Shown here piece after piece: positions 1 to 64,000 of a stretch of DNA of 64,000 bases (position 1 is the first letter of the stretch; every line of letters begins with the position of its first letter). The stretch is from Haloplanus aerogenes. GTDB lineage: Archaea > Halobacteriota > Halobacteria > Halobacteriales > Haloferacaceae. The DNA is taken from assembly GCF_003856835.1 (NCBI RefSeq), contig NZ_CP034145.1, forward strand, positions 372,001 through 436,000. The letters run 5' to 3'. Position numbers and translations under genes: made by a program. The notes under the pieces are model-generated. The model saw nothing but the letters and a program-made list of their open reading frames with translations, was not told the DNA's origin and ran no database searches.

Positions 1-292
1 GGACGCCACGCCCGGCCGCGACGAGGGCGATGCCCGCGACGGCGCCGAGGGCGATCAGTGGCGTCAGCGCGGCTCCCACGGCCGCCCACGCCGGCCCCTC
101 GCGGGCGCGACAGAGCGTCGCGGCACCGAGCGCGACGCCCGTCGCCGCCATCAGCGCCACGCCGGCGGTGGCCCGCCCCGTTGCGGCCGCGACGAGCAAT
201 CCCGCGCCGACCGTCAGCGCCACGACCAGACTCGCGGGGCGCGAGGCGCCGGCGCCGAACGGCGTCCGTTCCTCCTGCTCCGCCGCTGTCAT
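1..292 (-). CDS. Haloarchaeal membrane protein of the MoxR/DUF58 cluster, 3' part cut off by the window
   Basis: The reading frame starts at ATG 292 and runs off the left edge without a stop. The product opens with a short charged segment (MTAAEQEERTPFG) and continues with Ala/Val/Leu/Gly-rich stretches that look like several membrane helices separated by short loops. I do not recognise the family with certainty; proteins of this type commonly close haloarchaeal DUF58 operons (DUF7519-like, inferred from context). The start overlaps the stop of the upstream 39-codon ORF as ATGA, so translational coupling is expected. No catalytic motif is visible. Confidence 0.6.
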   Translation of the reverse strand, partial: MTAAEQEERTPFGAGASRPASLVVALTVGAGLLVAAATGRATAGVALMAATGVALGAATLCRAREGPAWAAVGAALTPLIALGAVAGIALVAAGRGV

Positions 293-408
293 CGCACCGC
301 ACCTCCCGCCTGCAACGTCCGGGCCAGCGCCACCGGCAACCGCTCCTCCCGATCCCAGTCGACGACGGTCGCCCCGACCGGGGCGCCCGTCGACTCGCCC
401 ACCGTCAT
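289..408 (-). CDS. 39-aa mini-ORF made by duplication of the 3' end of the DUF58 gene
   Basis: This small ORF starts at ATG 408, overlapping the DUF58 stop as ATGA, and ends at 289, overlapping the next start as ATGA. After about ten new residues (MTVGESTGAP) it repeats the last part of the DUF58 protein, VGATVVDWDREERLPVALAR and onward to the stop. It therefore looks like a by-product of a 113-bp tandem duplication rather than an old gene. Both overlaps are intact, so ribosomes could still pass from the DUF58 gene through this ORF to the downstream membrane-protein gene. Whether the peptide has a function is unknown. Confidence 0.55.
   Translation of the reverse strand: MTVGESTGAPVGATVVDWDREERLPVALARTLQAGGAVR
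302..379. repeat. 78-bp direct repeat, copy 1 (inside the mini-ORF)
   Basis: Positions 302-379 are identical to 415-492 as read by eye, with an offset of 113 bp and a 35-bp unique spacer. On the minus strand this copy encodes the tail of the 39-aa mini-ORF. The offset is not a multiple of three, so the duplication created a separate ORF and did not lengthen the DUF58 protein. Confidence 0.9.
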
Positions 409-1727
409 CGCGTCCCTCCCGCCTGCAACGTCCGGGCCAGCGCCACCGGCAACCGCTCCTCCCGATCCCAGTCGACGACGGTCGCCCCGACCTCTCGCAT
501 CCGGTCGAGTCGAATCCCTCGCTCCAGCGCGAGCGTCCGGCCGCCGACCGACTCCGGCGTCACCGCCGGCGAGAGGACGGTCGTTTCGTGGCCGTGGGTG
601 CGGATCGTCTCGACCATCGACGCCACCGCGTCGTCGAGTGCCGGCGTGCAGAGAATCACCTGCGCCGTCGCGGGGAGATGGCCGAGGAAGCGGACGAGGG
701 CGGCGTCGCGTCCGCCGTCGGTCGTCGCTCGCGTCGTCGCCGCCGGCGTCGTCCGCGCGGTCACGGCCTCCTCCGCTCCCGTCGCGGCGGCGTTGCAGAC
801 GGCGGCCGCGTGGGCCGCGAAGCCGTCGGCGTCGGGCGGCACCCACGCCGGTCGGCGGCCGGTGATCGGATCGGCCGGCCCGAGCGCCCCGACGCCGACG
901 TGGTGCCCCTCGTCGCGGAGGACGCGCACGGCGAGCGTCCCGGCGTACGCACACAGCGTCGCGCCGGTGGGGAGCGACGCCCCGGCGGCGACGTGGTTCG
1001 GGTCGCGCCCGTCGATCAACACCGCCACCCTCGCCGCGCGCTGTTCGCGGTACTCGACCGTCGAGAGCTCGCCCGTCTTGGCGTAGCGCCGCCAGTTGAT
1101 CCGGCTGACCGGGTCGCCGGCGCGGTAGTCGCGGGTGGCGTGGAACTCGACGCCGACGCCGCCGGTGTCGGTCGCCAGCGACCCCGAGAAGGCGGTGGTC
1201 CGGCGCCGAAGCGGCACGTCCTCGGCGTCGATCCGACATTCGAACGCGCCGGGGCCGTCGGCCTCACGGGTCGTCTCCGCGACGACCGTCCCGCTCACGC
1301 TCGACGCCCGCAACCGGACCGGCTGGAAGGCGTAGCGACCGCGGTTCGCGGTCAGCGTGTACTCGGCGGTCACCGACTCGCCGGGCCGGAGCGCCGCGCC
1401 CGCGCTCGCCGCTCCCTCGCGGATCGCGAGTTCCTCGGGTACGCCGTCCCGCACCCGCAGATCCGGCAGGATCGACGCCCCGACGTTCGTCACCGTCAGC
1501 GTCACCTCGACCGGCTGTCCCGGGAGCGGCGTCTCCGGTCGAACCTCGCGCTCGACCCGCACCTGTTCGTCGAGTGGCTGGAGCGTGGACAGCGCCCCCT
1601 GCACGACGAACGCGAGCGGCACGATACCCGCGAGCAGGAGCGTCGGCGTGCCCGTGCCGACGCCGACGGAGACGAGCAGGACTGCCGCGGCAACCAGTCC
1701 CTGATACCGGCGGACGCGACGGATCAC
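405..1727 (-). CDS. DUF58 domain protein (440 aa)
   Basis: DUF58 proteins are membrane-anchored, have a von Willebrand A-like fold, and usually act with a MoxR AAA ATPase and a transglutaminase in assembling surface complexes; the exact substrate is unknown. The GTG at 1727 is chosen because it forms a GTGA overlap with the upstream stop; longer frames are only Arg-rich shadow. The N-terminus has two hydrophobic segments (about residues 8-45), then a beta-rich region with a PGQPVEVTLTVTNVG-type domain. The DUF58 core follows (DYRAGDPVSRINWRRYAKTG), with a later VAVLIDGRDPN segment in the position of the vWA metal-site strand. The 3' end is duplicated immediately downstream. Confidence 0.88.
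   Translation of the reverse strand: MIRRVRRYQGLVAAAVLLVSVGVGTGTPTLLLAGIVPLAFVVQGALSTLQPLDEQVRVEREVRPETPLPGQPVEVTLTVTNVGASILPDLRVRDGVPEELAIREGAASAGAALRPGESVTAEYTLTANRGRYAFQPVRLRASSVSGTVVAETTREADGPGAFECRIDAEDVPLRRRTTAFSGSLATDTGGVGVEFHATRDYRAGDPVSRINWRRYAKTGELSTVEYREQRAARVAVLIDGRDPNHVAAGASLPTGATLCAYAGTLAVRVLRDEGHHVGVGALGPADPITGRRPAWVPPDADGFAAHAAAVCNAAATGAEEAVTARTTPAATTRATTDGGRDAALVRFLGHLPATAQVILCTPALDDAVASMVETIRTHGHETTVLSPAVTPESVGGRTLALERGIRLDRMREVGATVVDWDREERLPVALARTLQAGGTR
415..492. repeat. 78-bp direct repeat, copy 2 (3' end of the DUF58 gene)
   Basis: This is the second copy of the 302-379 repeat. It encodes the C-terminal residues of the DUF58 protein (VGATVVDWDREE and following). It is probably the original copy, because it continues the long upstream reading frame. 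Confidence 0.9.
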
Positions 1728-2401
1728 GACGACCCCTCCAGTGCCCGGCGGAGCGCCCGGAGCCGACCACCCCGCGACGACGGCGGCGCCTCGTATCCCG
1801 ATAGCCGCTCGGCACACGCCTCCTCGACGGCCGCGAGCGTCCGTTCGACCCGCCGCTCGTAGGCGCGGCCGGGATAGAGCCACGCGTACAGGCGGTGGTA
1901 CCACGGGTAGTCGACGGCAGTGGTAGTGGTGAGGAAGGCGGCCGCGTACCGGTCGTCGGTCCACTCTCCTCGGTCGACGTACGCTTCCGCCGCGTCGTGG
2001 TCCTCCTGTTCGTGCCGGTGACTTTCGACGACCACCGCGCGGAGCCGTCGGCGGAGGGGGTCGTCGCCGCCAGCGTCGGGACCGCCGTTCTCGACCGCCC
2101 GCTCGTACCGCGCCGAGAGTTCCGCGCCGGCGACGGTGACTGGTCGTCCCGGCGTGTCGTTCGGACCGTCCCCTATCGGCGTCTCGCCGTCCGGCTCGGA
2201 GAGCCACGCGTACAGCAGGCCCAGGACGCCGGCGACCGATCCGGCGAACGCCAGTGCGAGGCCGCGGTCGACGCCGAGCGTGTCGAGCGGCTCCCGAACC
2301 CCCGCTGGGAGCGTCCCCGGCGCGAACCCGTACCAGACCGCGAAGACGACGCCGCCGACGGCGACGGCGACGGCGAACCGCCGCCACGTCATCCGACTCA
2401 C
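1724..2401 (-). CDS. Haloarchaeal membrane protein between the transglutaminase and DUF58 genes (DUF7269-like)
   Basis: The 225-aa protein has two membrane helices near the N-terminus (about residues 8-24 and 46-66). An acidic, helical cytoplasmic region follows, with a conserved-looking WYHRLYAWLYPGRAYERRVE stretch and a basic C-terminus. It overlaps both neighbours by 4 bp (ATGA upstream at 2398-2401, GTGA downstream at 1724-1727), so the three genes form one translationally coupled unit. No catalytic motif is visible. The family name is inferred from gene order and size only. Confidence 0.75.
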   Translation of the reverse strand: MSRMTWRRFAVAVAVGGVVFAVWYGFAPGTLPAGVREPLDTLGVDRGLALAFAGSVAGVLGLLYAWLSEPDGETPIGDGPNDTPGRPVTVAGAELSARYERAVENGGPDAGGDDPLRRRLRAVVVESHRHEQEDHDAAEAYVDRGEWTDDRYAAAFLTTTTAVDYPWYHRLYAWLYPGRAYERRVERTLAAVEEACAERLSGYEAPPSSRGGRLRALRRALEGSS

Positions 2402-5088
2402 GACCGCTCGCCTCCACGGAGCGTTTCGCGAACCCTCCGGACCGCGTCGCGGGCGCGGGCGAGGCGGTCGTCGTCCGGCGCCAGTCGCCCGTATTCGGCG
2501 TCACGATACGCGTCCGTCAGGGCACGGATCGGCTCCGCCGGGAGTCCGCGGTCGACGGCGTAGCGGGCGATTTCACCCGGCGTGCGCGTCCGTGCCCGCG
2601 GTGGCGCGACGAGGGCGACGAACTCCCGCCAGAGGTCGCGCAGCGTCGCCGTCGACGCCGCGTCGCCCTCGCTCCCGGACGCACTCGCGCCACGCGAGTC
2701 GTTCCCGGCCGGCCCGGTCTCCGCTCCCGACTCGCCACGCGACAGGAGGCTGGCCAACCACGCGCGCAGCCACCGGACGAACCGGCGCGGGTGGAGTCCC
2801 GAGAGCGCCGACAGCCCGTGGATCGCGAGTTGTCGCGGGAGCGCCGCGAGGTGTACCAGTCCGCGACGGATCGCCTGCCCCGCACGCACGAGGAGGTCGG
2901 CCGCGCGGACACAGACGGCGACCGCCCACGCGGCGAGTCGTGCCACCCCCGTCGCGGCCGCGTGTGCCGCGCCCCGACCGGTGAGGCCGCGCCGTCGTCC
3001 CTCGCGCCACAGGAGGGTGAGCCCCCCCAGCGCGAGCAGTCCGACGAGCGCCGCGTTGCGACCGAGGGGGAGCGTCGTCCGCGCCGCCGTACTGTCGTGC
3101 CGGACGACGACAGCGGCCGATCCCGACATCGGGAGCGACACGTCGAGCGTGCCGTTCTCGGTCGTCGTGCCCACCGCGCGTCCGCCCACCGACACCTGCG
3201 CGCCACCGACCGGCGTCCCGTTCCAGGTCGTCCGGATCGTCGCCGGCCCGCCCGGAAGCGGGAGCGAGAGCGGGGCGTCGACCGAGAGGTTCAGCGCCGG
3301 CGAGCGGTCGGGGGTCGAAGTCGGTGTCTCGGCCCCCGCCGGGCGGACCTGGAGTGTCGTCGTCGCGCCGACCGACTCGCGCTGCACGGCGAGGCGGTGG
3401 CTCCCCGGCGCGACGCCGTCGAGCGAGAAGCCGAGGCGGCCGTCCGCGCCCGTCGTCCCCACGCGTTCGCCGTCGAGGGTCACCGCCGCCTCCCGGACGG
3501 GGACGTCACGAATCGTCGCGACGACGGTGACGCCGCCGCCCGCGACGGGCGTCCCCTCGACCGACAGCGTGACGTTCGTGTCGCTGCGGTAGGTCCGCGA
3601 GGAGTGGTTCGTCCCGTCGTGGTCGGCGGCTATCGGCGGTCGGTCGGGGCTGGCGTCACGGCGGGCGGGGAGCGCCTCACCGCCGGCCCACAGGTCGGCC
3701 GCCGTCGCCGTCGTCTCTCCCTCCTCGCCCTCGTACTTCGTCGCCGCGTCCGGCGGCCGAGCGGTCACGGTGAACTCCGCGGCGTAGGGCAGTTGGGTCG
3801 TCACCGTCCCGGCCGCTCCGGTCCAGCCGACCCGCTCGTCGTTGATTTCGACCGGTGCGCCCACGACCGGCGTGTCGTTTTTCTCGACGGTGATCGCCAC
3901 GTTCGCGCCGGCGACGGCCGAGCGATTCAGCGAGATGTCGTACGGCGGCTGGGGATTTTCGACCGGGAGCCGGCCGGAGCCGGTCGGATCGAAGCGTACC
4001 CAGCCCGTATCGGGGAAGAACACCTCGACCCACGCGTGTCCCCGGTCGGCGGTGACGAGATACTGGTTCTCGCCCACGCGCTCGCCCGGCGCGTAGCCGA
4101 CGACGTACCGCGCCGGAATCCCCTGCGTCCGCAGCATGACGACCATCGACGTGGCGTAATACTGGCAGTAGCCCGACTCCATCTCGAAGATGAACTGGTC
4201 GGCCACCGGCTCCCCCGCCTCGTGGCTGGCGTTCAGCGAGTAGGGTTTCTGCTGGAGCCAGTCCCGAATCGTCGTGGCTTCGTCGTACGGCGTCTCGTCG
4301 CCCGCGGTCAACTCGTCGGTGAACGCGCCCACTCGTTCGGGAGTCGTCTCGGGAAGCTGTGTGTACCGCCGCTCGATCCGGTCGGGGTAGTCGGTGCCCG
4401 CGGCGCGAAGCGTCGCCGAATCGCCGGGCGGCGCCGCGCTCCGGGCCAGATACGTCGTGCCTGCAGGGAGGCGTCGCGTCGCGCGGACGCCACCGACCGA
4501 CGACGCCTCGACGCCTGCGCTTCCGTTCGCCACCTGGACCTGGCTCGGCTGCCACGCCGTCGGGAGCGACGACGAGGGGACCAGAAGCGTGACGCGGTAG
4601 TCCATCGACCGCCCTGCGGCCGTCTGGGCGTCGTTGGGGACGCCTCGGTCGATGGACTGCCACCGCGGCGAACTCGCCCACGTCGATCCGGTGTATCTCG
4701 TGTACGCCGTCTGGCGCCAGTACGTGTTCGTCGGTCCCTCGACGACGAACTGCGGGGTCTGTGCCAGCGACCGGCCCATCGACTGCGTGGAGCCGATCTG
4801 CGTCTCCGCCGGTGGCTGTGAGAGGGGAACGCCGCTCGGCGACCCACCTCCCAGCGCGCCGCCTGGCGGCGTGCCGCTGCGTCCCTGTTGGCCGGGTGTC
4901 GTCGGCGCCTCGGCCGTCGCCGTCCCCCGTTCGCTCGGTTCGCCGCCCGTCCCGCCGAGGCCGGCGCCCGGGAGGAGCGCCGCAGCGACGACGAGCGCCG
5001 CGACGACGGCTAGCGCGAGCGCTATCTCGCCGTATTCGACCCCGGTGCCGTCGGAGTCATCCGATCCTGACCCCCCGGATTCACTCAT
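2398..5088 (-). CDS. Membrane-bound transglutaminase-like protein with DUF4129-type C-terminus
   Basis: This 896-aa protein has an N-terminal membrane helix (about residues 20-40), then a large extracellular region with a transglutaminase core. The catalytic triad is visible: Cys in GYCQYYATSMV, His in DRGHAWVEVF and Asp in RFDPTGSG. Downstream are Ig-like repeats (VEGTPVAGGGVTVVATIRDV and similar), a second membrane segment (NAALVGLLALGGLTLLWR) and a cytoplasmic DUF4129-like tail ending in a helical PGEIARYAVDRGLPAEPIRA segment. ATG 5088 is chosen because a TATA-like GTTATTGTC lies about 30 nt upstream; a further in-frame ATG at 5139 has no such support. It probably acts on or cross-links surface proteins; the substrate is unknown. 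Confidence 0.88.
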   Translation of the reverse strand: MSESGGSGSDDSDGTGVEYGEIALALAVVAALVVAAALLPGAGLGGTGGEPSERGTATAEAPTTPGQQGRSGTPPGGALGGGSPSGVPLSQPPAETQIGSTQSMGRSLAQTPQFVVEGPTNTYWRQTAYTRYTGSTWASSPRWQSIDRGVPNDAQTAAGRSMDYRVTLLVPSSSLPTAWQPSQVQVANGSAGVEASSVGGVRATRRLPAGTTYLARSAAPPGDSATLRAAGTDYPDRIERRYTQLPETTPERVGAFTDELTAGDETPYDEATTIRDWLQQKPYSLNASHEAGEPVADQFIFEMESGYCQYYATSMVVMLRTQGIPARYVVGYAPGERVGENQYLVTADRGHAWVEVFFPDTGWVRFDPTGSGRLPVENPQPPYDISLNRSAVAGANVAITVEKNDTPVVGAPVEINDERVGWTGAAGTVTTQLPYAAEFTVTARPPDAATKYEGEEGETTATAADLWAGGEALPARRDASPDRPPIAADHDGTNHSSRTYRSDTNVTLSVEGTPVAGGGVTVVATIRDVPVREAAVTLDGERVGTTGADGRLGFSLDGVAPGSHRLAVQRESVGATTTLQVRPAGAETPTSTPDRSPALNLSVDAPLSLPLPGGPATIRTTWNGTPVGGAQVSVGGRAVGTTTENGTLDVSLPMSGSAAVVVRHDSTAARTTLPLGRNAALVGLLALGGLTLLWREGRRRGLTGRGAAHAAATGVARLAAWAVAVCVRAADLLVRAGQAIRRGLVHLAALPRQLAIHGLSALSGLHPRRFVRWLRAWLASLLSRGESGAETGPAGNDSRGASASGSEGDAASTATLRDLWREFVALVAPPRARTRTPGEIARYAVDRGLPAEPIRALTDAYRDAEYGRLAPDDDRLARARDAVRRVRETLRGGERS

Positions 5089-5153
5089 TGCCGATACTAC
5101 AGGTCGGCCGTCCCCGACAATAACGCTGTTCCCGACCACGCGGGAGCCGAAAC

Positions 5154-5161
5154 GATTTATC
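5154..5161 (+). promoter_or_regulatory. TATA-like box for the DUF5808 gene
   Basis: GATTTATC is centred about 27 nt before ATG 5185, the spacing expected for a leaderless haloarchaeal transcript. It supports the chosen start. Confidence 0.5.
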
Positions 5162-5184
5162 CCGGGGAACCGTACGCATCTCCC

Positions 5185-5463
5185 ATGGTCGACAAGCCGC
5201 AGTCAGGATCGATTCTCGGTATCCCGTACAACTTCGAACGCCCGAGCCTCGGCCGCCTGCTCTCCGCGCACTGGAAGCCCGGCGAGGGCATGGTCGTCGA
5301 GAAGCCCTTCGGCATCGGCTACACGCTCAACCTGGCGAACTGGCGCTCGTGGATCGTCGTCCTCGTCGCCGGCGCCCTCCTCTGGCAGGAACGTGGCGGC
5401 CGCGACGGCCTCGACACCGACGACGACACCGACGACCCCGTCGAAGTCATCGTCGACGACTGA
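5185..5463 (+). CDS. DUF5808 domain-containing small protein
   Basis: The 92-aa protein carries the short DUF5808-like signature: GIPYNFERPSLGRL, a Trp-Lys-Pro-Gly turn, then VEKPFGIGYTLNLANWRSW. A single hydrophobic stretch (WIVVLVAGALLWQ) follows, and the C-terminus is an acidic Asp/Thr run. It is probably a small membrane-associated protein with the conserved domain facing the cytoplasm. It is monocistronic and divergent from the transglutaminase operon, with a leaderless promoter. Its function is unknown. Confidence 0.8.
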   Translation: MVDKPQSGSILGIPYNFERPSLGRLLSAHWKPGEGMVVEKPFGIGYTLNLANWRSWIVVLVAGALLWQERGGRDGLDTDDDTDDPVEVIVDD

Positions 5464-5520
5464 TCGGGATCGTCGTTCAGTCGGCGGATTCTCGCCGACC
5501 TGATCCGGCGAGAATTCCGC

Positions 5521-6498
5521 ATGATTCACGACAATCGCGACAGCGTGTCGGAGTACGCGTTCGAACTCGCGCTCTGTACCCACCTCGAACGAACCCGTGA
5601 GTGGGTACTCGGCCGGCAGATCGGCGCCTCGGTCGCCGACCCCGGCGCCCGGATCGTCGACGTCTGTGCGGTGGTCCCCGGCCCTGCGTTCGACCGCCGC
5701 GCCGCGATCACGAACGAGACGATTCCGCCGCGAGCCATCGAGAGCGGCGTGGGGCCCGGCCGCGCCGTCGACCCTTCCGACGCCTTCGACTGCGCGCCCG
5801 GTCACGCTCGCCGTATCGCCGACCGCGCCGTCGAGGTCGGCTTCTTCGAGGCCGAACGCCGCGGGAGTCGCCGGCACGTCCGCGCGACGACCCGCTACCC
5901 CGACTGGTTCGACCGCCTGATCGGCATCGAGAACAAACCCGACCTCGGGCGCCCCGGCGACCTCCAGCGACAACTCCGGTGTGACACCGCGCTCGGTCTC
6001 TTCGACATCTCCATCCTCGCGACCGAGAGCTACGTGACCGGCGCGCACCTGAACCGTATCCCGGAGTCGGTGGGCGTCTGGCGGTTCGTCGACGGCGACC
6101 TCACCGTCGTCCGCGAACCGACGCCGCTCGATCCGTCGACGCCGGGGATCGAACCGCTCGCGGAGCACCCGCTCCGGACCGACGTGGCGGTCGTCTCGGC
6201 GGCCGAAAAGGCGCGGAAGCGCCGCGCCATCGCCGAACGCGCCTACGGCAAGGGATGGCGACCACGCGACTATCCCGGGTGTGCGTCGATGTGTCCGACT
6301 GCGGACGGCCGCCCCCACTGTGCCGCGTTCGACCGCGTCGTCGATCCTGCGAGCGAGTGCGGCAAGTCGTGTTCCCGGTTCGACCCCGCCGATCCGCCCG
6401 CCGTCGACCGGGCGGCGTTGCGCGACGACCGGACGCCGTGGGTTGCCGATCCCGAAGGCGTCCGGCGCCGACAGACGGGGCTGGATCGGTTCACCTGA
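5521..6498 (+). CDS. DUF5787-like protein with nuclease-like ExK motif and C-terminal cysteine cluster
   Basis: The 325-aa soluble protein has no signal peptide. The middle contains WFDRLIGIENKPDLG, with Glu137 and Lys139 spaced as in the ExK half of PD-(D/E)xK nucleases, followed by a helix with Gln-Leu (QRQLRCDTALGLFD). Asp47 in ARIVDVCAVV could supply the missing acid. Near the C-terminus five cysteines cluster (C254, C258, C267, C280, C284), reminiscent of the iron-sulfur clamp of Cas4/AddB nucleases. The family is a haloarchaeal conserved one (DUF5787, from memory). The nuclease idea is inference; zinc binding is an alternative for the cysteines. It converges with a small membrane-protein gene, overlapping 8 bp. 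Confidence 0.7.
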   Translation: MIHDNRDSVSEYAFELALCTHLERTREWVLGRQIGASVADPGARIVDVCAVVPGPAFDRRAAITNETIPPRAIESGVGPGRAVDPSDAFDCAPGHARRIADRAVEVGFFEAERRGSRRHVRATTRYPDWFDRLIGIENKPDLGRPGDLQRQLRCDTALGLFDISILATESYVTGAHLNRIPESVGVWRFVDGDLTVVREPTPLDPSTPGIEPLAEHPLRTDVAVVSAAEKARKRRAIAERAYGKGWRPRDYPGCASMCPTADGRPHCAAFDRVVDPASECGKSCSRFDPADPPAVDRAALRDDRTPWVADPEGVRRRQTGLDRFT

Positions 6499-6652
6499 GT
6501 GCCGTCACCGCCGCCACGAGAACGGCGAGCACGAGGCCGGCGACTGCTGCCCGCTGTGGGTCGGGCGTACCGAGGAAGAGTAGCGAGACGCCGATCCAGA
6601 CGAGTGCGCCCGCGAGGCCGCTGGCGGCGCCGCGGCCGAGCGTCGAGATCAT
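6491..6652 (-). CDS. Small membrane protein, 53 aa
   Basis: The frame from ATG 6652 to TGA 6491 encodes a protein with two hydrophobic helices (SGLAGALVWIGVSLLFLG and AAVAGLVLAVLVAAVTAL) joined by a TPDPQRA turn. It lies between, and converges on, the DUF5787-like gene, with its start 22 bp after the end of the metallo-hydrolase gene on the same strand, so the two may be co-transcribed. The hairpin architecture and codon use look genuine. No function can be assigned. Confidence 0.55.
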   Translation of the reverse strand: MISTLGRGAASGLAGALVWIGVSLLFLGTPDPQRAAVAGLVLAVLVAAVTALR

Positions 6653-6674
6653 ATCGGCCTATCGCCCCGGGCCC

Positions 6675-7499
6675 TTAAAGGTCGTACTGCTCGCCGTCGA
6701 CGGCCAGCGGTTCCTCGAACGCCTCGTCGGCCGGATAGTAGTGTGCGAGGTGGACCAACCGCGTCCGCTCGGCGTCGAGGTCGGCTGCGAGGTCGAGCGC
6801 CCCCTCGCGGGTCATGTGTTTCGTCCCGAACGTCCGCGGTACCCCTTCGTCGTCGTGGTGTTTGCCGCCGAACGGGTGGTGTTCGGCCGACGATGCGGGG
6901 ACGATGGCGTCAGCGAGGAGGAGGTCGGGAGCCGCCAGTGCGTCCCGCGACGCCTCGGGGATGCCGTAACTCGTGTCGCCGGTGAGCGAACATTTCGCGC
7001 CCGTCTCGGGGTCCTCGACGACGACGCCGTAACACAGGAGCGGTGGGTGGTCGACGGGGACGAACCGTACGTCCAGCCCACAGACGCGGAAGCGTTCGTT
7101 CGGGGCATGATCGTGGACGCTCACCCGGTCGAGGTAGTCGTACTTCCGGCGGATGGTGCCCGCGACGCTCTCGTCGGTCACGGGGTCAACCTCGCCAGTC
7201 GCGTGGACGGGCAGGTCGTCGAACAGGCGGTAGGCGTTGCCTAACCCGTCGAGGTGGTCGAAGTGGATGTGCGTCACCAGCGCGGCGTCGGGCAGTGGCA
7301 CGTCCTGTGTGAGAAACTGGTGGCGGAAGTCGGGGCTGAAGTCGATCAGAAGCGATTCGCCGGTCCGCTCGTTCTCGACGTGGACGGAGAAGCGCGAGCG
7401 TTCGACGCCGAGTTCGCGTGCCCGTTCGCAGGTGTCGCAGTCACAACCCACGGTCGGTGTGCCCGTCGTGTCTCCCGTCCCGAGTAGCGTCACCCGCAT
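6675..7499 (-). CDS. MBL-fold metallo-hydrolase, PhnP-like
   Basis: This 274-aa cytoplasmic enzyme belongs to the metallo-beta-lactamase superfamily. The metal-binding motif is THIHFDHLDG, with further ligands expected at VDHPP, LTGDTSYG and LAHYYP. The N-terminus (LLGTGDTTGTPTVGCDCDTC) contains the Cys pair typical of PhnP-type phosphoribosyl cyclic phosphodiesterases, which bind an extra zinc there. It likely hydrolyses a cyclic phosphodiester or related small phosphoester; the substrate cannot be read from the sequence. No other phosphonate-utilisation gene is nearby, so a C-P lyase role is not supported by context. Confidence 0.85.
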   Translation of the reverse strand: MRVTLLGTGDTTGTPTVGCDCDTCERARELGVERSRFSVHVENERTGESLLIDFSPDFRHQFLTQDVPLPDAALVTHIHFDHLDGLGNAYRLFDDLPVHATGEVDPVTDESVAGTIRRKYDYLDRVSVHDHAPNERFRVCGLDVRFVPVDHPPLLCYGVVVEDPETGAKCSLTGDTSYGIPEASRDALAAPDLLLADAIVPASSAEHHPFGGKHHDDEGVPRTFGTKHMTREGALDLAADLDAERTRLVHLAHYYPADEAFEEPLAVDGEQYDL

Positions 7500-7554
7500 T
7501 CCCTCGGCGATTGCAGTCCGTCTGTCTTATACTGTCCGACGTACCTTCGTCGGC

Positions 7555-7782
7555 TCAGCGGTCGCGGCGCGACCGGTCGCCCCGGTGGCCGTGTCCGACG
7601 ACGAGCGCAACGGCGTTACACAGGAGCAGGAGGCCGATCCGGGGCGGCGATGCACCGACGGCGAGCAAGCCGATGGCGGCAAAGGGGAGGGCAACGGCGC
7701 TCCAGAAGGCGGTGGCGCGGGCGGCGCCCTCGGCACGGGCGGCGGCCGAGCGAGCACGGGGGGTGGAGACGGAGGGGACCAT
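7555..7782 (-). CDS. Small membrane protein, 75 aa
   Basis: The predicted product has a basic, Ala-rich N-terminus, two hydrophobic segments (AFWSAVALPFAAIGLLAVGA and RIGLLLLCNAVALVVG), and a short His/Arg-rich tail (GHGHRGDRSRRDR). It sits alone between the PhnP-like gene and the Urt transporter operon on the same strand. No homologous family is recognised. Because an overlapping frame is also open, the call rests on the hydrophobic pattern and is moderate. Confidence 0.45.
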   Translation of the reverse strand: MVPSVSTPRARSAAARAEGAARATAFWSAVALPFAAIGLLAVGASPPRIGLLLLCNAVALVVGHGHRGDRSRRDR

Positions 7783-7856
7783 ATTTGTTCGTGTGCTCGA
7801 CGGTGCAAAAGGGTACGCAAAACGAAAGCCTCTGTTTGAGTCTCAGTCGGTCGCCG

Positions 7857-8564
7857 TCAGATACCGATGTGCTTCTGGATGAGTCCTTCGTCCTGCAGTC
7901 GGCGGATATCGCCCTCTTCGACGATCCGGCCGTTCTCGATGATGTACCCCCGATCGGCGACTGAAGACACGAGTTCGATGTTCTGTTCGACGATGACCAC
8001 GGGCACGTCTTCCTTTCGGTGAATCTCCGGCAGAATCTCGCCGATCTGCTTGACGATCGACGGCTGGATTCCTTCGGACGGTTCGTCGAGGAGGATGAGT
8101 TCGGGGTTCGTCACCAGTCCACGTCCGATGGCCAGCATCTGCTGTTGCCCGCCGCTGAGCGTCCCGCCTTTCTGTTCGAGCCGTTCCTCGAGGATCGGGA
8201 AATACTCGTACACTCGCTCGCGGTCGAGCGGTGTTCGGCCGGTAGCGGCGTAGGTTCCCATTTGGAGGTTCTCGTCGACGGTGAGATCCGGGAAGATCTC
8301 TCGCCCTTGTGGGATCAGGGTGATCCCGCGCCGTGCACGCTCGTGTGGGGGGCTGTCGGTCACATCCTCACCGTCGAAAGTGATTGTCCCCGAGTCGGAT
8401 TCGAGGACGCCCGCGATCGCGCGAAGGAGCGTCGTCTTCCCCATCCCGTTGCGTCCGAGCACCGCGAGGATCTCGTCGTCGCTGCAGTTCAGCGAGAGAT
8501 CGTTGATGATCCGTGTCTCCCCGTACGATACGTTTAGCGCGTCGATTGTAAGCATCATCGTCAT
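7857..8564 (-). CDS. urtE: Urea/amide-type ABC transporter ATP-binding protein UrtE
   Basis: This 235-aa ABC ATPase is one of the two motor subunits of a branched-chain-amino-acid/urea class importer. Visible motifs are Walker A GRNGMGKTTL, signature LSGGQQQML, Walker B LILLDEPSEG and the H-loop-region VIVEQNIEL. The text EGIQPSIVKQIGEI after Walker B is characteristic of UrtE and LivF proteins. It is the last gene of a five-gene minus-strand operon and overlaps urtD by 4 bp (ATGA). Confidence 0.88.
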   Translation of the reverse strand: MTMMLTIDALNVSYGETRIINDLSLNCSDDEILAVLGRNGMGKTTLLRAIAGVLESDSGTITFDGEDVTDSPPHERARRGITLIPQGREIFPDLTVDENLQMGTYAATGRTPLDRERVYEYFPILEERLEQKGGTLSGGQQQMLAIGRGLVTNPELILLDEPSEGIQPSIVKQIGEILPEIHRKEDVPVVIVEQNIELVSSVADRGYIIENGRIVEEGDIRRLQDEGLIQKHIGI

Positions 8565-9274
8565 CCACTCCCCAAGTACACGTTCTGCACTTCCTCGTTC
8601 GATTCGATATCTTCGACGCTACCCTGCGCGAGCACTGACCCCTGATGGAGAACAGTGACCGTCGAGGAGAGTTGGCGGACGAACTCGATGTCGTGTTCGA
8701 TGGCAATGATGGAGACCCCTTCGGCGTCGTTGATCGAGGTGATCAGATCCGCGGTCTTCATCGTCTCTTCGGTCGTCATTCCGGCTGTCGGCTCGTCGAG
8801 GAGGATGAGCTGTGGATCGTTCGCCAGTACCATCCCGATCTCGAGCCACTGTTTCGTGCCGTGATCGAGCTTTCCGGCCGTTTCGTCGACGCGTTCGGTC
8901 AGTCCGATCAGATCGAGTAGCTCCGTCAGTCGCTCGTCGGCGTTCGGTGGCTTGTCCTCGCCGAACGCAATTCGGATGTTGCGCCGAACGCTCATTTCGT
9001 TGTACACCGAGGGTGTCTGGTACTTCCGGACCATTCCTCGGCGGGCGATTTCGTTGATGCTCTGGCCCGTGATGTCGTCGCCGTCGAAGTAGACGGTGCC
9101 GGAGTCGGGCTTGATAGCGCCGGTGATGAGATTGAAAAACGTCGTCTTACCGGCACCGTTCGGACCGATGACACATTCTATGTCGCCCTTTTCCATCTCG
9201 TAGTTGAGATTATCCGTCGCGACGACGCCGTCGAACTCCTTGACGAGGTTGTCGGTCTGTAGGATCGTGCTCAC
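8561..9274 (-). CDS. urtD: Urea/amide-type ABC transporter ATP-binding protein UrtD
   Basis: This is the second ATPase subunit, 237 aa. Walker A is GPNGAGKTTFFNL. The signature region reads LDHGTKQWLEIGMVLANDPQ, where the usual LSGG is replaced by DHGTKQ, and Walker B is LILLDEPTAGMTTEE. This HGxKQWLEIGM form is typical of UrtD, so the transporter is assigned to the urea/short-chain amide branch and not to LivG for leucine. The start overlaps the urtC stop by 4 bp, showing coupling. Confidence 0.88.
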   Translation of the reverse strand: MSTILQTDNLVKEFDGVVATDNLNYEMEKGDIECVIGPNGAGKTTFFNLITGAIKPDSGTVYFDGDDITGQSINEIARRGMVRKYQTPSVYNEMSVRRNIRIAFGEDKPPNADERLTELLDLIGLTERVDETAGKLDHGTKQWLEIGMVLANDPQLILLDEPTAGMTTEETMKTADLITSINDAEGVSIIAIEHDIEFVRQLSSTVTVLHQGSVLAQGSVEDIESNEEVQNVYLGSG

Positions 9275-10278
9275 AGTTTCTCACCCCAGTCGTAGCGCTC
9301 AGCGAGATAGCCGACTACCCCTTTCTTGAACGTCACCACGACCGCGATGAAGATCAGGCCGAGGATGAGGATGTAGCGATCCGCGAGGGCAGAACTCAGC
9401 CCGGTCGATGCGGCGTTGACGAGGAGCCCACCGGTTATGGCGCCGAGCAGGAGGTTCCGGCCACCGACCGCGACCCAGATAACAACCTCCGTCGAGAGGA
9501 CGAATCCGGTCAGCGGCGGCGAGACGAACTGTGACAGTGTTGCGTACAGCGCGCCCGCGATGCCGGCAAGCGCCCCAGAGACGGTGAACACTTGCGTCTT
9601 GTAGCGAGCGGTGTTGTAGCCGAGGCTCTTCGTCCGTTCCTCGTTTTCCTTGATGGCGAGGAGCGTCTCCCCGAAGTCGGAGCGGACGATCCGTCGGCAG
9701 AGGGCGTATCCACCGACGAGCGCCGCGAAAGCCACGTAGTAGAACACCCGGTCGTTGGCGAGTTGATAGCTGAACACCCCCGGAATCGACACCGCCATCC
9801 GGGGGAGGTAGATTCCGTTGAATCCGCCGAAGATGCTCGATACGCTGACCGCCAGCTGTTCGAGAATCACGGACAGTGCGAGGGTGATGATGACGAAGTA
9901 GACGTCTTTCACGTCGGAGTAGAACAGGAACCACCCGAGTATGGCGGCGATGGCGCCAGTAACTAGCGGAGCCAACACCAACGCGACGTACGCCGGATTG
10001 AGACCCGGGACGAACGTATACTTGAACGACCACGCCATGACGTACGCCCCGAGTCCGAAGAATGCGGCCTGCCCGAAGCTGAGGATACCGACGTACCCCC
10101 AGAGGAGGCCGAGGCTCAATGCCATGAGCGAGAACAAGTAGTACTGGGCCGCGAGGAAGGCCAGATATGGCTGGAGTACGACCGGCAGGAAGAGCCCGAC
10201 GACAGTCGCGCCCAACAACACTTTCTCCGACATCGACGCTTGGTACAATGCCCCTTTCGTTCGATCGATATACGACAT
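9271..10278 (-). CDS. urtC: Urea/amide-type ABC transporter permease UrtC
   Basis: This 335-aa polytopic permease of the LivM/UrtC class has roughly nine hydrophobic helices. The family motifs are LSFGQAAFFGLGAYVMA near residues 67-85 and the cytoplasmic coupling loop ENEERTKSLGYNTARYKTQV. It pairs with UrtB to form the channel. Its start codon overlaps the urtB stop by one base (TAATG), and its stop overlaps urtD. Confidence 0.88.
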   Translation of the reverse strand: MSYIDRTKGALYQASMSEKVLLGATVVGLFLPVVLQPYLAFLAAQYYLFSLMALSLGLLWGYVGILSFGQAAFFGLGAYVMAWSFKYTFVPGLNPAYVALVLAPLVTGAIAAILGWFLFYSDVKDVYFVIITLALSVILEQLAVSVSSIFGGFNGIYLPRMAVSIPGVFSYQLANDRVFYYVAFAALVGGYALCRRIVRSDFGETLLAIKENEERTKSLGYNTARYKTQVFTVSGALAGIAGALYATLSQFVSPPLTGFVLSTEVVIWVAVGGRNLLLGAITGGLLVNAASTGLSSALADRYILILGLIFIAVVVTFKKGVVGYLAERYDWGEKL

Positions 10279-11138
10279 TATTGTCCTCCGAACAGTCCCT
10301 CGGGTTTGATCCGAATGACGATGATTGCGAACGCGAACACGACCGTCTGTGCGAACGTCTGGGAACTCACGAACGAGAGTGCCGCTGCGGACCCGCCGAT
10401 GAGACCGGAGCCGCCGAGCGTCCCGGCGAGTAACTGCCCCGTTCCACCGACGATGACCACGAAGAAGGACTGGACGAGATAACCCAACCCAGTCCTCGGG
10501 TCGGCGCCCACGATCGGCGAGACGGCTGCCCCGGCGAGCCCCGCCAGCCCGGCTCCGATCATGAACGTCACCATGTAGACGAACCGAACGTCAGTACCGA
10601 GCATCCCGGCCATCTCGTCGTTCTGGATCACCGCTCGGGATTTGATGCCGAAATCGGTGTATTTGAACGTCACGTACGTGACCACGAGGAGCACGATGGC
10701 CAGTCCGACCAGGAGGATGCGATACTGTGGTAGATTCGCACCGAACACCTCGACCGGTGTGGAGTAGGGGTTCGGAACTGACTGTGCACTCGTCCCGAAG
10801 ATGACTTTGATCAGTTCTTGGATCACCAGCGCGAATCCCCACGTCGCCAGCAACGTGTCGACCGGGCGCTCGTAGAGGCGATTGATGACTGTCCGCTCCA
10901 TGATCAGCCCGACGAGCGCGACGACGATCGGTGCAATGACGAACGCGGTCCAGAGGCTGAAGCCTGCATTCGTCACCGTGTACGCGACGTACGCCCCGAC
11001 AGTTATCAGCGCACCGTGGGCGAGGTTGATCACGCCCATCATCCCGAAGATGATGGCGAGTCCGAGCGCTGCGACGATCAGAATTGACGTGGCGAACAGG
11101 GTCTGACTGATGATACTGGCGAAATCGAGCGCGAGCAT
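10278..11138 (-). CDS. urtB: Urea/amide-type ABC transporter permease UrtB
   Basis: This 286-aa polytopic permease of the LivH/UrtB class has about eight helices. The hallmark INLAHGALITVGAYVAYTV occurs near the N-terminus, and the coupling-loop region reads SRAVIQNDEMAGMLGTDVRF. It lies 12 bp downstream of the substrate-binding protein gene and directly upstream of urtC. The protein lacks the long periplasmic extension seen in some bacterial UrtB proteins. Confidence 0.88.
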   Translation of the reverse strand: MLALDFASIISQTLFATSILIVAALGLAIIFGMMGVINLAHGALITVGAYVAYTVTNAGFSLWTAFVIAPIVVALVGLIMERTVINRLYERPVDTLLATWGFALVIQELIKVIFGTSAQSVPNPYSTPVEVFGANLPQYRILLVGLAIVLLVVTYVTFKYTDFGIKSRAVIQNDEMAGMLGTDVRFVYMVTFMIGAGLAGLAGAAVSPIVGADPRTGLGYLVQSFFVVIVGGTGQLLAGTLGGSGLIGGSAAALSFVSSQTFAQTVVFAFAIIVIRIKPEGLFGGQ

Positions 11139-11150
11139 CGATCGGCCGAG

Positions 11151-12434
11151 TTAGTTACCCTTTCCGAGCGGGAATTCGCAGTTCGCCGTCTCCGGTGTCA
11201 CCGACTCCTGCTTGTCGATGATCTCGAACATCCCCTCGAAGTCGTTGGTGTCCGACCAACTCTCGGGCACGCGCGTCAGATACGACGGTAGGACCATCTG
11301 ATGGTCTTTCTCGCGCATCTTCAACTCGCCCTGTGGCCCGGTGTGCGAGAGTCCTTCGAGGCCGCCGATGATGTCGTCGGTGTTGACCGACCCAACCTCG
11401 TTCGCGGCCTTGGCGAACATGTGGCCAGCGTTGTACATCGCGGCGCCAACCGTGTCCATGCCCGCGTTCTCGCCGTACTCCGACTGGACCTTGCTGACGA
11501 ACTGCTTGTTCAGTTCCGTGTCGATGGTGTGGAAGTAGTCGAAGCTCACGTACGTCCCGTGGGCGGCCTGTGGTCCCTTCCCCTGGGTGGCGAACTCCTC
11601 GTCGTCGACCGTCCAGTACGTGAATTCCTCGTTGAGGCCGCGGCTGTAGAACTGCTTGGCGAACGCGATGGTGTCCGTTCCGGTGAGGGTTCCGAACACG
11701 ATGTCGGCGTCCGAGTTAGAGATGCGCGAGAGCACCGATCCGAAGTCGGAGGTGCCGAGCGGGATGTACTCCTCGCCGACGACGTTGCCGCCGAGTTCTT
11801 GGAGGTTGGCTTTCACCCGCTTGTTCGTGAAGCGCGGCCAGACGTAGTCCGACCCGACCATGTAGAAGTTGCTCCCGTGTTCGGAGGTCATGTGGTCCAT
11901 CCACGGTGCCGCCTGCTGGGAGGGGACGATGCCGAACATGAAGAGCAGGTCGTTACACGTCCCCGGGAAGTTCTCTTGATCCTGACCCTCGTAGAAGGTG
12001 GGGTAGAGCAGCACCTTGTCCTCTTGGGTCACGACCGGTGCCGCGGCGTTTCGCGAGGCACTACTGAACGTACCGGCGACCACATCGACGTTGTCCTGTC
12101 GGATCACTTTCTGTGCCTTCTCTGTCACCGTCTTGGGGTCGGTCTGGGTGTCCTCGACGATGACCTCCACGTCGCGCCCGTTGATCCCCCCGTTCGCGTT
12201 GACTTCATCCATCGCGAGTTCGAAGCCACGGCGGTGAGCCTTCCCGTACACCGTCCACGCGCCGCTCAGCGGTGAGAGTACACCGACCCGTACCGGTCCG
12301 GAACTTCCGCCACCACCGCTCCCGCCGAGACACCCGCCCAGTGCAGTCAGTCCAGTTGTCGCCGCTCCGCTCTGTATGAGTCGCCTCCGACTCAATCGCG
12401 TTGTCCGATTCTGCCCATCGTCATTACGTGACAT
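11151..12434 (-). CDS. urtA: Tat-exported lipoprotein, urea/amide ABC transporter substrate-binding protein UrtA
   Basis: This 427-aa binding protein has a twin-arginine signal (LSRRRLIQSGAATTGL) running into a lipobox (LGGCLGG), so it is a membrane-anchored lipoprotein facing outside. The mature part matches UrtA/FmdD-type binding proteins: VGVLSPLSGAWTVYGKA, then VGSDYVWPRFTNKRVKANLQ and LGGNVVGEEYIPLG. The longer upstream open frame is shadow; ATG 12434 is supported by a TATA-like element about 26 nt upstream. It is the first gene of urtABCDE. The ligand could be urea, a short amide or a ureido compound; no urease is in the window, but two amidohydrolases are divergent from it. Confidence 0.88.
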   Translation of the reverse strand: MSRNDDGQNRTTRLSRRRLIQSGAATTGLTALGGCLGGSGGGGSSGPVRVGVLSPLSGAWTVYGKAHRRGFELAMDEVNANGGINGRDVEVIVEDTQTDPKTVTEKAQKVIRQDNVDVVAGTFSSASRNAAAPVVTQEDKVLLYPTFYEGQDQENFPGTCNDLLFMFGIVPSQQAAPWMDHMTSEHGSNFYMVGSDYVWPRFTNKRVKANLQELGGNVVGEEYIPLGTSDFGSVLSRISNSDADIVFGTLTGTDTIAFAKQFYSRGLNEEFTYWTVDDEEFATQGKGPQAAHGTYVSFDYFHTIDTELNKQFVSKVQSEYGENAGMDTVGAAMYNAGHMFAKAANEVGSVNTDDIIGGLEGLSHTGPQGELKMREKDHQMVLPSYLTRVPESWSDTNDFEGMFEIIDKQESVTPETANCEFPLGKGN

Positions 12435-12557
12435 ACCCTGACGATGTATTACCCACATATACATTTTGCCCACTAGCTGAGACGACATCTGCCCCGTAGA
12501 ACCACCCCACCGAAACCCACAGATATCCTTTTGCACGCCGCCCGAGCAGTACGACCT
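12435..12557. promoter_or_regulatory. Divergent promoter region between urtA and the carbamoylase gene
   Basis: The 123-bp spacer is AT-rich on its left side. For the minus strand a TATA-like TGTATATG lies at about 12457-12464, 26 nt before the urtA ATG, with an A-rich GCAAAA (BRE-like) just upstream. For the plus strand AGATATCC at 12521-12528 lies about 33 nt before GTG 12558. A shared regulator is likely, but no clear operator palindrome is seen. Confidence 0.55.
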
Positions 12558-13817
12558 GTGACCTCCCAATCTTTCCAGATACGCGCGGACCGACTCCGGA
12601 CCGACATCGAGACGACGGGAGCGTTCGGTGCCGTCGACGCTTCGGAGGGGCGGGGGCGGACTGTCCTGACCGGATCGACGGCGAACCGGAACGCCCGTGA
12701 TCGGCTGGTCAAACGCTTCGAAGAGGCGGGTCTCGAGGTTCGTGTCGATGCCGTCGGCAACATCGCCGGCCGCTGGGTGCCGCCAAGCGCCGACCCGACG
12801 GCGGCACCCGTAGCAGTCGGAAGCCACCTCGACTCCGTTCCTCGCGGCGGCATCTTCGACGGCCCACTCGGCGTCTACGCCGGCCTCGAAGCCGTCCGAG
12901 CCATGCAGGACGCCGCCCGCACTCCCGAGCGACCGATCGAGGTCGTCTCGTTCACCGAGGAGGAGGGTGTCCGGTTCGCCGACGGGCTCCTCGGTTCGTC
13001 CGTCGCCAGCGGGCATCGGTCCGTCGAGGACGCGCTGACCCTCACCGACGACGACGGAGTCACCCTCTCCGACGCGCTGGCCGACATCGGCTACCGCGGC
13101 GACGGCCATCTCGACGCAAGCGAGTGGGACGCGTGGCTCGAACTCCACGTCGAGCAGTCGACACGTCTGGAGGATGCCGGCGTGCCAGTCGGCGTCGTCA
13201 CCACTATCGCGGGAGTGACACACGGTGAAGTAACTGTCACGGGCAGCGCGAATCACGCCGGGTCGACGCCGATGGCCGAGCGAACCGACGCGCTGACTGC
13301 CGCGAGCGAATTCGTCCTCAGCTTGGAAGCGGCGGTAACCGCCGACGAACGCCCCGAGACGCTGGTCGGGACCGTCGGTCAACTCGACGTCGAGCCCGGC
13401 GCCGTGAACGTTATTCCGGGTGCCGTCACCGCCAGCCTCGACGTGCGCGACACCGACGCCGCGGTCATTGAGGACGTGATCGACGGTGTTCGCGCGGAAC
13501 TCGACCGCCTCGAAGCCGACCGTGGCGTCATCACCGACCTCCACCGGGACTTCACCGCTGCACCGACCGACATGAGTGAGCGACTCCGAGACACGGTCCA
13601 CGCCGCCGCTGACCGTCTCGGTATCGACACGCTCGATTTACACTCCGGCGCCTTCCACGACACGATGTACGTCGCCGATGTTACTGACGCCGCTCTCCTC
13701 TTTGCCCCTTCTCGGGATGGCATTTCGCACAGTCCTCGCGAGTGGACCGACTGGGACGACTGCGCGACGGCGACTGCAGTCTTGGCCGAGACGCTCGCAA
13801 CGCTGAGCGGTGCCTGA
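12558..13817 (+). CDS. Zn-dependent M20-family hydantoinase/carbamoylase amidase
   Basis: The enzyme (419 aa from GTG 12558) belongs to the M20 peptidase-like amidases: N-carbamoyl-amino-acid hydrolase, ureidopropionase or allantoate amidohydrolase. Metal ligands are recognisable in VGSHLDSVPRGGIFDG (His, Asp), FTEEEGVRF (Glu pair), LELHVEQ (His) and the C-terminal SGAFHDTMY. The dimerisation-domain motif SANHAGSTPM is present. It hydrolyses the carbamoyl group of a ureido compound, giving amine, CO2 and ammonia. The GTG start is preferred over ATG 12531 because it lies right after the promoter spacing. Divergence from urtA suggests hydrolysis of imported ureido compounds. Confidence 0.85.
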   Translation: MTSQSFQIRADRLRTDIETTGAFGAVDASEGRGRTVLTGSTANRNARDRLVKRFEEAGLEVRVDAVGNIAGRWVPPSADPTAAPVAVGSHLDSVPRGGIFDGPLGVYAGLEAVRAMQDAARTPERPIEVVSFTEEEGVRFADGLLGSSVASGHRSVEDALTLTDDDGVTLSDALADIGYRGDGHLDASEWDAWLELHVEQSTRLEDAGVPVGVVTTIAGVTHGEVTVTGSANHAGSTPMAERTDALTAASEFVLSLEAAVTADERPETLVGTVGQLDVEPGAVNVIPGAVTASLDVRDTDAAVIEDVIDGVRAELDRLEADRGVITDLHRDFTAAPTDMSERLRDTVHAAADRLGIDTLDLHSGAFHDTMYVADVTDAALLFAPSRDGISHSPREWTDWDDCATATAVLAETLATLSGA

Positions 13818-13865
13818 GTTGCTCCGAGGTCAACGCTTTTGCGTTCCGCGTCCGTACGATTTGGT

Positions 13866-14807
13866 ATGTCACACCCTAACGCAGTAGAACGGGACGAACC
13901 GACGGTCGACGAACGGGAACCGGGCCGCGAGTCGCTCGTCACTATCGCCTGTGCACAGTTCGAGCCCCGGGTTGGGGATCTGGAGGGCAATCGGGAGAAG
14001 TCCTGCGAGTTCATCGAGGACGCCGCGGAGCGTGGTGCGGACTTCATCGTTCTGCCCGAACTCGCTAACTCGGGCTACGTCTTCAACTCCCGCGAGGAGG
14101 CGCGCTCGCTCGCCGAACCCATTCCGGAGGGGAAGACGGCCCAGCGGTGGATCGACCTCGCCGAAGAGTACGATGCGTACATCGTTGGTGGCTACTCCGA
14201 GCAGGACGGCGACCTGCTGTACAACTCCTCTATCCTCGTCGGTCCGGACGGATACATCGGCACCCACCGGAAGGTTCACCTCTGGAACGAGGAGAAACTC
14301 TGGTTCGAACCCGGTGACGAGGTCACGGTGTTCGAAACGAAGATCGGTCGCATCGGGATGCAGATCTGTTACGATCAGTGGTTCCCCGAACTGACGCGCA
14401 TCCAAGCGGGGAAAGGCGCCGATATCATCGCCGAACCCACCAACTGGGTGCCGATCAACGAGTACGAACAGTCCGGACAGATGGACGAGGACGAACTCGC
14501 CCGGGCGAACTACCTCGCCGTGTCGAACGCCCACGTCAATACGGTGTGGTTCGCCTGTGCCGACCGCGTCGGCACCGAACGCGGCCAACCGTTCCTCGGC
14601 CGCAGTCTGGTCGTCGATCCCGCGGGCAACCCCATCGCCGGACCGGCAAGCCAAGAAGACGAGGAACTGCTCGTCGTCGAGGACTGCAACCTCATGGACG
14701 CCCGAAAAATGAAGACGTGGAACGACCACAACGTCATCCCGCGGGACCGTCGGACCGACCTCTACGACGAACTCTGTGGCTACGAGGACGACCCACACGC
14801 CTTCTGA
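13866..14807 (+). CDS. Nitrilase-superfamily carbon-nitrogen hydrolase
   Basis: This 313-aa cytoplasmic hydrolase has the Glu-Lys-Cys triad: Glu in VLPELANSGYVF, Lys in THRKVHLWNEEK and Cys in GMQICYDQWFPE. The sequence around the triad resembles the beta-ureidopropionase, N-carbamoylputrescine and N-carbamoyl-D-amino-acid amidase branch and not true nitrilases. The in-frame extension to 13839 is not used because ATG 13866 (MSHPNAVERDEP) has normal acidic haloarchaeal composition. It follows the M20 carbamoylase by 48 bp, so the pair may act on successive or alternative ureido/amide substrates supplied by the Urt transporter. Confidence 0.86.
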   Translation: MSHPNAVERDEPTVDEREPGRESLVTIACAQFEPRVGDLEGNREKSCEFIEDAAERGADFIVLPELANSGYVFNSREEARSLAEPIPEGKTAQRWIDLAEEYDAYIVGGYSEQDGDLLYNSSILVGPDGYIGTHRKVHLWNEEKLWFEPGDEVTVFETKIGRIGMQICYDQWFPELTRIQAGKGADIIAEPTNWVPINEYEQSGQMDEDELARANYLAVSNAHVNTVWFACADRVGTERGQPFLGRSLVVDPAGNPIAGPASQEDEELLVVEDCNLMDARKMKTWNDHNVIPRDRRTDLYDELCGYEDDPHAF

Positions 14808-14815
14808 CCGTCCGA

Positions 14816-17275
14816 CTACGCGTCGCCTCCGCCGTCGGCGACCGGGGCTGTTGGTCCATCCGTCGTCTCGTGCAGTGTCCCCGACGCCGTCGACCGATCC
14901 GTGTCGCACTCGTCAGTCGTCCCCAGCCCCCGCGCCGAGTTCCCGACCACCAGCAGGCTACTCGCGGCCATCGCCACCGCGGCGACGAGGGGGTTGAGCG
15001 CGCCCAGCGCGGCCGCCGGCACCGCGAGGGCGTTGTAGAGGAACGCCCACCCGAGATTCTCGCGGATGCGTCGCTTCGTCGCCGCGGTGAGACGGAACAC
15101 CTCGGGGACGGTGGTCAGATCGTCGGTCGTCACGACGGCGTCGGCGGCGTCGGCCGCGAGGCGGGTTCCGCTCTCCAGCGAGATGCCGAGGTCGGCCGCC
15201 GCCAGCGCCGGCGCGTCGTTGCTGCCATCGCCCACCATCACCGTCGTTCCCTCCTCGCGCAGGCGGCCGATCACCTCCGCTTTCGCCTCGGGGGGGACGC
15301 CGGCGAACACGTCGTCCACGTCGGGGTGGTCGCGGAAGCGGGCGGCCGCCGCCTCGCCGTCGCCGGTGATGATCACGACTCGCTCCACGTCCGCGGCGAC
15401 GGCCGAGACGACCCGCCGCCACTCCGGTCGGGGCTGGTCGCCGGCGACGAGGACGCCCCGAACCGTGCCTCCCCGGCCCACGTAGGCGGCGACGCGCCCG
15501 GCGTCGACGGCGCGGTCGTAGCGCTCGCGGTAGGTGGCCGGTATCTCGCAGTCCTCGAACAGGTCGGCGCGACCGACGGTCACGCGGTCGCCCTCGACTG
15601 TTCCGCTGACGCCCCGTCCGGGGTGGCGCTCGAAGTCGTCGACGGCGAGGTCCGGTACGTCGACGGCCTCGATCACCGCCCGCCCCATCGGGTGATCCGC
15701 GAACGTCTCGACGGCGGCGGCCCGGGCGATGGCGTCGCTTTCGCCGGCAGTGTCGTACAGCGTCATCTCCCCCGTCGTGAGCGTCCCCGTCTTGTCGAAG
15801 GCGACGATGTCGGCCTCCGTTGCGCGCTCGAACACGTCGCCGTCAGTGATGACGATGCCCGCGGCGAGTGCCTCGCGGACGCCCGCGGCGACGGCGAGCG
15901 GCGTCGCCAGCCCCAGCGCGCAGGGACAGGAGACGACGAGGACGGCGAGACCGGTCAGAAAGGCGGCCGTCGGCGACGAACCGAGGGCGAGGTGGACGAC
16001 GAACGCCCCGAGGGCGAGGAGGACGACGACGGGGACGAAGACGGCGGCGAGGCGGTCGGCGAGGCGCTGGACGCCGGAGCGCGAACTCCGGACACGCCAG
16101 AGGTGGGTGACGAGGCGGTCGAGCGTGCTCGTCGCCCCTTCGTCGGCCGCGACGACGATGCCGCCCTCGGTGACGAGGCCGCCGCCGATCACCTCGTCGC
16201 CGGCGGTGTGTCGAACGGGGACCGACTCGCCGGTCACGAGCGATTCGTCGACGGCGGCCGTCCCCTCGATCACCGTGCCGTCCACGGGCACGCGCTCGCC
16301 AGTGCCGACGACGAGGTCGTCACCAGCCTCGATATCCTCGACTGCAACCGTCTCCTCCCCCGTCGCCGTCCGTCGGCGCGCCTCCTCGACCCGGCTCTCG
16401 GTGAGTTCGGTCAACTGCCCCGCGGCGCGCGATTTCAGGCGCGTCTCGTAGTAGCCGCCGAGGGTGACGACGACGACGACGACCGTCGTGATGTCGAAAT
16501 ACACCTCCGTCCCGCCGAGGAGAAGCGTCGCCGTCGAGTAGACGTAGGCGGTGCCGGCCGCGAGCGCGACGAGCAGATCCATGTTGGGTCGGCCGGCTTT
16601 GAGGCTGACGTACGCCCCCCGGAGGATGGGGTAGCCGGTGTAGCCGAGGACGATGCTCGTCATCACCCAGACGTTCCAGAGGAGATACTGGCCGGCCGAT
16701 CCGGTCACGTCGAGGAGGGACACGTCGAGGCCGAGGTAGGTGGGGTAGAGAAAGAGGACGTACCACGCCATCGTCATCATGCCGAAGAAGCCGCCGATGA
16801 TCAGACGGCCGATGGTCTCGGTGGTGTCGTCCTCGCCCTCCTCGTCGATCGCGCGGGCGCGGTAGCCCGCACCGTCGAGGAGGTCGGGCAGGTCACCCTC
16901 GTCCAGTCGGTCCGGGTCGTAGACGAGACGGACGAGATTCGAGGGGTAGGACGCCTCCGCCGTGGCGACGCCGTCGTGGTCGGTCGCGCGCGCCTCCAGA
17001 AACGCCTCGCAGGTCGCACAGTGCATGCCATCGACGGCGACGAAGGCGGCGTCGGTGTCGGCGTCCGGTTCCGGGCTCCCCTCGTCGCCGCCGAGCGCCT
17101 CGCGCACGCCCTCGGGACCGTCCACGTCCGCGGCCGACGCGCCCTCGATGTCGTCGAGGGTTCGCGCCACTTCCAGACAGCCGCGACAGCAGAAGGTGCC
17201 CGTGACACCGTCCGCTGTCACTGGCGGCTCGGGCGTCGGCAGGTCACAGAGTGTGCAGGTGTCGGTGTCGGTCAT
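14816..17275 (-). CDS. Copper-transporting P1B-type ATPase, FixI/CcoI-like
   Basis: This 819-aa P-type ATPase moves Cu(I) across the membrane. The N-terminus has a cysteine-rich metal-binding domain (CTLCDLP and FCCRGCLEV) of the kind seen in FixI/CcoI ATPases, then an HMA domain with GMHCATC. The transmembrane CPC motif (VVSCPCALGLATPL), TGES, the phosphorylation site DKTGTLTTGE, HP in ADHPMGRA and GDGSNDAPAL are all present, so the pump should be active. It is coupled by ATGA to the SafE-like gene and sits divergent from the ba3 oxidase operon, pointing to copper supply for oxidase assembly and less to detoxification. Confidence 0.9.
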   Translation of the reverse strand: MTDTDTCTLCDLPTPEPPVTADGVTGTFCCRGCLEVARTLDDIEGASAADVDGPEGVREALGGDEGSPEPDADTDAAFVAVDGMHCATCEAFLEARATDHDGVATAEASYPSNLVRLVYDPDRLDEGDLPDLLDGAGYRARAIDEEGEDDTTETIGRLIIGGFFGMMTMAWYVLFLYPTYLGLDVSLLDVTGSAGQYLLWNVWVMTSIVLGYTGYPILRGAYVSLKAGRPNMDLLVALAAGTAYVYSTATLLLGGTEVYFDITTVVVVVVTLGGYYETRLKSRAAGQLTELTESRVEEARRRTATGEETVAVEDIEAGDDLVVGTGERVPVDGTVIEGTAAVDESLVTGESVPVRHTAGDEVIGGGLVTEGGIVVAADEGATSTLDRLVTHLWRVRSSRSGVQRLADRLAAVFVPVVVLLALGAFVVHLALGSSPTAAFLTGLAVLVVSCPCALGLATPLAVAAGVREALAAGIVITDGDVFERATEADIVAFDKTGTLTTGEMTLYDTAGESDAIARAAAVETFADHPMGRAVIEAVDVPDLAVDDFERHPGRGVSGTVEGDRVTVGRADLFEDCEIPATYRERYDRAVDAGRVAAYVGRGGTVRGVLVAGDQPRPEWRRVVSAVAADVERVVIITGDGEAAAARFRDHPDVDDVFAGVPPEAKAEVIGRLREEGTTVMVGDGSNDAPALAAADLGISLESGTRLAADAADAVVTTDDLTTVPEVFRLTAATKRRIRENLGWAFLYNALAVPAAALGALNPLVAAVAMAASSLLVVGNSARGLGTTDECDTDRSTASGTLHETTDGPTAPVADGGGDA

Positions 17276-18069
17276 CCGAGCGGCTGGTAGACGGGGATCG
17301 GCGGGTGGGGGATGTGGATTCCGAGGAGCATCAGCCCGTGGGCCAGCGGCAGGTAGCCGAGGGCCACGAAGGCGACGCCGAGAGCCCGGTGGAGGTTCAC
17401 CCGACTCCCCGTTCCGAGTGACTGGAAGACGGTGCCGTAGGCGAGGAGCGTCGGGACGGTGCCGATGCCGAGGACGGCGAGCGACACCGCCCCGCGGATC
17501 GGCGAGCCGACGGCGAACGCGTAGAGGAAGGCGGGGTAGAGCAGTGGGCAGGGGAGGAATCCGTGGAGCGCGCCGAGCGCGATGATCCGGGGGCCGCCGA
17601 CCCACTCGTCGACGCGGGTCGTCACGGCGGCGTACACTCGCGAGAAGGCGTCACCGACGAACGGAATCCCGACGCCGTGACCGACGGTACCACGGAGGAG
17701 ATAGCCCGCGCCGGTGAACACGATGAAGCCGCCGGCGAGGATGCCCGTGACGCCCCGAACGTCGGTCGCGAGGGTGGCGACGGCGGCGACGTCGAAGAGT
17801 ACCGCCCCGAGCGCCCCCATGAGCGCTCCGATGGCGGCGTAACTGAGCGTTCGGCCGGCGTTGAACAGCAGGTGCTGGCGGACGTCGATGGGTCGAACAC
17901 GTTCGGCCCCGCTTCCAAGCCGGTCGGCGTACAGCGTCACGAGCGGACCACACATGCCGAGACAGTGCGCGCCGCCGAGGACGCCGATGGCGAGGAACAC
18001 GAGTAGCCCGGGATCGCTCGCTGCGGCGGTCGCAGCCGCCCCGGCGCCCGAACCGGAGAGCGGTATCAT
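17272..18069 (-). CDS. SafE/TauE-type membrane protein linked to oxidase copper assembly
   Basis: The 265-aa polytopic protein has about six helices. Two Cys-containing membrane motifs stand out: GGAHCLGMCGPL near residue 34 and LHGFLPCPLLYPAF near residue 170. These are hallmarks of the SafE/UreH-type branch (PF13386-like) that is commonly paired with FixI-type copper ATPases in cytochrome oxidase maturation. It overlaps the ATPase gene by 4 bp and follows the 59-aa small gene by 3 bp, forming a three-gene minus-strand unit. A role in copper handling is inferred from motif and context. Confidence 0.82.
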   Translation of the reverse strand: MIPLSGSGAGAAATAAASDPGLLVFLAIGVLGGAHCLGMCGPLVTLYADRLGSGAERVRPIDVRQHLLFNAGRTLSYAAIGALMGALGAVLFDVAAVATLATDVRGVTGILAGGFIVFTGAGYLLRGTVGHGVGIPFVGDAFSRVYAAVTTRVDEWVGGPRIIALGALHGFLPCPLLYPAFLYAFAVGSPIRGAVSLAVLGIGTVPTLLAYGTVFQSLGTGSRVNLHRALGVAFVALGYLPLAHGLMLLGIHIPHPPIPVYQPLG

Positions 18070-18072
18070 CGC

Positions 18073-18252
18073 TTACGCGGACGCGGCCTTGACGGTCGAC
18101 TCGCTGGGCAGGAACATCCCGTACACGCTCGCTGCGATGAGCACGACGTTGACCAGCGCCACCACCGCGATGAGCTCGATCGAGAACGCGTACACCGCGA
18201 CGGGAAGCAGTGCGAGCAACGCGACGATCGGTACTTGCCGGATGGAAACCAT
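18073..18252 (-). CDS. Small membrane protein of the ba3 oxidase locus, 59 aa
   Basis: The frame from ATG 18252 to TAA 18073 encodes a 59-aa protein with two helices (IVALLALLPVAVYAF and LIAVVALVNVVLIAASVYG) and a polar tail (LPSESTVKAASA). It is first in the minus-strand copper-ATPase unit, 174 bp from the divergent halocyanin gene. Short hydrophobic proteins in this place are often labelled cytochrome-ba3 oxidase subunits (Cba type) in haloarchaea; that label is from context and not from a motif. Confidence 0.65.
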   Translation of the reverse strand: MVSIRQVPIVALLALLPVAVYAFSIELIAVVALVNVVLIAASVYGMFLPSESTVKAASA

Positions 18253-18321
18253 ACCGATACTGTCGGGGAGTCTTCCTAATAACTGGCGCCGCCATTCCAG
18301 CGAATCGAAAATCGGTAGCTC

Positions 18322-18331
18322 GTATTATAAG
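18322..18331 (+). promoter_or_regulatory. TATA box of the ba3 oxidase operon
   Basis: GTATTATAAG is centred about 28 nt before the ATG of the 24-aa mini-ORF at 18355 and about 100 nt before the halocyanin start. Normal archaeal spacing puts the transcript start at or next to ATG 18355, so the mRNA would begin with the mini-ORF. Confidence 0.6.
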
Positions 18332-18354
18332 GACGAGGTGGCGAGGGGGAATGT

Positions 18355-18429
18355 ATGCTGGTAGACGACGGTAGCGAACGGCTCATCGTGACGTGGTACG
18401 GGAGCCACGTCGGGAGGCGACGGCGATGA
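18355..18429 (+). CDS. Leaderless 24-aa upstream mini-ORF coupled to the halocyanin gene
   Basis: ATG 18355 opens a 24-codon frame (begins MLVDDGSERL, ends GRRRR) whose stop TGA overlaps the halocyanin start as ATGA at 18426-18429. It lies at the expected transcription start. Two other mini-ORFs with the same arrangement occur at 24710 and 37797. It may serve to load ribosomes on a leaderless mRNA and deliver them to the main start. Chance cannot be excluded without ribosome profiling. Confidence 0.4.
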   Translation: MLVDDGSERLIVTWYGSHVGRRRR

Positions 18430-19775
18430 CACGGGACTCCGACGCCGGTGGAGCGCGGTCGCTCACCCGGCGCGCGGCGCTCCGGACGGCCGCGGGAACC
18501 GTGGCCGCTGGCATCGCCGCTGGTACTGCTAGTCCCGCCGCCGCGCAGGGCGGCGTCGACTACGGCGGCTGGTTCGGCGGCGGAACTGGCGGTGAGACAC
18601 AGAACTTCGACGGCACCGTCGATCGGACCGGTCAGGACTCGGTGACGGTCGAGGTCGGTGCCGAGGGCAACGGCGGCCCGTACGCCTTCGCGCCCGCCGC
18701 CGTCCGGGTCGATCCGGGCACGACGGTCACCTTCGAGTGGGTCTCCGACACTCACAACATCCTGATCGAGGAACAGCCGTCCGGCGCCGGCTGGGGCGGC
18801 GTCCAGAACATCGAGAACTCCGGGTTCTCCCACGAACACACCTTCGAGACCGAAGGAATCTACAAGTACTACTGCCAGCCTCACCTCGCGCTCGGGATGA
18901 AAGGCGCCATCGTCGTCGGTGGCGGCGGAAGTGGAGGCGGTGGCGGTGGCGGCGGTGGCGGGGGCGGGGGCGGCGGTGTCCCCGCCGAGTACGGCAACTG
19001 GTTCGGTAGCGAGACGGGTGCCGAGACGCAGAACTTCGACGGCACCGCCGACCAGACCGGGCAGGATTCGATTACCATCGACGTCGGTGCCGAAGGCAAC
19101 GGCGGTCCGTACGCCTTCGAACCGGCCGCCGTCCGGATCGATCCCGGGACGACGGTCACGTTCGAGTGGACGTCGGACACCCACAACATCCTGATCGAGG
19201 AACAGCCGTCCGACGCCGGCTGGAGCGGCCACGAGACGATCGAGAACAATGGTTTCACCTACGAACACACCTTCGAGACCGAAGGCGTCTACAAGTACTA
19301 CTGCCAGCCCCACCTCGCGCTCGGCATGAAAGGCGCCATCGTCGTCGGGTCGGCACCCTCCGGCGGTGGTGGCGGTGGTGGTGGCGACGGTGGTGGCGAA
19401 ACTCCCGCTCCCGGCGGTGAAGGCGGCGAGGGCGCCGGCGCGTCGCCCACCCTCTCGCTCGCCTTCCGCCTGATCGGCGGTGCCGTCGCGGCGGCACTCG
19501 CCCTCGTCCTCGGCGTCACTGCGTGGGTGTTCCTCAACTACGACCAGTTCACGACGGGCGGTGGAACGGCCGCCGAAGCCGCAGCGACCCCCGCCGAACG
19601 GACGCCGGAGGAGTCGGTGTTCGAGGCGGGCGTCGTCCGCGAACTCGGCCACGACGACTTCGACCCCTACGGGACAGCGACGCTCATCGTGATCTACGTC
19701 GCCATCATCTCCCTGATGTGGGTGTTCATGTACTTCGTCGAGTTCCTCGGCGGCGGACCGACGGTGATCGGCTAA
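18426..19775 (+). CDS. Tandem halocyanin-domain membrane protein of the ba3 oxidase
   Basis: The 449-aa protein has a Tat signal (LTRRAALRTAAGTVAAGIAA), two near-identical blue-copper domains (about residues 44-165 and 190-310), and two C-terminal helices (about 345-370 and 418-440). Each domain has the type 1 copper ligands: His in SDTHNILIEEQ, then Cys, His and Met in YYCQPHLALGMKG. The domains are joined by a long pure Gly/Ser linker, with a second Gly-rich linker before the membrane part. It should donate electrons to the CuA centre of the next gene product. The helical tail suggests it is a built-in oxidase subunit. ATG 18426 is chosen for the signal peptide and ATGA overlap. Confidence 0.88.
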   Translation: MTRDSDAGGARSLTRRAALRTAAGTVAAGIAAGTASPAAAQGGVDYGGWFGGGTGGETQNFDGTVDRTGQDSVTVEVGAEGNGGPYAFAPAAVRVDPGTTVTFEWVSDTHNILIEEQPSGAGWGGVQNIENSGFSHEHTFETEGIYKYYCQPHLALGMKGAIVVGGGGSGGGGGGGGGGGGGGGVPAEYGNWFGSETGAETQNFDGTADQTGQDSITIDVGAEGNGGPYAFEPAAVRIDPGTTVTFEWTSDTHNILIEEQPSDAGWSGHETIENNGFTYEHTFETEGVYKYYCQPHLALGMKGAIVVGSAPSGGGGGGGGDGGGETPAPGGEGGEGAGASPTLSLAFRLIGGAVAAALALVLGVTAWVFLNYDQFTTGGGTAAEAAATPAERTPEESVFEAGVVRELGHDDFDPYGTATLIVIYVAIISLMWVFMYFVEFLGGGPTVIG

Positions 19776-19790
19776 CAGGAGGTGTCAGGT

Positions 19791-20294
19791 ATGGAAATTC
19801 ATCGATTCGAGAAACTCTGGACTGCAGCAGCCTTGCTCCTCATCGTCGGGCTCATCGCGACGGTGACGTACGGTACGGTCGGCGCGGGCGTGAAGATGGT
19901 CGACGACTCCGGCGGCACGGTCGATGCCGGATCGCTCGGCGACACCGAATTCGGCGATCCGGGCGTGACCCAGGTGGGCGAGAACCAGTACGAGGTTCAC
20001 GTCGTCGCCCGCCAGTTCCTGTTCCAGCCGGGTACCACCTCGCCCATCCGCGTCCCGGCTAACTCCGAGGTGACCTTCTACATCACTAGCGCGGACGTGG
20101 TCCACGGCTTCGAGGTTGCGGGCACCAACATCAACGTCATGGTGATCCCCGGACAGGTCGCCGAGATCACGGTGCGGTTCGACGACCCCGGCCAGTACGG
20201 GATCGTCTGTCACGAGTACTGCGGCGCCGGCCACCACACCATGGCGGGCCAACTCGTGGTCGTCCCCGAGGACGAATACGAGGGAGGTAGCTAA
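19791..20294 (+). CDS. cbaB: ba3-type cytochrome oxidase subunit II (CuA)
   Basis: This 167-aa protein has one N-terminal helix and an exposed cupredoxin domain. The CuA ligands are visible: His in DVVHGFEV, then Cys-x3-Cys-x3-His-x2-Met in CHEYCGAGHHTM, with the conserved Glu. A strong Shine-Dalgarno (AGGAGGTG, 19777-19784) lies 7 nt before ATG 19791, so this start is preferred over GTG 19782. The single helix and short length fit ba3 enzymes. It accepts electrons from the halocyanin encoded 15 bp upstream. Confidence 0.9.
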   Translation: MEIHRFEKLWTAAALLLIVGLIATVTYGTVGAGVKMVDDSGGTVDAGSLGDTEFGDPGVTQVGENQYEVHVVARQFLFQPGTTSPIRVPANSEVTFYITSADVVHGFEVAGTNINVMVIPGQVAEITVRFDDPGQYGIVCHEYCGAGHHTMAGQLVVVPEDEYEGGS

Positions 20295-20295
20295 G

Positions 20296-21975
20296 ATGGC
20301 ATACGTCGACGATTTCCCGACCGACGCACGCATCGTTCGCTGGAATATGGCCGTCGCGTTCATCTCGCTCGGCATCGGTGGCCTGTTCGGCATGATTCAG
20401 GCGCTCCACCGCACGGGCATCTTCCGCGGGTTCGTGAGCTCCGCCGACTACTACACGGTGCTCACGGGCCACGGCGTTCTCCTCGCGCTCGTGTTCACGA
20501 CGTTCGCCCTCTCCGGGCTGTTCACGTGGGGCGTCACGCGGAGCCTCGACCGGCCGCTCCCGAGCCCCCGATTCACCATGGGCTGGTTCGCGCTGATGCT
20601 CCTCGGATCCATCATCGCGGCCGTCACCATCCTCGGTGGCCTCGTGCCGTCGATGCCGTTCAAGGCCGACGTGCTCTTCACGTTCTACGCGCCGATGCAG
20701 GCGCATCCGGCGTTCTACATCGGCCTCGTGTTCTTCGTCGTCGGCTCGTGGCTCGCCGGCGTCGACTGGTTCCGCGCGTACTGGGGCTGGCGGAAGGACA
20801 ACCCCGGCGAGCGCATCCCCCTGCAGACGTTCATGGTGCTGGTGACGATGCTGATGTGGTACATCTCGTCGATTGGCGTCGCGGTGGAGGTGCTCTTTTT
20901 CCTCCTGCCGTGGTCGCTCGGCCTGATCGAGGCGGTCGACCCGCTCCTGACGCGGACGCTGTTCTGGTACTTCGGCCACCCGGTCGTCTACTTCTGGCTC
21001 ATGCCGGCGTACTTCATCTGGTACACCGTGCTGCCGAAGCTCTCTGGTGGCCGGCTGTTCAGCGACCCGCTCGCCCGCGTCGTGTTCATCCTCTTCCTCC
21101 TGCTCTCGACGCCGGTCGGCTTCCACCACCAGTACGTCGACCCCGGCATCCCCGAGGGCTTCAAGTTCATCGCGATGACGAACACGATGTTCCTCCTCTT
21201 GCCCAGCCTGCTCACCGCCTTCACCGTCGTCGCCAGCATCGAACACGGCGGCAGACAGCGTGGCGGTGAGGGTCGACTCGGGTGGCTGCGGTCGCTCCCG
21301 TGGGACGAACCCGCCTTCGCTGGCTGTGTGCTCGCGGGGCTGATGTTCGCCGCCGGCGGCTTCTCCGGCATGATCAACGCCGGCATGAACATCAACTACC
21401 TCATCCACAACACGCTGTGGGTGCCGGGGCACTTCCACCTCACCGTCGGCACCGCGTCGGCGCTCACCTTCATGGCCGCCGGTTACTGGCTGTTCCCGCA
21501 GATCACGGGCAACCGCCTGCGCTTCCGCTCGCTCGCGACCATCCAGCCCTACGTCTGGTTCATCGGCATGACGCTCATGTCGAACGCGATGCACCGGGCC
21601 GGTCTGGCCGGCGTCCCGCGGCGGACTGCCGAACCCCAGTACGACGCCGTCTCGTTCCAGGGCGTCGTCGGCGGGATCAGCGAGATGCGCCTCCAGATCG
21701 CCATCGGTGGCACCATCCTCTTCATCGGATTGGTGCTCTACCTGATCGTCATCTTCGGGACGTGGTTCGGCGGCAGCGGCAACGACACCCTCCGGGTCAA
21801 CAGTTCGCTCCCGGCGCCGCTGTCCGGCCCCGAACACAGCCCGAAGATCCTCGACAATCTGAAGCTCTGGACGGCGGTCGCCATCGTGCTGATCGCGCTC
21901 GCGTACGGCCTGCCGCTGTGGGCGCTCGTCAGCGACGGCCTGCTGGCACCGGGCAGTCCGCCGATCCCGGTCTAA
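20296..21975 (+). CDS. cbaA: ba3-type cytochrome oxidase subunit I
   Basis: This 559-aa heme-copper oxidase catalytic subunit has about 13 helices. Ligands seen are the low-spin heme His in VLTGHGVLLALVF, the CuB His with cross-linked Tyr in WYFGHPVVYFWL, the His pair in FHHQYVDPG, and the two heme His in PGHFHLTVG. The E of the K-channel HPEVY motif found in the second oxidase here is Val (HPVVY), as in B-type (ba3) enzymes. It reduces O2 to water and pumps protons, with high O2 affinity expected for this class. It starts 2 bp after subunit II. Confidence 0.92.
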   Translation: MAYVDDFPTDARIVRWNMAVAFISLGIGGLFGMIQALHRTGIFRGFVSSADYYTVLTGHGVLLALVFTTFALSGLFTWGVTRSLDRPLPSPRFTMGWFALMLLGSIIAAVTILGGLVPSMPFKADVLFTFYAPMQAHPAFYIGLVFFVVGSWLAGVDWFRAYWGWRKDNPGERIPLQTFMVLVTMLMWYISSIGVAVEVLFFLLPWSLGLIEAVDPLLTRTLFWYFGHPVVYFWLMPAYFIWYTVLPKLSGGRLFSDPLARVVFILFLLLSTPVGFHHQYVDPGIPEGFKFIAMTNTMFLLLPSLLTAFTVVASIEHGGRQRGGEGRLGWLRSLPWDEPAFAGCVLAGLMFAAGGFSGMINAGMNINYLIHNTLWVPGHFHLTVGTASALTFMAAGYWLFPQITGNRLRFRSLATIQPYVWFIGMTLMSNAMHRAGLAGVPRRTAEPQYDAVSFQGVVGGISEMRLQIAIGGTILFIGLVLYLIVIFGTWFGGSGNDTLRVNSSLPAPLSGPEHSPKILDNLKLWTAVAIVLIALAYGLPLWALVSDGLLAPGSPPIPV

Positions 21976-21999
21976 CGTTCGAACTCTCCCCTTCCATCC

Positions 22000-22668
22000 G
22001 TGACCGACTCACCCGACGATTCGTCAGACGCGACCGAGACGCCCAGCGACGGCGACATCGACACGCCCGGCGGCATCTCGAAACGGACGCTGATCCGTTT
22101 GCTCGTCGGCTTCGGCATCGGCATCCCGCTCCTCGTCGAGGGGCTCACGTTCTTGGGACTGCTCGAAGAACAGTTCGGCGGTGGCGACGAGGACTCCGAA
22201 CGTACCGCGACCGCCACGGACGTGGCCGAGTCGGGCGTGGCCGTGGGTGACGACCTCCTCCCGGAGACCGATCGTTCGGAGACGCTCGTCTCGGCTGTCC
22301 TGCGGGAGGTCGACGGGGACCGCTGGCCGCTCTCTCTCACTGTCGAGGTGGAGAACACCGGCGACACGGATTACGAGTTCCAGTTGCTCGCCGTCCACCT
22401 CGACGACGGGCGCTCGGTCAGCGGCCGGACGACGACCGACCGACTGGCGCCCGGCGAGCGTCGCGTCATCTCGGCCGAGTGGTCGATCCCCGCAGGATCG
22501 ACGCCGCGGGCCGTCGACGCCGTCGCCCTCGTCTACCCCGACAGCGAGGCGTCGGAGACGCCTCGTGAAACCGGGGGCAACCGGACGCAGTCCGGTGACG
22601 GCGACGGCTCCGTGGAGACGATCGAGCGCCGCGTCGATCTGGCGAAGATTCCCGTTCGCGGCGGCTGA
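22000..22668 (+). CDS. Membrane-anchored protein at the end of the ba3 operon
   Basis: This 222-aa protein starts at GTG 22000, 24 bp after subunit I. A polar acidic N-terminus precedes one hydrophobic segment (LIRLLVGFGIGIPLLVEGLTFLGLL, about residues 31-55). An exposed beta-rich domain follows (SLTVEVENTGDTDYEFQ), ending in a polar tail. It has no redox motif. Co-localisation suggests an accessory or assembly role for the oxidase; the family is not recognised. Its stop is directly abutted by the convergent next gene (22668/22669). Confidence 0.7.
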   Translation: MTDSPDDSSDATETPSDGDIDTPGGISKRTLIRLLVGFGIGIPLLVEGLTFLGLLEEQFGGGDEDSERTATATDVAESGVAVGDDLLPETDRSETLVSAVLREVDGDRWPLSLTVEVENTGDTDYEFQLLAVHLDDGRSVSGRTTTDRLAPGERRVISAEWSIPAGSTPRAVDAVALVYPDSEASETPRETGGNRTQSGDGDGSVETIERRVDLAKIPVRGG

Positions 22669-23307
22669 TCACCGCTCGTTTTCGGCGTCCCCGAAGGCCG
22701 TCGGCTTCCATCGCAGGGTGCCACGGATCGGCTCCCACTCGCCACGTTCCTGTAACCGATACCGGGCGAAGGGCGCGTTTCTGACGAGTTCGAGTTCGGC
22801 CAGCCTGATCTGGATATCCCAGCGCAAGTCCTCCCACGCGCGCTGTTTTCGTCCCTCTTCGACGGCGCCCTCCGTCGGTTCGAAGTGGATGTACTCGTTG
22901 CCGTCTTCGAACCCCTGTACCTCGCCACGCTGGAGGCGTAGCCACCGCTCGTACGTGTCGAACGGCACCGTCTCGGTCGGATCGGCCTCCCGCGTAAACA
23001 GCGACTTGAACCGCATGTCCGGCTCCGCGCCGCCCCATCGGTAGCCCCGAGCGGTCAGCTTGACCGTCCCCGCGCGGTCCACCGTGCAGTTGAACTGGAT
23101 ACGTGCGTAGTCGTCCCGCTCCGGGCCGTCCGCGCCCTCCGCCATCGGCGTCAGATAGGCTCCGTCGGTGTACTGGATCGGGGGCCGGGCCGCAACCGCC
23201 CGCTCGATGACGGACGATGCGGGCGACGGCGCGGCCGCCATCGAGTCGTCGTCGACGCCACCCCACGCGCCGGCCGCCGTCTCTTTCGGGTCGACCCAGA
23301 CTTTCAT
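22669..23307 (-). CDS. Conserved-looking soluble protein of unknown function, 212 aa
   Basis: The product is acidic with normal haloarchaeal composition, no signal peptide and no membrane helix. It begins MKVWVDPKETAAGAWGG. Distinctive segments are DDYARIQFNCTVDRAGTVKL, EYIHFEPTEGAVEEG and a WEDLRWDIQIRLAELEL helix. I recognise no family and no catalytic residues. It converges on the ba3 operon and is followed upstream by the membrane glycoprotein-like gene on the same strand, 104 bp away. Confidence 0.6.
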   Translation of the reverse strand: MKVWVDPKETAAGAWGGVDDDSMAAAPSPASSVIERAVAARPPIQYTDGAYLTPMAEGADGPERDDYARIQFNCTVDRAGTVKLTARGYRWGGAEPDMRFKSLFTREADPTETVPFDTYERWLRLQRGEVQGFEDGNEYIHFEPTEGAVEEGRKQRAWEDLRWDIQIRLAELELVRNAPFARYRLQERGEWEPIRGTLRWKPTAFGDAENER

Positions 23308-23411
23308 CCCTCACAGTACTCGATCCGGCGAAAAAACGCTTCCGGGCATTCTCTCGGGGCGCTCGGCAGCAGCGTGTCCCGATCCGTCGTCGAAAACCGC
23401 CCGACGCTCGC

Positions 23412-24275
23412 TCAGTACCGCGAGGGCATGTACGCCATGCCGAGCAGCATGATGGCCGTGGCGAAACTCACGATGGAGACGCCCCAGAGGCCGTTGACGT
23501 GGTCGTGGTACGTGTCGATCTCCTCGGTCTGTTCCTGGTAGACGCCGTAGTCGCTCTCGAGGACGAGCGTGCTGTTGTCGGGGAAGTACGCGAAGTACTG
23601 CTGGCCGTTCACGGTGACGTTCGCTTCGTTACCCACGTCGACCGTGTTGGTCTTCGGGGCCGTCCACGCGAGGGTCGCGCCGTCGGTCGTCACGTCGGCG
23701 ACGGTCGTCGTGTTCCCTTGGAACTGGAGACTCTCGCCTTCCTGATACTGTGTCGAGGCCGGCGTCGGGAAGTATTCGCTCGCCGGCGTCAGCGTCCGAC
23801 TGCCGTTCGACTCGCGGACGACGTACTCCGTGCCGTTCAGCGTGACCGTCTCGTCGTTGACGGCCGGATCGTCCTGGAGGATGGCGGTCCGGTTGATCTC
23901 CTCGACCAGCCGGAACGACGAGGGATCGTCGCCCTCGCCGACCATGACGCGGTACGTCTCGTCTTGATACGTGACGGTACTGTTGTGATCCCACGTCTGC
24001 GTGTAGCGGGCGGAGTCGTTGGTCCACGTGAGCTGTCCGGACCGCGTGACGGTCGCGCCGCCACCGTGCCCCCCACCACCGCTGGACACTTCGGCCGAAA
24101 TCGCCGAGACCGTGTACTGCCGATTCTCGACCGAGAACTGGTCGCCTTCGGAGAGCCTGTGATCCGGATTCTCGAATCCGACCGTCGGCGCAGTGGCCGT
24201 CGCGATCACCGAGTACGACGCCGCGCCGAGCACGATGAAGAACGCGACGTAGATGGCCGCAGCGCGTCGTTGCAT
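23412..24275 (-). CDS. Surface membrane protein with two terminal helices, 287 aa
   Basis: The architecture is an N-terminal helix (AAIYVAFFIVLGAASYSVIA), about 235 residues of exposed beta-rich sequence with many N-glycosylation sequons (NDS, NHS, NRT, NGT, NGS, NTT, NVT, NST), and a C-terminal helix (GLWGVSIVSFATAIMLLGMAY). A CGTTATACG element lies about 29 nt before ATG 24275, supporting a leaderless start. It resembles conserved haloarchaeal membrane proteins often near oxidase genes, but no enzymatic motif is visible. Confidence 0.65.
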   Translation of the reverse strand: MQRRAAAIYVAFFIVLGAASYSVIATATAPTVGFENPDHRLSEGDQFSVENRQYTVSAISAEVSSGGGGHGGGATVTRSGQLTWTNDSARYTQTWDHNSTVTYQDETYRVMVGEGDDPSSFRLVEEINRTAILQDDPAVNDETVTLNGTEYVVRESNGSRTLTPASEYFPTPASTQYQEGESLQFQGNTTTVADVTTDGATLAWTAPKTNTVDVGNEANVTVNGQQYFAYFPDNSTLVLESDYGVYQEQTEEIDTYHDHVNGLWGVSIVSFATAIMLLGMAYMPSRY

Positions 24276-24329
24276 AGGTCGAACCTAGTCCACCCGGCGT
24301 ATAACGATTACTAACTGGCGGCGACGGTG

Positions 24330-24557
24330 CTACTCGTCCAGTGCCTTGACGAGTTGGAGCGCCTGCCGGAGATGGAAACGGGTCTGTTCCGTGTCGGCGG
24401 TGTCGAGCGCGACCGTCAACTGGCGTTCGAGCGCCTCGCTGGTCGTGGCGAGATTCGGTACGGTGTCTGTGTCGGCCCCGTCTCCCCCTCGGTCCGATCT
24501 CGATTCGGATCGCATACACCCTCGTTCAGCCCCATCACTCATAGGTATCGGGAGCAT
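24330..24557 (-). CDS. Small hypothetical protein, 75 aa
   Basis: This short acidic protein has a disordered N-terminus and a helical C-terminus (SEALERQLTVALDTADTEQT, then a FHLRQALQLVKALDE end). Three in-frame ATGs near the 5' end (24557, 24542, 24515) leave the start uncertain; the helical conserved-looking part is in all three. It probably forms a helical bundle or dimer. No family is recognised. Confidence 0.5.
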   Translation of the reverse strand: MLPIPMSDGAERGCMRSESRSDRGGDGADTDTVPNLATTSEALERQLTVALDTADTEQTRFHLRQALQLVKALDE

Positions 24558-24618
24558 ACCGTGGGGTCAGCCCCGATTTGAATCCCAAATAGCGAGCGAT
24601 ACGAAACCGGCGATATCG

Positions 24619-24629
24619 TGTCAGAGAAC
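24619..24629 (+). promoter_or_regulatory. TGTCAGAGAAC motif, copy A
   Basis: This is one of three exact copies of an 11-bp sequence in the window (others at 37234-37244 and 37751-37761), all in promoter-type intergenic DNA. Here it lies in the 202-bp gap upstream of the sugar dehydrogenase, 46 bp before a TATA-like AAACTATCTA (24675-24684). It may be a regulator-binding site. Confidence 0.35.
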
Positions 24630-24709
24630 CGGTTGAAACCTGCGAAATGTCTCCATACTGCCGGACCTCCACCCAAACTATCTACTTCCCCTGCTCCTTA
24701 CCGCGGGGC

Positions 24710-24763
24710 ATGACACGGTCGGTACTGACTCACCACGGCTTGCGGCGACTCGCACGCGGATGA
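24710..24763 (+). CDS. Leaderless 17-aa upstream mini-ORF coupled to the sugar dehydrogenase gene
   Basis: ATG 24710 opens MTRSVLTHHGLRRLARG and ends in TGA 24761-24763, overlapping the next start as ATGA. A TATA-like element is centred about 30 nt upstream of ATG 24710, so the transcript probably begins at the mini-ORF. This matches the layouts at 18355 and 37797. It is not an extension of the downstream protein, because it is in another frame and the Tat signal lies in the main ORF. Confidence 0.4.
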   Translation: MTRSVLTHHGLRRLARG

Positions 24764-26136
24764 TTGCCGGCGGCGGGCGGCGGCGCTTCCTGAGACGGAC
24801 GGCCGGCGTCCTCCTCGCAGGACTCGCGGGCTGTGGAGGCGGTGGTAGTGAGGGCGGGAGCGCCACCGTCACCGACGACACGACCGCGACACCCACCGGC
24901 TCCACGCGAACGGCGTCACCGACGGCGGCCGCCGACCGCCCCGGCGTGGGCGTCGACACCGTCGCCGACGGCTTCGCCGCCCCGACCGACGTGGCGATGC
25001 CCGCAGGCGTCGACCGCACGTTCGTCGCGGATCAGCCGGGGCAAGTGTACGCGGCCAACCGCCCCGACACGCCGTTTCTCGACCTCTCGGATCGGGTCGT
25101 CGACCTCCGGTCCGGTCCGGACGAACGGGGACTGCTCGGCCTCGCCCCCCACCCCGACTTCGCCTCGAACGGCCGCTTGTTCGTCCGCTACAGCGCGCCG
25201 CGTCGGTCGTCGTCGCCGCCCGGCTACTCCCACACGTTCGTCCTGAGCGAGGTCACGGTCGACCCGGCCGCCGCGCAGGCGTCGTCCGACAGCGAGCGCA
25301 TCGTACTCGAAATCGCCCAGCCCCAGCCCAACCACAACGCCGGATCGCTCGCCTTCGGCCCCGACGGCTATCTCTTCGTCGGCGTGGGCGACGGCGGCGG
25401 CGGTGGCGACGTGGGCCGCGGCCACGTCGAAGACTGGTACGAGCGCATCCGCGGCGGCAACGGGCAGGATCTCACCGAGAACTTGCTGGGGAGCATCCTC
25501 CGGATCGACGTCGATGGCGGTGAGCCCTACGCCATTCCCGACGACAATCCCCTCGTCGGTGAGGACGGCCTCGACGAGCAGTGGGCGTGGGGCTTTCGCA
25601 ACCCGTGGCGGTTCGCCGTGGAGGACGATGCCCTCCTCGTCGCGGACGTGGGACAGGCACGCTACGAGGAGGTGAGCCGCGTCGAGCGGGGTGAAAACTA
25701 CGGCTGGAACGTCCACGAGGGGACCCACTGTTTCGACCCGTCGGCGCCGCGCGAGGAGCCAGCGGGGTGTCCGAGTCACACGCTCGCGGGCGCGCAACTC
25801 CGCGATCCGGTGATCGAGTATCCACACCCCGGCGTCGAATCGGACGCGACGGCGACGGGCATCGCCGTCGTCGGCGGCTATCGCTACGACGGCCCCATCG
25901 AGGAGTTCGACGGTCGGTACGTCTTCGCGGACTGGCAGGCCGACGGTCGCCTGTTTCTGGCCGACCCGACCCAGGAAGGACTGTGGCCCATCTCGACGAT
26001 TCCCGTTCGTGGCGAGTCGTTCGGTTCCTTCGTCCGCGCGTTCGGGCGCGATCCGGACGGGCACCTCTACGTTCTGACGAGCGACCGCGGCGGCCCCGTC
26101 GGGTCGACCGGCGCGCTCCACCGGCTCGTCGCCTGA
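24760..26136 (+). CDS. PQQ-dependent sugar dehydrogenase-like (soluble GDH family) lipoprotein
   Basis: This 458-aa protein of the sorbosone/glucose dehydrogenase beta-propeller family has a Tat-type signal (RRRFLRRTAGVLLAG) ending in a lipobox (LAGCGGG) and a Thr-rich linker, so it is anchored outside. Propeller motifs include ERGLLGLAPHPDFASNGRLF, NHNAGSLAFGPDGYLFVGVG, EQWAWGFRNPWRF and VERGENYGWNVHEG. Family members oxidise aldose sugars with PQQ and pass electrons on. The true substrate and cofactor here are unknown, since no PQQ synthesis genes are in the window. ATG 24760 fits the signal peptide. Confidence 0.85.
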   Translation: MIAGGGRRRFLRRTAGVLLAGLAGCGGGGSEGGSATVTDDTTATPTGSTRTASPTAAADRPGVGVDTVADGFAAPTDVAMPAGVDRTFVADQPGQVYAANRPDTPFLDLSDRVVDLRSGPDERGLLGLAPHPDFASNGRLFVRYSAPRRSSSPPGYSHTFVLSEVTVDPAAAQASSDSERIVLEIAQPQPNHNAGSLAFGPDGYLFVGVGDGGGGGDVGRGHVEDWYERIRGGNGQDLTENLLGSILRIDVDGGEPYAIPDDNPLVGEDGLDEQWAWGFRNPWRFAVEDDALLVADVGQARYEEVSRVERGENYGWNVHEGTHCFDPSAPREEPAGCPSHTLAGAQLRDPVIEYPHPGVESDATATGIAVVGGYRYDGPIEEFDGRYVFADWQADGRLFLADPTQEGLWPISTIPVRGESFGSFVRAFGRDPDGHLYVLTSDRGGPVGSTGALHRLVA

Positions 26137-26181
26137 GCGTACTTAAATTGTCCGCCCGACACCCGTCGCGCCGGACCGACC

Positions 26182-26204
26182 GACAGGTTTTGTACCGACC
26201 TGTC
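26182..26204. promoter_or_regulatory. Inverted repeat at the hemH promoter
   Basis: GACAGGT (26182-26188) and ACCTGTC (26198-26204) form a perfect 7-bp inverted repeat with a 9-bp spacer containing TTTGTAC. The element occupies about -37 to -15 relative to ATG 26219, overlapping where a TATA box for a leaderless transcript would be. It could be an operator for a heme- or iron-responsive repressor. The regulator is not identified. Confidence 0.4.
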
Positions 26205-26218
26205 CCTAGGCGGGGCGT

Positions 26219-27265
26219 ATGACCACCGGGATCGTGTTGCTCAACTTCGGTGAGCCGTCGGAGCCGGATCGAGAGACCGTCGTCGACTACCTCGAACGCA
26301 TCTTCTTCGCCAACATGGACATCGAGGGGAAGGAGACGACCGAGGCGGAGGCACGGGAACGCGCCGGCAAACTGGCCCAGCGTCGCGCGCCGGGCCTCAT
26401 GGAAGAGTACGAAGAGATCGGCGGATCGCCGCTCTACGACCACGCCACCACGCAGGCGTCGATGCTGGCGGACGAACTCGACCGCCGCGGGTACGACGTG
26501 AACACCTACTACGGGATGCAGTACACCGACCCGTTCATCACGGACGCGGTGGAGCAGGCCCGCGAGGACGGCGTCGACCACCTGATCGGCCTGCCTATCT
26601 ACCCCCTCTGTGGCCCCTCGACCACCGTCCAGTCGCTCGACGAACTCGACGAGGCACTGGACGAGGTCGGCTGGGACGTGCCCGTCGACGGTCTGACCGG
26701 CTGGCACAAACACCCCGCGTACAACCGCGTCCGCATCGACAACATCCGTGAATTCCTCGACGAGAACGACCTCGAACTGGGTGACGGGACGAAACTCGTC
26801 TTCTCCGCGCACGGCACGCCCCAGTACTACCTCGACGAGGGGAGCCGCTACGAGGAGTACGTCGAGGAGTTCTGCGGCGTCGTGGCGGCGGCGCTCGGCG
26901 CCGAGGACTACGAACTCGGCTACCAGAACCACGAGAACCGCGACGTGGACTGGACCGAACCCGACGTGGAGGAGGTCATCGAGACGGTCGACGCCGACCG
27001 CGTCGTCGTCGAGCCCGTGAGCTTCATGCACGAACAGAGTGAGACGCTGTCGGAACTCGATATCGAACTCCGCGAGGAGGCCGAGGAGGCGGGGCTGGAC
27101 TTTTACCGCGTTCCCATCCCCTACGACGACGAGCGGTTCGTCGGCGCGCTCGCGGACCTCGTGGAGCCGTTCGTCGCGGGATACGACCCCGAGTACGCCG
27201 GCCTCCACCAGTGTGAGTGTCGCGACAAGCCGGGCACGATGTGCCTGAACGCCCCCCACGAATGA
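26219..27265 (+). CDS. hemH: Ferrochelatase
   Basis: This 348-aa enzyme inserts Fe(II) into a porphyrin in the last part of heme synthesis. The opening GIVLLNFGEPSEP, the active-site His in VFSAHGTPQYYLDEG, and the acidic patch VEPVSFMHEQSETLSELDIE match the family. A cysteine motif CECRDKPGTMC sits at the very C-terminus and could bind a cluster or metal. Its stop overlaps the hemY start as ATGA, so the two are coupled. Neighbouring hemE is convergent. Confidence 0.92.
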   Translation: MTTGIVLLNFGEPSEPDRETVVDYLERIFFANMDIEGKETTEAEARERAGKLAQRRAPGLMEEYEEIGGSPLYDHATTQASMLADELDRRGYDVNTYYGMQYTDPFITDAVEQAREDGVDHLIGLPIYPLCGPSTTVQSLDELDEALDEVGWDVPVDGLTGWHKHPAYNRVRIDNIREFLDENDLELGDGTKLVFSAHGTPQYYLDEGSRYEEYVEEFCGVVAAALGAEDYELGYQNHENRDVDWTEPDVEEVIETVDADRVVVEPVSFMHEQSETLSELDIELREEAEEAGLDFYRVPIPYDDERFVGALADLVEPFVAGYDPEYAGLHQCECRDKPGTMCLNAPHE

Positions 27266-28554
27266 GGGTCGGCATCGTCGGCGCCGGCATCACGGGCCTC
27301 GCGCTCGCACACTACTGCCGCGAGCGCGACGTCGACGCCGTCGCGTTCGAGGCGTCGTCGGAACCGGGCGGCGTCATCCGATCCAGCCGCGTCGACGGGC
27401 GCGTCCTCGAACACGGCCCCCAGCGCACGCGCCTGACACCGGAAATCGAGGCGCTGGTCGAGGACTGCGGGCTCCGCTCGGATCTCCGGACCGCCGACAC
27501 CGACCTGCCGCTGTACGTCTACGTGGACGGCCGGCTCCGACAGGTGCCGTTCTCCCCGCGAGCGTTCCTGTCGACCGACCTCCTCTCGCTCCGGGGGAAG
27601 GTGCGGATGCTCGCGGAGCCACTGACCGAGGGCGCCCGCGACGACGAGACGGCCGCGGACTACTTCGTCCGGAAGTTCGGACGCGAGGCCTACCACAACC
27701 TCGTCGAACCGCTGTTCGGCGGCATCTACGGCTCGGACCCCGCGGAGATGCCGGGGAAGTACGCCCTGCAGACGGTCAAGAAGATGGAGCGGTCGGGGAG
27801 CCTGATCCGCGCGGCGGTCAACCGCCGATTGGAGGGGAAGGAGCGCCAGCCACCGGTGTCCTTCGACGACGGTATGGCCCAGTTGCCCCGGGCGCTCTCC
27901 GAGCACAACGCCGACCGGGTCGAACTGGAGACGGCGGTCGAACGGATCGCTCTCGACGGCTCGGGGTATCGGCTGGAGACCGAGGACGGGAGTCGGACCG
28001 TCGACCACGTCGTCGTCACGGCGCGCGCGGACGTGGCCGCCGGGCTGCTGGCGGACGTGGATACCGGGAGCGCCCGCGCGCTCCGCCGCCTCTACTACAA
28101 CCCCCTCGCGTACGTCCACCTCTACTCGGACGCCGATCCGGCGGGCTACGGCTATCAGGTCCGCCACGACGAACCGCTCCGCACGCTCGGCGTGACGTGG
28201 AACGCCAGCCTGTTCGACCGCGACGGCGTCTACACCTGCTTCCTCGGCGGCATGGAGAACCCGGGGATGGTCGACCGCTCGGAGCGCGAACTCGGCCGGA
28301 TCGCCACCGAGGAGTTCGAGGCCGTGATGGGCGCCGACGCGGAGGTGCTGAACGTCACCAAGCATCCGCGGGGCATCCCCGCCTACGACGGGTCGTGGAC
28401 GGCGATGGCCGACGTGAACCTCCCCGACGGGATCACGCTGGCGTCGAACTACGCCGGACGGATGGGTGTCCCCGCGCGGGTGCGGGAGGCGAAACGACTG
28501 GCCGAGCGGTTCGCGGAGTCGGAGACGACAGCCGCGGCCGAGGCTACCGGCTGA
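27262..28554 (+). CDS. hemY: Protoporphyrinogen/coproporphyrinogen oxidase (HemY type)
   Basis: This 430-aa FAD-dependent oxidase starts with the dinucleotide-binding motif VGIVGAGITGLALAHYC. It has the family segments EPGGVIRSSRVDGRVLEHGP and PLFGGIYGSDPAEMP, and ends in a C-terminal FAD motif region (GITLASNYAGRMGVPARVREA). It oxidises a porphyrinogen to a porphyrin just before ferrochelatase. The ATGA overlap with hemH supports ATG 27262 over upstream GTG/ATG options. Its 3' end overlaps the convergent hemE by 11 bp. Confidence 0.9.
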   Translation: MRVGIVGAGITGLALAHYCRERDVDAVAFEASSEPGGVIRSSRVDGRVLEHGPQRTRLTPEIEALVEDCGLRSDLRTADTDLPLYVYVDGRLRQVPFSPRAFLSTDLLSLRGKVRMLAEPLTEGARDDETAADYFVRKFGREAYHNLVEPLFGGIYGSDPAEMPGKYALQTVKKMERSGSLIRAAVNRRLEGKERQPPVSFDDGMAQLPRALSEHNADRVELETAVERIALDGSGYRLETEDGSRTVDHVVVTARADVAAGLLADVDTGSARALRRLYYNPLAYVHLYSDADPAGYGYQVRHDEPLRTLGVTWNASLFDRDGVYTCFLGGMENPGMVDRSERELGRIATEEFEAVMGADAEVLNVTKHPRGIPAYDGSWTAMADVNLPDGITLASNYAGRMGVPARVREAKRLAERFAESETTAAAEATG

Positions 28555-29551
28555 TCGACTTCGCCGTCTCGACGAACGCCTTCACTGATTCGACGGGCGT
28601 GTCGCGATTGACCCCGTGGCCGAGGTTGAGGATGTGCCCACGGGGGCCGGCGGCGTCGATGATGTCCCGGGTCTTCTCGCGGACGAACTCCGGCGACCCA
28701 AACAGATACTGGGGGTCGAGGTTGCCCTGCACTGGTCGGTCGCCGAGTTGCGCGCGGGCCTCGGCCATGTCGACCGTCCAGTCGAGGCCGACCACGTCCG
28801 CGCCCGTCGTCTCCAGACTGTCGAGGCGGCCGTTCATGTTGCGCACGAAGACGATGGAGGGGACGGAGAGGTCGGACAGGATCTCGCGGTGCAGGGGGAG
28901 GACGAACTCGCGGTAGTCGGCGGGCGAGAGGACGCCGGCGTAGGTGTCGAACAACTGGACCACGTCGGCGCCGTGGGCGGCCTGATACTCCAGATACTCG
29001 CGCACCACGTCCGCGAAGGCTGCGAGGAGGGTCCGAAAGGCCTCGGGGTGGCGGGCGCGGAGGCGTCGTACCGGGCCGTGATTGCGGGAGGTCCCGCCGG
29101 CGACGGCGTAGGACGCGAGCGTGAAGGGGCCGCCCGCGAAGCCGATGATGGCCGTTTCGTCGCCCACCCGGTCGACGAGGTTGTCGAGGAGGGCGCCGAC
29201 GAAATCGAGGTCGGTCGCCACGTCGCCGCGGGGTCGCTCGGCGTCCTCGGGTCCCTCGACCGGATTCTCCACCACCGGCCCGACGCCGCTCTCGATGTGG
29301 TAATCGAACCCGAGGGGTTCGAGGACGGTCAGAATGTCCGAGAACATCACGAGGCCGTCCGGCTCGTACAGATCCCACGGGAGGAGCGTGATGCGGGTCG
29401 CCACCTCGGGCGTCTCGATGGCTTCGCGGAAGGTGTAGTCGGCGCGGATGTCGCGATACTCGGGGATGTGGCGGCCGGCCTGCCGCATCAGCCAGACCGG
29501 CGGCCGCTCGGTTCGTTCACCCCGGGCCGCGCGGACGAGGAGGTGCGTCAT
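28544..29551 (-). CDS. hemE: Uroporphyrinogen-III decarboxylase
   Basis: This 335-aa enzyme decarboxylates uroporphyrinogen III to coproporphyrinogen III. The N-terminal signature PPVWLMRQAGRHIPEYR is clear, with the second motif AIIGFAGGPFTLASYAVAGG and the C-terminal ILNLGHGVNRDTPVES. The length is typical. It is transcribed toward hemH-hemY, so the three late heme genes share one locus on opposite strands. Confidence 0.93.
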   Translation of the reverse strand: MTHLLVRAARGERTERPPVWLMRQAGRHIPEYRDIRADYTFREAIETPEVATRITLLPWDLYEPDGLVMFSDILTVLEPLGFDYHIESGVGPVVENPVEGPEDAERPRGDVATDLDFVGALLDNLVDRVGDETAIIGFAGGPFTLASYAVAGGTSRNHGPVRRLRARHPEAFRTLLAAFADVVREYLEYQAAHGADVVQLFDTYAGVLSPADYREFVLPLHREILSDLSVPSIVFVRNMNGRLDSLETTGADVVGLDWTVDMAEARAQLGDRPVQGNLDPQYLFGSPEFVREKTRDIIDAAGPRGHILNLGHGVNRDTPVESVKAFVETAKSISR

Positions 29552-29629
29552 GGCCGGTGATTGGGCCGCGGCCGGCTAAGTATGTCGCATCACGTCCGCC
29601 AGCAGCGGCGCTCTCCCCTGTGGCCGGGA

Positions 29630-29658
29630 GTATATGTGGATCCGTACCGTAGTACGGA
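29630..29658 (+). promoter_or_regulatory. TATA box with adjacent palindrome for the 115-aa membrane protein
   Basis: GTATATGTG (29630-29638) is about 28 nt before ATG 29662. Directly after it TCCGTAC-CGTA-GTACGGA (29641-29658) is a perfect 7-bp inverted repeat covering the region just before the predicted transcription start. This looks like a repressor operator. Confidence 0.45.
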
Positions 29659-29661
29659 CGC

Positions 29662-30009
29662 ATGAAATCCCGCCTCATAAATAGTGACAGTACCTCGGGG
29701 CTCGACCTGGTCCTCCTCGGCCTCATCGCCGTCATCGTCGGCGGCTACGGCCGGTCGATGTCGGTCCCGGCGAACACGAAACCCGACCTCATCCGCTTTT
29801 TCTCCGTCTCGCCGGACCGGACCTACGCAGCGGTGTTACCACAGGACAAGGCGTTGCTCCTGTTGAGCGATCCGACGACCGGACAGGCCGCGAGTGGGGC
29901 GGCGGCGAGTCCCGTCGGCGCCATGGACGGCATCTGGACGCTCGTCGCCCTCCTCGGTGTCATGCTGATTCTCGCCGGCCCGATGCTCGTGTGGGCCAAC
30001 CGGAACTAG
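29662..30009 (+). CDS. Membrane protein with two helices, 115 aa
   Basis: The protein has a helix near the N-terminus (GLDLVLLGLIAVIVGGYG), a loop of about 55 residues with FFSVSPDRTYAAVLPQDKAL, and a C-terminal helix (IWTLVALLGVMLILAGPMLVW). It carries no redox or binding motif. A leaderless promoter with a palindromic element precedes it, so it is probably regulated. It heads a run of small membrane proteins leading to the cox operon. The family is unknown. Confidence 0.6.
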   Translation: MKSRLINSDSTSGLDLVLLGLIAVIVGGYGRSMSVPANTKPDLIRFFSVSPDRTYAAVLPQDKALLLLSDPTTGQAASGAAASPVGAMDGIWTLVALLGVMLILAGPMLVWANRN

Positions 30010-30024
30010 CCGCCACACCACCGC

Positions 30025-30044
30025 CCGATTCGGCGACGAATCGG
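30025..30044 (+). terminator. Perfect 8-bp hairpin with GNRA-type loop
   Basis: CCGATTCG-GCGA-CGAATCGG is a perfect 8-bp stem closed by a GCGA tetraloop, 16 bp after the stop of the 115-aa gene. No T-run follows, so a standard terminator is not shown; it may stabilise the 3' end of the mRNA. The rest of the 190-bp gap is AT-rich toward 30200 and contains CTATAAAAAA at 30177-30186. Confidence 0.35.
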
Positions 30045-30200
30045 CTCCCTCCTCGCCCTCCACTCCCGTCCCCCCTCCACGAACACGAGTAGCGGTGAAA
30101 CGGCCGTGAACGGCGCTGTACCTCTCGATATATCCCACATCTCCGAATAAATTCACTTTCAATGACAACTATTATCACTATAAAAAATCATTATGGATTT

Positions 30201-30704
30201 ATGGTCGAACCATCACGAGGAGACACCGGCGTCGAGGGACCGACACTCGGATCGGCCGAAGAGCCACTCACGATGCGGATCGTCGCGAGTGCGTTTCTCG
30301 GAGGCGTCGCCGGACTCGTCGTGATGACGCCCGTCATCGTGGGCATCCCGATGCTCCTCGGTATCTTCCAACTCGATCCGCTCGCGGGGTTCGCCGATCT
30401 CGTCATCGCCGAGGCGGACGCCGTCCTCGGCCTCGCCTTTTTCGTCGCCGGCGGCGTCGTCGTCCTGCCGCTGTTTTTCGTCGTCACGGCCTCGTTTCTC
30501 CCACCCCGCGAGCCGAAGTATCTTCGGGGCGCCACGATCAGTTCGTTCTTCTGGGTGAGTTTCGTCTACATCTTCTGGCCGTCCGGCGGCGTGTTCGTCA
30601 ACAGCGTGTACGTCGTCGTCACGCTCGCCTCGCACTGGATCTACGGCGCCGTTCTCGGCCTCGTGATGGAACGCCTCACCGGTATTCCGTCGCACAGAGT
30701 GTGA
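30201..30704 (+). CDS. Four-helix membrane protein, DUF6789-like
   Basis: This 167-aa protein (from ATG 30201) has four hydrophobic segments (MRIVASAFLGGVAGLVVMTP, LGLAFFVAGGVVVLPLFFVV, ATISSFFWVSFVYIFW and VYVVVTLASHWIYGAVLGLV). The MTP and SHWIYG features resemble DUF6789-type proteins often found beside haloarchaeal terminal oxidases. An earlier in-frame ATG at 30162 would add 13 residues (MTTIITIKNHYGF) encoded by AT-rich promoter DNA and is rejected. The function is unknown. Confidence 0.65.
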   Translation: MVEPSRGDTGVEGPTLGSAEEPLTMRIVASAFLGGVAGLVVMTPVIVGIPMLLGIFQLDPLAGFADLVIAEADAVLGLAFFVAGGVVVLPLFFVVTASFLPPREPKYLRGATISSFFWVSFVYIFWPSGGVFVNSVYVVVTLASHWIYGAVLGLVMERLTGIPSHRV

Positions 30705-30789
30705 GATGAATGATATTTTCGTAGGGGGATGCCCGAAACGAACGCGAAGCTTATTGTCGGATCGACACGAAATCGTGTGGTGAGTTACC

Positions 30790-31185
30790 ATGACGGCCGC
30801 AACGTTCCTGCTCGTCACGGTCGTTACGGGGTTGTTGGTGGTCGGTACGGGTCTCGTCGTCGCTCGTCGTCGTCGACGCTCTTCGCCGCCGATCAGTAAG
30901 CCGGTACGGCGGGCGTCCGCCACGGCCGCGACGGGTGGGCCCGACATTGCCACCGTCGCCGTCGTCGCCACAATCGTCGTCGCCGCCGTCGCTGCGAGCG
31001 TCGTCGGGGCCAGTGCGGTCGTCTACGGTGGCCTCGGGGCGCTGGTCGTCGGCTTCTTCGCGTGGGGCGTCTACAGTCTCGGCCGTTCCCGCGGGCTCCC
31101 CAGAGCCCACTCCATCGGCTTGAGTGCGTGGCTGTTCGGCGTCGTGTTGATCGGCGCCGTCGCGGTGGTTCTCCTCGTCGCATGA
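30790..31185 (+). CDS. Four-helix membrane protein, 131 aa
   Basis: The sequence has an N-terminal helix (FLLVTVVTGLLVVGTGLVVA) followed by a basic RRRRR stretch, then three helices (ATVAVVATIVVAAVAASVVG, VYGGLGALVVGFFAWGVYSL and LSAWLFGVVLIGAVAVVLLV). The Arg cluster places the loop after helix 1 in the cytoplasm. An ACACGA-AA-TCGTGT palindrome lies at 30765-30778, 12 bp upstream of the start. It may be co-transcribed with the 463-aa gene 38 bp downstream. The family is unknown. Confidence 0.6.
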   Translation: MTAATFLLVTVVTGLLVVGTGLVVARRRRRSSPPISKPVRRASATAATGGPDIATVAVVATIVVAAVAASVVGASAVVYGGLGALVVGFFAWGVYSLGRSRGLPRAHSIGLSAWLFGVVLIGAVAVVLLVA

Positions 31186-31223
31186 TCGACCCGCCGCGTT
31201 CGTCCCGCGGTCGGTGATCCGCC

Positions 31224-32615
31224 GTGTCGACCCTCGTTCACGGTTCGGGCCTCCTCGTCGCTGTCGACACAATCCGGGCAGTCGTCGCCCACGTCACCGG
31301 GTTGAGCGACGCCGTGGGCGCGACGCCGGTCCCCTCGTGGCTCACCGTCGTCACCGGCGGCGTCCTCGTCGGTGCGTCGTTCCTGTTCAACAGTTTGCTG
31401 ACCGATCACGAGGCCATCCGTGCCGTCAACGGCTGGCGGGTCTCGCTCCCGTCACCGGACGCCCTCGACCGGTTCCTGTCCGCGTCGCTCTCGGCTGCCG
31501 GCGTCGCCGGCCTTACGCTCGTCCTCCTCGCCAGCGTTCTCGGACCGGCCGACCCCACCACCAACGTCGCCGTCCTCGTCGTCTGGGTCGGCTGGTGGGC
31601 GGGCTACGCGACGACCACGTACCTCTTGGGAAACACGTGGCCGGCCGTCAATCCGTGGCGGATGCTGGCCCGACGGCTCCCGTCCGCCGGCCGCTCCCTC
31701 CCCGAGCAGTACGGCGTCTGGCCGAGCGTCGTCGGCCTCCTCCTCCTCGTCTGGATCGAAGTCGTCAGTCCGCTGGCCACGGCGCCGACGGCGCTCGCCG
31801 GCCTGATCGTCGGCTACACCGCCCTCACGCTCGCGGGGGCGTCCCGCTACGGGACGGACGCGTGGTTCGAGCGCGTCGATCCGATCGCCCGGGTGTTCCG
31901 CCTGTACGGTCGGCTCGCGCCGTTCCAGCGCACGAACGCGGGTGTCGCGTTCCGGCTTCCCGGCGCCGCGCTCACGGACGACACCCCCACGCGACCCCCC
32001 GGATCGACGGCGTTCGTCGTCGCCCTCCTCTGGGTGACGACGTTCGATGGACTGGTGGCGACGCCGGCGTGGAACACGGTCGCTCGCAGCGTTCTCGCTC
32101 CCCTCGATCCCACCGGCCTCGCGGGGCGGGTCGCCGTGTCGCTGTTCTACCTCCTGGCGCTCGTGGTCGGCTTCGGCGGTTTCCTCGGCGCCTACCGCTT
32201 CGCCGCCGCTCGCTCCCGGACGACGGTCGACAGCTTTCTCGCGCCGGCGGCCATCGAGCGGTGGTTCGCGCCGTCGTTACTGCCGATTGCGGCCGGCTAC
32301 CATCTCGCGCACTCGCTGGGCTACGTCGTCACCCTGTCGCCCGCGCTGGTCGGCGCGCTCGCGGCCCCGTTCGGCGGCGTCGGCACCGTCCGCGTCGCCA
32401 TCCTCCCCGCGTGGTTTGGCACCGCACAACTCGCCGTCGTCGTCCTCGGACACCTGCTGGCCGTCTGGGTCGCCCACGCGCTGGCGATGGATCTGTTCCC
32501 GGGCGTGCTCCGCCCCATCCGGAGCCAGTACCCGTTCGTCGTCGTGATGGTGGGCTACACGATGACCAGCGCGTGGGTCGTCGGTCAACCCGTCGTCGCC
32601 CCCGTTTACTTGTGA
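31224..32615 (+). CDS. Polytopic membrane protein, about ten helices, 463 aa
   Basis: The product of GTG 31224 is almost wholly hydrophobic, with about ten helices in two halves separated by a polar loop (residues about 210-260, with GRLAPFQRTNAGVAFRLPG). Conserved-looking residues include VWVGWWAGYATTTYLLGNTW in the first half and AGYHLAHSLGYVV in the second, where His pairs within helices suggest a possible cofactor or metal site. It is not a recognised oxidase subunit. Its position between small membrane proteins and the cox operon hints at an oxidase-related or transport role; the function is unknown. Confidence 0.65.
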   Translation: MSTLVHGSGLLVAVDTIRAVVAHVTGLSDAVGATPVPSWLTVVTGGVLVGASFLFNSLLTDHEAIRAVNGWRVSLPSPDALDRFLSASLSAAGVAGLTLVLLASVLGPADPTTNVAVLVVWVGWWAGYATTTYLLGNTWPAVNPWRMLARRLPSAGRSLPEQYGVWPSVVGLLLLVWIEVVSPLATAPTALAGLIVGYTALTLAGASRYGTDAWFERVDPIARVFRLYGRLAPFQRTNAGVAFRLPGAALTDDTPTRPPGSTAFVVALLWVTTFDGLVATPAWNTVARSVLAPLDPTGLAGRVAVSLFYLLALVVGFGGFLGAYRFAAARSRTTVDSFLAPAAIERWFAPSLLPIAAGYHLAHSLGYVVTLSPALVGALAAPFGGVGTVRVAILPAWFGTAQLAVVVLGHLLAVWVAHALAMDLFPGVLRPIRSQYPFVVVMVGYTMTSAWVVGQPVVAPVYL

Positions 32616-32637
32616 CTCCGCGCCCTAGTGACCGAGG

Positions 32638-32964
32638 ATGCGAACCGCTCCGGGTGCCGGCGGCCACGAGTCTCCCTCCGCTCGCTCGACGCTGGAGATG
32701 GACGTGCCCCCCGATGCGACGGTGGCGGCGACCTGCCCGTACTGCGGCCGTCCGTTCGCCTCGACGGACGCCCGTGACCTCCACGTCGGCGAGGTTCACG
32801 GAGCGGCGTGTTCGGCGGCCGAGCGCGCCGACTACGAGGCCGCCCACGAGGCCGAGCGTGACGCCCTCTTTTACTACCACCTGCGCGTCGTCGCGGCGCT
32901 CGGCGTCCTCTACGCGCTCACCGTCCTCCTCTACATGGTCGCGCTGGGGAGCGACCTGCTGTAA
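32638..32964 (+). CDS. Membrane-anchored C2H2-type zinc-finger protein
   Basis: This 108-aa protein has a single zinc-finger-like motif, CPYCGRPFASTDARDLHVGEVH, read in two parts as CPYCGRPF and DLHVGEVH, giving a Cys2-His2 arrangement. A charged helix rich in Glu/Ala (AERADYEAAHEAERDALFYY) follows, then a C-terminal membrane helix (VVAALGVLYALTVLLYMVAL). Similar haloarchaeal proteins occur next to cytochrome oxidase genes (DUF7410-like, from memory). The finger probably faces the cytoplasm. DNA binding is not implied. Confidence 0.7.
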   Translation: MRTAPGAGGHESPSARSTLEMDVPPDATVAATCPYCGRPFASTDARDLHVGEVHGAACSAAERADYEAAHEAERDALFYYHLRVVAALGVLYALTVLLYMVALGSDLL

Positions 32965-33162
32965 TCAGTGTTCGCTCGGCTCGCTCGGCGGCGACTCCCA
33001 CCCGATAGCGGCCGCGAGGGCGCCGACGGCGACGAGCGCGGTGGCCCCGCCGAGGGGCACGAGGAAGTCGGCGCCGTCGAAGAACTCCCCGACGAGAAGC
33101 GCGGCGACGCCGAGCGTCAGCGCGAGGAGGGCGCTCGCGTACACGGGCGTGAGACGGTCCAT
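32965..33162 (-). CDS. Small membrane protein, 65 aa
   Basis: Two hydrophobic helices (VYASALLALTLGVAALLVG and FLVPLGGATALVAVGALAAAI) are separated by a short EFFDGAD turn, with a polar WESPPSEPSEH tail. The stop abuts the convergent zinc-finger gene with no gap (32964/32965). It is probably a member of the minus-strand cox accessory group. No family motif is seen. Confidence 0.5.
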   Translation of the reverse strand: MDRLTPVYASALLALTLGVAALLVGEFFDGADFLVPLGGATALVAVGALAAAIGWESPPSEPSEH

Positions 33163-33211
33163 GCTAGCACGGTACGTTACGCTGGCGCTTAAACCTGTGC
33201 GATAGGAGACA

Positions 33212-33412
33212 TTATGCGACCTCGGTCGTGGACACGCCCGTCGCGACGAGGATTAGCGCGGCCACCAGTGCTGCTGTCGTCACGGCGGCGCCGACGACGA
33301 GTGGATGCGTGGGCCCCGCGCGGGCCATGCGCGCCGTCGCCAGACCGACGCCGACGCCCATCGGGAGCGAGAACAGGAGCGCCCACCCGACCCGCTCGCG
33401 CCGGGTCGTCAT
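33212..33412 (-). CDS. Small membrane protein at the end of the cox operon, 66 aa
   Basis: The protein has two helices (VGWALLFSLPMGVGVGLATA and LVVGAAVTTAALVAALILVAT). Its start overlaps the stop of the zinc-ribbon gene as ATGA (33409-33412), so it is part of the cox operon and translationally coupled. The position suggests a small accessory subunit or assembly factor, with no motif to confirm this. Confidence 0.6.
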   Translation of the reverse strand: MTTRRERVGWALLFSLPMGVGVGLATARMARAGPTHPLVVGAAVTTAALVAALILVATGVSTTEVA

Positions 33413-33684
33413 CGCCGTGCGCGGGGCGGCGGTAACCGGCCGGCGCAGGCGCCACAGTAGTCGTACGCGTCGTCGACGGCGGTGCCGCAGTGGGGACAGA
33501 CGGGCCGTCCGGTCGGCTCGGGGTGGGCCGACACGGTGCCGTAGGTCACGTAGCCACGTGCCGCCTCCGGGCGGCGTTCGTCCGGGTCGAGTTCGACGAA
33601 CCGGGACAGAAACATCACGAGCGGCACCTGCGCGAGCGGGACGACGACGAGCGCCGCGAAGGCGAGCGAGAGCGACACGGTCAC
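33409..33684 (-). CDS. Membrane protein with C-terminal zinc ribbon, 91 aa
   Basis: From GTG 33684 the protein has one helix (SLSLAFAALVVVPLAQVPLV) and a charged linker. A C-terminal zinc ribbon with four cysteines follows (VCPHCGTAVDDAYDYCGACA). The GTG start forms a GTGA overlap with the coxD stop, which is why it is preferred over the longer frame to 33771. It is coupled downstream to the 66-aa gene. Ribbon proteins of this kind are common in haloarchaeal cox operons. A metal-binding or assembly role is inferred. Confidence 0.7.
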   Translation of the reverse strand: MTVSLSLAFAALVVVPLAQVPLVMFLSRFVELDPDERRPEAARGYVTYGTVSAHPEPTGRPVCPHCGTAVDDAYDYCGACAGRLPPPRARR

Positions 33685-33941
33685 GTCACCGAGTACGTGG
33701 ACGCGACGGTCAACGCGAGCGCCGCGAGCAACCCGATGCCCACGAGGTACGTGATCGACCGCGGCTCCCACCGGAGATGCTGGTAGTAGCCCGCGACGAT
33801 GACGGCCTTCACGAACGACAGCGCGAGGATGACGGTCAGCGCGGTCCCGTAGTTCAGTCCGGCGCCCTCGACGAGCACCTGTACGGTCGCCGAGACGAAC
33901 AGGACGACGTATATCGCCGTGTACAGTTTGAGTCGTGTCAT
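33681..33941 (-). CDS. coxD: Cytochrome c oxidase subunit IV (prokaryotic type)
   Basis: This 86-aa protein has three helices (LYTAIYVVLFVSATVQVLVE, TALTVILALSFVKAVIVAGY and SITYLVGIGLLAALALTVAS). The motif SFVKAVIVAGYYQHLRWE is characteristic of prokaryotic subunit IV. The gene starts 3 bp after the coxAC stop and its own stop overlaps the zinc-ribbon gene. It stabilises the catalytic core of the oxidase. Confidence 0.85.
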   Translation of the reverse strand: MTRLKLYTAIYVVLFVSATVQVLVEGAGLNYGTALTVILALSFVKAVIVAGYYQHLRWEPRSITYLVGIGLLAALALTVASTYSVT

Positions 33942-33943
33942 GG

Positions 33944-36442
33944 TTACAGGATGTAAAACAGCGGGAACAGGAACAGCCAGACGATGTCGACGAAGTGCCA
34001 GTAGAGCCCGAAATGCTCGACTGGCTCGCTGTCGCCGAGGTACGCCCCGTTCCACGCCCGCGGGATCATGTACAGTACGATCACTAGCCCCGTGATGACG
34101 TGGACGGCGTGGAGGCCGGTCGTCAGGAAGAACGTCGACGCGCGGACGTTCGACGACAACCAGATGCCCTCGTGGAACAGGTGATTCCACTCGATGGCCT
34201 TGTTCCCGAGGAAGCCGATGCCGAGGACGAGCGTCGTTACGAGGCTGGCGAACACCCCCCATCGACTCTCGCGCTCGGCGGCCTCCAGCGCCAGCACCAC
34301 CGCGAAGCTACTCGTCAGCAGGAGGTACGTGTTGATCAACCCCGGCGTGATGTTCTCCGGAATCGGCTCCCAGCCGGTCCAGCCGGTCGAGAACCGGAGG
34401 AACACGTACGCGCCGATGAACGCGCCGAACAGCACCACGTCCGACGCGAGGAAGATCCACACGCCGGTCTTCATGTTGTCGACGCCGTCGAACGGCCAGC
34501 TCTCCCCGAACGGCCCGCTCGGGCCGTGGAACCGCTCGCTCGCCATCCCGACCAGCGCCGCGAGCGTGCCGACGAGGCCGACGCCCGTCGCCGCCGCGTA
34601 GACGGTGCCCATCGGTCCCGTCGGGAACGAGCCGCTCTGATAGCCCGCCAGCCCGAAGAACACGAGGAAGACGGCGACGCTCACGGCGAACGGCCAGATG
34701 CTCGCGTGGCTCACGTGGTCGTCGTCGTCGTGGGCTCCGGCCGTCGCGCCGACCCCGCCGTCGGTCACGCCGGTGCCGCCGTCGGCGCTCGCACTCGCGT
34801 CCTCCGCCCCGCCGAGGAACCGCAGGCTGCCGTCGCCGTAACTCGGGAGGCCCGGGAAGTTCTCTAACGGTGGTGGCGACGCGACCGCCCACTCCGCCGT
34901 CGACGAGTATTCCCACGGATTGTCGCCCGCTGGCCGCCCGGCGTACGCCGAGACGACCATGTTGTAGAACATGATCAGGAACGACGCCCCGAACACGACG
35001 GCACCGATCGTGGCGAGTTGGTGCCACGGGGTGAGCGAGGCTTCGTACTCGAAGACCCGACGGGGGGTCTCCCACGCGACGAACATCGGGAAGTAGAGCA
35101 GATTGAACCCGACGAAGTACACCGCGAAGTGGAGTTTGCCGAGGAACTCGTCGTACATCCGGCCGGTGATCTTCGGATACCAGTAGTAGAGGCCGCCGAC
35201 GAGGGCGGTGACGCCCCCGACCATCACGTAGTGGAAGTGCGCGACCACCCAGTAGGTCCCGCGGAACTCGTAGTCGAGGACGACGGCGCCGAGGAAGACG
35301 CCGGTGATGCCGCCGATGATGAATAGGAGCAGGCCGCCGAAGGAAAAGAGGAAGGGCGTCTTGAACCGGATGCGCCCTTTCACCATCGTGTAGATGAGCG
35401 CGAACACCATCAGGTCGAAGGGGAGGGAGATGCCGATGGTGGTCGCCATAAAGAGCGTCTTGATCTGGAGGTTGATGCTCGTCAGGAACATGTGGTGCAT
35501 CCAGACGATGAAGCTCTGGAGGGCGACCAGCACCATGGCGGCGATGAACCACTTGCGGCCGACGATCCGCCGTCCGGTGAACGTCTGGAACGTCTCCGCC
35601 ATGACGCCGAGCGCCGGGAAGAAGACGATGTACACCTCGGGGTGACCGAAAAACCAGAACAGGTGTGTCCACAGCAGCGAGCCGTTCGCCGCCTCCGCAG
35701 CGAAGTACGTCGTCCCGAGCAGCCGGTCAGCGGAGAGGATCATCAGCGCCGCGAGCAGGGCCGCGAACGCGAACAGCATCATCCACACCGTCAGCAGAAT
35801 CGTCCACGTGAACAGCGGCAGGCGCCGGAGCGTCAACCCCTCCGCGCGCATCCGGTGGATGGTCGTCAGGAAGTTCACCGACCCGATGGTCACCGACGCG
35901 ACGAACAGCAACAGCGCCAGCACGGCCGAACTCCCGCCGACGCTGGGGGTGAAGGTCGGCAGGTTCAACGGGGCGTACATCGTCCACCCGCCCGCGAACG
36001 AGCCTCCCTGGAGGAAGGACACGCCGAGGAGGAGTCCCGACCCGAGGTAGAGCCAGTAGCTCAGCGCGTTCAGTCGGGGGAAGGCGAGGTCCTTGGCACC
36101 GATCTGGAGCGGGACGACGTAGTTCGCGAACCCGAACGCGAACGGCGACAGGAACCAGAACACCATCACCAGCCCGTGAATCGACACCGCCTGATTGTAC
36201 GCGAGTTGGGAGAGCGGGCCGGCCCCGGGCGGGCGCGGCACCCAGAGGTGTAGCCGCATCAGCAACGCCAGTACGCCGCCGAACACGAGAAACAGGAGCG
36301 ACGTGACGAGATACAGGAGGCCCACGTCCTTGTGGTTCGTCGTCACGAACCACCGCTTGACCGACGCCTTGGGCGGGAACGCGTGGTCGTCGTGTGCCGA
36401 TTCGGCGACGCCGCCGTCGGCGCGCGCGTCGTCACGCGACAC
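33944..36442 (-). CDS. coxAC: Cytochrome c oxidase subunits I and III, fused
   Basis: This 832-aa fusion has a subunit I part (about residues 30-560) and a subunit III part (about 610-832) joined by a polar Asp/Gly-rich linker with five Asp/His (AHDDDDHVSH). Subunit I ligands are seen in SIHGLVMVFWF (heme a His), FFGHPEVYIVF (CuB His, cross-linked Tyr and K-channel Glu), WMHHMFLT (CuB His pair) and VAHFHYVMVG (heme ligands). The PEVY Glu makes this an A-type enzyme, unlike the ba3 enzyme 13 kb upstream. It overlaps coxB by 11 bp. Confidence 0.93.
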   Translation of the reverse strand: MSRDDARADGGVAESAHDDHAFPPKASVKRWFVTTNHKDVGLLYLVTSLLFLVFGGVLALLMRLHLWVPRPPGAGPLSQLAYNQAVSIHGLVMVFWFLSPFAFGFANYVVPLQIGAKDLAFPRLNALSYWLYLGSGLLLGVSFLQGGSFAGGWTMYAPLNLPTFTPSVGGSSAVLALLLFVASVTIGSVNFLTTIHRMRAEGLTLRRLPLFTWTILLTVWMMLFAFAALLAALMILSADRLLGTTYFAAEAANGSLLWTHLFWFFGHPEVYIVFFPALGVMAETFQTFTGRRIVGRKWFIAAMVLVALQSFIVWMHHMFLTSINLQIKTLFMATTIGISLPFDLMVFALIYTMVKGRIRFKTPFLFSFGGLLLFIIGGITGVFLGAVVLDYEFRGTYWVVAHFHYVMVGGVTALVGGLYYWYPKITGRMYDEFLGKLHFAVYFVGFNLLYFPMFVAWETPRRVFEYEASLTPWHQLATIGAVVFGASFLIMFYNMVVSAYAGRPAGDNPWEYSSTAEWAVASPPPLENFPGLPSYGDGSLRFLGGAEDASASADGGTGVTDGGVGATAGAHDDDDHVSHASIWPFAVSVAVFLVFFGLAGYQSGSFPTGPMGTVYAAATGVGLVGTLAALVGMASERFHGPSGPFGESWPFDGVDNMKTGVWIFLASDVVLFGAFIGAYVFLRFSTGWTGWEPIPENITPGLINTYLLLTSSFAVVLALEAAERESRWGVFASLVTTLVLGIGFLGNKAIEWNHLFHEGIWLSSNVRASTFFLTTGLHAVHVITGLVIVLYMIPRAWNGAYLGDSEPVEHFGLYWHFVDIVWLFLFPLFYIL

Positions 36443-37190
36443 GCTCGCTCACCCCCGTCTCTCCGACGGCACTGGCGCTGGCGTTCCCGCTTCCCGAACT
36501 CGTCGTGTTCGCGTACCACGTCCGGTACTCGTCGCGTTCCATCACCCGGACCGTCCCGTCCATGTACGAGTGGCCGGCGCCACAGAGTTCGTAACAGTGT
36601 GCCTGATAGGTGCCGGTCTCCGGCGCGATGAACCACGTATCCGTCTCCTGCCCGGGGATGGCGTCGGCCTTCGCACGTAACTCGGGGACGCCGAAGTTGT
36701 GGAACACGTCCGCCGACGTTACCGTCAACTCCACGCGTCGGTCGACTGGCACGCGGAGCGTGTTCGCCGACGAGTGGCCGTTGGGATAGACGAACTCCCA
36801 GTAGAACTGGTGGCCGACGACTCTGACTTCGAGTGGCTCCCCTTCGGTCACCGGTTCCGGGTCCTCCACGTACAGGAGCGTGAAGTACGTCCACGCGATG
36901 AGGGAGACGACGATGATGGCACTGAGAGTAAAGGAGACGAACAGCTTTCGACCGCCGCCGCTACCGGTCGGAATCTCGCCGACGCTCGGCCGGTCCCGGT
37001 CGTCGCCTGCGTGCGCCGACGCCCGATACTTGTACGCCTTGTACAGCATGTACGCGATGACGACGATACCGACGACCGTTCCCAGAATGAGAAAGACGAC
37101 GTAGATCCGCTGGAAGACGTACGCTCGCGTCCCTCTGGGAACGACGGCTGTCAGAAGAAGTCCCCGATAGACAGACACAAGTGTTATCAT
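36432..37190 (-). CDS. coxB: Cytochrome c oxidase subunit II (CuA)
   Basis: This 252-aa protein has two membrane helices (about residues 28-50 and 84-106) and an external cupredoxin domain. CuA ligands are His in DVFHNFGVPE and the cluster CYELCGAGHSYM, with the Trp/Tyr entry motif GHQFYWEFVYP. A Ser/Asn-rich tail follows. It is the first gene of coxB-coxAC-coxD. No heme c motif is present, so the donor is likely a blue copper protein and not a fused cytochrome c. Confidence 0.92.
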   Translation of the reverse strand: MITLVSVYRGLLLTAVVPRGTRAYVFQRIYVVFLILGTVVGIVVIAYMLYKAYKYRASAHAGDDRDRPSVGEIPTGSGGGRKLFVSFTLSAIIVVSLIAWTYFTLLYVEDPEPVTEGEPLEVRVVGHQFYWEFVYPNGHSSANTLRVPVDRRVELTVTSADVFHNFGVPELRAKADAIPGQETDTWFIAPETGTYQAHCYELCGAGHSYMDGTVRVMERDEYRTWYANTTSSGSGNASASAVGETGVSERVA

Positions 37191-37233
37191 GCCTCACGAT
37201 CCCACGTATTAGGCTTGCGGCTACGTAAATGTT

Positions 37234-37257
37234 TGTCAGAGAACAGGAGTATATAAG
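37234..37257 (-). promoter_or_regulatory. Promoter of the cox operon with TGTCAGAGAAC motif, copy B
   Basis: On the minus strand a clear TATA box (CTTATATAC, 37249-37257) is followed by GTTCTCTGACA (37234-37244), the complement of the 11-bp motif also found at 24619 and 37751. The motif lies between the TATA box and the predicted transcription start near 37226, a position where a bound protein would repress. The leader to ATG 37190 would be about 35 nt. Confidence 0.5.
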
Positions 37258-37300
37258 CGAGGACGGCGAGTGCCGTCGCTTTCGGGCGACGAAGGCGGCG

Positions 37301-37651
37301 TCAGGCCGGCGGTTCTTCGAGTTCGTCCCCGTCGATCCACTCTTTCGCCCAGTCGCCGATGGCGTCGAACACCGGGCAGAGCGACTCGCCTTTCTCGGTC
37401 AGCGAGTAGTACGTCGCGACCGGGGCATCCTCTTCGAGGCGGCGGTTGACGAACCCCATCTCCTGCAGGTCGTCGACGACGCGCGAGAGCGTCCGCGAAC
37501 TCGCGCCCGTCGAGCGCTTGAGTTCGTTGAAGCGTTTCTCTCCCTCCTGTAAGTCGTGGAGGACGGCCAGTCGCCACTGAGAGCCGATCTGTTCGAGCGA
37601 GTCGATGACGTAACACGTTTCGGCGTCCTCGTCTCCCGTTTGTATCGCCAT
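37301..37651 (-). CDS. HxlR-family winged-helix transcriptional regulator
   Basis: This 116-aa DNA-binding protein has the HxlR signature: an N-terminal Cys (AETCYVIDSLEQIGSQWRLA), the recognition region FNELKRSTGASSRTLSRVVD, and the wing YYSLTEKGESL. A single Cys near the N-terminus is used for redox sensing in some HxlR proteins. The gene ends 110 bp upstream of coxB on the same strand and starts next to the doxX promoter. It is a good candidate regulator of both, possibly through the shared TGTCAGAGAAC sites (inference). Confidence 0.88.
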   Translation of the reverse strand: MAIQTGDEDAETCYVIDSLEQIGSQWRLAVLHDLQEGEKRFNELKRSTGASSRTLSRVVDDLQEMGFVNRRLEEDAPVATYYSLTEKGESLCPVFDAIGDWAKEWIDGDELEEPPA

Positions 37652-37750
37652 GTCCCTCCCACTCCCTCTGCACAGTTAGCAGTTTCGTCCCGAATCAGGT
37701 GTCGAAATGTTACCCGGCCCGGTAACCCCGACGCCACCCGGTGACACGTA

Positions 37751-37770
37751 TGTCAGAGAACGTATATGTG
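37751..37770 (+). promoter_or_regulatory. TGTCAGAGAAC motif, copy C, with TATA-like box
   Basis: The motif (37751-37761) is followed directly by GTATATGTG (37762-37770), centred about 31 nt before ATG 37797 of the 20-aa mini-ORF. Here the motif sits on the BRE side of the TATA box, compatible with an activator or a competing repressor. It is also about 100 bp upstream of the divergent HxlR gene. Confidence 0.45.
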
Positions 37771-37796
37771 CGCTGGGGCTCGTACGGAGAGACACG

Positions 37797-37859
37797 ATGA
37801 TTTGGACGATCACTGCCGACGCATCGCTTTCGACCGCTTCGACCGGGGTGGTGGCCTGA
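37797..37859 (+). CDS. Leaderless 20-aa upstream mini-ORF coupled to doxX
   Basis: ATG 37797 encodes MIWTITADASLSTASTGVVA and ends at TGA 37857-37859, whose last base is the first base of the doxX ATG (TGATG). A TATA-like element is positioned for a transcript starting at this ATG. It is the third mini-ORF of this layout in the window (see 18355 and 24710). Confidence 0.4.
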   Translation: MIWTITADASLSTASTGVVA

Positions 37860-38275
37860 TGGCCTTCGACACCGCCGGCGCGGGTGTCGTTTTCCTGCTC
37901 GCGCGCGCCCTCTTCGGCGTCGTCTTCGCCGTCACCGGCCTGAACCACTTCCGCAACGCGGAGGGGATGATCGGCTACGCCCAGTCGAAGGGCATCCCTG
38001 CGGCGTCGCTCGGGGTTCCCTTCTCCGGCGGGATGCTGATCGCCGGCGGTCTGGGCATCCTCCTCGGCGTCTATCCCACGATCGCCGCCGGGGCGATCGC
38101 CGTCTTCCTCGTCGCCGCGACGCCGACGATGCACGACTTCTGGAACGCACCCGAAGAGCAGAAGCAGGGCGAATTCAACAACTTCCTGAAGAATGTCGCG
38201 CTCCTCGGCGGCGCGCTCGCGTTCCTCGTGTTCGCGAGCGAGTCGTGGCCGCTGGCGGCTAACGTCGGCCTGTAA
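37859..38275 (+). CDS. DoxX family membrane protein
   Basis: This 138-aa protein has four helices. The family features are LLARALFGVVFAVTGLNHF at the N-terminus, GYAQSKGIPAASLGVPFSGG and the later TMHDFWNAPEEQKQGEFNNF loop. DoxX proteins are membrane redox proteins linked to quinone or thiol metabolism; the precise role is uncertain. ATG 37859 is favoured by the stop-start overlap with the mini-ORF. A second DoxX-like gene follows 58 bp downstream. Confidence 0.82.
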   Translation: MAFDTAGAGVVFLLARALFGVVFAVTGLNHFRNAEGMIGYAQSKGIPAASLGVPFSGGMLIAGGLGILLGVYPTIAAGAIAVFLVAATPTMHDFWNAPEEQKQGEFNNFLKNVALLGGALAFLVFASESWPLAANVGL

Positions 38276-38300
38276 GGGTCGATTCCTGCACCGAGCCGAG

Positions 38301-38310
38301 TTTTTATCAT
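38301..38310 (+). promoter_or_regulatory. TATA-like box of the second DoxX-like gene
   Basis: TTTTTATCAT is centred about 29 nt before ATG 38334, giving a leaderless transcript. The T-run may also end transcription of the preceding doxX gene. This fixes the start at 38334 and not at the longer open frame to 38193. Confidence 0.5.
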
Positions 38311-38333
38311 CATCGTCGCCCCAGTGTCATGCT

Positions 38334-39437
38334 ATGCACAGCGACTGGTCGCGTCGTCTCGTCATCGGGTCGCTCGTGGGCGTCGCTCTCGCCACCCGTC
38401 CGGTGGCCGCACACGTCGACTACGTGACCGAGGAGGGAGAATCGGGCCCAGGTGTCGTCGAGTTCCTCTCGGCTGTCCTCTCCGATCCGCTCAACGTTGC
38501 CGTCCTCGTCGCCGGCGGCGTGGGGGTGACTATCGCGACCCTCGGCTGGCTTCGCTACGGCGACCACATCGCGGACGTGACGGTGATCCGGCGCACACTC
38601 CGGTCGTACCAGCCGTATCTCGGCTGGCTCCTGCGACTCGCGACCGGGCTTCCCCTCATGGGCGCCGGCTTCGGCGGCTACTTCTTCTCCCCTGCCGTCG
38701 GCGTCGAGGCGCGACTCGTCCAGATCACCATCGCCTTCCTCCTCCTGTTCGGACTGGCGACGCGACTGGCGGCGCTGGCCGGCCTCCTCACCTACCTCGT
38801 CGGCCTCGCGACCCACTTCCCGACGCTCCTGCTCAGTTCGGAGTATCTCGCCGGCTTCCTCGGCATCCTCGTCGTCGGCCCCGGGCAACCGAGCGCCGAC
38901 CTCCTCCTCCGGCGACTGATCGTCACCGACGGCACGATCATGAGCCGGTTCCGCGACGTGACGACGGTGTCGGACGTGTTGTCCGGATTCGGCGTCGAGA
39001 AATCCGTCGCGCCCCTCCTCATTCGGCTCTTTCTCGGCTTCAACTTCGCCTACCTCGGCGTGACCGAGAAGTGGCTTGATCCCGGCCGCGCCCTCCAGGT
39101 GGTCGCGAAGTACGATCTCACCGCAGTCGCCCCCCTCTCCCCGGAGATGTGGGTGTTCGCGGCCGGCCTCGGCGAACTCGTCGTCGGCCTCCTGATCCTG
39201 ACGGGCACCTTCACCCGGAGCGCGGCCGGCGCCGGCTTCGTCATCCTCACGACGACCCTCTTCGGTCTCCCCGACGACCCCGTTCTCGCCCACGTCACGC
39301 TGTTCGGCCTCACCTCCGCGCTGTTGATCACCGGGAGCGGCCCTCTCGCTCTCGACCGAACCGTGATCCCCACGCTCCGCGCCCGCATCGGCACCGCTCC
39401 CTCCCACGCCGACGACCCGGCCACGCCGGCGGACTGA
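38334..39437 (+). CDS. DoxX/DoxD-like polytopic membrane protein, 367 aa
   Basis: The protein has an N-terminal signal-like segment (RRLVIGSLVGVALATRPVAA), then about eight helices in two DoxX-like halves. The first half has LRSYQPYLGWLLRLATGLPL. The second has LLIRLFLGFNFAYLGVTEKW and EMWVFAAGLGELVVGLLILTG, which match DoxX helices. A conserved His-Phe pair occurs in LATHFPTLLL. It is probably a membrane redox protein exchanging electrons with quinones; evidence is topology and weak similarity only. Confidence 0.7.
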   Translation: MHSDWSRRLVIGSLVGVALATRPVAAHVDYVTEEGESGPGVVEFLSAVLSDPLNVAVLVAGGVGVTIATLGWLRYGDHIADVTVIRRTLRSYQPYLGWLLRLATGLPLMGAGFGGYFFSPAVGVEARLVQITIAFLLLFGLATRLAALAGLLTYLVGLATHFPTLLLSSEYLAGFLGILVVGPGQPSADLLLRRLIVTDGTIMSRFRDVTTVSDVLSGFGVEKSVAPLLIRLFLGFNFAYLGVTEKWLDPGRALQVVAKYDLTAVAPLSPEMWVFAAGLGELVVGLLILTGTFTRSAAGAGFVILTTTLFGLPDDPVLAHVTLFGLTSALLITGSGPLALDRTVIPTLRARIGTAPSHADDPATPAD

Positions 39438-39514
39438 TCTGGAGTATTGTCGGTCGCAACGTACAGCCGACGACGCTCGCTTCCGATTATCAGACGCTGT
39501 ACTCGGAGGGGTGT

Positions 39515-39526
39515 GGTTATTAAATT
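39515..39526 (+). promoter_or_regulatory. Promoter of the htrII-sopII operon
   Basis: GGTTATTAAATT is centred about 29 nt before ATG 39550, as for a leaderless mRNA. The 112-bp gap upstream of htrII holds no other ORF. No Bat-type upstream element was recognised. Confidence 0.55.
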
Positions 39527-39549
39527 CTGTTCGAAAACGGCGCACAAGC

Positions 39550-41889
39550 ATGGGCATCCCCTTCCTGAACCGCATTCGAGAACGATACGGACTCAAACTC
39601 GCGGTGGCGTTCACTGTGGTCATCCTGTTGACCGTGGGAGTCGGGACCGTCGTGAGCGCCGACGCGTCCGCGCAGTTGCGCGCCGACGTCGAACAGCATC
39701 TGGCCGGGACGGCCGACGAACGGGCCGAACGGCTCGACGCCTGGCTGTCGGGCGTCCAGACACAGGCTCGAAGCGCGTCGGACCACCCGGCGCTCCGGAG
39801 CGACGACCGCGCCACGGTAACGGCGTATCTCGACGAACTGGCGAGCGACGACCGAGCGCCGCCCGGTGTCGTCGCCACCCACTACGTCGACGCCGACTCC
39901 GGCGAGATCATCACGAGTTCGAACGAGCAACTCGTCGGCGTCGATGCCCGCGCACAGGGCGCGCCGTTCGCGCAGGAAGGTGTCTCGTTCTCGGGGCCGA
40001 ACGACGTACTCGTCACCGATCCGTTCCGCCCCTCAGTCGTCGACTTCACGACCATTGCCGTCGCGACGCCGGTCGACGGACGGGAGGACCGACTGCTGGT
40101 CTACATGATCAACTTCGAACAGCAGGTCGCCCAGTTCGACCAGTTGACCGAACACAGCCGGACCATCGTGGTCGACGGTGACGGGACCGTCGTCGCCCAC
40201 CCGAACGCCGAGTTGATCGGCTCGTCGACCGACGAACTGTCGACGGCCGTCCCGGCGTCGGCGTTCGAGGGGCAGACGTTCGAGCAGCAGGGTGACACGG
40301 TGACTGCGGCCGCACCCGTCGGTGCGACCGACTGGTCGGTCGTGATCGCCGAACCCGCGGCCGAGGCGTTCGCCGTCCAACGCGCAGTCGTCTCGGGTAT
40401 CGTCGGGCTCATCCTCGTGGCCGTCGTCAGCCTCGCGCTGATCGGCGTCACCATCGGCAGCCGAACCACGCTGTCGCTCCGCCGACTCTCCGGGAAGGCC
40501 GAAGCGATGGCTGCCGGCGACCTCGACGTGGATCTGACGACCGGCCGCACCGACGAGATCGGACAGCTCTACCACGCGTTCGACGAGATGCGCGCCTCGC
40601 TCCGTGAGCGCATCACCGAAGCGGAGGAGGCGCTCGCGGAGGCGCGGAAAGCCCGCACCGAGGCGGAGGAAGCCCGCACCGAGGCGGAGGAAGCCCGCGC
40701 CGAGGCCACCGCCACGAACGAACGCCTCGAACGCACTGCCGAGGCGTACGGCGACGTGATGCAGGACGTGGCGGACGGCGACCTCACCCGCCGGATCGAC
40801 GTGAACGACACGAACGACGCGATGGCGACTATCGGCACGGCGTTCAACGACATGGTCTCGGCCATCGAGTCGACCATCGAGGAGGTGAAAGCGTTCGGCG
40901 CCGACGTGGCGAACGCGGCCGAGGCGGTCGACCGGAACGCGACGGACGTGATGGCGGCCGGCGAGGCGATGAACGAGTCGGTCGCGGAGATTGCGGACGG
41001 CGCCCGAAGCCAGACCGAGAGCCTGCAGGACATGACCGGCGAGGTGAACGACCTCTCGGCCAGCGCCGAGGAGATCGCGGCGACCGTCGACACCGTCGCC
41101 GACACCTCCGAACGCGCGGCCGAAGCCGGCGCGGACGGTCGCGCTGCCGCCGAGGCAGCGGTCGAAGAACTCGACGGCATCGAGGAGACGACCGACCACA
41201 CTCAGGAGGAAGTCGAGGCGCTGAAAGAGGAGATGGCCGAGATCGGCGAGATCGTCGACGTGATCTCCGACATCGCGGAGCAGACGAACCTGCTCGCACT
41301 CAACGCCTCCATCGAGGCCGCCCACGCCAACGGCGACGCAGGCGACGCCGACGGCTTCGCCGTCGTCGCCGACGAAGTGAAGAACCTCGCCGAGGAGACC
41401 AAGGAATCCGCGAGCGAGATCGAAGCGCGGATCGAGTCGGTCCGCGAACGCACCGAACAGGTTGTCTCCGGGACACAGGAGACGAGTCAGCGCGTCACCG
41501 AGGGTGTCGAGACGGTCGAAGGCGCCATCGACGCGCTCGAACGCATCGCCGACTACGTCGAGGAGATCGACTCCAGCATCCAGGGCATCGCCGACGCCAC
41601 CGACGGGCAGGCCGACTCCACCGAACGCGTGGTCCAGAGTCTCGACGAGGTGGCGGCGATCAGCAAGCAGACCGCCGAGCAGGCGACCGGCGTCACCGAG
41701 ACGGCCGACCGCCAGGAACGGACCATCAGCGAGGTGGACGACGCCGCGGACGAACTGACTCAGCGGGCGGCTCGGCTTCGCGAACAGCTCGCCGACTTCG
41801 ACGTCGGCACGACCGGTGCGGACACGATGGCCGGCGGCCAGCGCGCGGACGCGCTCGGTGACGGCGGCCGCGACACGGGAGGGATCTGA
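39550..41889 (+). CDS. htrII: Sensory rhodopsin II transducer HtrII
   Basis: The 779-aa transducer has TM1 at about 15-36, a large external domain of about 240 residues, TM2 at about 280-301 and tandem HAMP regions joined by a charged coiled coil. The MCP signalling domain has its hairpin tip near residue 577 (EQTNLLALNASIEAAHA). The large ectodomain resembles Halobacterium HtrII, which also senses a chemical, and differs from the short Natronomonas form. It passes light signals from the rhodopsin encoded 2 bp downstream to CheA. The ectodomain ligand is unknown. ATG 39550 is preferred over the upstream extension because of the promoter position. Confidence 0.9.
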   Translation: MGIPFLNRIRERYGLKLAVAFTVVILLTVGVGTVVSADASAQLRADVEQHLAGTADERAERLDAWLSGVQTQARSASDHPALRSDDRATVTAYLDELASDDRAPPGVVATHYVDADSGEIITSSNEQLVGVDARAQGAPFAQEGVSFSGPNDVLVTDPFRPSVVDFTTIAVATPVDGREDRLLVYMINFEQQVAQFDQLTEHSRTIVVDGDGTVVAHPNAELIGSSTDELSTAVPASAFEGQTFEQQGDTVTAAAPVGATDWSVVIAEPAAEAFAVQRAVVSGIVGLILVAVVSLALIGVTIGSRTTLSLRRLSGKAEAMAAGDLDVDLTTGRTDEIGQLYHAFDEMRASLRERITEAEEALAEARKARTEAEEARTEAEEARAEATATNERLERTAEAYGDVMQDVADGDLTRRIDVNDTNDAMATIGTAFNDMVSAIESTIEEVKAFGADVANAAEAVDRNATDVMAAGEAMNESVAEIADGARSQTESLQDMTGEVNDLSASAEEIAATVDTVADTSERAAEAGADGRAAAEAAVEELDGIEETTDHTQEEVEALKEEMAEIGEIVDVISDIAEQTNLLALNASIEAAHANGDAGDADGFAVVADEVKNLAEETKESASEIEARIESVRERTEQVVSGTQETSQRVTEGVETVEGAIDALERIADYVEEIDSSIQGIADATDGQADSTERVVQSLDEVAAISKQTAEQATGVTETADRQERTISEVDDAADELTQRAARLREQLADFDVGTTGADTMAGGQRADALGDGGRDTGGI
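40651..40707 (+). repeat. 21-bp tandem repeat in the HtrII coiled-coil linker
   Basis: Two exact 21-bp units (40651-40671 and 40672-40692) and a partial third (40693-40707) encode repeated ARTEAEE heptads. One unit equals exactly one coiled-coil heptad, so gain or loss of units changes linker length without breaking the frame or the helix register. Confidence 0.85.
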
Positions 41890-41891
41890 TC

Positions 41892-42638
41892 ATGCTCGGA
41901 ACGGCAACGACGTGGGCGGCACTCGGTGCGATCGGGATGGCACTCGGAACGATTCCGCCGCTGTGGGGTTTGCAGAACGATCCCGACCGGCGCGGACACT
42001 ACCTCGCCCTCGCCGGCGTGACGGGCGTCGCCACCGTCGCCTACGCCCTGATGGCGCTCGATATCGGGACGGTGTCGGCCTCCGGCCGCGTCGTCTCCAT
42101 CCCTCGATACGTCGACTGGCTGATCACGACGCCGCTCATCCTCCTGTTCCTCTCGATGCTCGGACGGACGGGCCGCGGCTCGCTCCTCCGTCTCGTCGTC
42201 GCCGACATCGCCCTCCTCGCTCTCGGCGGTGTCGCTGTCGTCCTCTCCGGCCCGATTCGCTGGGCGGCGTTCGCCGGTGGCGTCGTCTGCTTCGGCGTCC
42301 TCGTGTACGAACTCTACGGCCGCATCCCCCGGCTGGCGACGTTCTCGAACGAGCGGGCACGCATCCTGTTTATTACCCTCCGGAACCTCACCATCGCGCT
42401 GTGGACGCTGTACCCGATCGTCTGGGTCCTTGCGCCGTCCGGCATCGGCCTGCTCACCCGTGACATGACGATGCTCGTCGTCGCCTACCTCGACCTGATC
42501 AGCAAAGCGGCGTTCGTCGCGCTGGCGGTCGACGGGATGGACGCCCTCGCGGACGCCGACCGCGGCGACGCCGGCGCCGGCGCTGTCACGGTCGATCCCG
42601 ACGCCGACGCGGACTCGACGTCCACCGCGGCCGACTGA
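41892..42638 (+). CDS. sopII: Sensory rhodopsin II
   Basis: This 248-aa seven-helix retinal protein has the Schiff-base Lys at 205 (YLDLISK) and the counterion Asp75 in RYVDWLITTPLILLF. Phe86 occupies the pump proton-donor position, so it is a sensor and not a pump. Arg72, Tyr174, Thr189, Tyr199 and Asp201 also match the well-known numbering of Natronomonas SRII, with Ser at 204 where that protein has Thr. It is expected to absorb blue-green light and signal repellent phototaxis via HtrII. It is 2 bp from htrII, so the operon is certain. The acidic C-terminal tail is disordered. Confidence 0.93.
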   Translation: MLGTATTWAALGAIGMALGTIPPLWGLQNDPDRRGHYLALAGVTGVATVAYALMALDIGTVSASGRVVSIPRYVDWLITTPLILLFLSMLGRTGRGSLLRLVVADIALLALGGVAVVLSGPIRWAAFAGGVVCFGVLVYELYGRIPRLATFSNERARILFITLRNLTIALWTLYPIVWVLAPSGIGLLTRDMTMLVVAYLDLISKAAFVALAVDGMDALADADRGDAGAGAVTVDPDADADSTSTAAD

Positions 42639-42683
42639 CGACGCGGTGTGGGCGCCAGACGCCCCATTCGACACTCCCTGCGT

Positions 42684-44573
42684 ATGCACGAACCGACCTC
42701 TGCATCGTCCATCGACGTGTTGTACGTCGACGACGACGACGCGTTCGCCGCCGACGCGGCCGAGCAACTGGAACGCGTCGACAACGGCCTGTCGATCCAG
42801 CGGGTTACGACCGCCGCCGACGCGCTCGACCGCCTCGATCGCGCCTCGGTCGACTGCGTTCTGAGCGCGCACCGGCTCCCCGACATCGACGGTATCGAGT
42901 TCGCACGGACCGTCCGCGACGCCCACGGTGACTTACCGTTCCTCCTCTATACCGAGGCGTTCGACGCCGTCGCTAGCGACGCCCTCGCCGCCGGCATCAC
43001 CGACTGTGTTCGGAAAGGAACTGGGACGACGCAGTACGAACTCCTCGCTCATCGCATCCGCGACGCCGTGACGAAGCGACGCGTCGAACGAACCCTCCGG
43101 ACCGAGCGGTCCCAGTACCACCAACTCTTCGAGGACGCACCCGTGATGTACGTCGTCTTCCGTAGCGTCGACGACGAGCCGATCATCGAGGACTGCAACG
43201 ACCGGTTTCTCGACCGTCTCGGCTACGACCGCGACGAACTGCTCGGGCGCTCGGTCTGGGAGTTGTACGCCGACGAGTCGATGGACCGCGCCGTCGAGGG
43301 GTTCGACAGCGGCCGCGAGGGTACGTTCGGCCAGCAGGAGCGGACGCTCGTCGCCGCGGACGGCGAGCACATCGAGACGCTGTTCCGGGCGAGCCCTCGC
43401 ATCGACGAGCACGGAACCGTGATCGGGACCATCGGACTGTACGTCGACATCACGGAGCGCAAGCACCGCGAGCGGACGCTCGAACGACTCCACGAAACCA
43501 CGCGTGACCTGCTCCGCGCCGAGAGCCGGACCGAGGTGGCCGAGGTCATCACCGCTGCCGTTCGGGACGTCCTCGGCTACCAGACGAATCTCGTCCGACT
43601 GGTCGACGAGGAGGGAACGGAGCTCCACCCGGTCGCGATCACCTCCTCGGCCGAGCGGATGCTCGGCGAACGCCCCGTCTACGCCGTCGGTGAGGGGACT
43701 GCCGGCCGGGCGTTCGCCGAGGGGGAGACGAACATCTACGCCGACGTTCAGGAGGTCGACGACGGCTACGACCGACAGGACGCCCGGGCGTCGATGTTCG
43801 TCCCCATCGGCGACCACGGCGTCCTGAGCATCGGCGACACCGATGTCGGCGCGTTCGACCGGTCGGATCGCCACCTCGCGGAGGTGTTCGCGGCCAACGC
43901 CGCCACCGCGCTGACGCTTCTCGAACGGACCCGCGACCTCGAACGGCAGAACGAACGACTGGAGGCGTTCGCGAGCGTCGTCAGTCACGACCTCCGGACG
44001 CCGCTCACCGTCGTCGACGGGTCGCTCGAACTCGCTCGGGAGCGATACGACGACGCGGACCTCGACCGCGCCGCGCGCTCGCTGGACCGAGCGTTCGACC
44101 TGATCGAGGATCTGCTAACGCTAGCGCGACAGGGCGATGCCCTCGACCCCGACACGGTCGATCTGGCCGCCGTCGCCGAGGCCTGCTGGCAGACCGTCGA
44201 GACGGGCGACGCGACGCTCGTCGTCGAGGTGGATCGACCGATCCGAGCCGACGAGTCACGGCTCCGGCAGTTGTTGGAAAACCTGTTTCGGAATGCGGTC
44301 GATCACGGGGGCGAGGCGAGCGCCGACCCCCTCACCGTCACCCTCGACCGCCTCGACGACGAGTCGGGGTTTTACGTCGCCGACGACGGCCCCGGCCTCC
44401 CGGACGACCGCAGCGACGTGTTCGAGGCGGGGTACACGACGGGGTCGGGCGGCACGGGGCTGGGGCTCGCCATCGTCGAGCGAATCGCGGCAGAACACGG
44501 GTGGTCGGTCACCGCACGCGACGCCGAGGACGGCGGCGCGCGGTTCGAGTTCGTCGGCGTCGAGACGCTCTAG
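42684..44573 (+). CDS. Sensor histidine kinase with pseudo-receiver, PAS and GAF domains
   Basis: This 629-aa soluble kinase has, in order: a receiver-like domain (about 10-120), PAS (about 150-265), GAF (about 275-425), HisKA with H-box VVSHDLRTPLTVVDG, and HATPase with LENLFRNAVDHG, VADDGPGLPDD and GGTGLGLAI. The receiver keeps the acidic pocket (YVDDDD), Thr and Lys (RKGTG), but the phosphorylated Asp is replaced by Ala (CVLSAHRLPDIDG). It starts 46 bp after the rhodopsin gene on the same strand, so it may be co-transcribed and linked to light signalling. The target regulator is not in the window. Confidence 0.88.
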   Translation: MHEPTSASSIDVLYVDDDDAFAADAAEQLERVDNGLSIQRVTTAADALDRLDRASVDCVLSAHRLPDIDGIEFARTVRDAHGDLPFLLYTEAFDAVASDALAAGITDCVRKGTGTTQYELLAHRIRDAVTKRRVERTLRTERSQYHQLFEDAPVMYVVFRSVDDEPIIEDCNDRFLDRLGYDRDELLGRSVWELYADESMDRAVEGFDSGREGTFGQQERTLVAADGEHIETLFRASPRIDEHGTVIGTIGLYVDITERKHRERTLERLHETTRDLLRAESRTEVAEVITAAVRDVLGYQTNLVRLVDEEGTELHPVAITSSAERMLGERPVYAVGEGTAGRAFAEGETNIYADVQEVDDGYDRQDARASMFVPIGDHGVLSIGDTDVGAFDRSDRHLAEVFAANAATALTLLERTRDLERQNERLEAFASVVSHDLRTPLTVVDGSLELARERYDDADLDRAARSLDRAFDLIEDLLTLARQGDALDPDTVDLAAVAEACWQTVETGDATLVVEVDRPIRADESRLRQLLENLFRNAVDHGGEASADPLTVTLDRLDDESGFYVADDGPGLPDDRSDVFEAGYTTGSGGTGLGLAIVERIAAEHGWSVTARDAEDGGARFEFVGVETL

Positions 44574-45169
44574 GGCGCCTCGCCCGTCTCGATGGTGAAG
44601 TCGGCCTTCGGGTAGGCGACGCAGGTCAGCGTGTAGCCGTCGTCGAGTTCGTTGTCGTCGAGCATCTGCTGGTCGTCGTGGACGACGTAATCCTCGGAGT
44701 TGCCGCCGGAGGTGATCTGGCCGGCACAGGAGACACACTGGCCCTGCCGACAGGCGTAGGGGAGGTCCCAGCCCTCGTCCTCGCCCGCTTCGAGCACCGT
44801 CTCGTTCTCCTTGACCTCGATAGTCGCGCCCTCCTTGGCGTACTCGATCTCGAAGGTTTCGGCCTCGTCGTCGGGCACGTCCCACGGCCCCGATTCCTCG
44901 GCGGCCGCCTCGCCGCCTTCGAGTTCGGCGCCTTCACCCTCGCCAGCGACGGCACCGGCCCCGACGGCGCCACCCCCGCCGGCGCCGATGGCTCGGTTCA
45001 TGGGTTCCGGGAAGTCCGTCTCCGGCACCGACTCCGCCCGGCGTTCGAGTACCTCCTGGCTGATGTCGGTGGTGGGTGTCCATCCCGTCCCCTTCGATAG
45101 ATGGAGCGCGACAGCGGTGAGCGTCAGGAGCGCCCCGATGCTCAGTCCCACCAGATTTACCTCGACCAT
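44570..45169 (-). CDS. Membrane-anchored plant-type [2Fe-2S] ferredoxin
   Basis: The 199-aa protein has an N-terminal helix (LVGLSIGALLTLTAVALHL) and a low-complexity Gly/Ala/Glu linker. The C-terminal ferredoxin domain has CRQGQCVSCAG and a fourth Cys in YTLTCVAYP, the C-x5-C-x2-C...C pattern. The helix would tether the cluster to the cytoplasmic face of the membrane. ATG 45169 is chosen because it begins at the helix. It converges with the kinase gene, overlapping 4 bp. The electron partner is unknown. Confidence 0.87.
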   Translation of the reverse strand: MVEVNLVGLSIGALLTLTAVALHLSKGTGWTPTTDISQEVLERRAESVPETDFPEPMNRAIGAGGGGAVGAGAVAGEGEGAELEGGEAAAEESGPWDVPDDEAETFEIEYAKEGATIEVKENETVLEAGEDEGWDLPYACRQGQCVSCAGQITSGGNSEDYVVHDDQQMLDDNELDDGYTLTCVAYPKADFTIETGEAP

Positions 45170-45277
45170 GCGCGGCGCTACGGATTCGGGGGTTAAGGGG
45201 ATTGTGATGTGATTTTCGAACCACAGCCGGACGCCGTGTGGCGACTCCACCCCGCTCACGGCGCGTCTCCCGCGGCG

Positions 45278-46174
45278 TTACGCGTCCCGCCGCGCTACCT
45301 CGTGCCGCCCGAAGCCGTACCGCAGGCGGTTGGCGAGGCGCCGGGAGAATCGGTCCCGCCGCGACGCGAACCGCTCCGCGAGCGCCTGGTGGATCAGCGG
45401 CACCGGCACCTCTCGCTCCAGAGCCTCCTGTACCGTCCACGTCCCCGTCGACCCGCCGGCGACGTGGTCGGCCACGTCGCCCAGATCCGATCCTTCCTCG
45501 CGGAACGCCTCCTCGCAGAGTTCGAGGAGCCACGACCGGATGACGGCGCCGTTGTTCCACGTCCGCGCGACCGCTTCCAGATCCAGATCGTACCGTCCCT
45601 CGTGGAGGAGTTCGAACCCCTCGCCGTAGGCCTGCATCAGCGCGTACTCGACGCCGTTGTGGACCATCTTCACGTAGTGGCCCGAGCCGGCCGGTCCCAT
45701 CCGGTCGTGGCCGTCCGGCCCCGTCGCCACGGCGTCGAAGACGGGAACCAGTTCCGCGTAGGCCGCCTCGGGACCGCCCACCATCAGCGAGAAGCCGAGT
45801 TCGGCGCCGGCGGGGCCGCCGCTCGTCCCACAGTCGAGATACGCCGCCGCGGTTTCCTCGGCCCGCCGGGTCGAGTCCTCGAAGTGGGAGTTGCCGCCGT
45901 CGACGACGATGTCGTCGCCGTCGAGGTGTGGCTCCAGTTCCGCCAGCGCGGCGTCGACGGCGTCGCCCGCGGGGACCATCAGCCAGATGCGCTTGTCGGC
46001 GCCGAGTCGCGCCGCGAGGTCCGGAATCGAGTCGGCCGGCTCCGCACCCTCGTCGGCAGCCGCCGCCACCGCGTCCTCGTCGATGTCGAACGCGACAACG
46101 TCGTGGCCGGCGTCGAGTACGCGGTCGACGACGATCCGTCCCATCCGTCCCAGTCCGATCACGCCCAGTTGCAT
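45278..46174 (-). CDS. gnd: 6-phosphogluconate dehydrogenase, NAD-type (decarboxylating)
   Basis: This 298-aa enzyme makes ribulose 5-phosphate, CO2 and reduced cofactor from 6-phosphogluconate. The Rossmann motif VIGLGRMGRIVVDRV is at the N-terminus and VVAFDID ends strand 2, where the acidic residue fits NAD preference. Substrate motifs are DGGNSHFEDSTRR, CGTSGGPAGAELGF and GSGHYVKMVHNGVEYALM. It belongs to the short form used in the haloarchaeal oxidative pentose phosphate pathway. ATG 46174 starts directly at the Rossmann strand. Confidence 0.92.
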   Translation of the reverse strand: MQLGVIGLGRMGRIVVDRVLDAGHDVVAFDIDEDAVAAAADEGAEPADSIPDLAARLGADKRIWLMVPAGDAVDAALAELEPHLDGDDIVVDGGNSHFEDSTRRAEETAAAYLDCGTSGGPAGAELGFSLMVGGPEAAYAELVPVFDAVATGPDGHDRMGPAGSGHYVKMVHNGVEYALMQAYGEGFELLHEGRYDLDLEAVARTWNNGAVIRSWLLELCEEAFREEGSDLGDVADHVAGGSTGTWTVQEALEREVPVPLIHQALAERFASRRDRFSRRLANRLRYGFGRHEVARRDA

Positions 46175-46265
46175 GGACCGGTCTGGGTGGCGCCGGGAAG
46201 TAGTGGTTGTGGTTGTGGTTCGCCGGCGCCCGGACGCTTTTGCATCCGCCTGTCTTCTTTCCCGC

Positions 46266-47360
46266 ATGGACGACCGCATCCGCGCCCACGCCGAGACGCT
46301 CGTCGGCTGGAGCGCGCGCGTCGAGGACGGGGACGAGGTGGTGATGCGCGTCGCGGAAGGGGCTCACGACCTCGCCGTCGCCGTCGCCGCCGCACTCGGG
46401 GAGCGGGGGGCGACGCTCGTCGCCACCTACGGCTCCGACGAGGTGTCTCGCGCCTACCTTCGCGCCCACGACGGCGACTTTGGCCCCGCCGACGCCGAAC
46501 GCGCCCTCTACGACCGCGCCGACGTCTATCTCTCGCTCGGCGGCGGCCGCAACACGACCGCCACCGCCGACGTGCCCGGCGATACCCAGAGCGCCTACGC
46601 CCGTGCCCGCGAGGAGGTGCGCGAGGCGCGTCTGGCGACCGACTGGGTGTCGACCGTCCACCCCACCCGCTCGCTCGCGCAGGCCGCCGGCATGTCCTAC
46701 GAGGCCTACCGGGACTTCGTCTACGACGCCGTCCTCCGGGACTGGGAGTCGCTGGCGACGGAGATGGGCCGCCTGAAAGACATCTTCGACGACGGCCGTC
46801 AGGTCCATCTCGTCGCCGAGGGGACGGACCTCACGCTCTCGATCGCGGGCCGGACGGCCGTCAACAGCGCCGCGAGCGTCGCCTACGACTCCCACAACCT
46901 CCCCAGCGGCGAGGTGTTCACCGCGCCTGCCGGTACCGAGGGCGAAGTCACCTTCGACGTGCCGATCACGGTGCAGGGGCGTCGAATTCGCGACGCCCAC
47001 CTCGTCTTCGAGAACGGCGAGGTGGTGGAGTTCGCGGCCAGCGAAGGTGAGGACGCCCTCGCGGACCTCCTCGACACCGACGCCGGTGCGAAGCGACTGG
47101 GCGAACTCGGCGTGGGAATGAATCGCGGCATCACCCGTCCGACCGACAACGTCCTCTTCGACGAGAAGATGGCCGGAACGGTCCACCTCGCGCTCGGCCG
47201 TGCGTACGACGCCTGCCTCCCGGACGGCGAGACGGGGACGGAGAGCGCCATCCACACCGACTTCATCACGCGGATGGGCGAGGGCTCCCGTCTCGTCGTC
47301 GACGGCGAGGTGATCCAGCGCGACGGCGTCTTCCGGTGGGAAGACGGCTTCGAGGGATGA
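46266..47360 (+). CDS. Aminopeptidase of the M29 (thermophilic metalloprotease) family
   Basis: The 364-aa cytoplasmic metallopeptidase has metal-site regions recognisable as HLVAEGTDLTLSIAGR, SHNLPSGEVFTAP (two acidic ligands), GTVHLALGRAYD and SAIHTDFIT. Length and order fit family M29. It should release N-terminal amino acids from peptides. It is coupled to the downstream phosphodiesterase gene by an ATGA overlap, although no shared pathway is obvious. Confidence 0.88.
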   Translation: MDDRIRAHAETLVGWSARVEDGDEVVMRVAEGAHDLAVAVAAALGERGATLVATYGSDEVSRAYLRAHDGDFGPADAERALYDRADVYLSLGGGRNTTATADVPGDTQSAYARAREEVREARLATDWVSTVHPTRSLAQAAGMSYEAYRDFVYDAVLRDWESLATEMGRLKDIFDDGRQVHLVAEGTDLTLSIAGRTAVNSAASVAYDSHNLPSGEVFTAPAGTEGEVTFDVPITVQGRRIRDAHLVFENGEVVEFAASEGEDALADLLDTDAGAKRLGELGVGMNRGITRPTDNVLFDEKMAGTVHLALGRAYDACLPDGETGTESAIHTDFITRMGEGSRLVVDGEVIQRDGVFRWEDGFEG

Positions 47361-48094
47361 CCGACGCCGACCTCGTTGTGATCGCCCACCGCGGCTTCGC
47401 GGGCGTCAACCCCGAGAACACGGTCGGCGCCGTTCGGGCGGCCGCCTCCCGCGCCGACCGGGTCGAACTCGACGCCGTCGCCTGCGCGGACGGCACGCCG
47501 ATTGTCTTCCACGACGCGCGGCTGGATTCGGGACCGGAGAGCCGCGGCATCACCGACGGCACAGGAACCGTAGCCGACCACCCGCCCGAGACGGTGACGG
47601 CTGCCACGGTACGGGGGAGCGGTGAACGGGTGCCGACCCTCGACCGACTGGTCGCGGAAACGGCCGTGCCGCTCGACGTGGAACTCAAGCGCCCCGGCAC
47701 GTCGGTCCGTCGGGGGTCGCTCCCCGCGGCCGAGCGGACCGCCGCCCGCGAGCGCTGGCAGCCGTTCGTGGATCGGGTGCTGGACGAACTCGGCGACCGC
47801 GACGTGCGCTTCTCCTCGTTCTGTGAGGGGGCGCTCGCGGCGGTCCGGGAGCGAGATTCGAGCGTCCCGCTCGCGCCGCTCTGTCGTAACCTCGACGTGG
47901 GCCGCGAACTCGCCGCCCGGTACGACGCCGACGCGATTCACCCGTCGCTGGCGGCGGTTCGGGCGGGCGACGTGCCGACCGACCGCACCGTCAACGTCTG
48001 GACGATCCGAACGTGGCACGAGGCACGCGACGCGGTGGCGTCGGGGGCCGACGGGCTGATCGCGGACTATCCCGGGCTAACGCGGTGGCTATAG
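47357..48094 (+). CDS. Glycerophosphodiester phosphodiesterase
   Basis: This 245-aa TIM-barrel enzyme has the catalytic motif IAHRGFAGVNPENT, the substrate acid ADRVELDAVACADG, the second His in IVFHDARLD and VELKRPG. It cleaves glycerophosphodiesters to glycerol phosphate and alcohol. No signal peptide is seen, so it works inside the cell, probably in archaeal lipid head-group turnover. The TAG stop coincides with the first three bases of the 80-bp palindromic element, so the original 3' end may have been altered by an insertion. Confidence 0.9.
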   Translation: MTDADLVVIAHRGFAGVNPENTVGAVRAAASRADRVELDAVACADGTPIVFHDARLDSGPESRGITDGTGTVADHPPETVTAATVRGSGERVPTLDRLVAETAVPLDVELKRPGTSVRRGSLPAAERTAARERWQPFVDRVLDELGDRDVRFSSFCEGALAAVRERDSSVPLAPLCRNLDVGRELAARYDADAIHPSLAAVRAGDVPTDRTVNVWTIRTWHEARDAVASGADGLIADYPGLTRWL

Positions 48095-48171
48095 TAGCGA
48101 TTGAAACGATTTGCACAGCCGATCGCAGTACGGCGCGCGATCGGCTGCGCGATGACTTTCAATTGGTACTA
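48092..48171. repeat. 80-bp palindromic, MITE-like element
   Basis: Two 34-bp arms surround a 12-bp loop. The outer 15 bp match at 13 positions when one arm is inverted (TAGTAGCGATTGAAA against TAGTACCAATTGAAA), and the inner 9 bp are perfect (AGCCGATCG / CGATCGGCT); about 26 of 34 positions pair. The element begins with the TAG stop of the phosphodiesterase gene and ends 6 bp before the RNase P RNA. It may be a non-autonomous transposon relic or a strong hairpin terminator for both convergent genes. No second copy was noticed in the window. Confidence 0.6.
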
Positions 48172-48177
48172 CAGATA

Positions 48178-48574
48178 AGTGAGCGGCTGAGAGGAGTAAG
48201 CCCCCTTCTGTTCTTCCCGGCATTCGGCTGAGCGTCCACCTCCGCGTCCGGACTACCTTGACGAGGCGGACTTGCACCGGTGAGGATTCGCCGTTCCATC
48301 CGTTCTCGACCGTCTGCGAGACGCGTCGCGTCTCCCTGCTCGCGGCTGACGCCGCTCGCCTTTCGGAGACACGTCGTGTCTCCCGTCCCTCGGTGGGTTA
48401 ACTCCCCTCGCTTGCGTTCGGGTTCGCACACCTCATCGGTCGGGTCGAGTGGTCTCGTTTCTGTTCCAGAGCCAGCCGTCTCCGACTCCGGGCTTGCGCC
48501 CGGTCACCTGTCCGGACGGTGGGGGGACTTTCCTCATGCTTGCGCACGGGGGCCGGGCTCTCTCTGCCACTCTG
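48178..48574 (-). ncRNA. rnpB: RNase P RNA
   Basis: This is the catalytic RNA that removes 5' leaders from pre-tRNA. On the minus strand the universally conserved GAGGAAAGTCCCCCC (around 48535-48521) and the late ACAGAAGGGGGCTTA (48211-48197) are both present and can form helix P4. The 5' GAGTGGCAGAGAG and 3' CTCTCAGCCGCTC ends pair to form P1, giving the ends to within a few bases. A TATA-like GGCTTATTCG (48600-48591) is correctly placed upstream. Length is about 397 nt, within the range expected for archaeal type A RNAs. Confidence 0.93.
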
Positions 48575-48590
48575 ACCTACATCGGTCGGT

Positions 48591-48600
48591 CGAATAAGCC
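48591..48600 (-). promoter_or_regulatory. TATA-like box of rnpB
   Basis: On the minus strand GGCTTATTCG is centred about 23-26 nt before the predicted RNA 5' end, with CGAAC upstream as a possible BRE. Confidence 0.5.
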
Positions 48601-48689
48601 GTTCGGTCACGAACTGGTCGGCCGAAATTCATCATGGTTCTTTTCGACGGAAAGGAAGACTTCAAGTCGGTTCGGCGCAACGTTGGCGT

Positions 48690-49292
48690 ATGTCCGAGGC
48701 GCAGACGGTACACCTTTCTTACGAGGACGGGGCTCGAGCGGTCGAACTGGCTCGTGAGGCCGTCGAGGCGTACGTACTCCAGGGGCAGCGAGAGCAGCCG
48801 GGAAGTATGCGCGACGCGTTCTACGCCCGAACGGGCGCGTTCGTCCGCATCACGTCCACCCGTGGCCGTGGCCGCCTCCGTGGCTGTGCCGGCGCGTATC
48901 GTGGCTCCGACCAGCTCGGCCACGCCATCGTCGACGCGGCCATCACCGCCGCATCCGGCGATTCCTGTGGCTCCGAAATCGAACCACCCGAACTCGAGAG
49001 CCTCAACATCTCCGTCTGTGTCGTCTGTAATCACGTCCTCACCAGCGATCCACTCTCCGACATCGAACTCGGCACACACGGCATCGCCATCGACGCCGAC
49101 GGGCAACACGCCTGGATGTACCCCACGCTTCCGGTCGAGAACGGCTGGAACGAAGAACAGTTCCTCACCCACGCCTGCCGGAAAGCCGGCCTCTCCCCGC
49201 TCGCCTGGCAGGACGACGACACCATGATCACCCTCTTCGAGGGACAGGTCTTCCGCGAGCGCCCCGAAGGCGGGAGCGTCGAACAGCTGTAG
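48690..49292 (+). CDS. AMMECR1 domain protein
   Basis: This 200-aa protein of the archaeal and eukaryotic AMMECR1 family carries the signature GRLRGCAGAYRG (LRGC motif), preceded by GAFVRITSTRGRG and followed by LESLNISVCVV, which is typical. The C-terminal part (WNEEQFLTHACRKAGL) also matches. The molecular function is not established; it is often near radical SAM or dioxygenase-like partners, which are absent here. It is divergent from rnpB. Confidence 0.9.
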   Translation: MSEAQTVHLSYEDGARAVELAREAVEAYVLQGQREQPGSMRDAFYARTGAFVRITSTRGRGRLRGCAGAYRGSDQLGHAIVDAAITAASGDSCGSEIEPPELESLNISVCVVCNHVLTSDPLSDIELGTHGIAIDADGQHAWMYPTLPVENGWNEEQFLTHACRKAGLSPLAWQDDDTMITLFEGQVFRERPEGGSVEQL

Positions 49293-49360
49293 CGCCGGTC
49301 GTCCTACGTACGAACCACCCGCCACCAGCGTATCGTACGGGAAAATAGTCGAAATCACGG

Positions 49361-49370
49361 GAAGATTTTA
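49361..49370 (+). promoter_or_regulatory. TATA-like box of the vapBC pair
   Basis: GAAGATTTTA is centred about 28-30 nt before ATG 49396, as for a leaderless transcript. Confidence 0.45.
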
Positions 49371-49395
49371 GCGTCATCACGGCCAACGAACGTGT

Positions 49396-49638
49396 ATGTC
49401 GAAGTCGACGGACGAACGGGGTCGGCTCTACCTCCCGAAAGACGTTCGCGACCGGTTCGGGGAGCGGTATCGTATCGTCGAGCTTCCCAGCCACGTCGCC
49501 CTCTTTCCTGTCGACGACGACCCGCTGGAGGGCCTTCGGGCCGCCGTCGGTGATGCGTTCGAGGGCGACGACGCTGACCGGTTGAAGGCGGACGCCCGGC
49601 GGGCCATCGCCCGCGAGGCTCGGGACGAGTCGGGGTAA
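49396..49638 (+). CDS. vapB: AbrB/SpoVT-type antitoxin (VapB-like)
   Basis: The 80-aa protein has an N-terminal swapped-hairpin DNA-binding domain (DERGRLYLPKDVRDRFGERY and YRIVELPSHVALFPV) and a C-terminal acidic-to-basic helix that should bind and neutralise the toxin. It is the first gene of a two-gene unit, with its stop 2 bp before the toxin start. Antitoxins of this type usually repress their own promoter. Confidence 0.85.
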   Translation: MSKSTDERGRLYLPKDVRDRFGERYRIVELPSHVALFPVDDDPLEGLRAAVGDAFEGDDADRLKADARRAIAREARDESG

Positions 49639-49640
49639 CC

Positions 49641-50039
49641 GTGTACGTCGAGACGGATTTCCTAGTGGCTCTGGTGAATGAGGAGGATTGGCTCCGCGGG
49701 TCCGTGCTTCGTGCGCTCGACGAGTACGACGTTCACACCTCGATTCTGGCGTACGCCGAGGTGTTGGTCCTGTTTTACGACCACGAGGCAGCCGAGTACG
49801 AAATCGACGCACCCCGAGCCGTCACCAACCTGCTCGAACTGGTCCCGATCAGGCCGGCCGCACACGAGGATGCCGTCCTCGCGGCGACGGTCTTCATCGA
49901 CGAGTACGACCTGACGCCCTTCGATGCTCTCCACGCCGGCGTCGCGGCGACGGCCGACGAAGTGGTCCTGTCGAGCGAGAAGGCCTACGATACGGTCGGT
50001 CTCGACCGACAGCCACTAGAGCCCGAGGAGTCAGGCTAG
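49641..50039 (+). CDS. vapC: PIN-domain toxin (VapC-like)
   Basis: This 132-aa predicted endoribonuclease starts at GTG 49641. The PIN acidic residues are present: Asp in VETDFLVAL, Glu in ILAYAEVLVLF, Asp in TPFDALHAGVAA and a late acidic site in VLSSEKAYDTVG. VapC toxins cleave tRNA or rRNA when the antitoxin is lost. Its 3' end overlaps the convergent pncB gene by 4 bp. The pair looks intact. Confidence 0.87.
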   Translation: MYVETDFLVALVNEEDWLRGSVLRALDEYDVHTSILAYAEVLVLFYDHEAAEYEIDAPRAVTNLLELVPIRPAAHEDAVLAATVFIDEYDLTPFDALHAGVAATADEVVLSSEKAYDTVGLDRQPLEPEESG

Positions 50040-51193
50040 CTCCCGTCCGATCCGAACCCCACAGCCTCGGCGTCGGCCAGCGCCCGCTCCGCCGTCGCGT
50101 CCAGATCGAACTCCCGAACCACCTCGCCGTCGCGAATCAGCGGTTCGAGGAGGGGTTCGCCGTCGGCCGGCCCCTCCCGCGCCGCGAGGCCGACGTGGTG
50201 GCCGCCGTCCGGGGTCCGGTAGACCTGCTTGGTCCCCGAGAGCTTTCCGCGCTTGGCCGCCGGCTCCCCGTCCACTTCGACGATGTCGAGCGCGAAGTCC
50301 ACGGGGTCGGCGTTGGAGACGTAGCCGCCGACGCCGAAGCCGTCGGCCACGTCGCGGAGTTCTCGGAGTTCCGCCGGGCCGAGGCCGCCGCTCACGAACA
50401 CGTCCACCCCGTCGATCCCCCGCGCGTCGAGTTCCCAGCGCACTTCCCGGACGATGTGTCTGAGGTCTCCCCGACGCGAGCCGGTGGTGTCGATGCGGAC
50501 ACTATCGAGGTCGTCGCCCAGCGTCTCGGCCGCTCGGAGTACCTCGTCCACCTCGTCGCTGTACGTGTCACACAGCGCGACTCGTGGCACCTCGGGCGCG
50601 ACGGCGTCGTCGAACGCCCGCCACGCCACCTCCTGATTCCCGCGCCCGAAACAGATCAGCAGGGCGTGGGGCATCGTCCCCGCCGCCTCGCGGTCGAGTA
50701 CCTCGCCCGCGGCGACGTGGGAGATGCCGTCGAGTCCCGCGAGCAACGCGCTCCGTTCGACGACAGCCGCGATGGAGGGGTGGACGTGTCGGGCGCCAAA
50801 GGAGAAGACGGTCGATTCCGGCGCCGCCCGCCGCGCTTCCAGTGCCGCCGTCGCCATCCCGCTGGCGTGCGAGAGGAAGCCGAGCAACGACGTTTCGAAC
50901 CGCGCGAACTCCAGATACGGCCCCTCGATCCGGAGGACCGGCCCGCCGTCGAACAGCCGTCCCTCCCGGATGGCGTCCACGTCGACCGCTAGCCCCTCCA
51001 GCAGCGCCGCGGCGTCTTTCACGCCCGCGAGCAGTTCGAAGTCGCCGTCGGGGAACTGGTCGGCCGTCACTTCCGCGACGACCGTCGGATTCCGGCCGGC
51101 GTGGCGGAGCGTCGTCTCCGTCCGTTGGAAGTACGCGTCGGTCGCCGTCCCGTCGCGAATGTCCTCGGGAGGGACGATGTCGAACGGTTGCAT
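50036..51193 (-). CDS. pncB: Nicotinate phosphoribosyltransferase
   Basis: This 385-aa enzyme of NAD salvage joins nicotinate and PRPP. Family regions seen are the N-terminal ATDAYFQRTETTL, FSFGARHVHPSIA with the catalytic His, and DTTGSRRGDLRHIVREVRWE. VFVSGGLGPAELREL forms the phosphate-binding loop. Cytoplasmic, single gene, no overlap upstream. The length fits the archaeal type. Confidence 0.9.
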   Translation of the reverse strand: MQPFDIVPPEDIRDGTATDAYFQRTETTLRHAGRNPTVVAEVTADQFPDGDFELLAGVKDAAALLEGLAVDVDAIREGRLFDGGPVLRIEGPYLEFARFETSLLGFLSHASGMATAALEARRAAPESTVFSFGARHVHPSIAAVVERSALLAGLDGISHVAAGEVLDREAAGTMPHALLICFGRGNQEVAWRAFDDAVAPEVPRVALCDTYSDEVDEVLRAAETLGDDLDSVRIDTTGSRRGDLRHIVREVRWELDARGIDGVDVFVSGGLGPAELRELRDVADGFGVGGYVSNADPVDFALDIVEVDGEPAAKRGKLSGTKQVYRTPDGGHHVGLAAREGPADGEPLLEPLIRDGEVVREFDLDATAERALADAEAVGFGSDGS

Positions 51194-51269
51194 AGCCGGC
51201 GGCTTCGCGCCGGCCGGTGAAAAGTCCGTTCGTTCGGTCGACGCGGTCGAAGAAGATTCGTCTTCATAC

Positions 51270-52730
51270 TTACGACGACGCGTCTCGGCCGGCGTGTACT
51301 GCGTCGAGCGCGTCGACCGTCGGCGCGTTGACGATGGTCACCGTCGTCCCGTTTCGCGTGACGCGGTAGGCGTCGGCGTAGGGGCCCGCTGGTACCACTA
51401 ACACGTTCCCTTCCCGCCGTTCCGCGCCCCGGCGCGTCCGCAACAGGTCGCGGTAGGCGATGGCAAAGGCGGCGGCATCGCCCGTCGTCGCCCACTCGGC
51501 CCGGAGGACGTAGCCGCCGGCTCCCGACTCGTTCCGGTAGGGGACGAGGCGGTCACCGACCCACCCCGCGGTGGTGGAGTGGGTGTAGTTGTAGGCGCGG
51601 TGCGGGCGCGAGGGGCGTTGCAGGTGGAACGTCTCCGTTCCGCCGTTCGCCCACACCATCGCGAACAGCGACGCCTCGCCGACCGTCGTCCCGGACGGCG
51701 AGCGGTCGAACCGACTCCAGTTGGCGTCGGAGCGATCCGGCACCCGCACCGTCGTCGCCGACCAGTCCGGGTAGCGTTCGGGGTGGATCACCTGCGCCGA
51801 ACTCGTCGGCGGGTCGGCGTAGGCGGCGTTCACTGTCTCCCAGCCACCCCGCTGGCGGAGGTGGTGAACGAACGCCGGCCCGTCGCTGTAGGGCTGGTAG
51901 GCGGCGACGTAGACGCCCATGTTGCCGTCGAGGCTCGCCCCCGGGCCGCTCGGTGGGCGGGGCAGACACGACCAGTTGCCGCCGCCCGTCCCGCGACAGC
52001 GCTTCTCGTACAGATCCTCGACGTAGCCCGCGTCGCCTTCGATCAGGCCCTGCCGCGCCAACTGCCCGTCCCGGGTCAGGTTCGCGCGGTCGAAAACGGA
52101 GGAAAAGTGCTGATCCTGCAGGGCGTGGACGAGTTCGTGGGCGAGCGTTCGGCGGTCGACGGTCGGCGTCTCCGAGTCACTGACCACCACGATCCGATCC
52201 TCGCTCGGGACGTACGATCCCTGTACCGACGCGCCGTAGAACGATTCGAACACCGACGCGACCGACTCGTCTTCCCCCACCAGCAGGAGTGCCTCCCACA
52301 CCTGCTCGTCCCACGCCGTCGCCGTCACGTTCTCGTCGGCGAGGTAGGCCTCCCGCGAGACCACCGTGACCGGGACCGTCGACTCGAACTCCAGCCCCCG
52401 GAGTCGCTCGACGCGCGCCATCGTCCGCGCGACGACCGCCTCCCGCTCGCTCGCGTTCAACCCGTCGGCCGTCGTCACCGGCAGCGACTCGTCGTACCAG
52501 TAGCCGCCCTCCCAGCCGAGACGGTCGGTCGCGGGGTCGTCGAAGCCGCCGTGGGCGGATGTGGAGACGGGAGTCGCCGTCTTCGTGGAGGTGCCCGTCG
52601 GATTCGTGGTCGACGTTCCCGTCGGTGACGGCGTGTTCGTCGCCGTCGACGACCCGTCCGGTCCGGCCGCCGTCCCCCCACAGCCGGCGAGGACGACGAG
52701 GAGCGCGAGCAGGACCGGGCGAAACTGCAT
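51270..52730 (-). CDS. HExxH-containing surface lipoprotein (Hvo_1808-like), paralogue 1
   Basis: The 486-aa protein has a lipoprotein signal (LLALLVVLAGCGG) and a Thr/Ser-rich linker. The ectodomain carries the zincin motif LAHELVHALQDQHF and a downstream acidic motif (EGDAGYVEDLYE) that could give the third zinc ligand, as in gluzincins. The C-terminal YADAYRVTRNGTTVTIVNAP resembles the paralogue next to it. It is a probable cell-surface metallopeptidase; proteolysis is inferred from the motif and the substrate is unknown. Confidence 0.83.
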   Translation of the reverse strand: MQFRPVLLALLVVLAGCGGTAAGPDGSSTATNTPSPTGTSTTNPTGTSTKTATPVSTSAHGGFDDPATDRLGWEGGYWYDESLPVTTADGLNASEREAVVARTMARVERLRGLEFESTVPVTVVSREAYLADENVTATAWDEQVWEALLLVGEDESVASVFESFYGASVQGSYVPSEDRIVVVSDSETPTVDRRTLAHELVHALQDQHFSSVFDRANLTRDGQLARQGLIEGDAGYVEDLYEKRCRGTGGGNWSCLPRPPSGPGASLDGNMGVYVAAYQPYSDGPAFVHHLRQRGGWETVNAAYADPPTSSAQVIHPERYPDWSATTVRVPDRSDANWSRFDRSPSGTTVGEASLFAMVWANGGTETFHLQRPSRPHRAYNYTHSTTAGWVGDRLVPYRNESGAGGYVLRAEWATTGDAAAFAIAYRDLLRTRRGAERREGNVLVVPAGPYADAYRVTRNGTTVTIVNAPTVDALDAVHAGRDASS

Positions 52731-52771
52731 ACTCCCGGGTCGGCGTCGGCGCGTGAAAAGGGTGCCGTCGA

Positions 52772-54391
52772 CTAGTCGAGTCGTCGCGCCACCGCGACTG
52801 CCGCAATAGCGGCGATCAGCGCGAGGGCGGCCGTGAGCGGGCCGAAGCCGGGGGCTTCGAGGCCGGTGGAGCCACCGTCGCTCTCACCGCCAGCGGCCGC
52901 CGTCGTACCTCGGGACTCGCCGTCACTCCCACTCGCGTCGTCGCTCTCGTCGCCGCCACTCGTACCTCCGTCCGTGGCCTGCGGCCGAATCCCGCTCAGT
53001 TGCTCGGCCGTCGGCGCGTTGACGATGGTGACGCGCGTCCCCTGCCGGTCGATGCGGAAGGCGTCGGCGTACTCGCCGCTCGGGATGACGTAGGTGTTGT
53101 CGCCCTGTGACCGCGCGTCGTGCGCGTCGAGGATGGCGCGGTAGGCGTTGTGGAACTGCGCGGCGTCCCGTTCGGTGTCCCACTCGGTCACCCAGACGTA
53201 GCCGTACTGGCCGTCGGAGACGCTCCCCTTGTAGTACGGGAACACCCGGTCGTTCCCCCACCCTGCCGAGGGCGCCGCGTCGTAGTTGTACATGTCGAGC
53301 GGACTGGTGGTCTGGACGACCGTGCGCGGGTTGATCGTTTGCGCGCCGGCCGTCCGCGCCTGGTACCAGAACATCACGTACATCGAGGCTTCCCCGACCG
53401 TGTCCGACCCGCTTTCACCTTGATCGGGGAACGTCTGCCAGCCGTTTCGGGCACGGTTCTCGTACTCGATGGGGACCGGTTCCTCGTCGGTCAGGTGGAT
53501 CACCTGCTCGGTCGATTCCGGTGGGTTCTCGAAGGCGTCGTTGACGGCTGCCCAGCCACCCTGCTGGCGGAGCCAGTCGATGTAGACCGGGCCGTCGGAG
53601 TAGGGCTGGAGGAGCGTCAGGAGGATGCCGAGGTTCGGCGGTTCTTGCGTGCCGCTCGGTCCGTCGCTCGGCGTCTCGACGCACTGCCACTCGACGCCAC
53701 ACCGCTGCGTGTAGCGCGTCTCGACGTAGTTGGCCTCGCCCTCGACGACGCCGTCGGTCGCTAAGCCGGCGTCTTGGGTCTCTGTGCGCGTGATCTGCTC
53801 GCCGAGGTCACCCTGCTGGTCCTGCAGGGCGTGGGTGAGTTCGTGTACCAGCGTCGCGTTGTCGATGGTCGGACTGTTCGGGGAGTCGGTGATGATCCGG
53901 ATGCGGTCGTCGCCGGGCGCGTAGAAGCCCGCCGTCGTCTGGCCGCTCGCGGAGCGGAGCGCCTCGTTCGCTTCCCGATCCTCGCCGATGATGAACAGTG
54001 CCTCCCACACCTGATCGTTCCACGCGTCGTACGAGGCGTTGGGCGTGACGTTCTGGTTGCGCTGGCTCTGGAACTCCTCGCGCGAGAGGATTTCGACGGG
54101 CACGTCGCTCTCGAACTCCGCTTGTCGGACGTACTCGACGCGCGCCATCGCTCTGGAGATGTACGCGTCGAGTTCCTCGTCGGAGAGGCCGTCGGACTGG
54201 TCGACGTCGATCTCGTCGTCGTGCCAGTAGCCGCCCTCCCACCCGATCGTGTCGCTGTCGGGATCGGCGCGCTGTTGCACGACGTCCCGGTCACCGTCGA
54301 CCGCCGCCGGTCCGTCGCTCGCGGCCACCGCCGGAGCGACCGCCGCCAGCACCATCAGTACCGCGAAAACCACGGATGCCCGCTTTCGCAT
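52772..54391 (-). CDS. HExxH-containing surface protein with PGF-CTERM anchor, paralogue 2
   Basis: The 539-aa paralogue has a cleavable signal (ASVVFAVLMVLAAVAPAVAA), the zincin motif VHELTHALQDQQG and the downstream EGEANYVETRY. A Gly/Ser-rich stalk and a C-terminal PGF-CTERM segment (APGFGPLTAALALIAAIAAV then ARRLD) mark it for archaeosortase processing and lipid attachment. Sequence blocks such as IGWEGGYWHDD and FRIDRQGTRVTIVNAPT are shared with paralogue 1, which uses a lipobox instead. The two genes are 41 bp apart in tandem, a clear local duplication. Confidence 0.85.
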   Translation of the reverse strand: MRKRASVVFAVLMVLAAVAPAVAASDGPAAVDGDRDVVQQRADPDSDTIGWEGGYWHDDEIDVDQSDGLSDEELDAYISRAMARVEYVRQAEFESDVPVEILSREEFQSQRNQNVTPNASYDAWNDQVWEALFIIGEDREANEALRSASGQTTAGFYAPGDDRIRIITDSPNSPTIDNATLVHELTHALQDQQGDLGEQITRTETQDAGLATDGVVEGEANYVETRYTQRCGVEWQCVETPSDGPSGTQEPPNLGILLTLLQPYSDGPVYIDWLRQQGGWAAVNDAFENPPESTEQVIHLTDEEPVPIEYENRARNGWQTFPDQGESGSDTVGEASMYVMFWYQARTAGAQTINPRTVVQTTSPLDMYNYDAAPSAGWGNDRVFPYYKGSVSDGQYGYVWVTEWDTERDAAQFHNAYRAILDAHDARSQGDNTYVIPSGEYADAFRIDRQGTRVTIVNAPTAEQLSGIRPQATDGGTSGGDESDDASGSDGESRGTTAAAGGESDGGSTGLEAPGFGPLTAALALIAAIAAVAVARRLD

Positions 54392-54439
54392 ACCCCCCGT
54401 TAGGAGCCGTTACGGAAGTACCTTGCCCGGGGTGCCCGG

Positions 54440-55187
54440 CTACCGTTCGATGACCGTCCTCTCGGCGCCGACGGCGATTTCGACCCCCTCGGCGTCGACG
54501 ACGGCTTTCAGATTCGATCCGGTTGGCGTCGCCTCCTGCGTCCAGTCCCCGGCGTCACGGCGGAACACGACGCCACCGCCGCCGACGGTCAGCCCGTGCG
54601 CGCCAGAACGCTCCACGTCACGGAGCGACGCATCGCCGGTGTCCTCTCGTCGCCACTCCGAGCCGTTCCAGTGGTACGCCGTCCCGCCACCCCCGACGAC
54701 CGTCAGGTCGTCCGTGGCGTCCGAGTCGACGCCGTAGAAGTTGTGGTTGGCGTCCGCGATGCCGACCTTCTTCCACGTCGACCCGTCGTCGGTGACGAAG
54801 ACGGTCTTGTTGCCGTCGACCGCGTGCCCCGAACGGGGACCGTGGAGGTCGAGGGCGTTGACGTTGGAGTCGCTGCCGGGCGTGACGGCGTCCCACGTTC
54901 CGGGTTCGCCGTCGTCGGTCACGTCGGACCCGTAGCGGTTGTTGCCGTTGTCGGTCGGCCCGCCGCTGGCGGCGATGCCCCACGCCTCGTCGCCACGTTC
55001 GAGGACGTAGCCGCTCGCCGACGGCGTACGCGCCGGCGGCCGTCGATTCCACGTCGTACAGCGCCACCCCCACCGGCGTCTCCGCGGTCAGCCACACGCG
55101 GTCCGCGGCGCCGATGGTCGGCACGGTCGCCAGCGCGGCGACCGCTGCGGTACTCCGGAGAAATCCACGGCGAGTCGTGTCTCGCAT
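54440..55187 (-). pseudogene. Frameshifted Tat-exported beta-propeller (BNR/YCF48-like) protein
   Basis: The first part (ATG 55187) has a Tat signal (DTTRRGFLRSTAAVAALATV) and reads AETPVGVALYDVESTAAGAY up to about position 55022. The rest continues in the +1 frame from ASGYVLERGDEAWGIAASGG to the stop at 54440. Removing one G in GTCGGCG would restore a single frame of about 248 codons. The downstream part has repeats such as GKNKTVFVTDDGSTWKKVG-like blades (NKTVFVTDDGSTWKKVG). It may be a true pseudogene, a sequencing error or a programmed frameshift. Its function, if intact, is unknown. Confidence 0.72.
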
Positions 55188-55318
55188 CGATCGATCACTC
55201 CACCCGGCGCTCATGGCCGAGGGGATTGTAAAATGGGATGCCGTTAACGCCGCTTCGGGACGATTAACGGTAGTTTAATGGAATTTATCGGGTGTATCGC
55301 GACTTCCGACGGTTCCTA

Positions 55319-55576
55319 CTACGCCTCGTCGTCGGCGAAGAGGTCGTCGACGGCGTCCTGTGCCGCGCGCGCGGCCTCGTCGGCCACCGCTTCGGGGTCC
55401 GGGTCGTCCTCGCCGTCCGGCGCGTTCAGGTACACGTCGACTTCGAGGACGCCCTCCTCGAACGTCACCGTCACGTCCAGATCACGCACGTCGGACTGAC
55501 GGTAGTGGGCGAAGACGACACCTTCGGCCGCCTCGGCGGCCGTCTGGACGACGGTCTCGTCGTCGGGCTCGGCCAC
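55319..55576 (-). CDS. DUF3194 family protein
   Basis: The 85-aa acidic protein from GTG 55576 contains TAAEAAEGVVFAHYRQSDVR and DLDVTVTFEEGVLEVDVYLN, the family hallmark next to archaeal prefoldin beta. The GTG is chosen because it begins just 4 bp after the pfdB stop; the longer frame to 55633 lies inside pfdB. The protein may form a small alpha-beta fold. Its role in the operon is not known. Confidence 0.82.
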   Translation of the reverse strand: MAEPDDETVVQTAAEAAEGVVFAHYRQSDVRDLDVTVTFEEGVLEVDVYLNAPDGEDDPDPEAVADEAARAAQDAVDDLFADDEA

Positions 55577-55580
55577 GGCC

Positions 55581-55973
55581 TTACGCGCCGCCGGCGCCGC
55601 CCGGTCCCATCGGACCGCCGCCACCAGCGCCACCCTGCAGCATCTGCTGGAGCTCCTGCTGGAGCGATTCGAACTGGTCGCGGACGCGCTCTTCCTGTTT
55701 GCTCAGCTGTTCGACGCGAACCTCCAGACTCTCGACTTTCTCCTCGAGGTCGTCGTAGGCGTCGTCGTACCCGGTCGAGACGAGAAGCTGACCGACCTCG
55801 CGGTACATCTCGGTGTCCTCGTCGATGTCCTCCAGCGCGTCGAGCGCCGTCTGGGACTCGTTGAGCGTCGTCTCGGCCTGCTGTTTCTGCGCTGCGACCT
55901 GCTGGGCCGTCTCCTGCAGATCCTGCAGTTCTTCGAGTTTCTCCTGAGCCTCCGGCGGCAGATTCCCTTGCAT
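55581..55973 (-). CDS. pfdB: Prefoldin subunit beta
   Basis: This 130-aa chaperone subunit has two long coiled-coil helices (start [20 protein letters not shown], later [19 protein letters not shown]) around a short beta-hairpin ([16 protein letters not shown]). A Gly-rich tail follows ([13 protein letters not shown]). With the alpha subunit it forms a hexamer that holds unfolded proteins for the thermosome. The alpha subunit gene is not in the window. It is part of the conserved rpl37ae-rpoP-pcc1-pfdB run. Confidence 0.93.
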
Positions 55974-56062
55974 GCGCGAAGCGTTGGGGCCCGGAGTGAA
56001 AAAGCCCCGTATTCCGTACCGCGCGTCGGCCGCCGGCCGCCGGCGCCCCGGCCGCCGTCCCC

Positions 56063-56347
56063 TCACGTCCGTCTGGCGGTCTCCGCGCCGGCCGCGACCG
56101 TCTCCGCCACGTCCAGCAACCGAATCCAGGTGTTCGTGCCCGCGCGGAGGGCAACGAGATCGGCCGCCCCGATCCGCACCTCGACCGTCCGGCCGTCGCG
56201 GTCGACCGTCGCTGCCGACCGCGCGTCGTCGATTTCGCCCACCTCGACCCGGACGCTCCGCTCGACGGTTCGGGCGCGTCGCTCCGTGTCGTACTCGAAC
56301 TGCAGAGAGAGGTGGTGTGGTGCGTCGTCGACGGACGACTCGACCAC
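56063..56347 (-). CDS. pcc1: KEOPS complex subunit Pcc1
   Basis: This 94-aa protein of the KEOPS complex supports t6A modification of tRNA. Its alpha-beta pattern matches Pcc1: a strand [20 protein letters not shown], then [20 protein letters not shown], and a C-terminal helix ([14 protein letters not shown]). It follows rpoP by 4 bp. Pcc1 mediates dimerisation of the complex. Confidence 0.88.
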
Positions 56348-56351
56348 AGTG

Positions 56352-56486
56352 TTACTCGACGTTGACTTCCTTGACCGTCGGCGCGCGCTCCTTCAGGAGC
56401 ACCCGATGCCCGCAGTAGGGACAGCGGACGCCGCCGTACTCGTCGAGTTCGACGTCGCGCTTACACCGGGAACACTTGTAGCTCAT
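56352..56486 (-). CDS. rpoP: DNA-directed RNA polymerase subunit P (Rpb12)
   Basis: This 44-aa protein folds around one zinc ion held by [10 protein letters not shown] and [10 protein letters not shown]. The remainder ([14 protein letters not shown]) is the conserved tail that binds the Rpo3 side of RNA polymerase. It starts one base after the rpl37ae stop. Longer upstream frames are shadow. Confidence 0.93.
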
Positions 56487-56487
56487 A

Positions 56488-56760
56488 TTATTCGTCGTCG
56501 TCGGTAGCGAGCGCCGCGCGGATCGACCGTCTGACGGTGCGGCCGCCGGGCGTCTCGGGCCGGTACGCCCCGCCCGTGAACACTTCGCCGGTCTCCTCGT
56601 TCTTCCAGACGCCGGTCCCGATGCGGGTGACGCTGTCACCGTCGAGGGTGGCGTTCTGCATGTCGCTCTCGATCTCCTTGACGCGCCGGCGGGCGACACG
56701 CCCGTAGCGCGCGCCAAATCGGCCCGCGCTCCCGGTGCTGCGTGCCTTGTTCTCGGCCAT
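56488..56760 (-). CDS. rpl37ae: Large ribosomal subunit protein eL43 (L37Ae), cysteine-less form
   Basis: This 90-aa ribosomal protein has the N-terminal signature [20 protein letters not shown] and the C-terminal [20 protein letters not shown]. The central zinc finger normally has two Cys pairs; here the positions read [20 protein letters not shown] and NEETGEVF, with no cysteine at all. The fold would have to be stabilised without zinc. It heads the rpoP-pcc1-pfdB operon, so it is probably the main copy, though another zinc-bearing copy could exist elsewhere in the genome. Confidence 0.88.
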
Positions 56761-56970
56761 AGTACCGCTGAATACCGGAAGCGAACGGATAAACCCTGCG
56801 AGTTGGCGCTACCGAAAGCCGTCAGACGACGATACGACCGTCGGCGGCGAGTTCCGGCCGGAAACGACCCTTTCACGAACCACTCCAACGTCCTGCCGGT
56901 GGTCACTGGCGACGGCACCGACGGACGGCGCGTCCCAGAGGTTTAGTATCAGTGTCAACTACTCCCACGC

Positions 56971-57138
56971 ATGGCTGGGCTCGTCAAGACCATCTACGCG
57001 GCCGCCGCCATCACCGTCGCGGTCCTCGGACTCCTGTTCGTGATGTTCGTGGTGGGTGACCGGGACCGCGGGCTGCTCGTCGAGGGTGCCATCGCCATCA
57101 TCCTGTTGATCGGCCTCGGTGCAACCCTCCTCGTATAG
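56971..57138 (+). CDS. Small membrane protein, 55 aa
   Basis: The short frame from ATG 56971 encodes two helices (IYAAAAITVAVLGLLFVMFV and LVEGAIAIILLIGLGATLLV) linked by VGDRDRGL. A TTTAGTATC element at about 56942-56950 is 25-28 nt upstream, supporting a leaderless transcript. It converges with the ZIP transporter gene. The family is unknown. Confidence 0.6.
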   Translation: MAGLVKTIYAAAAITVAVLGLLFVMFVVGDRDRGLLVEGAIAIILLIGLGATLLV

Positions 57139-57173
57139 CGACTCGCCCGTGCGGACTCCGGAGTGGGGTCGGG

Positions 57174-57896
57174 TCAGTGGATCATATCGAGCAGAAAGAT
57201 CGAGAGGAAGCCGAGAAAGAACAGCGTCGTCGACACCGGCGTCTCGGGAACCTTCTGGGCCTTCACGAGCAGTTCCTCGGTGACGAGATACAGCAGTGCC
57301 GCGGAGCCAAAGGCGAGGATGATCGCGATAGGCGCCCCGGTAACCCCATCGAGTGCGAGGACGCCGAGGGTCACGCCCGTCGTCAGCAACAGTCCGAACG
57401 CCGCCGGAACCGCGAGTTTCCGGAGGGTCGTGACACCGGACGGCAGGGCAACGACGCCGGCGACACCCAGAAAGAGCACTTCGATGGCCAGCGCCACGGC
57501 GATGAGGACGCCGGTTGCGGCCTCCGTGAGGAACGTCACCCCGATGAGAACGCCGTCGATGAGCATGTCGATGCCGACGGTGATGAGCAAGCCCGCAGCG
57601 CCCGCGAAGCTCCCGCCGATGTTCCGCTTCTCGATGAGTTTGCTCAGTCGGTGGATGCCGAGCATCGTCGCGACGCCGATTGCGAACCCGACGACGACCA
57701 CGAGTGGTGCCCGGTCGTGCACGTCCGGCAGGAGTTCGGCGGCGACGGCGGCGATGACGACCCCAGCCGCGAAATGTTGCACGTTGCTCTCCATCTGTGC
57801 CCCGGGGGGTCGGTAGATAGCGATCACCCCGCCAAGCAGCGCGGCCACGACGGCCAACATCGTGTACGACAACGCCTGCACGAGCGTTCCAGCCAT
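57174..57896 (-). CDS. ZIP-family divalent metal transporter
   Basis: The 240-aa protein has about eight helices. The metal-site helices are recognisable as NVQHFAAGVVIAAVAAELLP and IDMLIDGVLIGVTF, matching the helix 4/5 pattern HFAAG...D/E in ZIP proteins, and EVLFLGVAGV later. ATG 57896 is preferred; the longer frame begins with a polar shadow segment. It probably imports Zn or a similar cation. The typical His-rich cytoplasmic loop is very short here. Confidence 0.82.
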   Translation of the reverse strand: MAGTLVQALSYTMLAVVAALLGGVIAIYRPPGAQMESNVQHFAAGVVIAAVAAELLPDVHDRAPLVVVVGFAIGVATMLGIHRLSKLIEKRNIGGSFAGAAGLLITVGIDMLIDGVLIGVTFLTEAATGVLIAVALAIEVLFLGVAGVVALPSGVTTLRKLAVPAAFGLLLTTGVTLGVLALDGVTGAPIAIILAFGSAALLYLVTEELLVKAQKVPETPVSTTLFFLGFLSIFLLDMIH

Positions 57897-58015
57897 TCGG
57901 AGATTGCTCGTGGTCGGACCCTGATTAATCCGGGTGATTCGATCAAATGTTCGTCGCCGGGAGTCGAGCACGTTCTCGTCCGTCCGCCGCCACCACGACC
58001 GCTCGACCCCGGCGC

Positions 58016-58738
58016 TCAGTCTTGCAGGTCGGCGGCCGCCAGCGCCTCGTTCAGATCGTCGCGGACGCGTTCGCCAGTCTCGCGGTCCATCGCCGTCGTG
58101 ACGATCCGATTCTCCTGTACGCTCGACCCGTCGCGCAGGAGGAGGCGCACGTTGCCGTTGCCGTCCGCCCGCGTCACCTTCGCCCGCAGGCCGGACTGCG
58201 AGCCCTTCCCCCCGGCGTCGATGGGGCCGGGAACGATCTTCTTCACGTGCGGGTGTTCGGCCACCGTCGAGATGGCCTTTCGTCCCCTTCGCCCGCCGAT
58301 CAGCGTCGTGTGTCGGCCACCGAGTTTCTCCTTCGGCGCCGTCTCCACGACTTCGAGCGCCCGATCACCGCGGCGATCCAGTACCGCCGCCACCGGATCG
58401 TCGTCCGCGACGCGGTAGAACTCGTAGTGGGTCTCCGCCCGCACCGCGCGGATGATCTCCCGATCCCCCGCTGCGAACACCGTCTCCGGTCGCTTGCGTC
58501 GGATCTCGTCCGCGATCAACCCGGCGAAGTTGCGCCGCTCGATCACCCGCGCCTCCCCCTCCTCCTCGGGTCGCGTGGTGATCGTCGTCTCCCCCAGAAC
58601 GTCCTCCTCGTCGAGCATCGTCAGTCGAGCGCGATCCACGTCGATATCGAGGACGACGGCGTCGCAGTTGGCGGTGTGACAGACCAGACAGTAATCTCCC
58701 GGTCGGTCGAGCGGGGACCCGCACCGCCTACACTCCAT
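58016..58738 (-). CDS. DUF2103 domain protein with N-terminal zinc ribbon
   Basis: This 240-aa protein begins with a four-Cys zinc ribbon (MECRRCGSPL and DYCLVCHTANC). A conserved domain containing RRNFAGLIADEIRRKRPETV and GGRRGRKAISTVAEHPHVKK follows, with KIVPGPIDAGGKGSQSGLRA near the C-terminus. The basic conserved loop suggests nucleic-acid contact. ATG 58738 is used because it directly starts the ribbon. The molecular function is not known. Confidence 0.83.
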   Translation of the reverse strand: MECRRCGSPLDRPGDYCLVCHTANCDAVVLDIDVDRARLTMLDEEDVLGETTITTRPEEEGEARVIERRNFAGLIADEIRRKRPETVFAAGDREIIRAVRAETHYEFYRVADDDPVAAVLDRRGDRALEVVETAPKEKLGGRHTTLIGGRRGRKAISTVAEHPHVKKIVPGPIDAGGKGSQSGLRAKVTRADGNGNVRLLLRDGSSVQENRIVTTAMDRETGERVRDDLNEALAAADLQD

Positions 58739-58830
58739 ACAGTCGTGCCAGACGGTCACGCCGGATAACGCTGGCCATCGCCATCGCTATCGGCACAAAA
58801 CACATTGTGGCGTGAACACATATCTCGCAC

Positions 58831-60225
58831 ATGGTTTCCCGCCCTTCCCTCCCCCGTACCCTCGTGGCCGTCCTCCTCGTCGGGTCGCTCCTCGCCGTCG
58901 CCCTCGCGGTCCCCGCGACGGCTAGCCCCCGCCCCATCGCCGTCTGCTCGCCCTGCGACCGCGGCTTCACCTCAGCGGCCCACGGCCACGGTATGGACGT
59001 TCGGATCGAACACAGCACCGCCACGATGAACGTCCACCGGAACGGCTCCGCGACGTGGACGGTCGAGAATCAGCTGAACGACTCCGCGGCCGAGGCGTTC
59101 GCCGCGAACGCCTCACTCCGACAGTCCGTCGCCGAAGAGGCCATCTGGGTCCACGACGCCCGTCTCCTCTCGACGAGCGTCGACGGCGACACGGTTCAAC
59201 TGCGCTACCGGACGCCGAACGTCGCCGGGGACGCAGTCGGTGGCGTCCTGCGAGTCGATTACTTCCGCGACGACCCCGGCGTGATGGTCTACACCGACCT
59301 CGGCGCGGACCGCCTGACGGTCGTCGCGCCCGATGGGATGGTCGCCGGCCACGCACTCCCCGGCGCCGACGTGTCCGAGAACGGCCGCGAGATGACGGTC
59401 ACGTCCTTCGAGCACGGCGGCGACGGCCCGTTCGTGACGTTCGTCCCCGAGGACGACCCGCTCGCTCCGCTGTGGAGCCCCGCCGCCGTCGCGCTCCCCC
59501 TGCTCCCCGTCGTCGGGCGTAACCTCCTCTTGCTCGTCGCGATTCCGACGCTCGTCTTCGCCGGCGGGCTTCGCGCCGTCGCGTGGGCCGTCTCGGCCGT
59601 CGGTCTCGACCCCGCGGACGCCCATCCCGACCGCCGCGCCCTCGGCGTCGTCGCTCTCGGCGTCCTCGCGCTCGTTCACCCGCTCGCGCCCGGCCTGTTC
59701 GCCCTCGGCGGGATCGAACCGCCGCTTCTCGCCGGGGCGGTCGGCGTCATCGTCCTCGGCGGTACGCTCGCCGTCCCCGCCGTGCGCGACCACCTCTCGC
59801 TCACCCGTCTCGCCGGCCTCGTCGGCCTCGCTTTCGCCGTCACCGTCGCCGTCGGCTTCGTCCTCCGGGCGGCCTCGGGGGTCCACGTCGGCGACCACGT
59901 CGTCCGGCGGATGCTCCTCACGCTCCCCGTCTACACCGTCACGCTCGTCGGTTACGCGGCCGTTCACGGACGGCTCCGACACGCGCTCGCAACCGCCGCC
60001 GGAGCGTTCGCTCTCGTCCTCGTCACCACCTTCCCCATCCTCTCGCAGGGCGGGACGCTCTACTTCCTCGGCGTCGTCGTCGCGGTCATCGGCGCCGTCG
60101 GAGGCGTCGTCGTTGGAATCCCGCTCTTTCTCCTCGGCCACGGGTTGCCTGACCCGGCCGGCGGCAACCGACGGGGCGACACCGGCACCACGGCCGGTGG
60201 TGGCGCACCCACCGACCCAGACTAA
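58831..60225 (+). CDS. Secreted-domain plus polytopic membrane protein, 464 aa
   Basis: The protein starts with a Sec-type signal ([20 protein letters not shown]) and a short exposed Cys pair ([10 protein letters not shown]). A beta-rich outer domain of about 180 residues contains N-glycosylation sequons, and about seven helices follow (from [20 protein letters not shown]). Repeating Leu/Gly/Val helices resemble haloarchaeal conserved membrane proteins with no assigned role. Its stop overlaps the convergent truD gene by 4 bp. Confidence 0.62.
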
Positions 60226-61556
60226 AGATCCCGCGGGTCGACCTTCAGATACTCGCGGAGGACTGCGGTGGCGTAGGACCCCCGCGGAAGCGAGAACGAG
60301 AGGGTGAGTGGGTTGCGGTCGACGTCGAGGTCCGTCCCGACGAGAATCGCTCGGCGCGTCCCCGTCGACTCGAAGTTGCCGGGGAGGTCGAAGTCGGCGG
60401 GGGCGAGGTTCAGGTCGTCGAGTACGTCGCGCTCGATGTCGCCGGGTTCGCCGTCGCCCAACTCCGTCTCGGTCCCCACCAGCGGCGCGGTGACGAACGC
60501 CCGGCCGCGCTCGCAGTGGCGGGTCACCACGTCCACCCGATCCGCGCTCACGCGCTGGAGGCGGTCGGTGTCGGGCAGGGGGAACCCCTCGGGTGCGTCG
60601 GCGTCGGCGAACGCCACCACGTCGCCGGCGACCGGACGGTCGAAGGGCAGGCCGCGGCGCAGGCGCTCCGAGAGCATCCGGTTGAACGCGTAGGACTGCG
60701 CCGCGTTGACGAACAGGCGCTGGAGGTTCCACGGCACGGTTTCGAGGGCGGCCCGGAAGTCGGCCGGCTCCTCGCCGCCGTTCTCCACCAGCGCGTGGAG
60801 CATCGACCGCTCGTAGCCGAGGTGGCCGGGCATCGCATCGAGGGCAGTCTGCCAGTCCGGGTCGGCGCTCGCCGCCACGTCGTCCACCGTCGCTCGCGCC
60901 TGCTGGGTCCGCTCCGGCTCCGATTCGGCGGGGTTGCCGGCGTAGGTCAGCACCGCCTCGCGCCACTCCTCGCGGACGACGTGGAGGCCCACCTCGTGCG
61001 TGACGGGCCGGCGACTGCCGAAGCGCTGGTGGCCGAAGACGTTGGGGACGGCCACGTGGCCGCCCCCGAAGTCGGTCAGGGTGTCGGTGATGGCGTCCAC
61101 CGCGTCGGGGCGCTCGGGATCGCTGATTCGAATCTCGAAGGCGTTGCCGGCGAGGTCACCGAACTCCAGATTCCGCCCGACGCGACCCAGCGGCTCGATG
61201 TCAGCACCCGAGAGGTCGGGGAGGTCGTCGGGGTCCACCTCCCGAATCGAGAATAGCTGTGTCGTGACCGCGCGTTTGTCCTTGGTGCCGGCCCACGACA
61301 CGCGTTCCCGGCTGATCCCGAGGGCGTCCGACAGCGCGCCGGCGAAGTCGTTGGTGTCCCAGTCGGTGAGGGTAGCACGGACGAGCAGGTGGGGGTACGC
61401 GCCGGGATCGGCGTCGAGCGGTTCCGGCTCCACGGCCTCGATTTCCCGCACCCGGAAGTCGGCGGGGGCGGCGCGGAGGCGCCCGCCGACGCCGGGGGCG
61501 TCGCTCACGTAGTAGTCGATGCCGACCTGCCGTTCCAGTGGGTGTGCCTCGCGCAT
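60222..61556 (-). CDS. truD: tRNA pseudouridine(13) synthase TruD
   Basis: This 444-aa enzyme makes pseudouridine 13 in tRNA. The catalytic region [17 protein letters not shown] holds the nucleophilic Asp. The N-terminal [32 protein letters not shown] and the C-terminal [19 protein letters not shown] are standard TruD motifs. The archaeal form has an inserted domain of about 120 residues (residues about 190-320), as expected. No partner gene is needed. Confidence 0.93.
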
Positions 61557-61607
61557 TCGGGTTGGTGCGGCGTTCGCGACGCCGGCGGGTGAGGATGTCG
61601 ATTCTGG

Positions 61608-62258
61608 TCAGCCGACGACGCCGGCCACCTCGGCCAGCAACAGGAGGCCGACGGCGATGCCGACGACGCCCGCCGCTCCGCGGAGATACCGCCGTGCGCC
61701 GGTGTCGAGGGTGCGCTCCCACAGCGCCGACGCGGCCGCCATCGTCGACACCGACGCGACGGCGAAGGCGCCGAGAAAGGAGGCGCCGGTCGGCAGGTCC
61801 GGCGCCGCGGCGACGAGGGCGACGACGAGGGCGCCGCTCCCCGCGACGCCGTGGAGGGCGCCGACGAGGAGGGAGTCGCCGTGCAGGTGGGCGTGGCCGC
61901 CGCCGAGCGACACGCGGCCGATTCGGAGGTGGGTGTGGAACGGGTTCGTGCCGTGGCCGTGTTCGCGACGGCCGACGGCGACGGCGAGCATCCGTGCGCC
62001 GAGGTAGACGAGGACGAGGCCGACGACACCCTCGACCAGCGCGGTGACGGACGGCGGGAGGCGAACGCCGAGCGCGAGGAAGCCGAGACCGAGCGCGGCG
62101 ATAGGGAGCGAGTGGCCAACGCCCCACGACGCGCCGACGAGACCGGGTCGGGACGCGTCGTCAGTAACGAGCGTCGCCACCGCCGCGAGGTGGTCGGTTT
62201 CGAGCGCGTGGCGGGCGCCGAGGGCACCGCCCGCGACGGCCGCAGCGACGAGTGACAT
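61608..62258 (-). CDS. NicO/UreH-type metal transport membrane protein
   Basis: The 216-aa protein has about six helices. The N-terminal GARHALETDHLAAVATLV matches the HALE(A/T)DH nickel/cobalt transporter motif. Two further His-rich loops (GRREHGHGTNPFHTH and GGGHAHLHGD) could pick up metal on one side of the membrane. ATG 62258 is chosen as the start at the first helix. It could move Ni or Co; the substrate is inferred from family and His content. No nickel enzyme genes are adjacent. Confidence 0.75.
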   Translation of the reverse strand: MSLVAAAVAGGALGARHALETDHLAAVATLVTDDASRPGLVGASWGVGHSLPIAALGLGFLALGVRLPPSVTALVEGVVGLVLVYLGARMLAVAVGRREHGHGTNPFHTHLRIGRVSLGGGHAHLHGDSLLVGALHGVAGSGALVVALVAAAPDLPTGASFLGAFAVASVSTMAAASALWERTLDTGARRYLRGAAGVVGIAVGLLLLAEVAGVVG

Positions 62259-62302
62259 AGTCGCCGGTCGTCGACGCCGCACTTAGGGATTGTCGTCCCC
62301 GT

Positions 62303-62641
62303 TCAGTACAGCGAGAGGTCGCCAGTCACGCGGTCGACTTCCTCGTCTTCGCCGGGACCGACGGCCAGCGCCGTCACCGTCCCCGGCTCCAACTGCGTGT
62401 GGCCGGCGTCGCGGATGATGGCGTTCGGGAGCCCCGCACGCTCGGCGGCGTCGGCCAGTTCGAACAGTTCGGACTCGCCGCTCGCCTTCAGGACGACTTT
62501 CTTCTGTCCCTCGCCTTTCCACGCTCGGCGGGTACGCTCGTCGGCGTCCTCGTACGCCGAGAGGGAGGCGTGGGCGACCTGTGCGGCGAGTTTCCCCCGC
62601 CCCATGCCGAGGTCGGTCCGCGCGACGATGGCCTGTTTCAT
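62303..62641 (-). CDS. pth2: Peptidyl-tRNA hydrolase, archaeal type
   Basis: This 112-aa enzyme frees tRNA from stalled peptides. The family motifs are present: [20 protein letters not shown] at the N-terminus, [13 protein letters not shown] in the middle and [20 protein letters not shown] with the active-site region near the end. Length matches Pth2. It lies 38 bp from the salactin-type gene on the same strand. Confidence 0.93.
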
Positions 62642-62679
62642 ACCGCATCGCTAACGCGGGCGGGTAAAAGCGTCGTCGA

Positions 62680-63789
62680 TCAGTACGCGTCGGCGTCGAC
62701 GAGTCGCTGGGCGATGCGCTGGGCGCCGACGGCCGCCGAGATGGACGGTTCCTCGGGTGCCACCGCCTCCACCTCGCGCTGGAGTTCCTCGCTCAGGCGC
62801 TCCTCGAACTCCTCGACGATGCCCGGGATGCAGGCCATCCCTCCCGTGAGGACGATGGGGCGGTCGAGCGCTAGCTGGTAGACCTTGATGTAGTCGTTGG
62901 CGAGTTCGGGCAGGAAGGCGTTGGCGATCTCCTCGACCGCGTCGTCGACGTACTCGTCGACGGCGTCCATAACGCTGCGCTCGATGGTGAACTCGTGGGA
63001 GCCGCCGCCGGGCTGCTGGATCACGTCCGTGAACGGCTCGAAGTCGACGAAGTCGGCGTGTGCCTCCTTGTACTCCCGGGCGGTCGTGTTGTCGATGTTC
63101 ACCCGGCCCTGCGTCTCCTCCTCGACGTAGTTGGCGATCATGCGGTCCACCTCGTTGCCGGTGACGGCGCCGGTGGTGAAGGGAACGAGCTGTTCGCCGC
63201 GGCGGTAGGCGGAGGCTTCGAGGTTCGTCGATCCCAGATTCACCGTGACGAAGATGTCGTCGACGGCCTCCAGATCGTCGCCGGTCGCGGGCACCGCACC
63301 ACACAGCGACTCCGGATAGCTCCGGATCAGCGTCTCGCCGATGCTACTCCCCTCGATGACCGACTCGAGGTTCGCCAGCCCTCGCTCGTTGTCGATGGTC
63401 GGGATGGCGTAGACGACGGCGCTGTCCTCGGGCACGTCGTTCGCGTCGATCACTTCCTCGAAGAACGTCTCGGTCAGCTCCGCCCGCGACTCGTCTTCCG
63501 GCAGTCCCGACCGGAGCGTGTACTGCACCCGGTCGGGGTACTCCGTCGCTGCCTCCTCGCCGTAGAGAACCTTCTCCTCGCCCGTGATCACGTCCTCGTA
63601 GGTGGCGAGGCAGGTCAGCGTCTTGACCGTCCGGAGGCCGTCGCCCTCGGGAATGGCGATGACCGTCCGCGTACTCCCGAGTTTGACGCCGATGGGTGTC
63701 GGATCACCACCACCTCCCGTACTGGACGATTCTTCCGGTTCCGCGTCCGCTTCCGTCTCTTCCTCCTCGATCTCCTCGGCTTCGCTCAT
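62680..63789 (-). CDS. Haloarchaeal actin homologue (salactin/volactin type)
   Basis: This 369-aa actin-fold ATPase has an acidic Glu-rich N-terminal tail (about 30 residues). Phosphate-loop 1 is IGVKLGSTRTVIAI, the connecting region VVYAIPTIDNERGLANLES, phosphate-loop 2 VTVNLGSTNLEASAYRRG, and the adenosine motif VLTGGMACIPGIVEEF. It is likely a dynamic cytoskeletal filament protein acting in cell division or shape, as known for haloarchaeal salactin and volactin; which subtype is not resolved by eye. A leaderless promoter lies upstream, covered by a palindrome. Confidence 0.85.
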   Translation of the reverse strand: MSEAEEIEEEETEADAEPEESSSTGGGGDPTPIGVKLGSTRTVIAIPEGDGLRTVKTLTCLATYEDVITGEEKVLYGEEAATEYPDRVQYTLRSGLPEDESRAELTETFFEEVIDANDVPEDSAVVYAIPTIDNERGLANLESVIEGSSIGETLIRSYPESLCGAVPATGDDLEAVDDIFVTVNLGSTNLEASAYRRGEQLVPFTTGAVTGNEVDRMIANYVEEETQGRVNIDNTTAREYKEAHADFVDFEPFTDVIQQPGGGSHEFTIERSVMDAVDEYVDDAVEEIANAFLPELANDYIKVYQLALDRPIVLTGGMACIPGIVEEFEERLSEELQREVEAVAPEEPSISAAVGAQRIAQRLVDADAY

Positions 63790-63815
63790 ACGGCCGCGGC
63801 TACACGGGGGGATGG

Positions 63816-63836
63816 TAAATAATCACGCCCGTGATT
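63816..63836 (-). promoter_or_regulatory. Promoter of the actin homologue with palindromic operator
   Basis: On the minus strand ATTATTTA (about 63816-63823) lies about 28 nt before ATG 63789. The perfect palindrome AATCACGCCCGTGATT (63821-63836; 7-bp arms, 2-bp spacer) overlaps the upstream edge of this box, i.e. the BRE site. A bound regulator would control TBP/TFB access. Confidence 0.5.
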
Positions 63837-63837
63837 C

Positions 63838-64000
63838 TCAGCCTTGCGAAAGAGAGGCTAGCCGCGCGATGTAGTGGAGGCTCACCCGGTGATCGTCGGG
63901 ATCGAGGTCGTTCCCTGCGTTGGCTCGCGGGTCGTCGATTCCCGACAGATACCGTTCGAGCGCCTCGGCGGCGTCGGCGCCGAGCCAGCCCACTCGCTCG
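63838..64000 (-). CDS. Hypothetical protein, C-terminal end only
   Basis: An open minus-strand frame enters from the right edge and stops at TGA 63838. The last 53 residues include VGWLGADAAEALERYLSGID, then DPDDHRVSLHYIARLASLSQ before the stop. The composition is acidic and helical, typical of haloarchaeal proteins. No family is recognised from this fragment. It is upstream of the actin homologue on the same strand, with a promoter between them. Confidence 0.55.
   Translation of the reverse strand, partial: ERVGWLGADAAEALERYLSGIDDPRANAGNDLDPDDHRVSLHYIARLASLSQG

Follow-up and report, generated by a model that had tools for sequence, protein, structure and literature searches.

Organization of the cba/halocyanin locus

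The window, a 64,000-nt stretch of the Haloplanus aerogenes genome (contig NZ_CP034145.1, positions 372,001 to 436,000 of the forward strand), carries a terminal oxidase operon headed by a halocyanin gene (Table 1). The C-terminus of the halocyanin gene product matches a short gene that in other genera immediately precedes subunit II, i.e., CbaD. A fusion of halocyanin and cbaD has already been noted for Halobacterium OE_4073R (PMC8305020).

The operon is preceded by a short open reading frame. Its ATG at 18355 is placed 25–32 nt downstream of the TATA box TATTATAA, and its TGA stop occupies positions 18427–18429, so that ATGA is common to this stop and to the halocyanin-CbaD start at 18426. 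The initial annotation had described a 24-codon ORF with an upstream TATA box and an ATGA overlap with the halocyanin start, and the sequence confirms each of these elements. The stop-start spacing of −4 is inside the range of −8 to +10 nt for haloarchaeal termination-reinitiation (TeRe). If the transcript starts at the mini-ORF ATG, the leader to the main ATG would be 71 nt long. The window species also has an ATG at 18351, whose 7-codon ORF terminates 51 nt before the main gene, and has C rather than G at +4. Upstream of the TATA box is a TTCC...GAAAA-type element (18294–18314), and similar elements are found in Haloarcula and Halolamina loci. This element may be a shared regulator site or a BRE region.

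Table 1. Features of the cba/halocyanin locus and of two further sites in the window
Feature	Coordinates	Strand	Description
Conserved upstream element ATTCCAGCGAATCGAAAATCG	18294..18314	.	Present in the window, L054, L055, L060 and L062
TATA box TATTATAA	18323..18330	+	From sequence; at the A/T peak of 25 loci from several genera
Competing ATG, 7-codon ORF	18351..18374	+	MYAGRRR then stop; window species only, not in the other nine Haloplanus loci
Predicted leaderless mini-ORF	18355..18429	+	24 codons, peptide MLVDDGSERLIVTWYGSHVGRRRR then stop; weak peptide constraint
7-bp hairpin	18390..18411	+	GACGTGG-N8-CCACGTC, directly before the Shine-Dalgarno motif; 5/5 Haloplanus species of one clade
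Shine-Dalgarno (SD) motif GGGAGG	18412..18417	+	8 nt upstream of the main ATG
ATGA stop-start junction	18426..18429	+	From sequence; conserved
Halocyanin-CbaD (main gene)	18426..19775	+	Tat signal, two halocyanin (PF00127) domains, C-terminal CbaD-like segment
Terminal oxidase subunit II	19782..20294	+	PF00116
Terminal oxidase subunit I	20296..21975	+	PF00115
ORF before GSDH-family gene (third cited site)	24710..24763	+	17 codons; lineage-specific and derived, from orthologues
Mini-ORF before doxX (second instance)	37797..37859	+	20 codons, TGATG junction; 11/11 Haloplanus, 17–23 codons
doxX	37859..38275	+	PF07681

Conservation of the mini-ORF and its junction

The mini-ORF ATG is kept in all ten Haloplanus genomes. 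Nine of the ten mini-ORFs end in a −4 ATGA overlap, with lengths of 24 (five genomes), 48 (two), 63 and 64 codons; direct translation confirmed the ATGA ending of the two longest (L057 and L058). In the tenth genome, L059 (reverse-complement orientation, about 2398–2589), the mini-ORF continues in frame into the halocyanin gene, joined to its Tat signal. The stop-start layout is also found, with unrelated peptides, in Salinigranum (4/4), in the Haloarcula/Halomicroarcula group (10/10), in a Haloarculaceae bin, in Halorhabdus and in Halobacterium bonnevillei. Orthologous upstream regions lacking an overlapping short frame had been named as an outcome that would speak against the proposal; we aligned these regions and found the frame.

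Across the 29 loci with a TATA-ATG arrangement, the ATG–ATG distance is 1 modulo 3 in 28, and 27 were scored as overlapping versus 14.9 expected when phase and main-start context are kept constant, although these loci are not independent events because the species are related. L097 is the 28th overlapping locus, through a second in-frame GTG. Its stop is 43 nt beyond the GTG first taken as the start, and a −4 overlap results with the second GTG, 39 nt downstream. Overlaps are −4 or −1 in most loci, and SD motifs of the GGAGG type or GGTG precede most coupled starts. The overlaps in Haloarcula are 10 nt, outside the −8 to +10 range deemed predictive of TeRe (PMC10666635), and L093 is without a clear TATA box.

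Other instances and controls

The initial annotation had reported the same layout at two other sites. Before doxX, the mini-ORF is present and conserved across Haloplanus, with the difference that its junction is TGATG and not ATGA. The site at 24710 proved not to be the same thing. Its orthologues in L175 and L176 start the main gene in frame at GTGACACG, which is homologous to the ATGACACGG of the window (a leaderless GTG). That frame is lost in the window, where the restart is at the ATGA at 24760; the window site is therefore a frame-shifted derivative. With orthologues in frame and the overlap not conserved, we rejected 24710 as a third instance. By an apparent frame shift at 24710–24763, a leaderless start of the main gene became a mini-ORF followed by an ATGA restart, a possible birth event. 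Together with the fusion in L059, this site suggests that an in-frame extension can turn into a coupled mini-ORF and vice versa.

Further TATA-proximal candidates from the genome sample were followed across Haloplanus. The overlap is kept before genes for EamA (12/12), lactate permease (9/10), CNNM (7/8) and T2SSF (8/10). In seven further genera, the EamA overlap is found in 18/18 orthologues, versus 3.3 expected by shuffling. The AIM24 candidate, kept in only 1/10, was rejected as not conserved and is the one failure among the seven TATA-proximal candidates tested. As controls, we used overlapping ORFs of the window that have no TATA box (24647/24710, taken as one locus, 29582, 58821, 46245 and 5179), and none of the five is conserved. 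Every conserved case stands before a gene for a membrane or exported protein. A bias towards membrane proteins is only suggestive, since just 7 of the 16 strict candidates have a membrane segment versus 30% of genes; these 16 came from a 1.26-Mb genome sample and some are likely false.

Three other sites were noted during this survey. At L221:15614–15661, a TATA-proximal mini-ORF with a 10-nt overlap is found upstream of an AmiS/UreI gene. A TATA-proximal ORF at 38329–38427 lies within the next membrane-protein gene and is probably false, because starting at the in-frame ATG at 38334 yields a good signal peptide. Finally, ARAGORN called a tRNA-Glu(ctc) at 23867–23944 on the plus strand, opposite a predicted minus-strand gene (23412–24275), and either the tRNA or the gene may be a false call.

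Chance level in a single genome

When Haloplanus upstream regions are dinucleotide-shuffled, about 0.21 of them yield an overlapping mini-ORF. Taken alone, the window mini-ORF is not significant beyond chance, and it is conservation that makes the case. Overlap enrichment at TATA-proximal out-of-frame ATGs in 464 kb of genome was likewise not significant (7/28 versus 48/294 at other ATGs). It could be argued that an ATG close to a TATA box stays open into the main start by coincidence, with the main gene using its own SD motif from a 71-nt leader; the shuffling probability of about 0.2 for one Haloplanus locus, the null enrichment and the presence of GGGAGG all fit this. Such a coincidence is nevertheless very unlikely given the overlap in 28 of 29 loci, its conservation before EamA (18/18) and doxX (11/11), the 0/5 conservation of the TATA-less controls and the absence of de novo SD action in H. 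volcanii (PMC6728339). One genome does not decide the matter, and we rejected chance on conservation across species.

Promoter position

The promoter appears to be set for the mini-ORF. Across 25 loci from several genera, A/T content is 92–96% at −30 to −27 of the mini-ORF ATG, which predicts a 5′ UTR of about 0–5 nt. Genera that have no mini-ORF (Halobaculum, Halolamina, L073 and Haloglomus) show T/A-rich boxes at about the same distance from the main ATG. The positions of the boxes in loci with and without a mini-ORF therefore indicate that the leaderless position goes to the main gene in some loci and to the mini-ORF in others. Alternative promoters would be another arrangement, with one transcript carrying the mini-ORF and another, leaderless, starting at the main ATG. 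Additional start sites of that kind were seen in 7 of 16 uORF cases with long 5′-UTRs in H. volcanii (PMC4983044). However, loci bearing a mini-ORF have no A/T-rich peak at −36 to −24 of the main ATG, and we regard a second transcript as highly improbable.

Constraint on peptide, codons and RNA structure

Selection on the mini-ORF peptide is weak at most. Variable sites are spread over the three codon positions as 10/11/10, and pN/pS, from few sites, is 0.86 over the 24 codons in five species, 0.75 over codons 2–12 in ten species and 0.56 among the four closest species. The N-terminal half of the peptide is similar across Haloplanus (MVxxDGxER), and no peptide or sensor-codon run shared between genera was found. 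Given that all ten Haloplanus genomes conserve the start and the first residues, and given the value of 0.56 among the closest relatives, the mini-ORF might encode a functional microprotein for which coupling is incidental. This is hardly likely, as pN/pS is near neutral once more species are included, no sequence is shared with other genera and in L059 the mini-ORF is an in-frame part of the main protein.

The hairpin directly ahead of the SD motif has one pair altered on both sides, in L060, but this single double-sided change is equalled by 97 of 500 shuffles; the hairpin is not significant alone and is missing from most other genera. The overall folding z-score is 0.10, and Rfam gave no match above the gathering score at 18000–18700. 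With the hairpin specific to one clade, we rejected a conserved RNA structure.

The initial annotation had also considered a sensor of peptide or codon content. The mini-ORF would then act as an attenuator, with ribosome progress through it, by way of codon content or nascent peptide, regulating the oxidase operon. The similar N-terminal halves of the Haloplanus peptides and the hairpin ahead of the SD motif would be in keeping with such regulation. The comparisons do not support it, because no peptide or codon run is common to genera and pN/pS within Haloplanus is near neutral (0.75–0.86, with variable sites at 10/11/10 by codon position). Moreover, mini-ORF lengths vary from 24 to 64 codons inside one genus and an identical layout stands ahead of unrelated genes. 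We consider regulation of this kind unlikely, if slightly less so than the other alternatives weighed here, and set both sensor and microprotein aside as unsupported by pN/pS or between-genus comparison. Most likely the mini-ORF serves as a landing pad for ribosomes, and not as a protein or sensor.

Proposed mechanism

The layout is conserved, the TATA box is placed for the mini-ORF ATG and the peptide is weakly constrained. We propose, with a probability of about 0.8, that the mini-ORF is a ribosome-delivery leader with TeRe coupling to halocyanin-CbaD, where the 5′ end, translation and coupling would follow published H. volcanii biology. The cba/halocyanin mRNA would begin at or a few nucleotides from the ATG at 18355, and its 5′-terminal AUG would be loaded by ribosomes through the leaderless route. 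Ribosomes would translate the disposable 24-codon mini-ORF, terminate at the TGA and reinitiate at the overlapping ATG, aided by the GGGAGG 8 nt upstream. That a leaderless mini-ORF feeds an internal start, as first put forward from the window sequence, appears well supported by comparison: the overlap persists in 28 of 29 loci despite changing length and peptide, SD motifs are found at most junctions and the TATA box is set for the mini-ORF ATG.

TeRe from a leaderless mini-ORF is the best reading because, in Haloferax, SD motifs fail to bring in ribosomes de novo. In H. volcanii, overlapping gene pairs are strictly coupled and SD motifs, non-functional de novo, often accompany the second start (PMC6728339). 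Once spacing reaches about 20 nt coupling disappears, with values near zero at 22–23 nt (PMC10666635). An SD motif inert de novo and strict coupling of overlapping pairs would together mean that the mini-ORF supplies ribosomes to an otherwise unreachable gene. Points against coupling are the earlier ATG at 18351 and the C at +4, both in the window species alone, the AIM24 candidate, the TATA region of L093, the 10-nt Haloarcula overlaps and the null enrichment in a single genome.

Relation to known systems

The initial annotation had suggested a distinct translation device, but this architecture has already been described in mycobacteria, where leaderless small ORFs are coupled by RTGA and their peptides are unconserved (Shell et al. 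2015, PMC4633059). In both cases an unannotated small ORF, at the 5′ end of the transcript in mycobacteria and predicted to be so here, has its stop merged with the downstream start, and architecture is kept while peptide sequence is not. The mycobacterial work concerned bacteria and used RNA-seq and ribosome profiling, whereas here the hosts are archaea and the promoter is predicted from the TATA box; the haloarchaeal layout was also tracked across genera and uses TGATG and TAGTG junctions too. Because mycobacteria have the same device, the haloarchaeal mini-ORF would be the archaeal form of an already known type.

Other systems share parts of this arrangement. TeRe pairs of H. volcanii (PMC6728339, PMC10666635) have the same −4/−1 nt overlaps, SD motif before the second start and haloarchaeal host, but both partners are real protein genes, whereas the first cistron here has 15–64 codons, is weakly constrained and sits at the promoter. 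The H. volcanii uORFs (PMC4983044) are also small ORFs upstream of normal haloarchaeal genes; that survey took only leaders of 150–250 nt, and most coupled mini-ORFs here are shorter and outside its range. In E. coli, a 5′-terminal AUG ahead of an SD-led gene can affect expression (PMC4965119), although coupling is optional there because the E. coli SD motif works on its own. A leaderless promoter also drives a bicistronic cassette in Corynebacterium (PMC10367133), an engineered design where the haloarchaeal case is natural. Short ORFs have also been proposed, in a review, to deliver ribosomes (PMC12548453). We found no description of a conserved haloarchaeal class of this kind in the open-access literature, although an earlier report may exist.

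Implications for haloarchaeal translation

There is, in our estimation, an even chance that haloarchaea have a standing class of genes, perhaps tens per genome and many of them membrane or exported, that are translated only via a leaderless, disposable mini-ORF. Selection would keep the start, frame and junction and largely ignore the peptide. The mini-ORF would thus stand in for the recruitment by SD motifs that these organisms lack, and it may set the kinetics of expression or membrane targeting. Archaea and mycobacteria, both rich in leaderless mRNAs, would then show the same solution. Unannotated ORFs would be added to haloarchaeal genomes, and some gene starts would be corrected. A conserved, leaderless, coupled mini-ORF would offer a concrete, testable answer to how leadered haloarchaeal genes get ribosomes.
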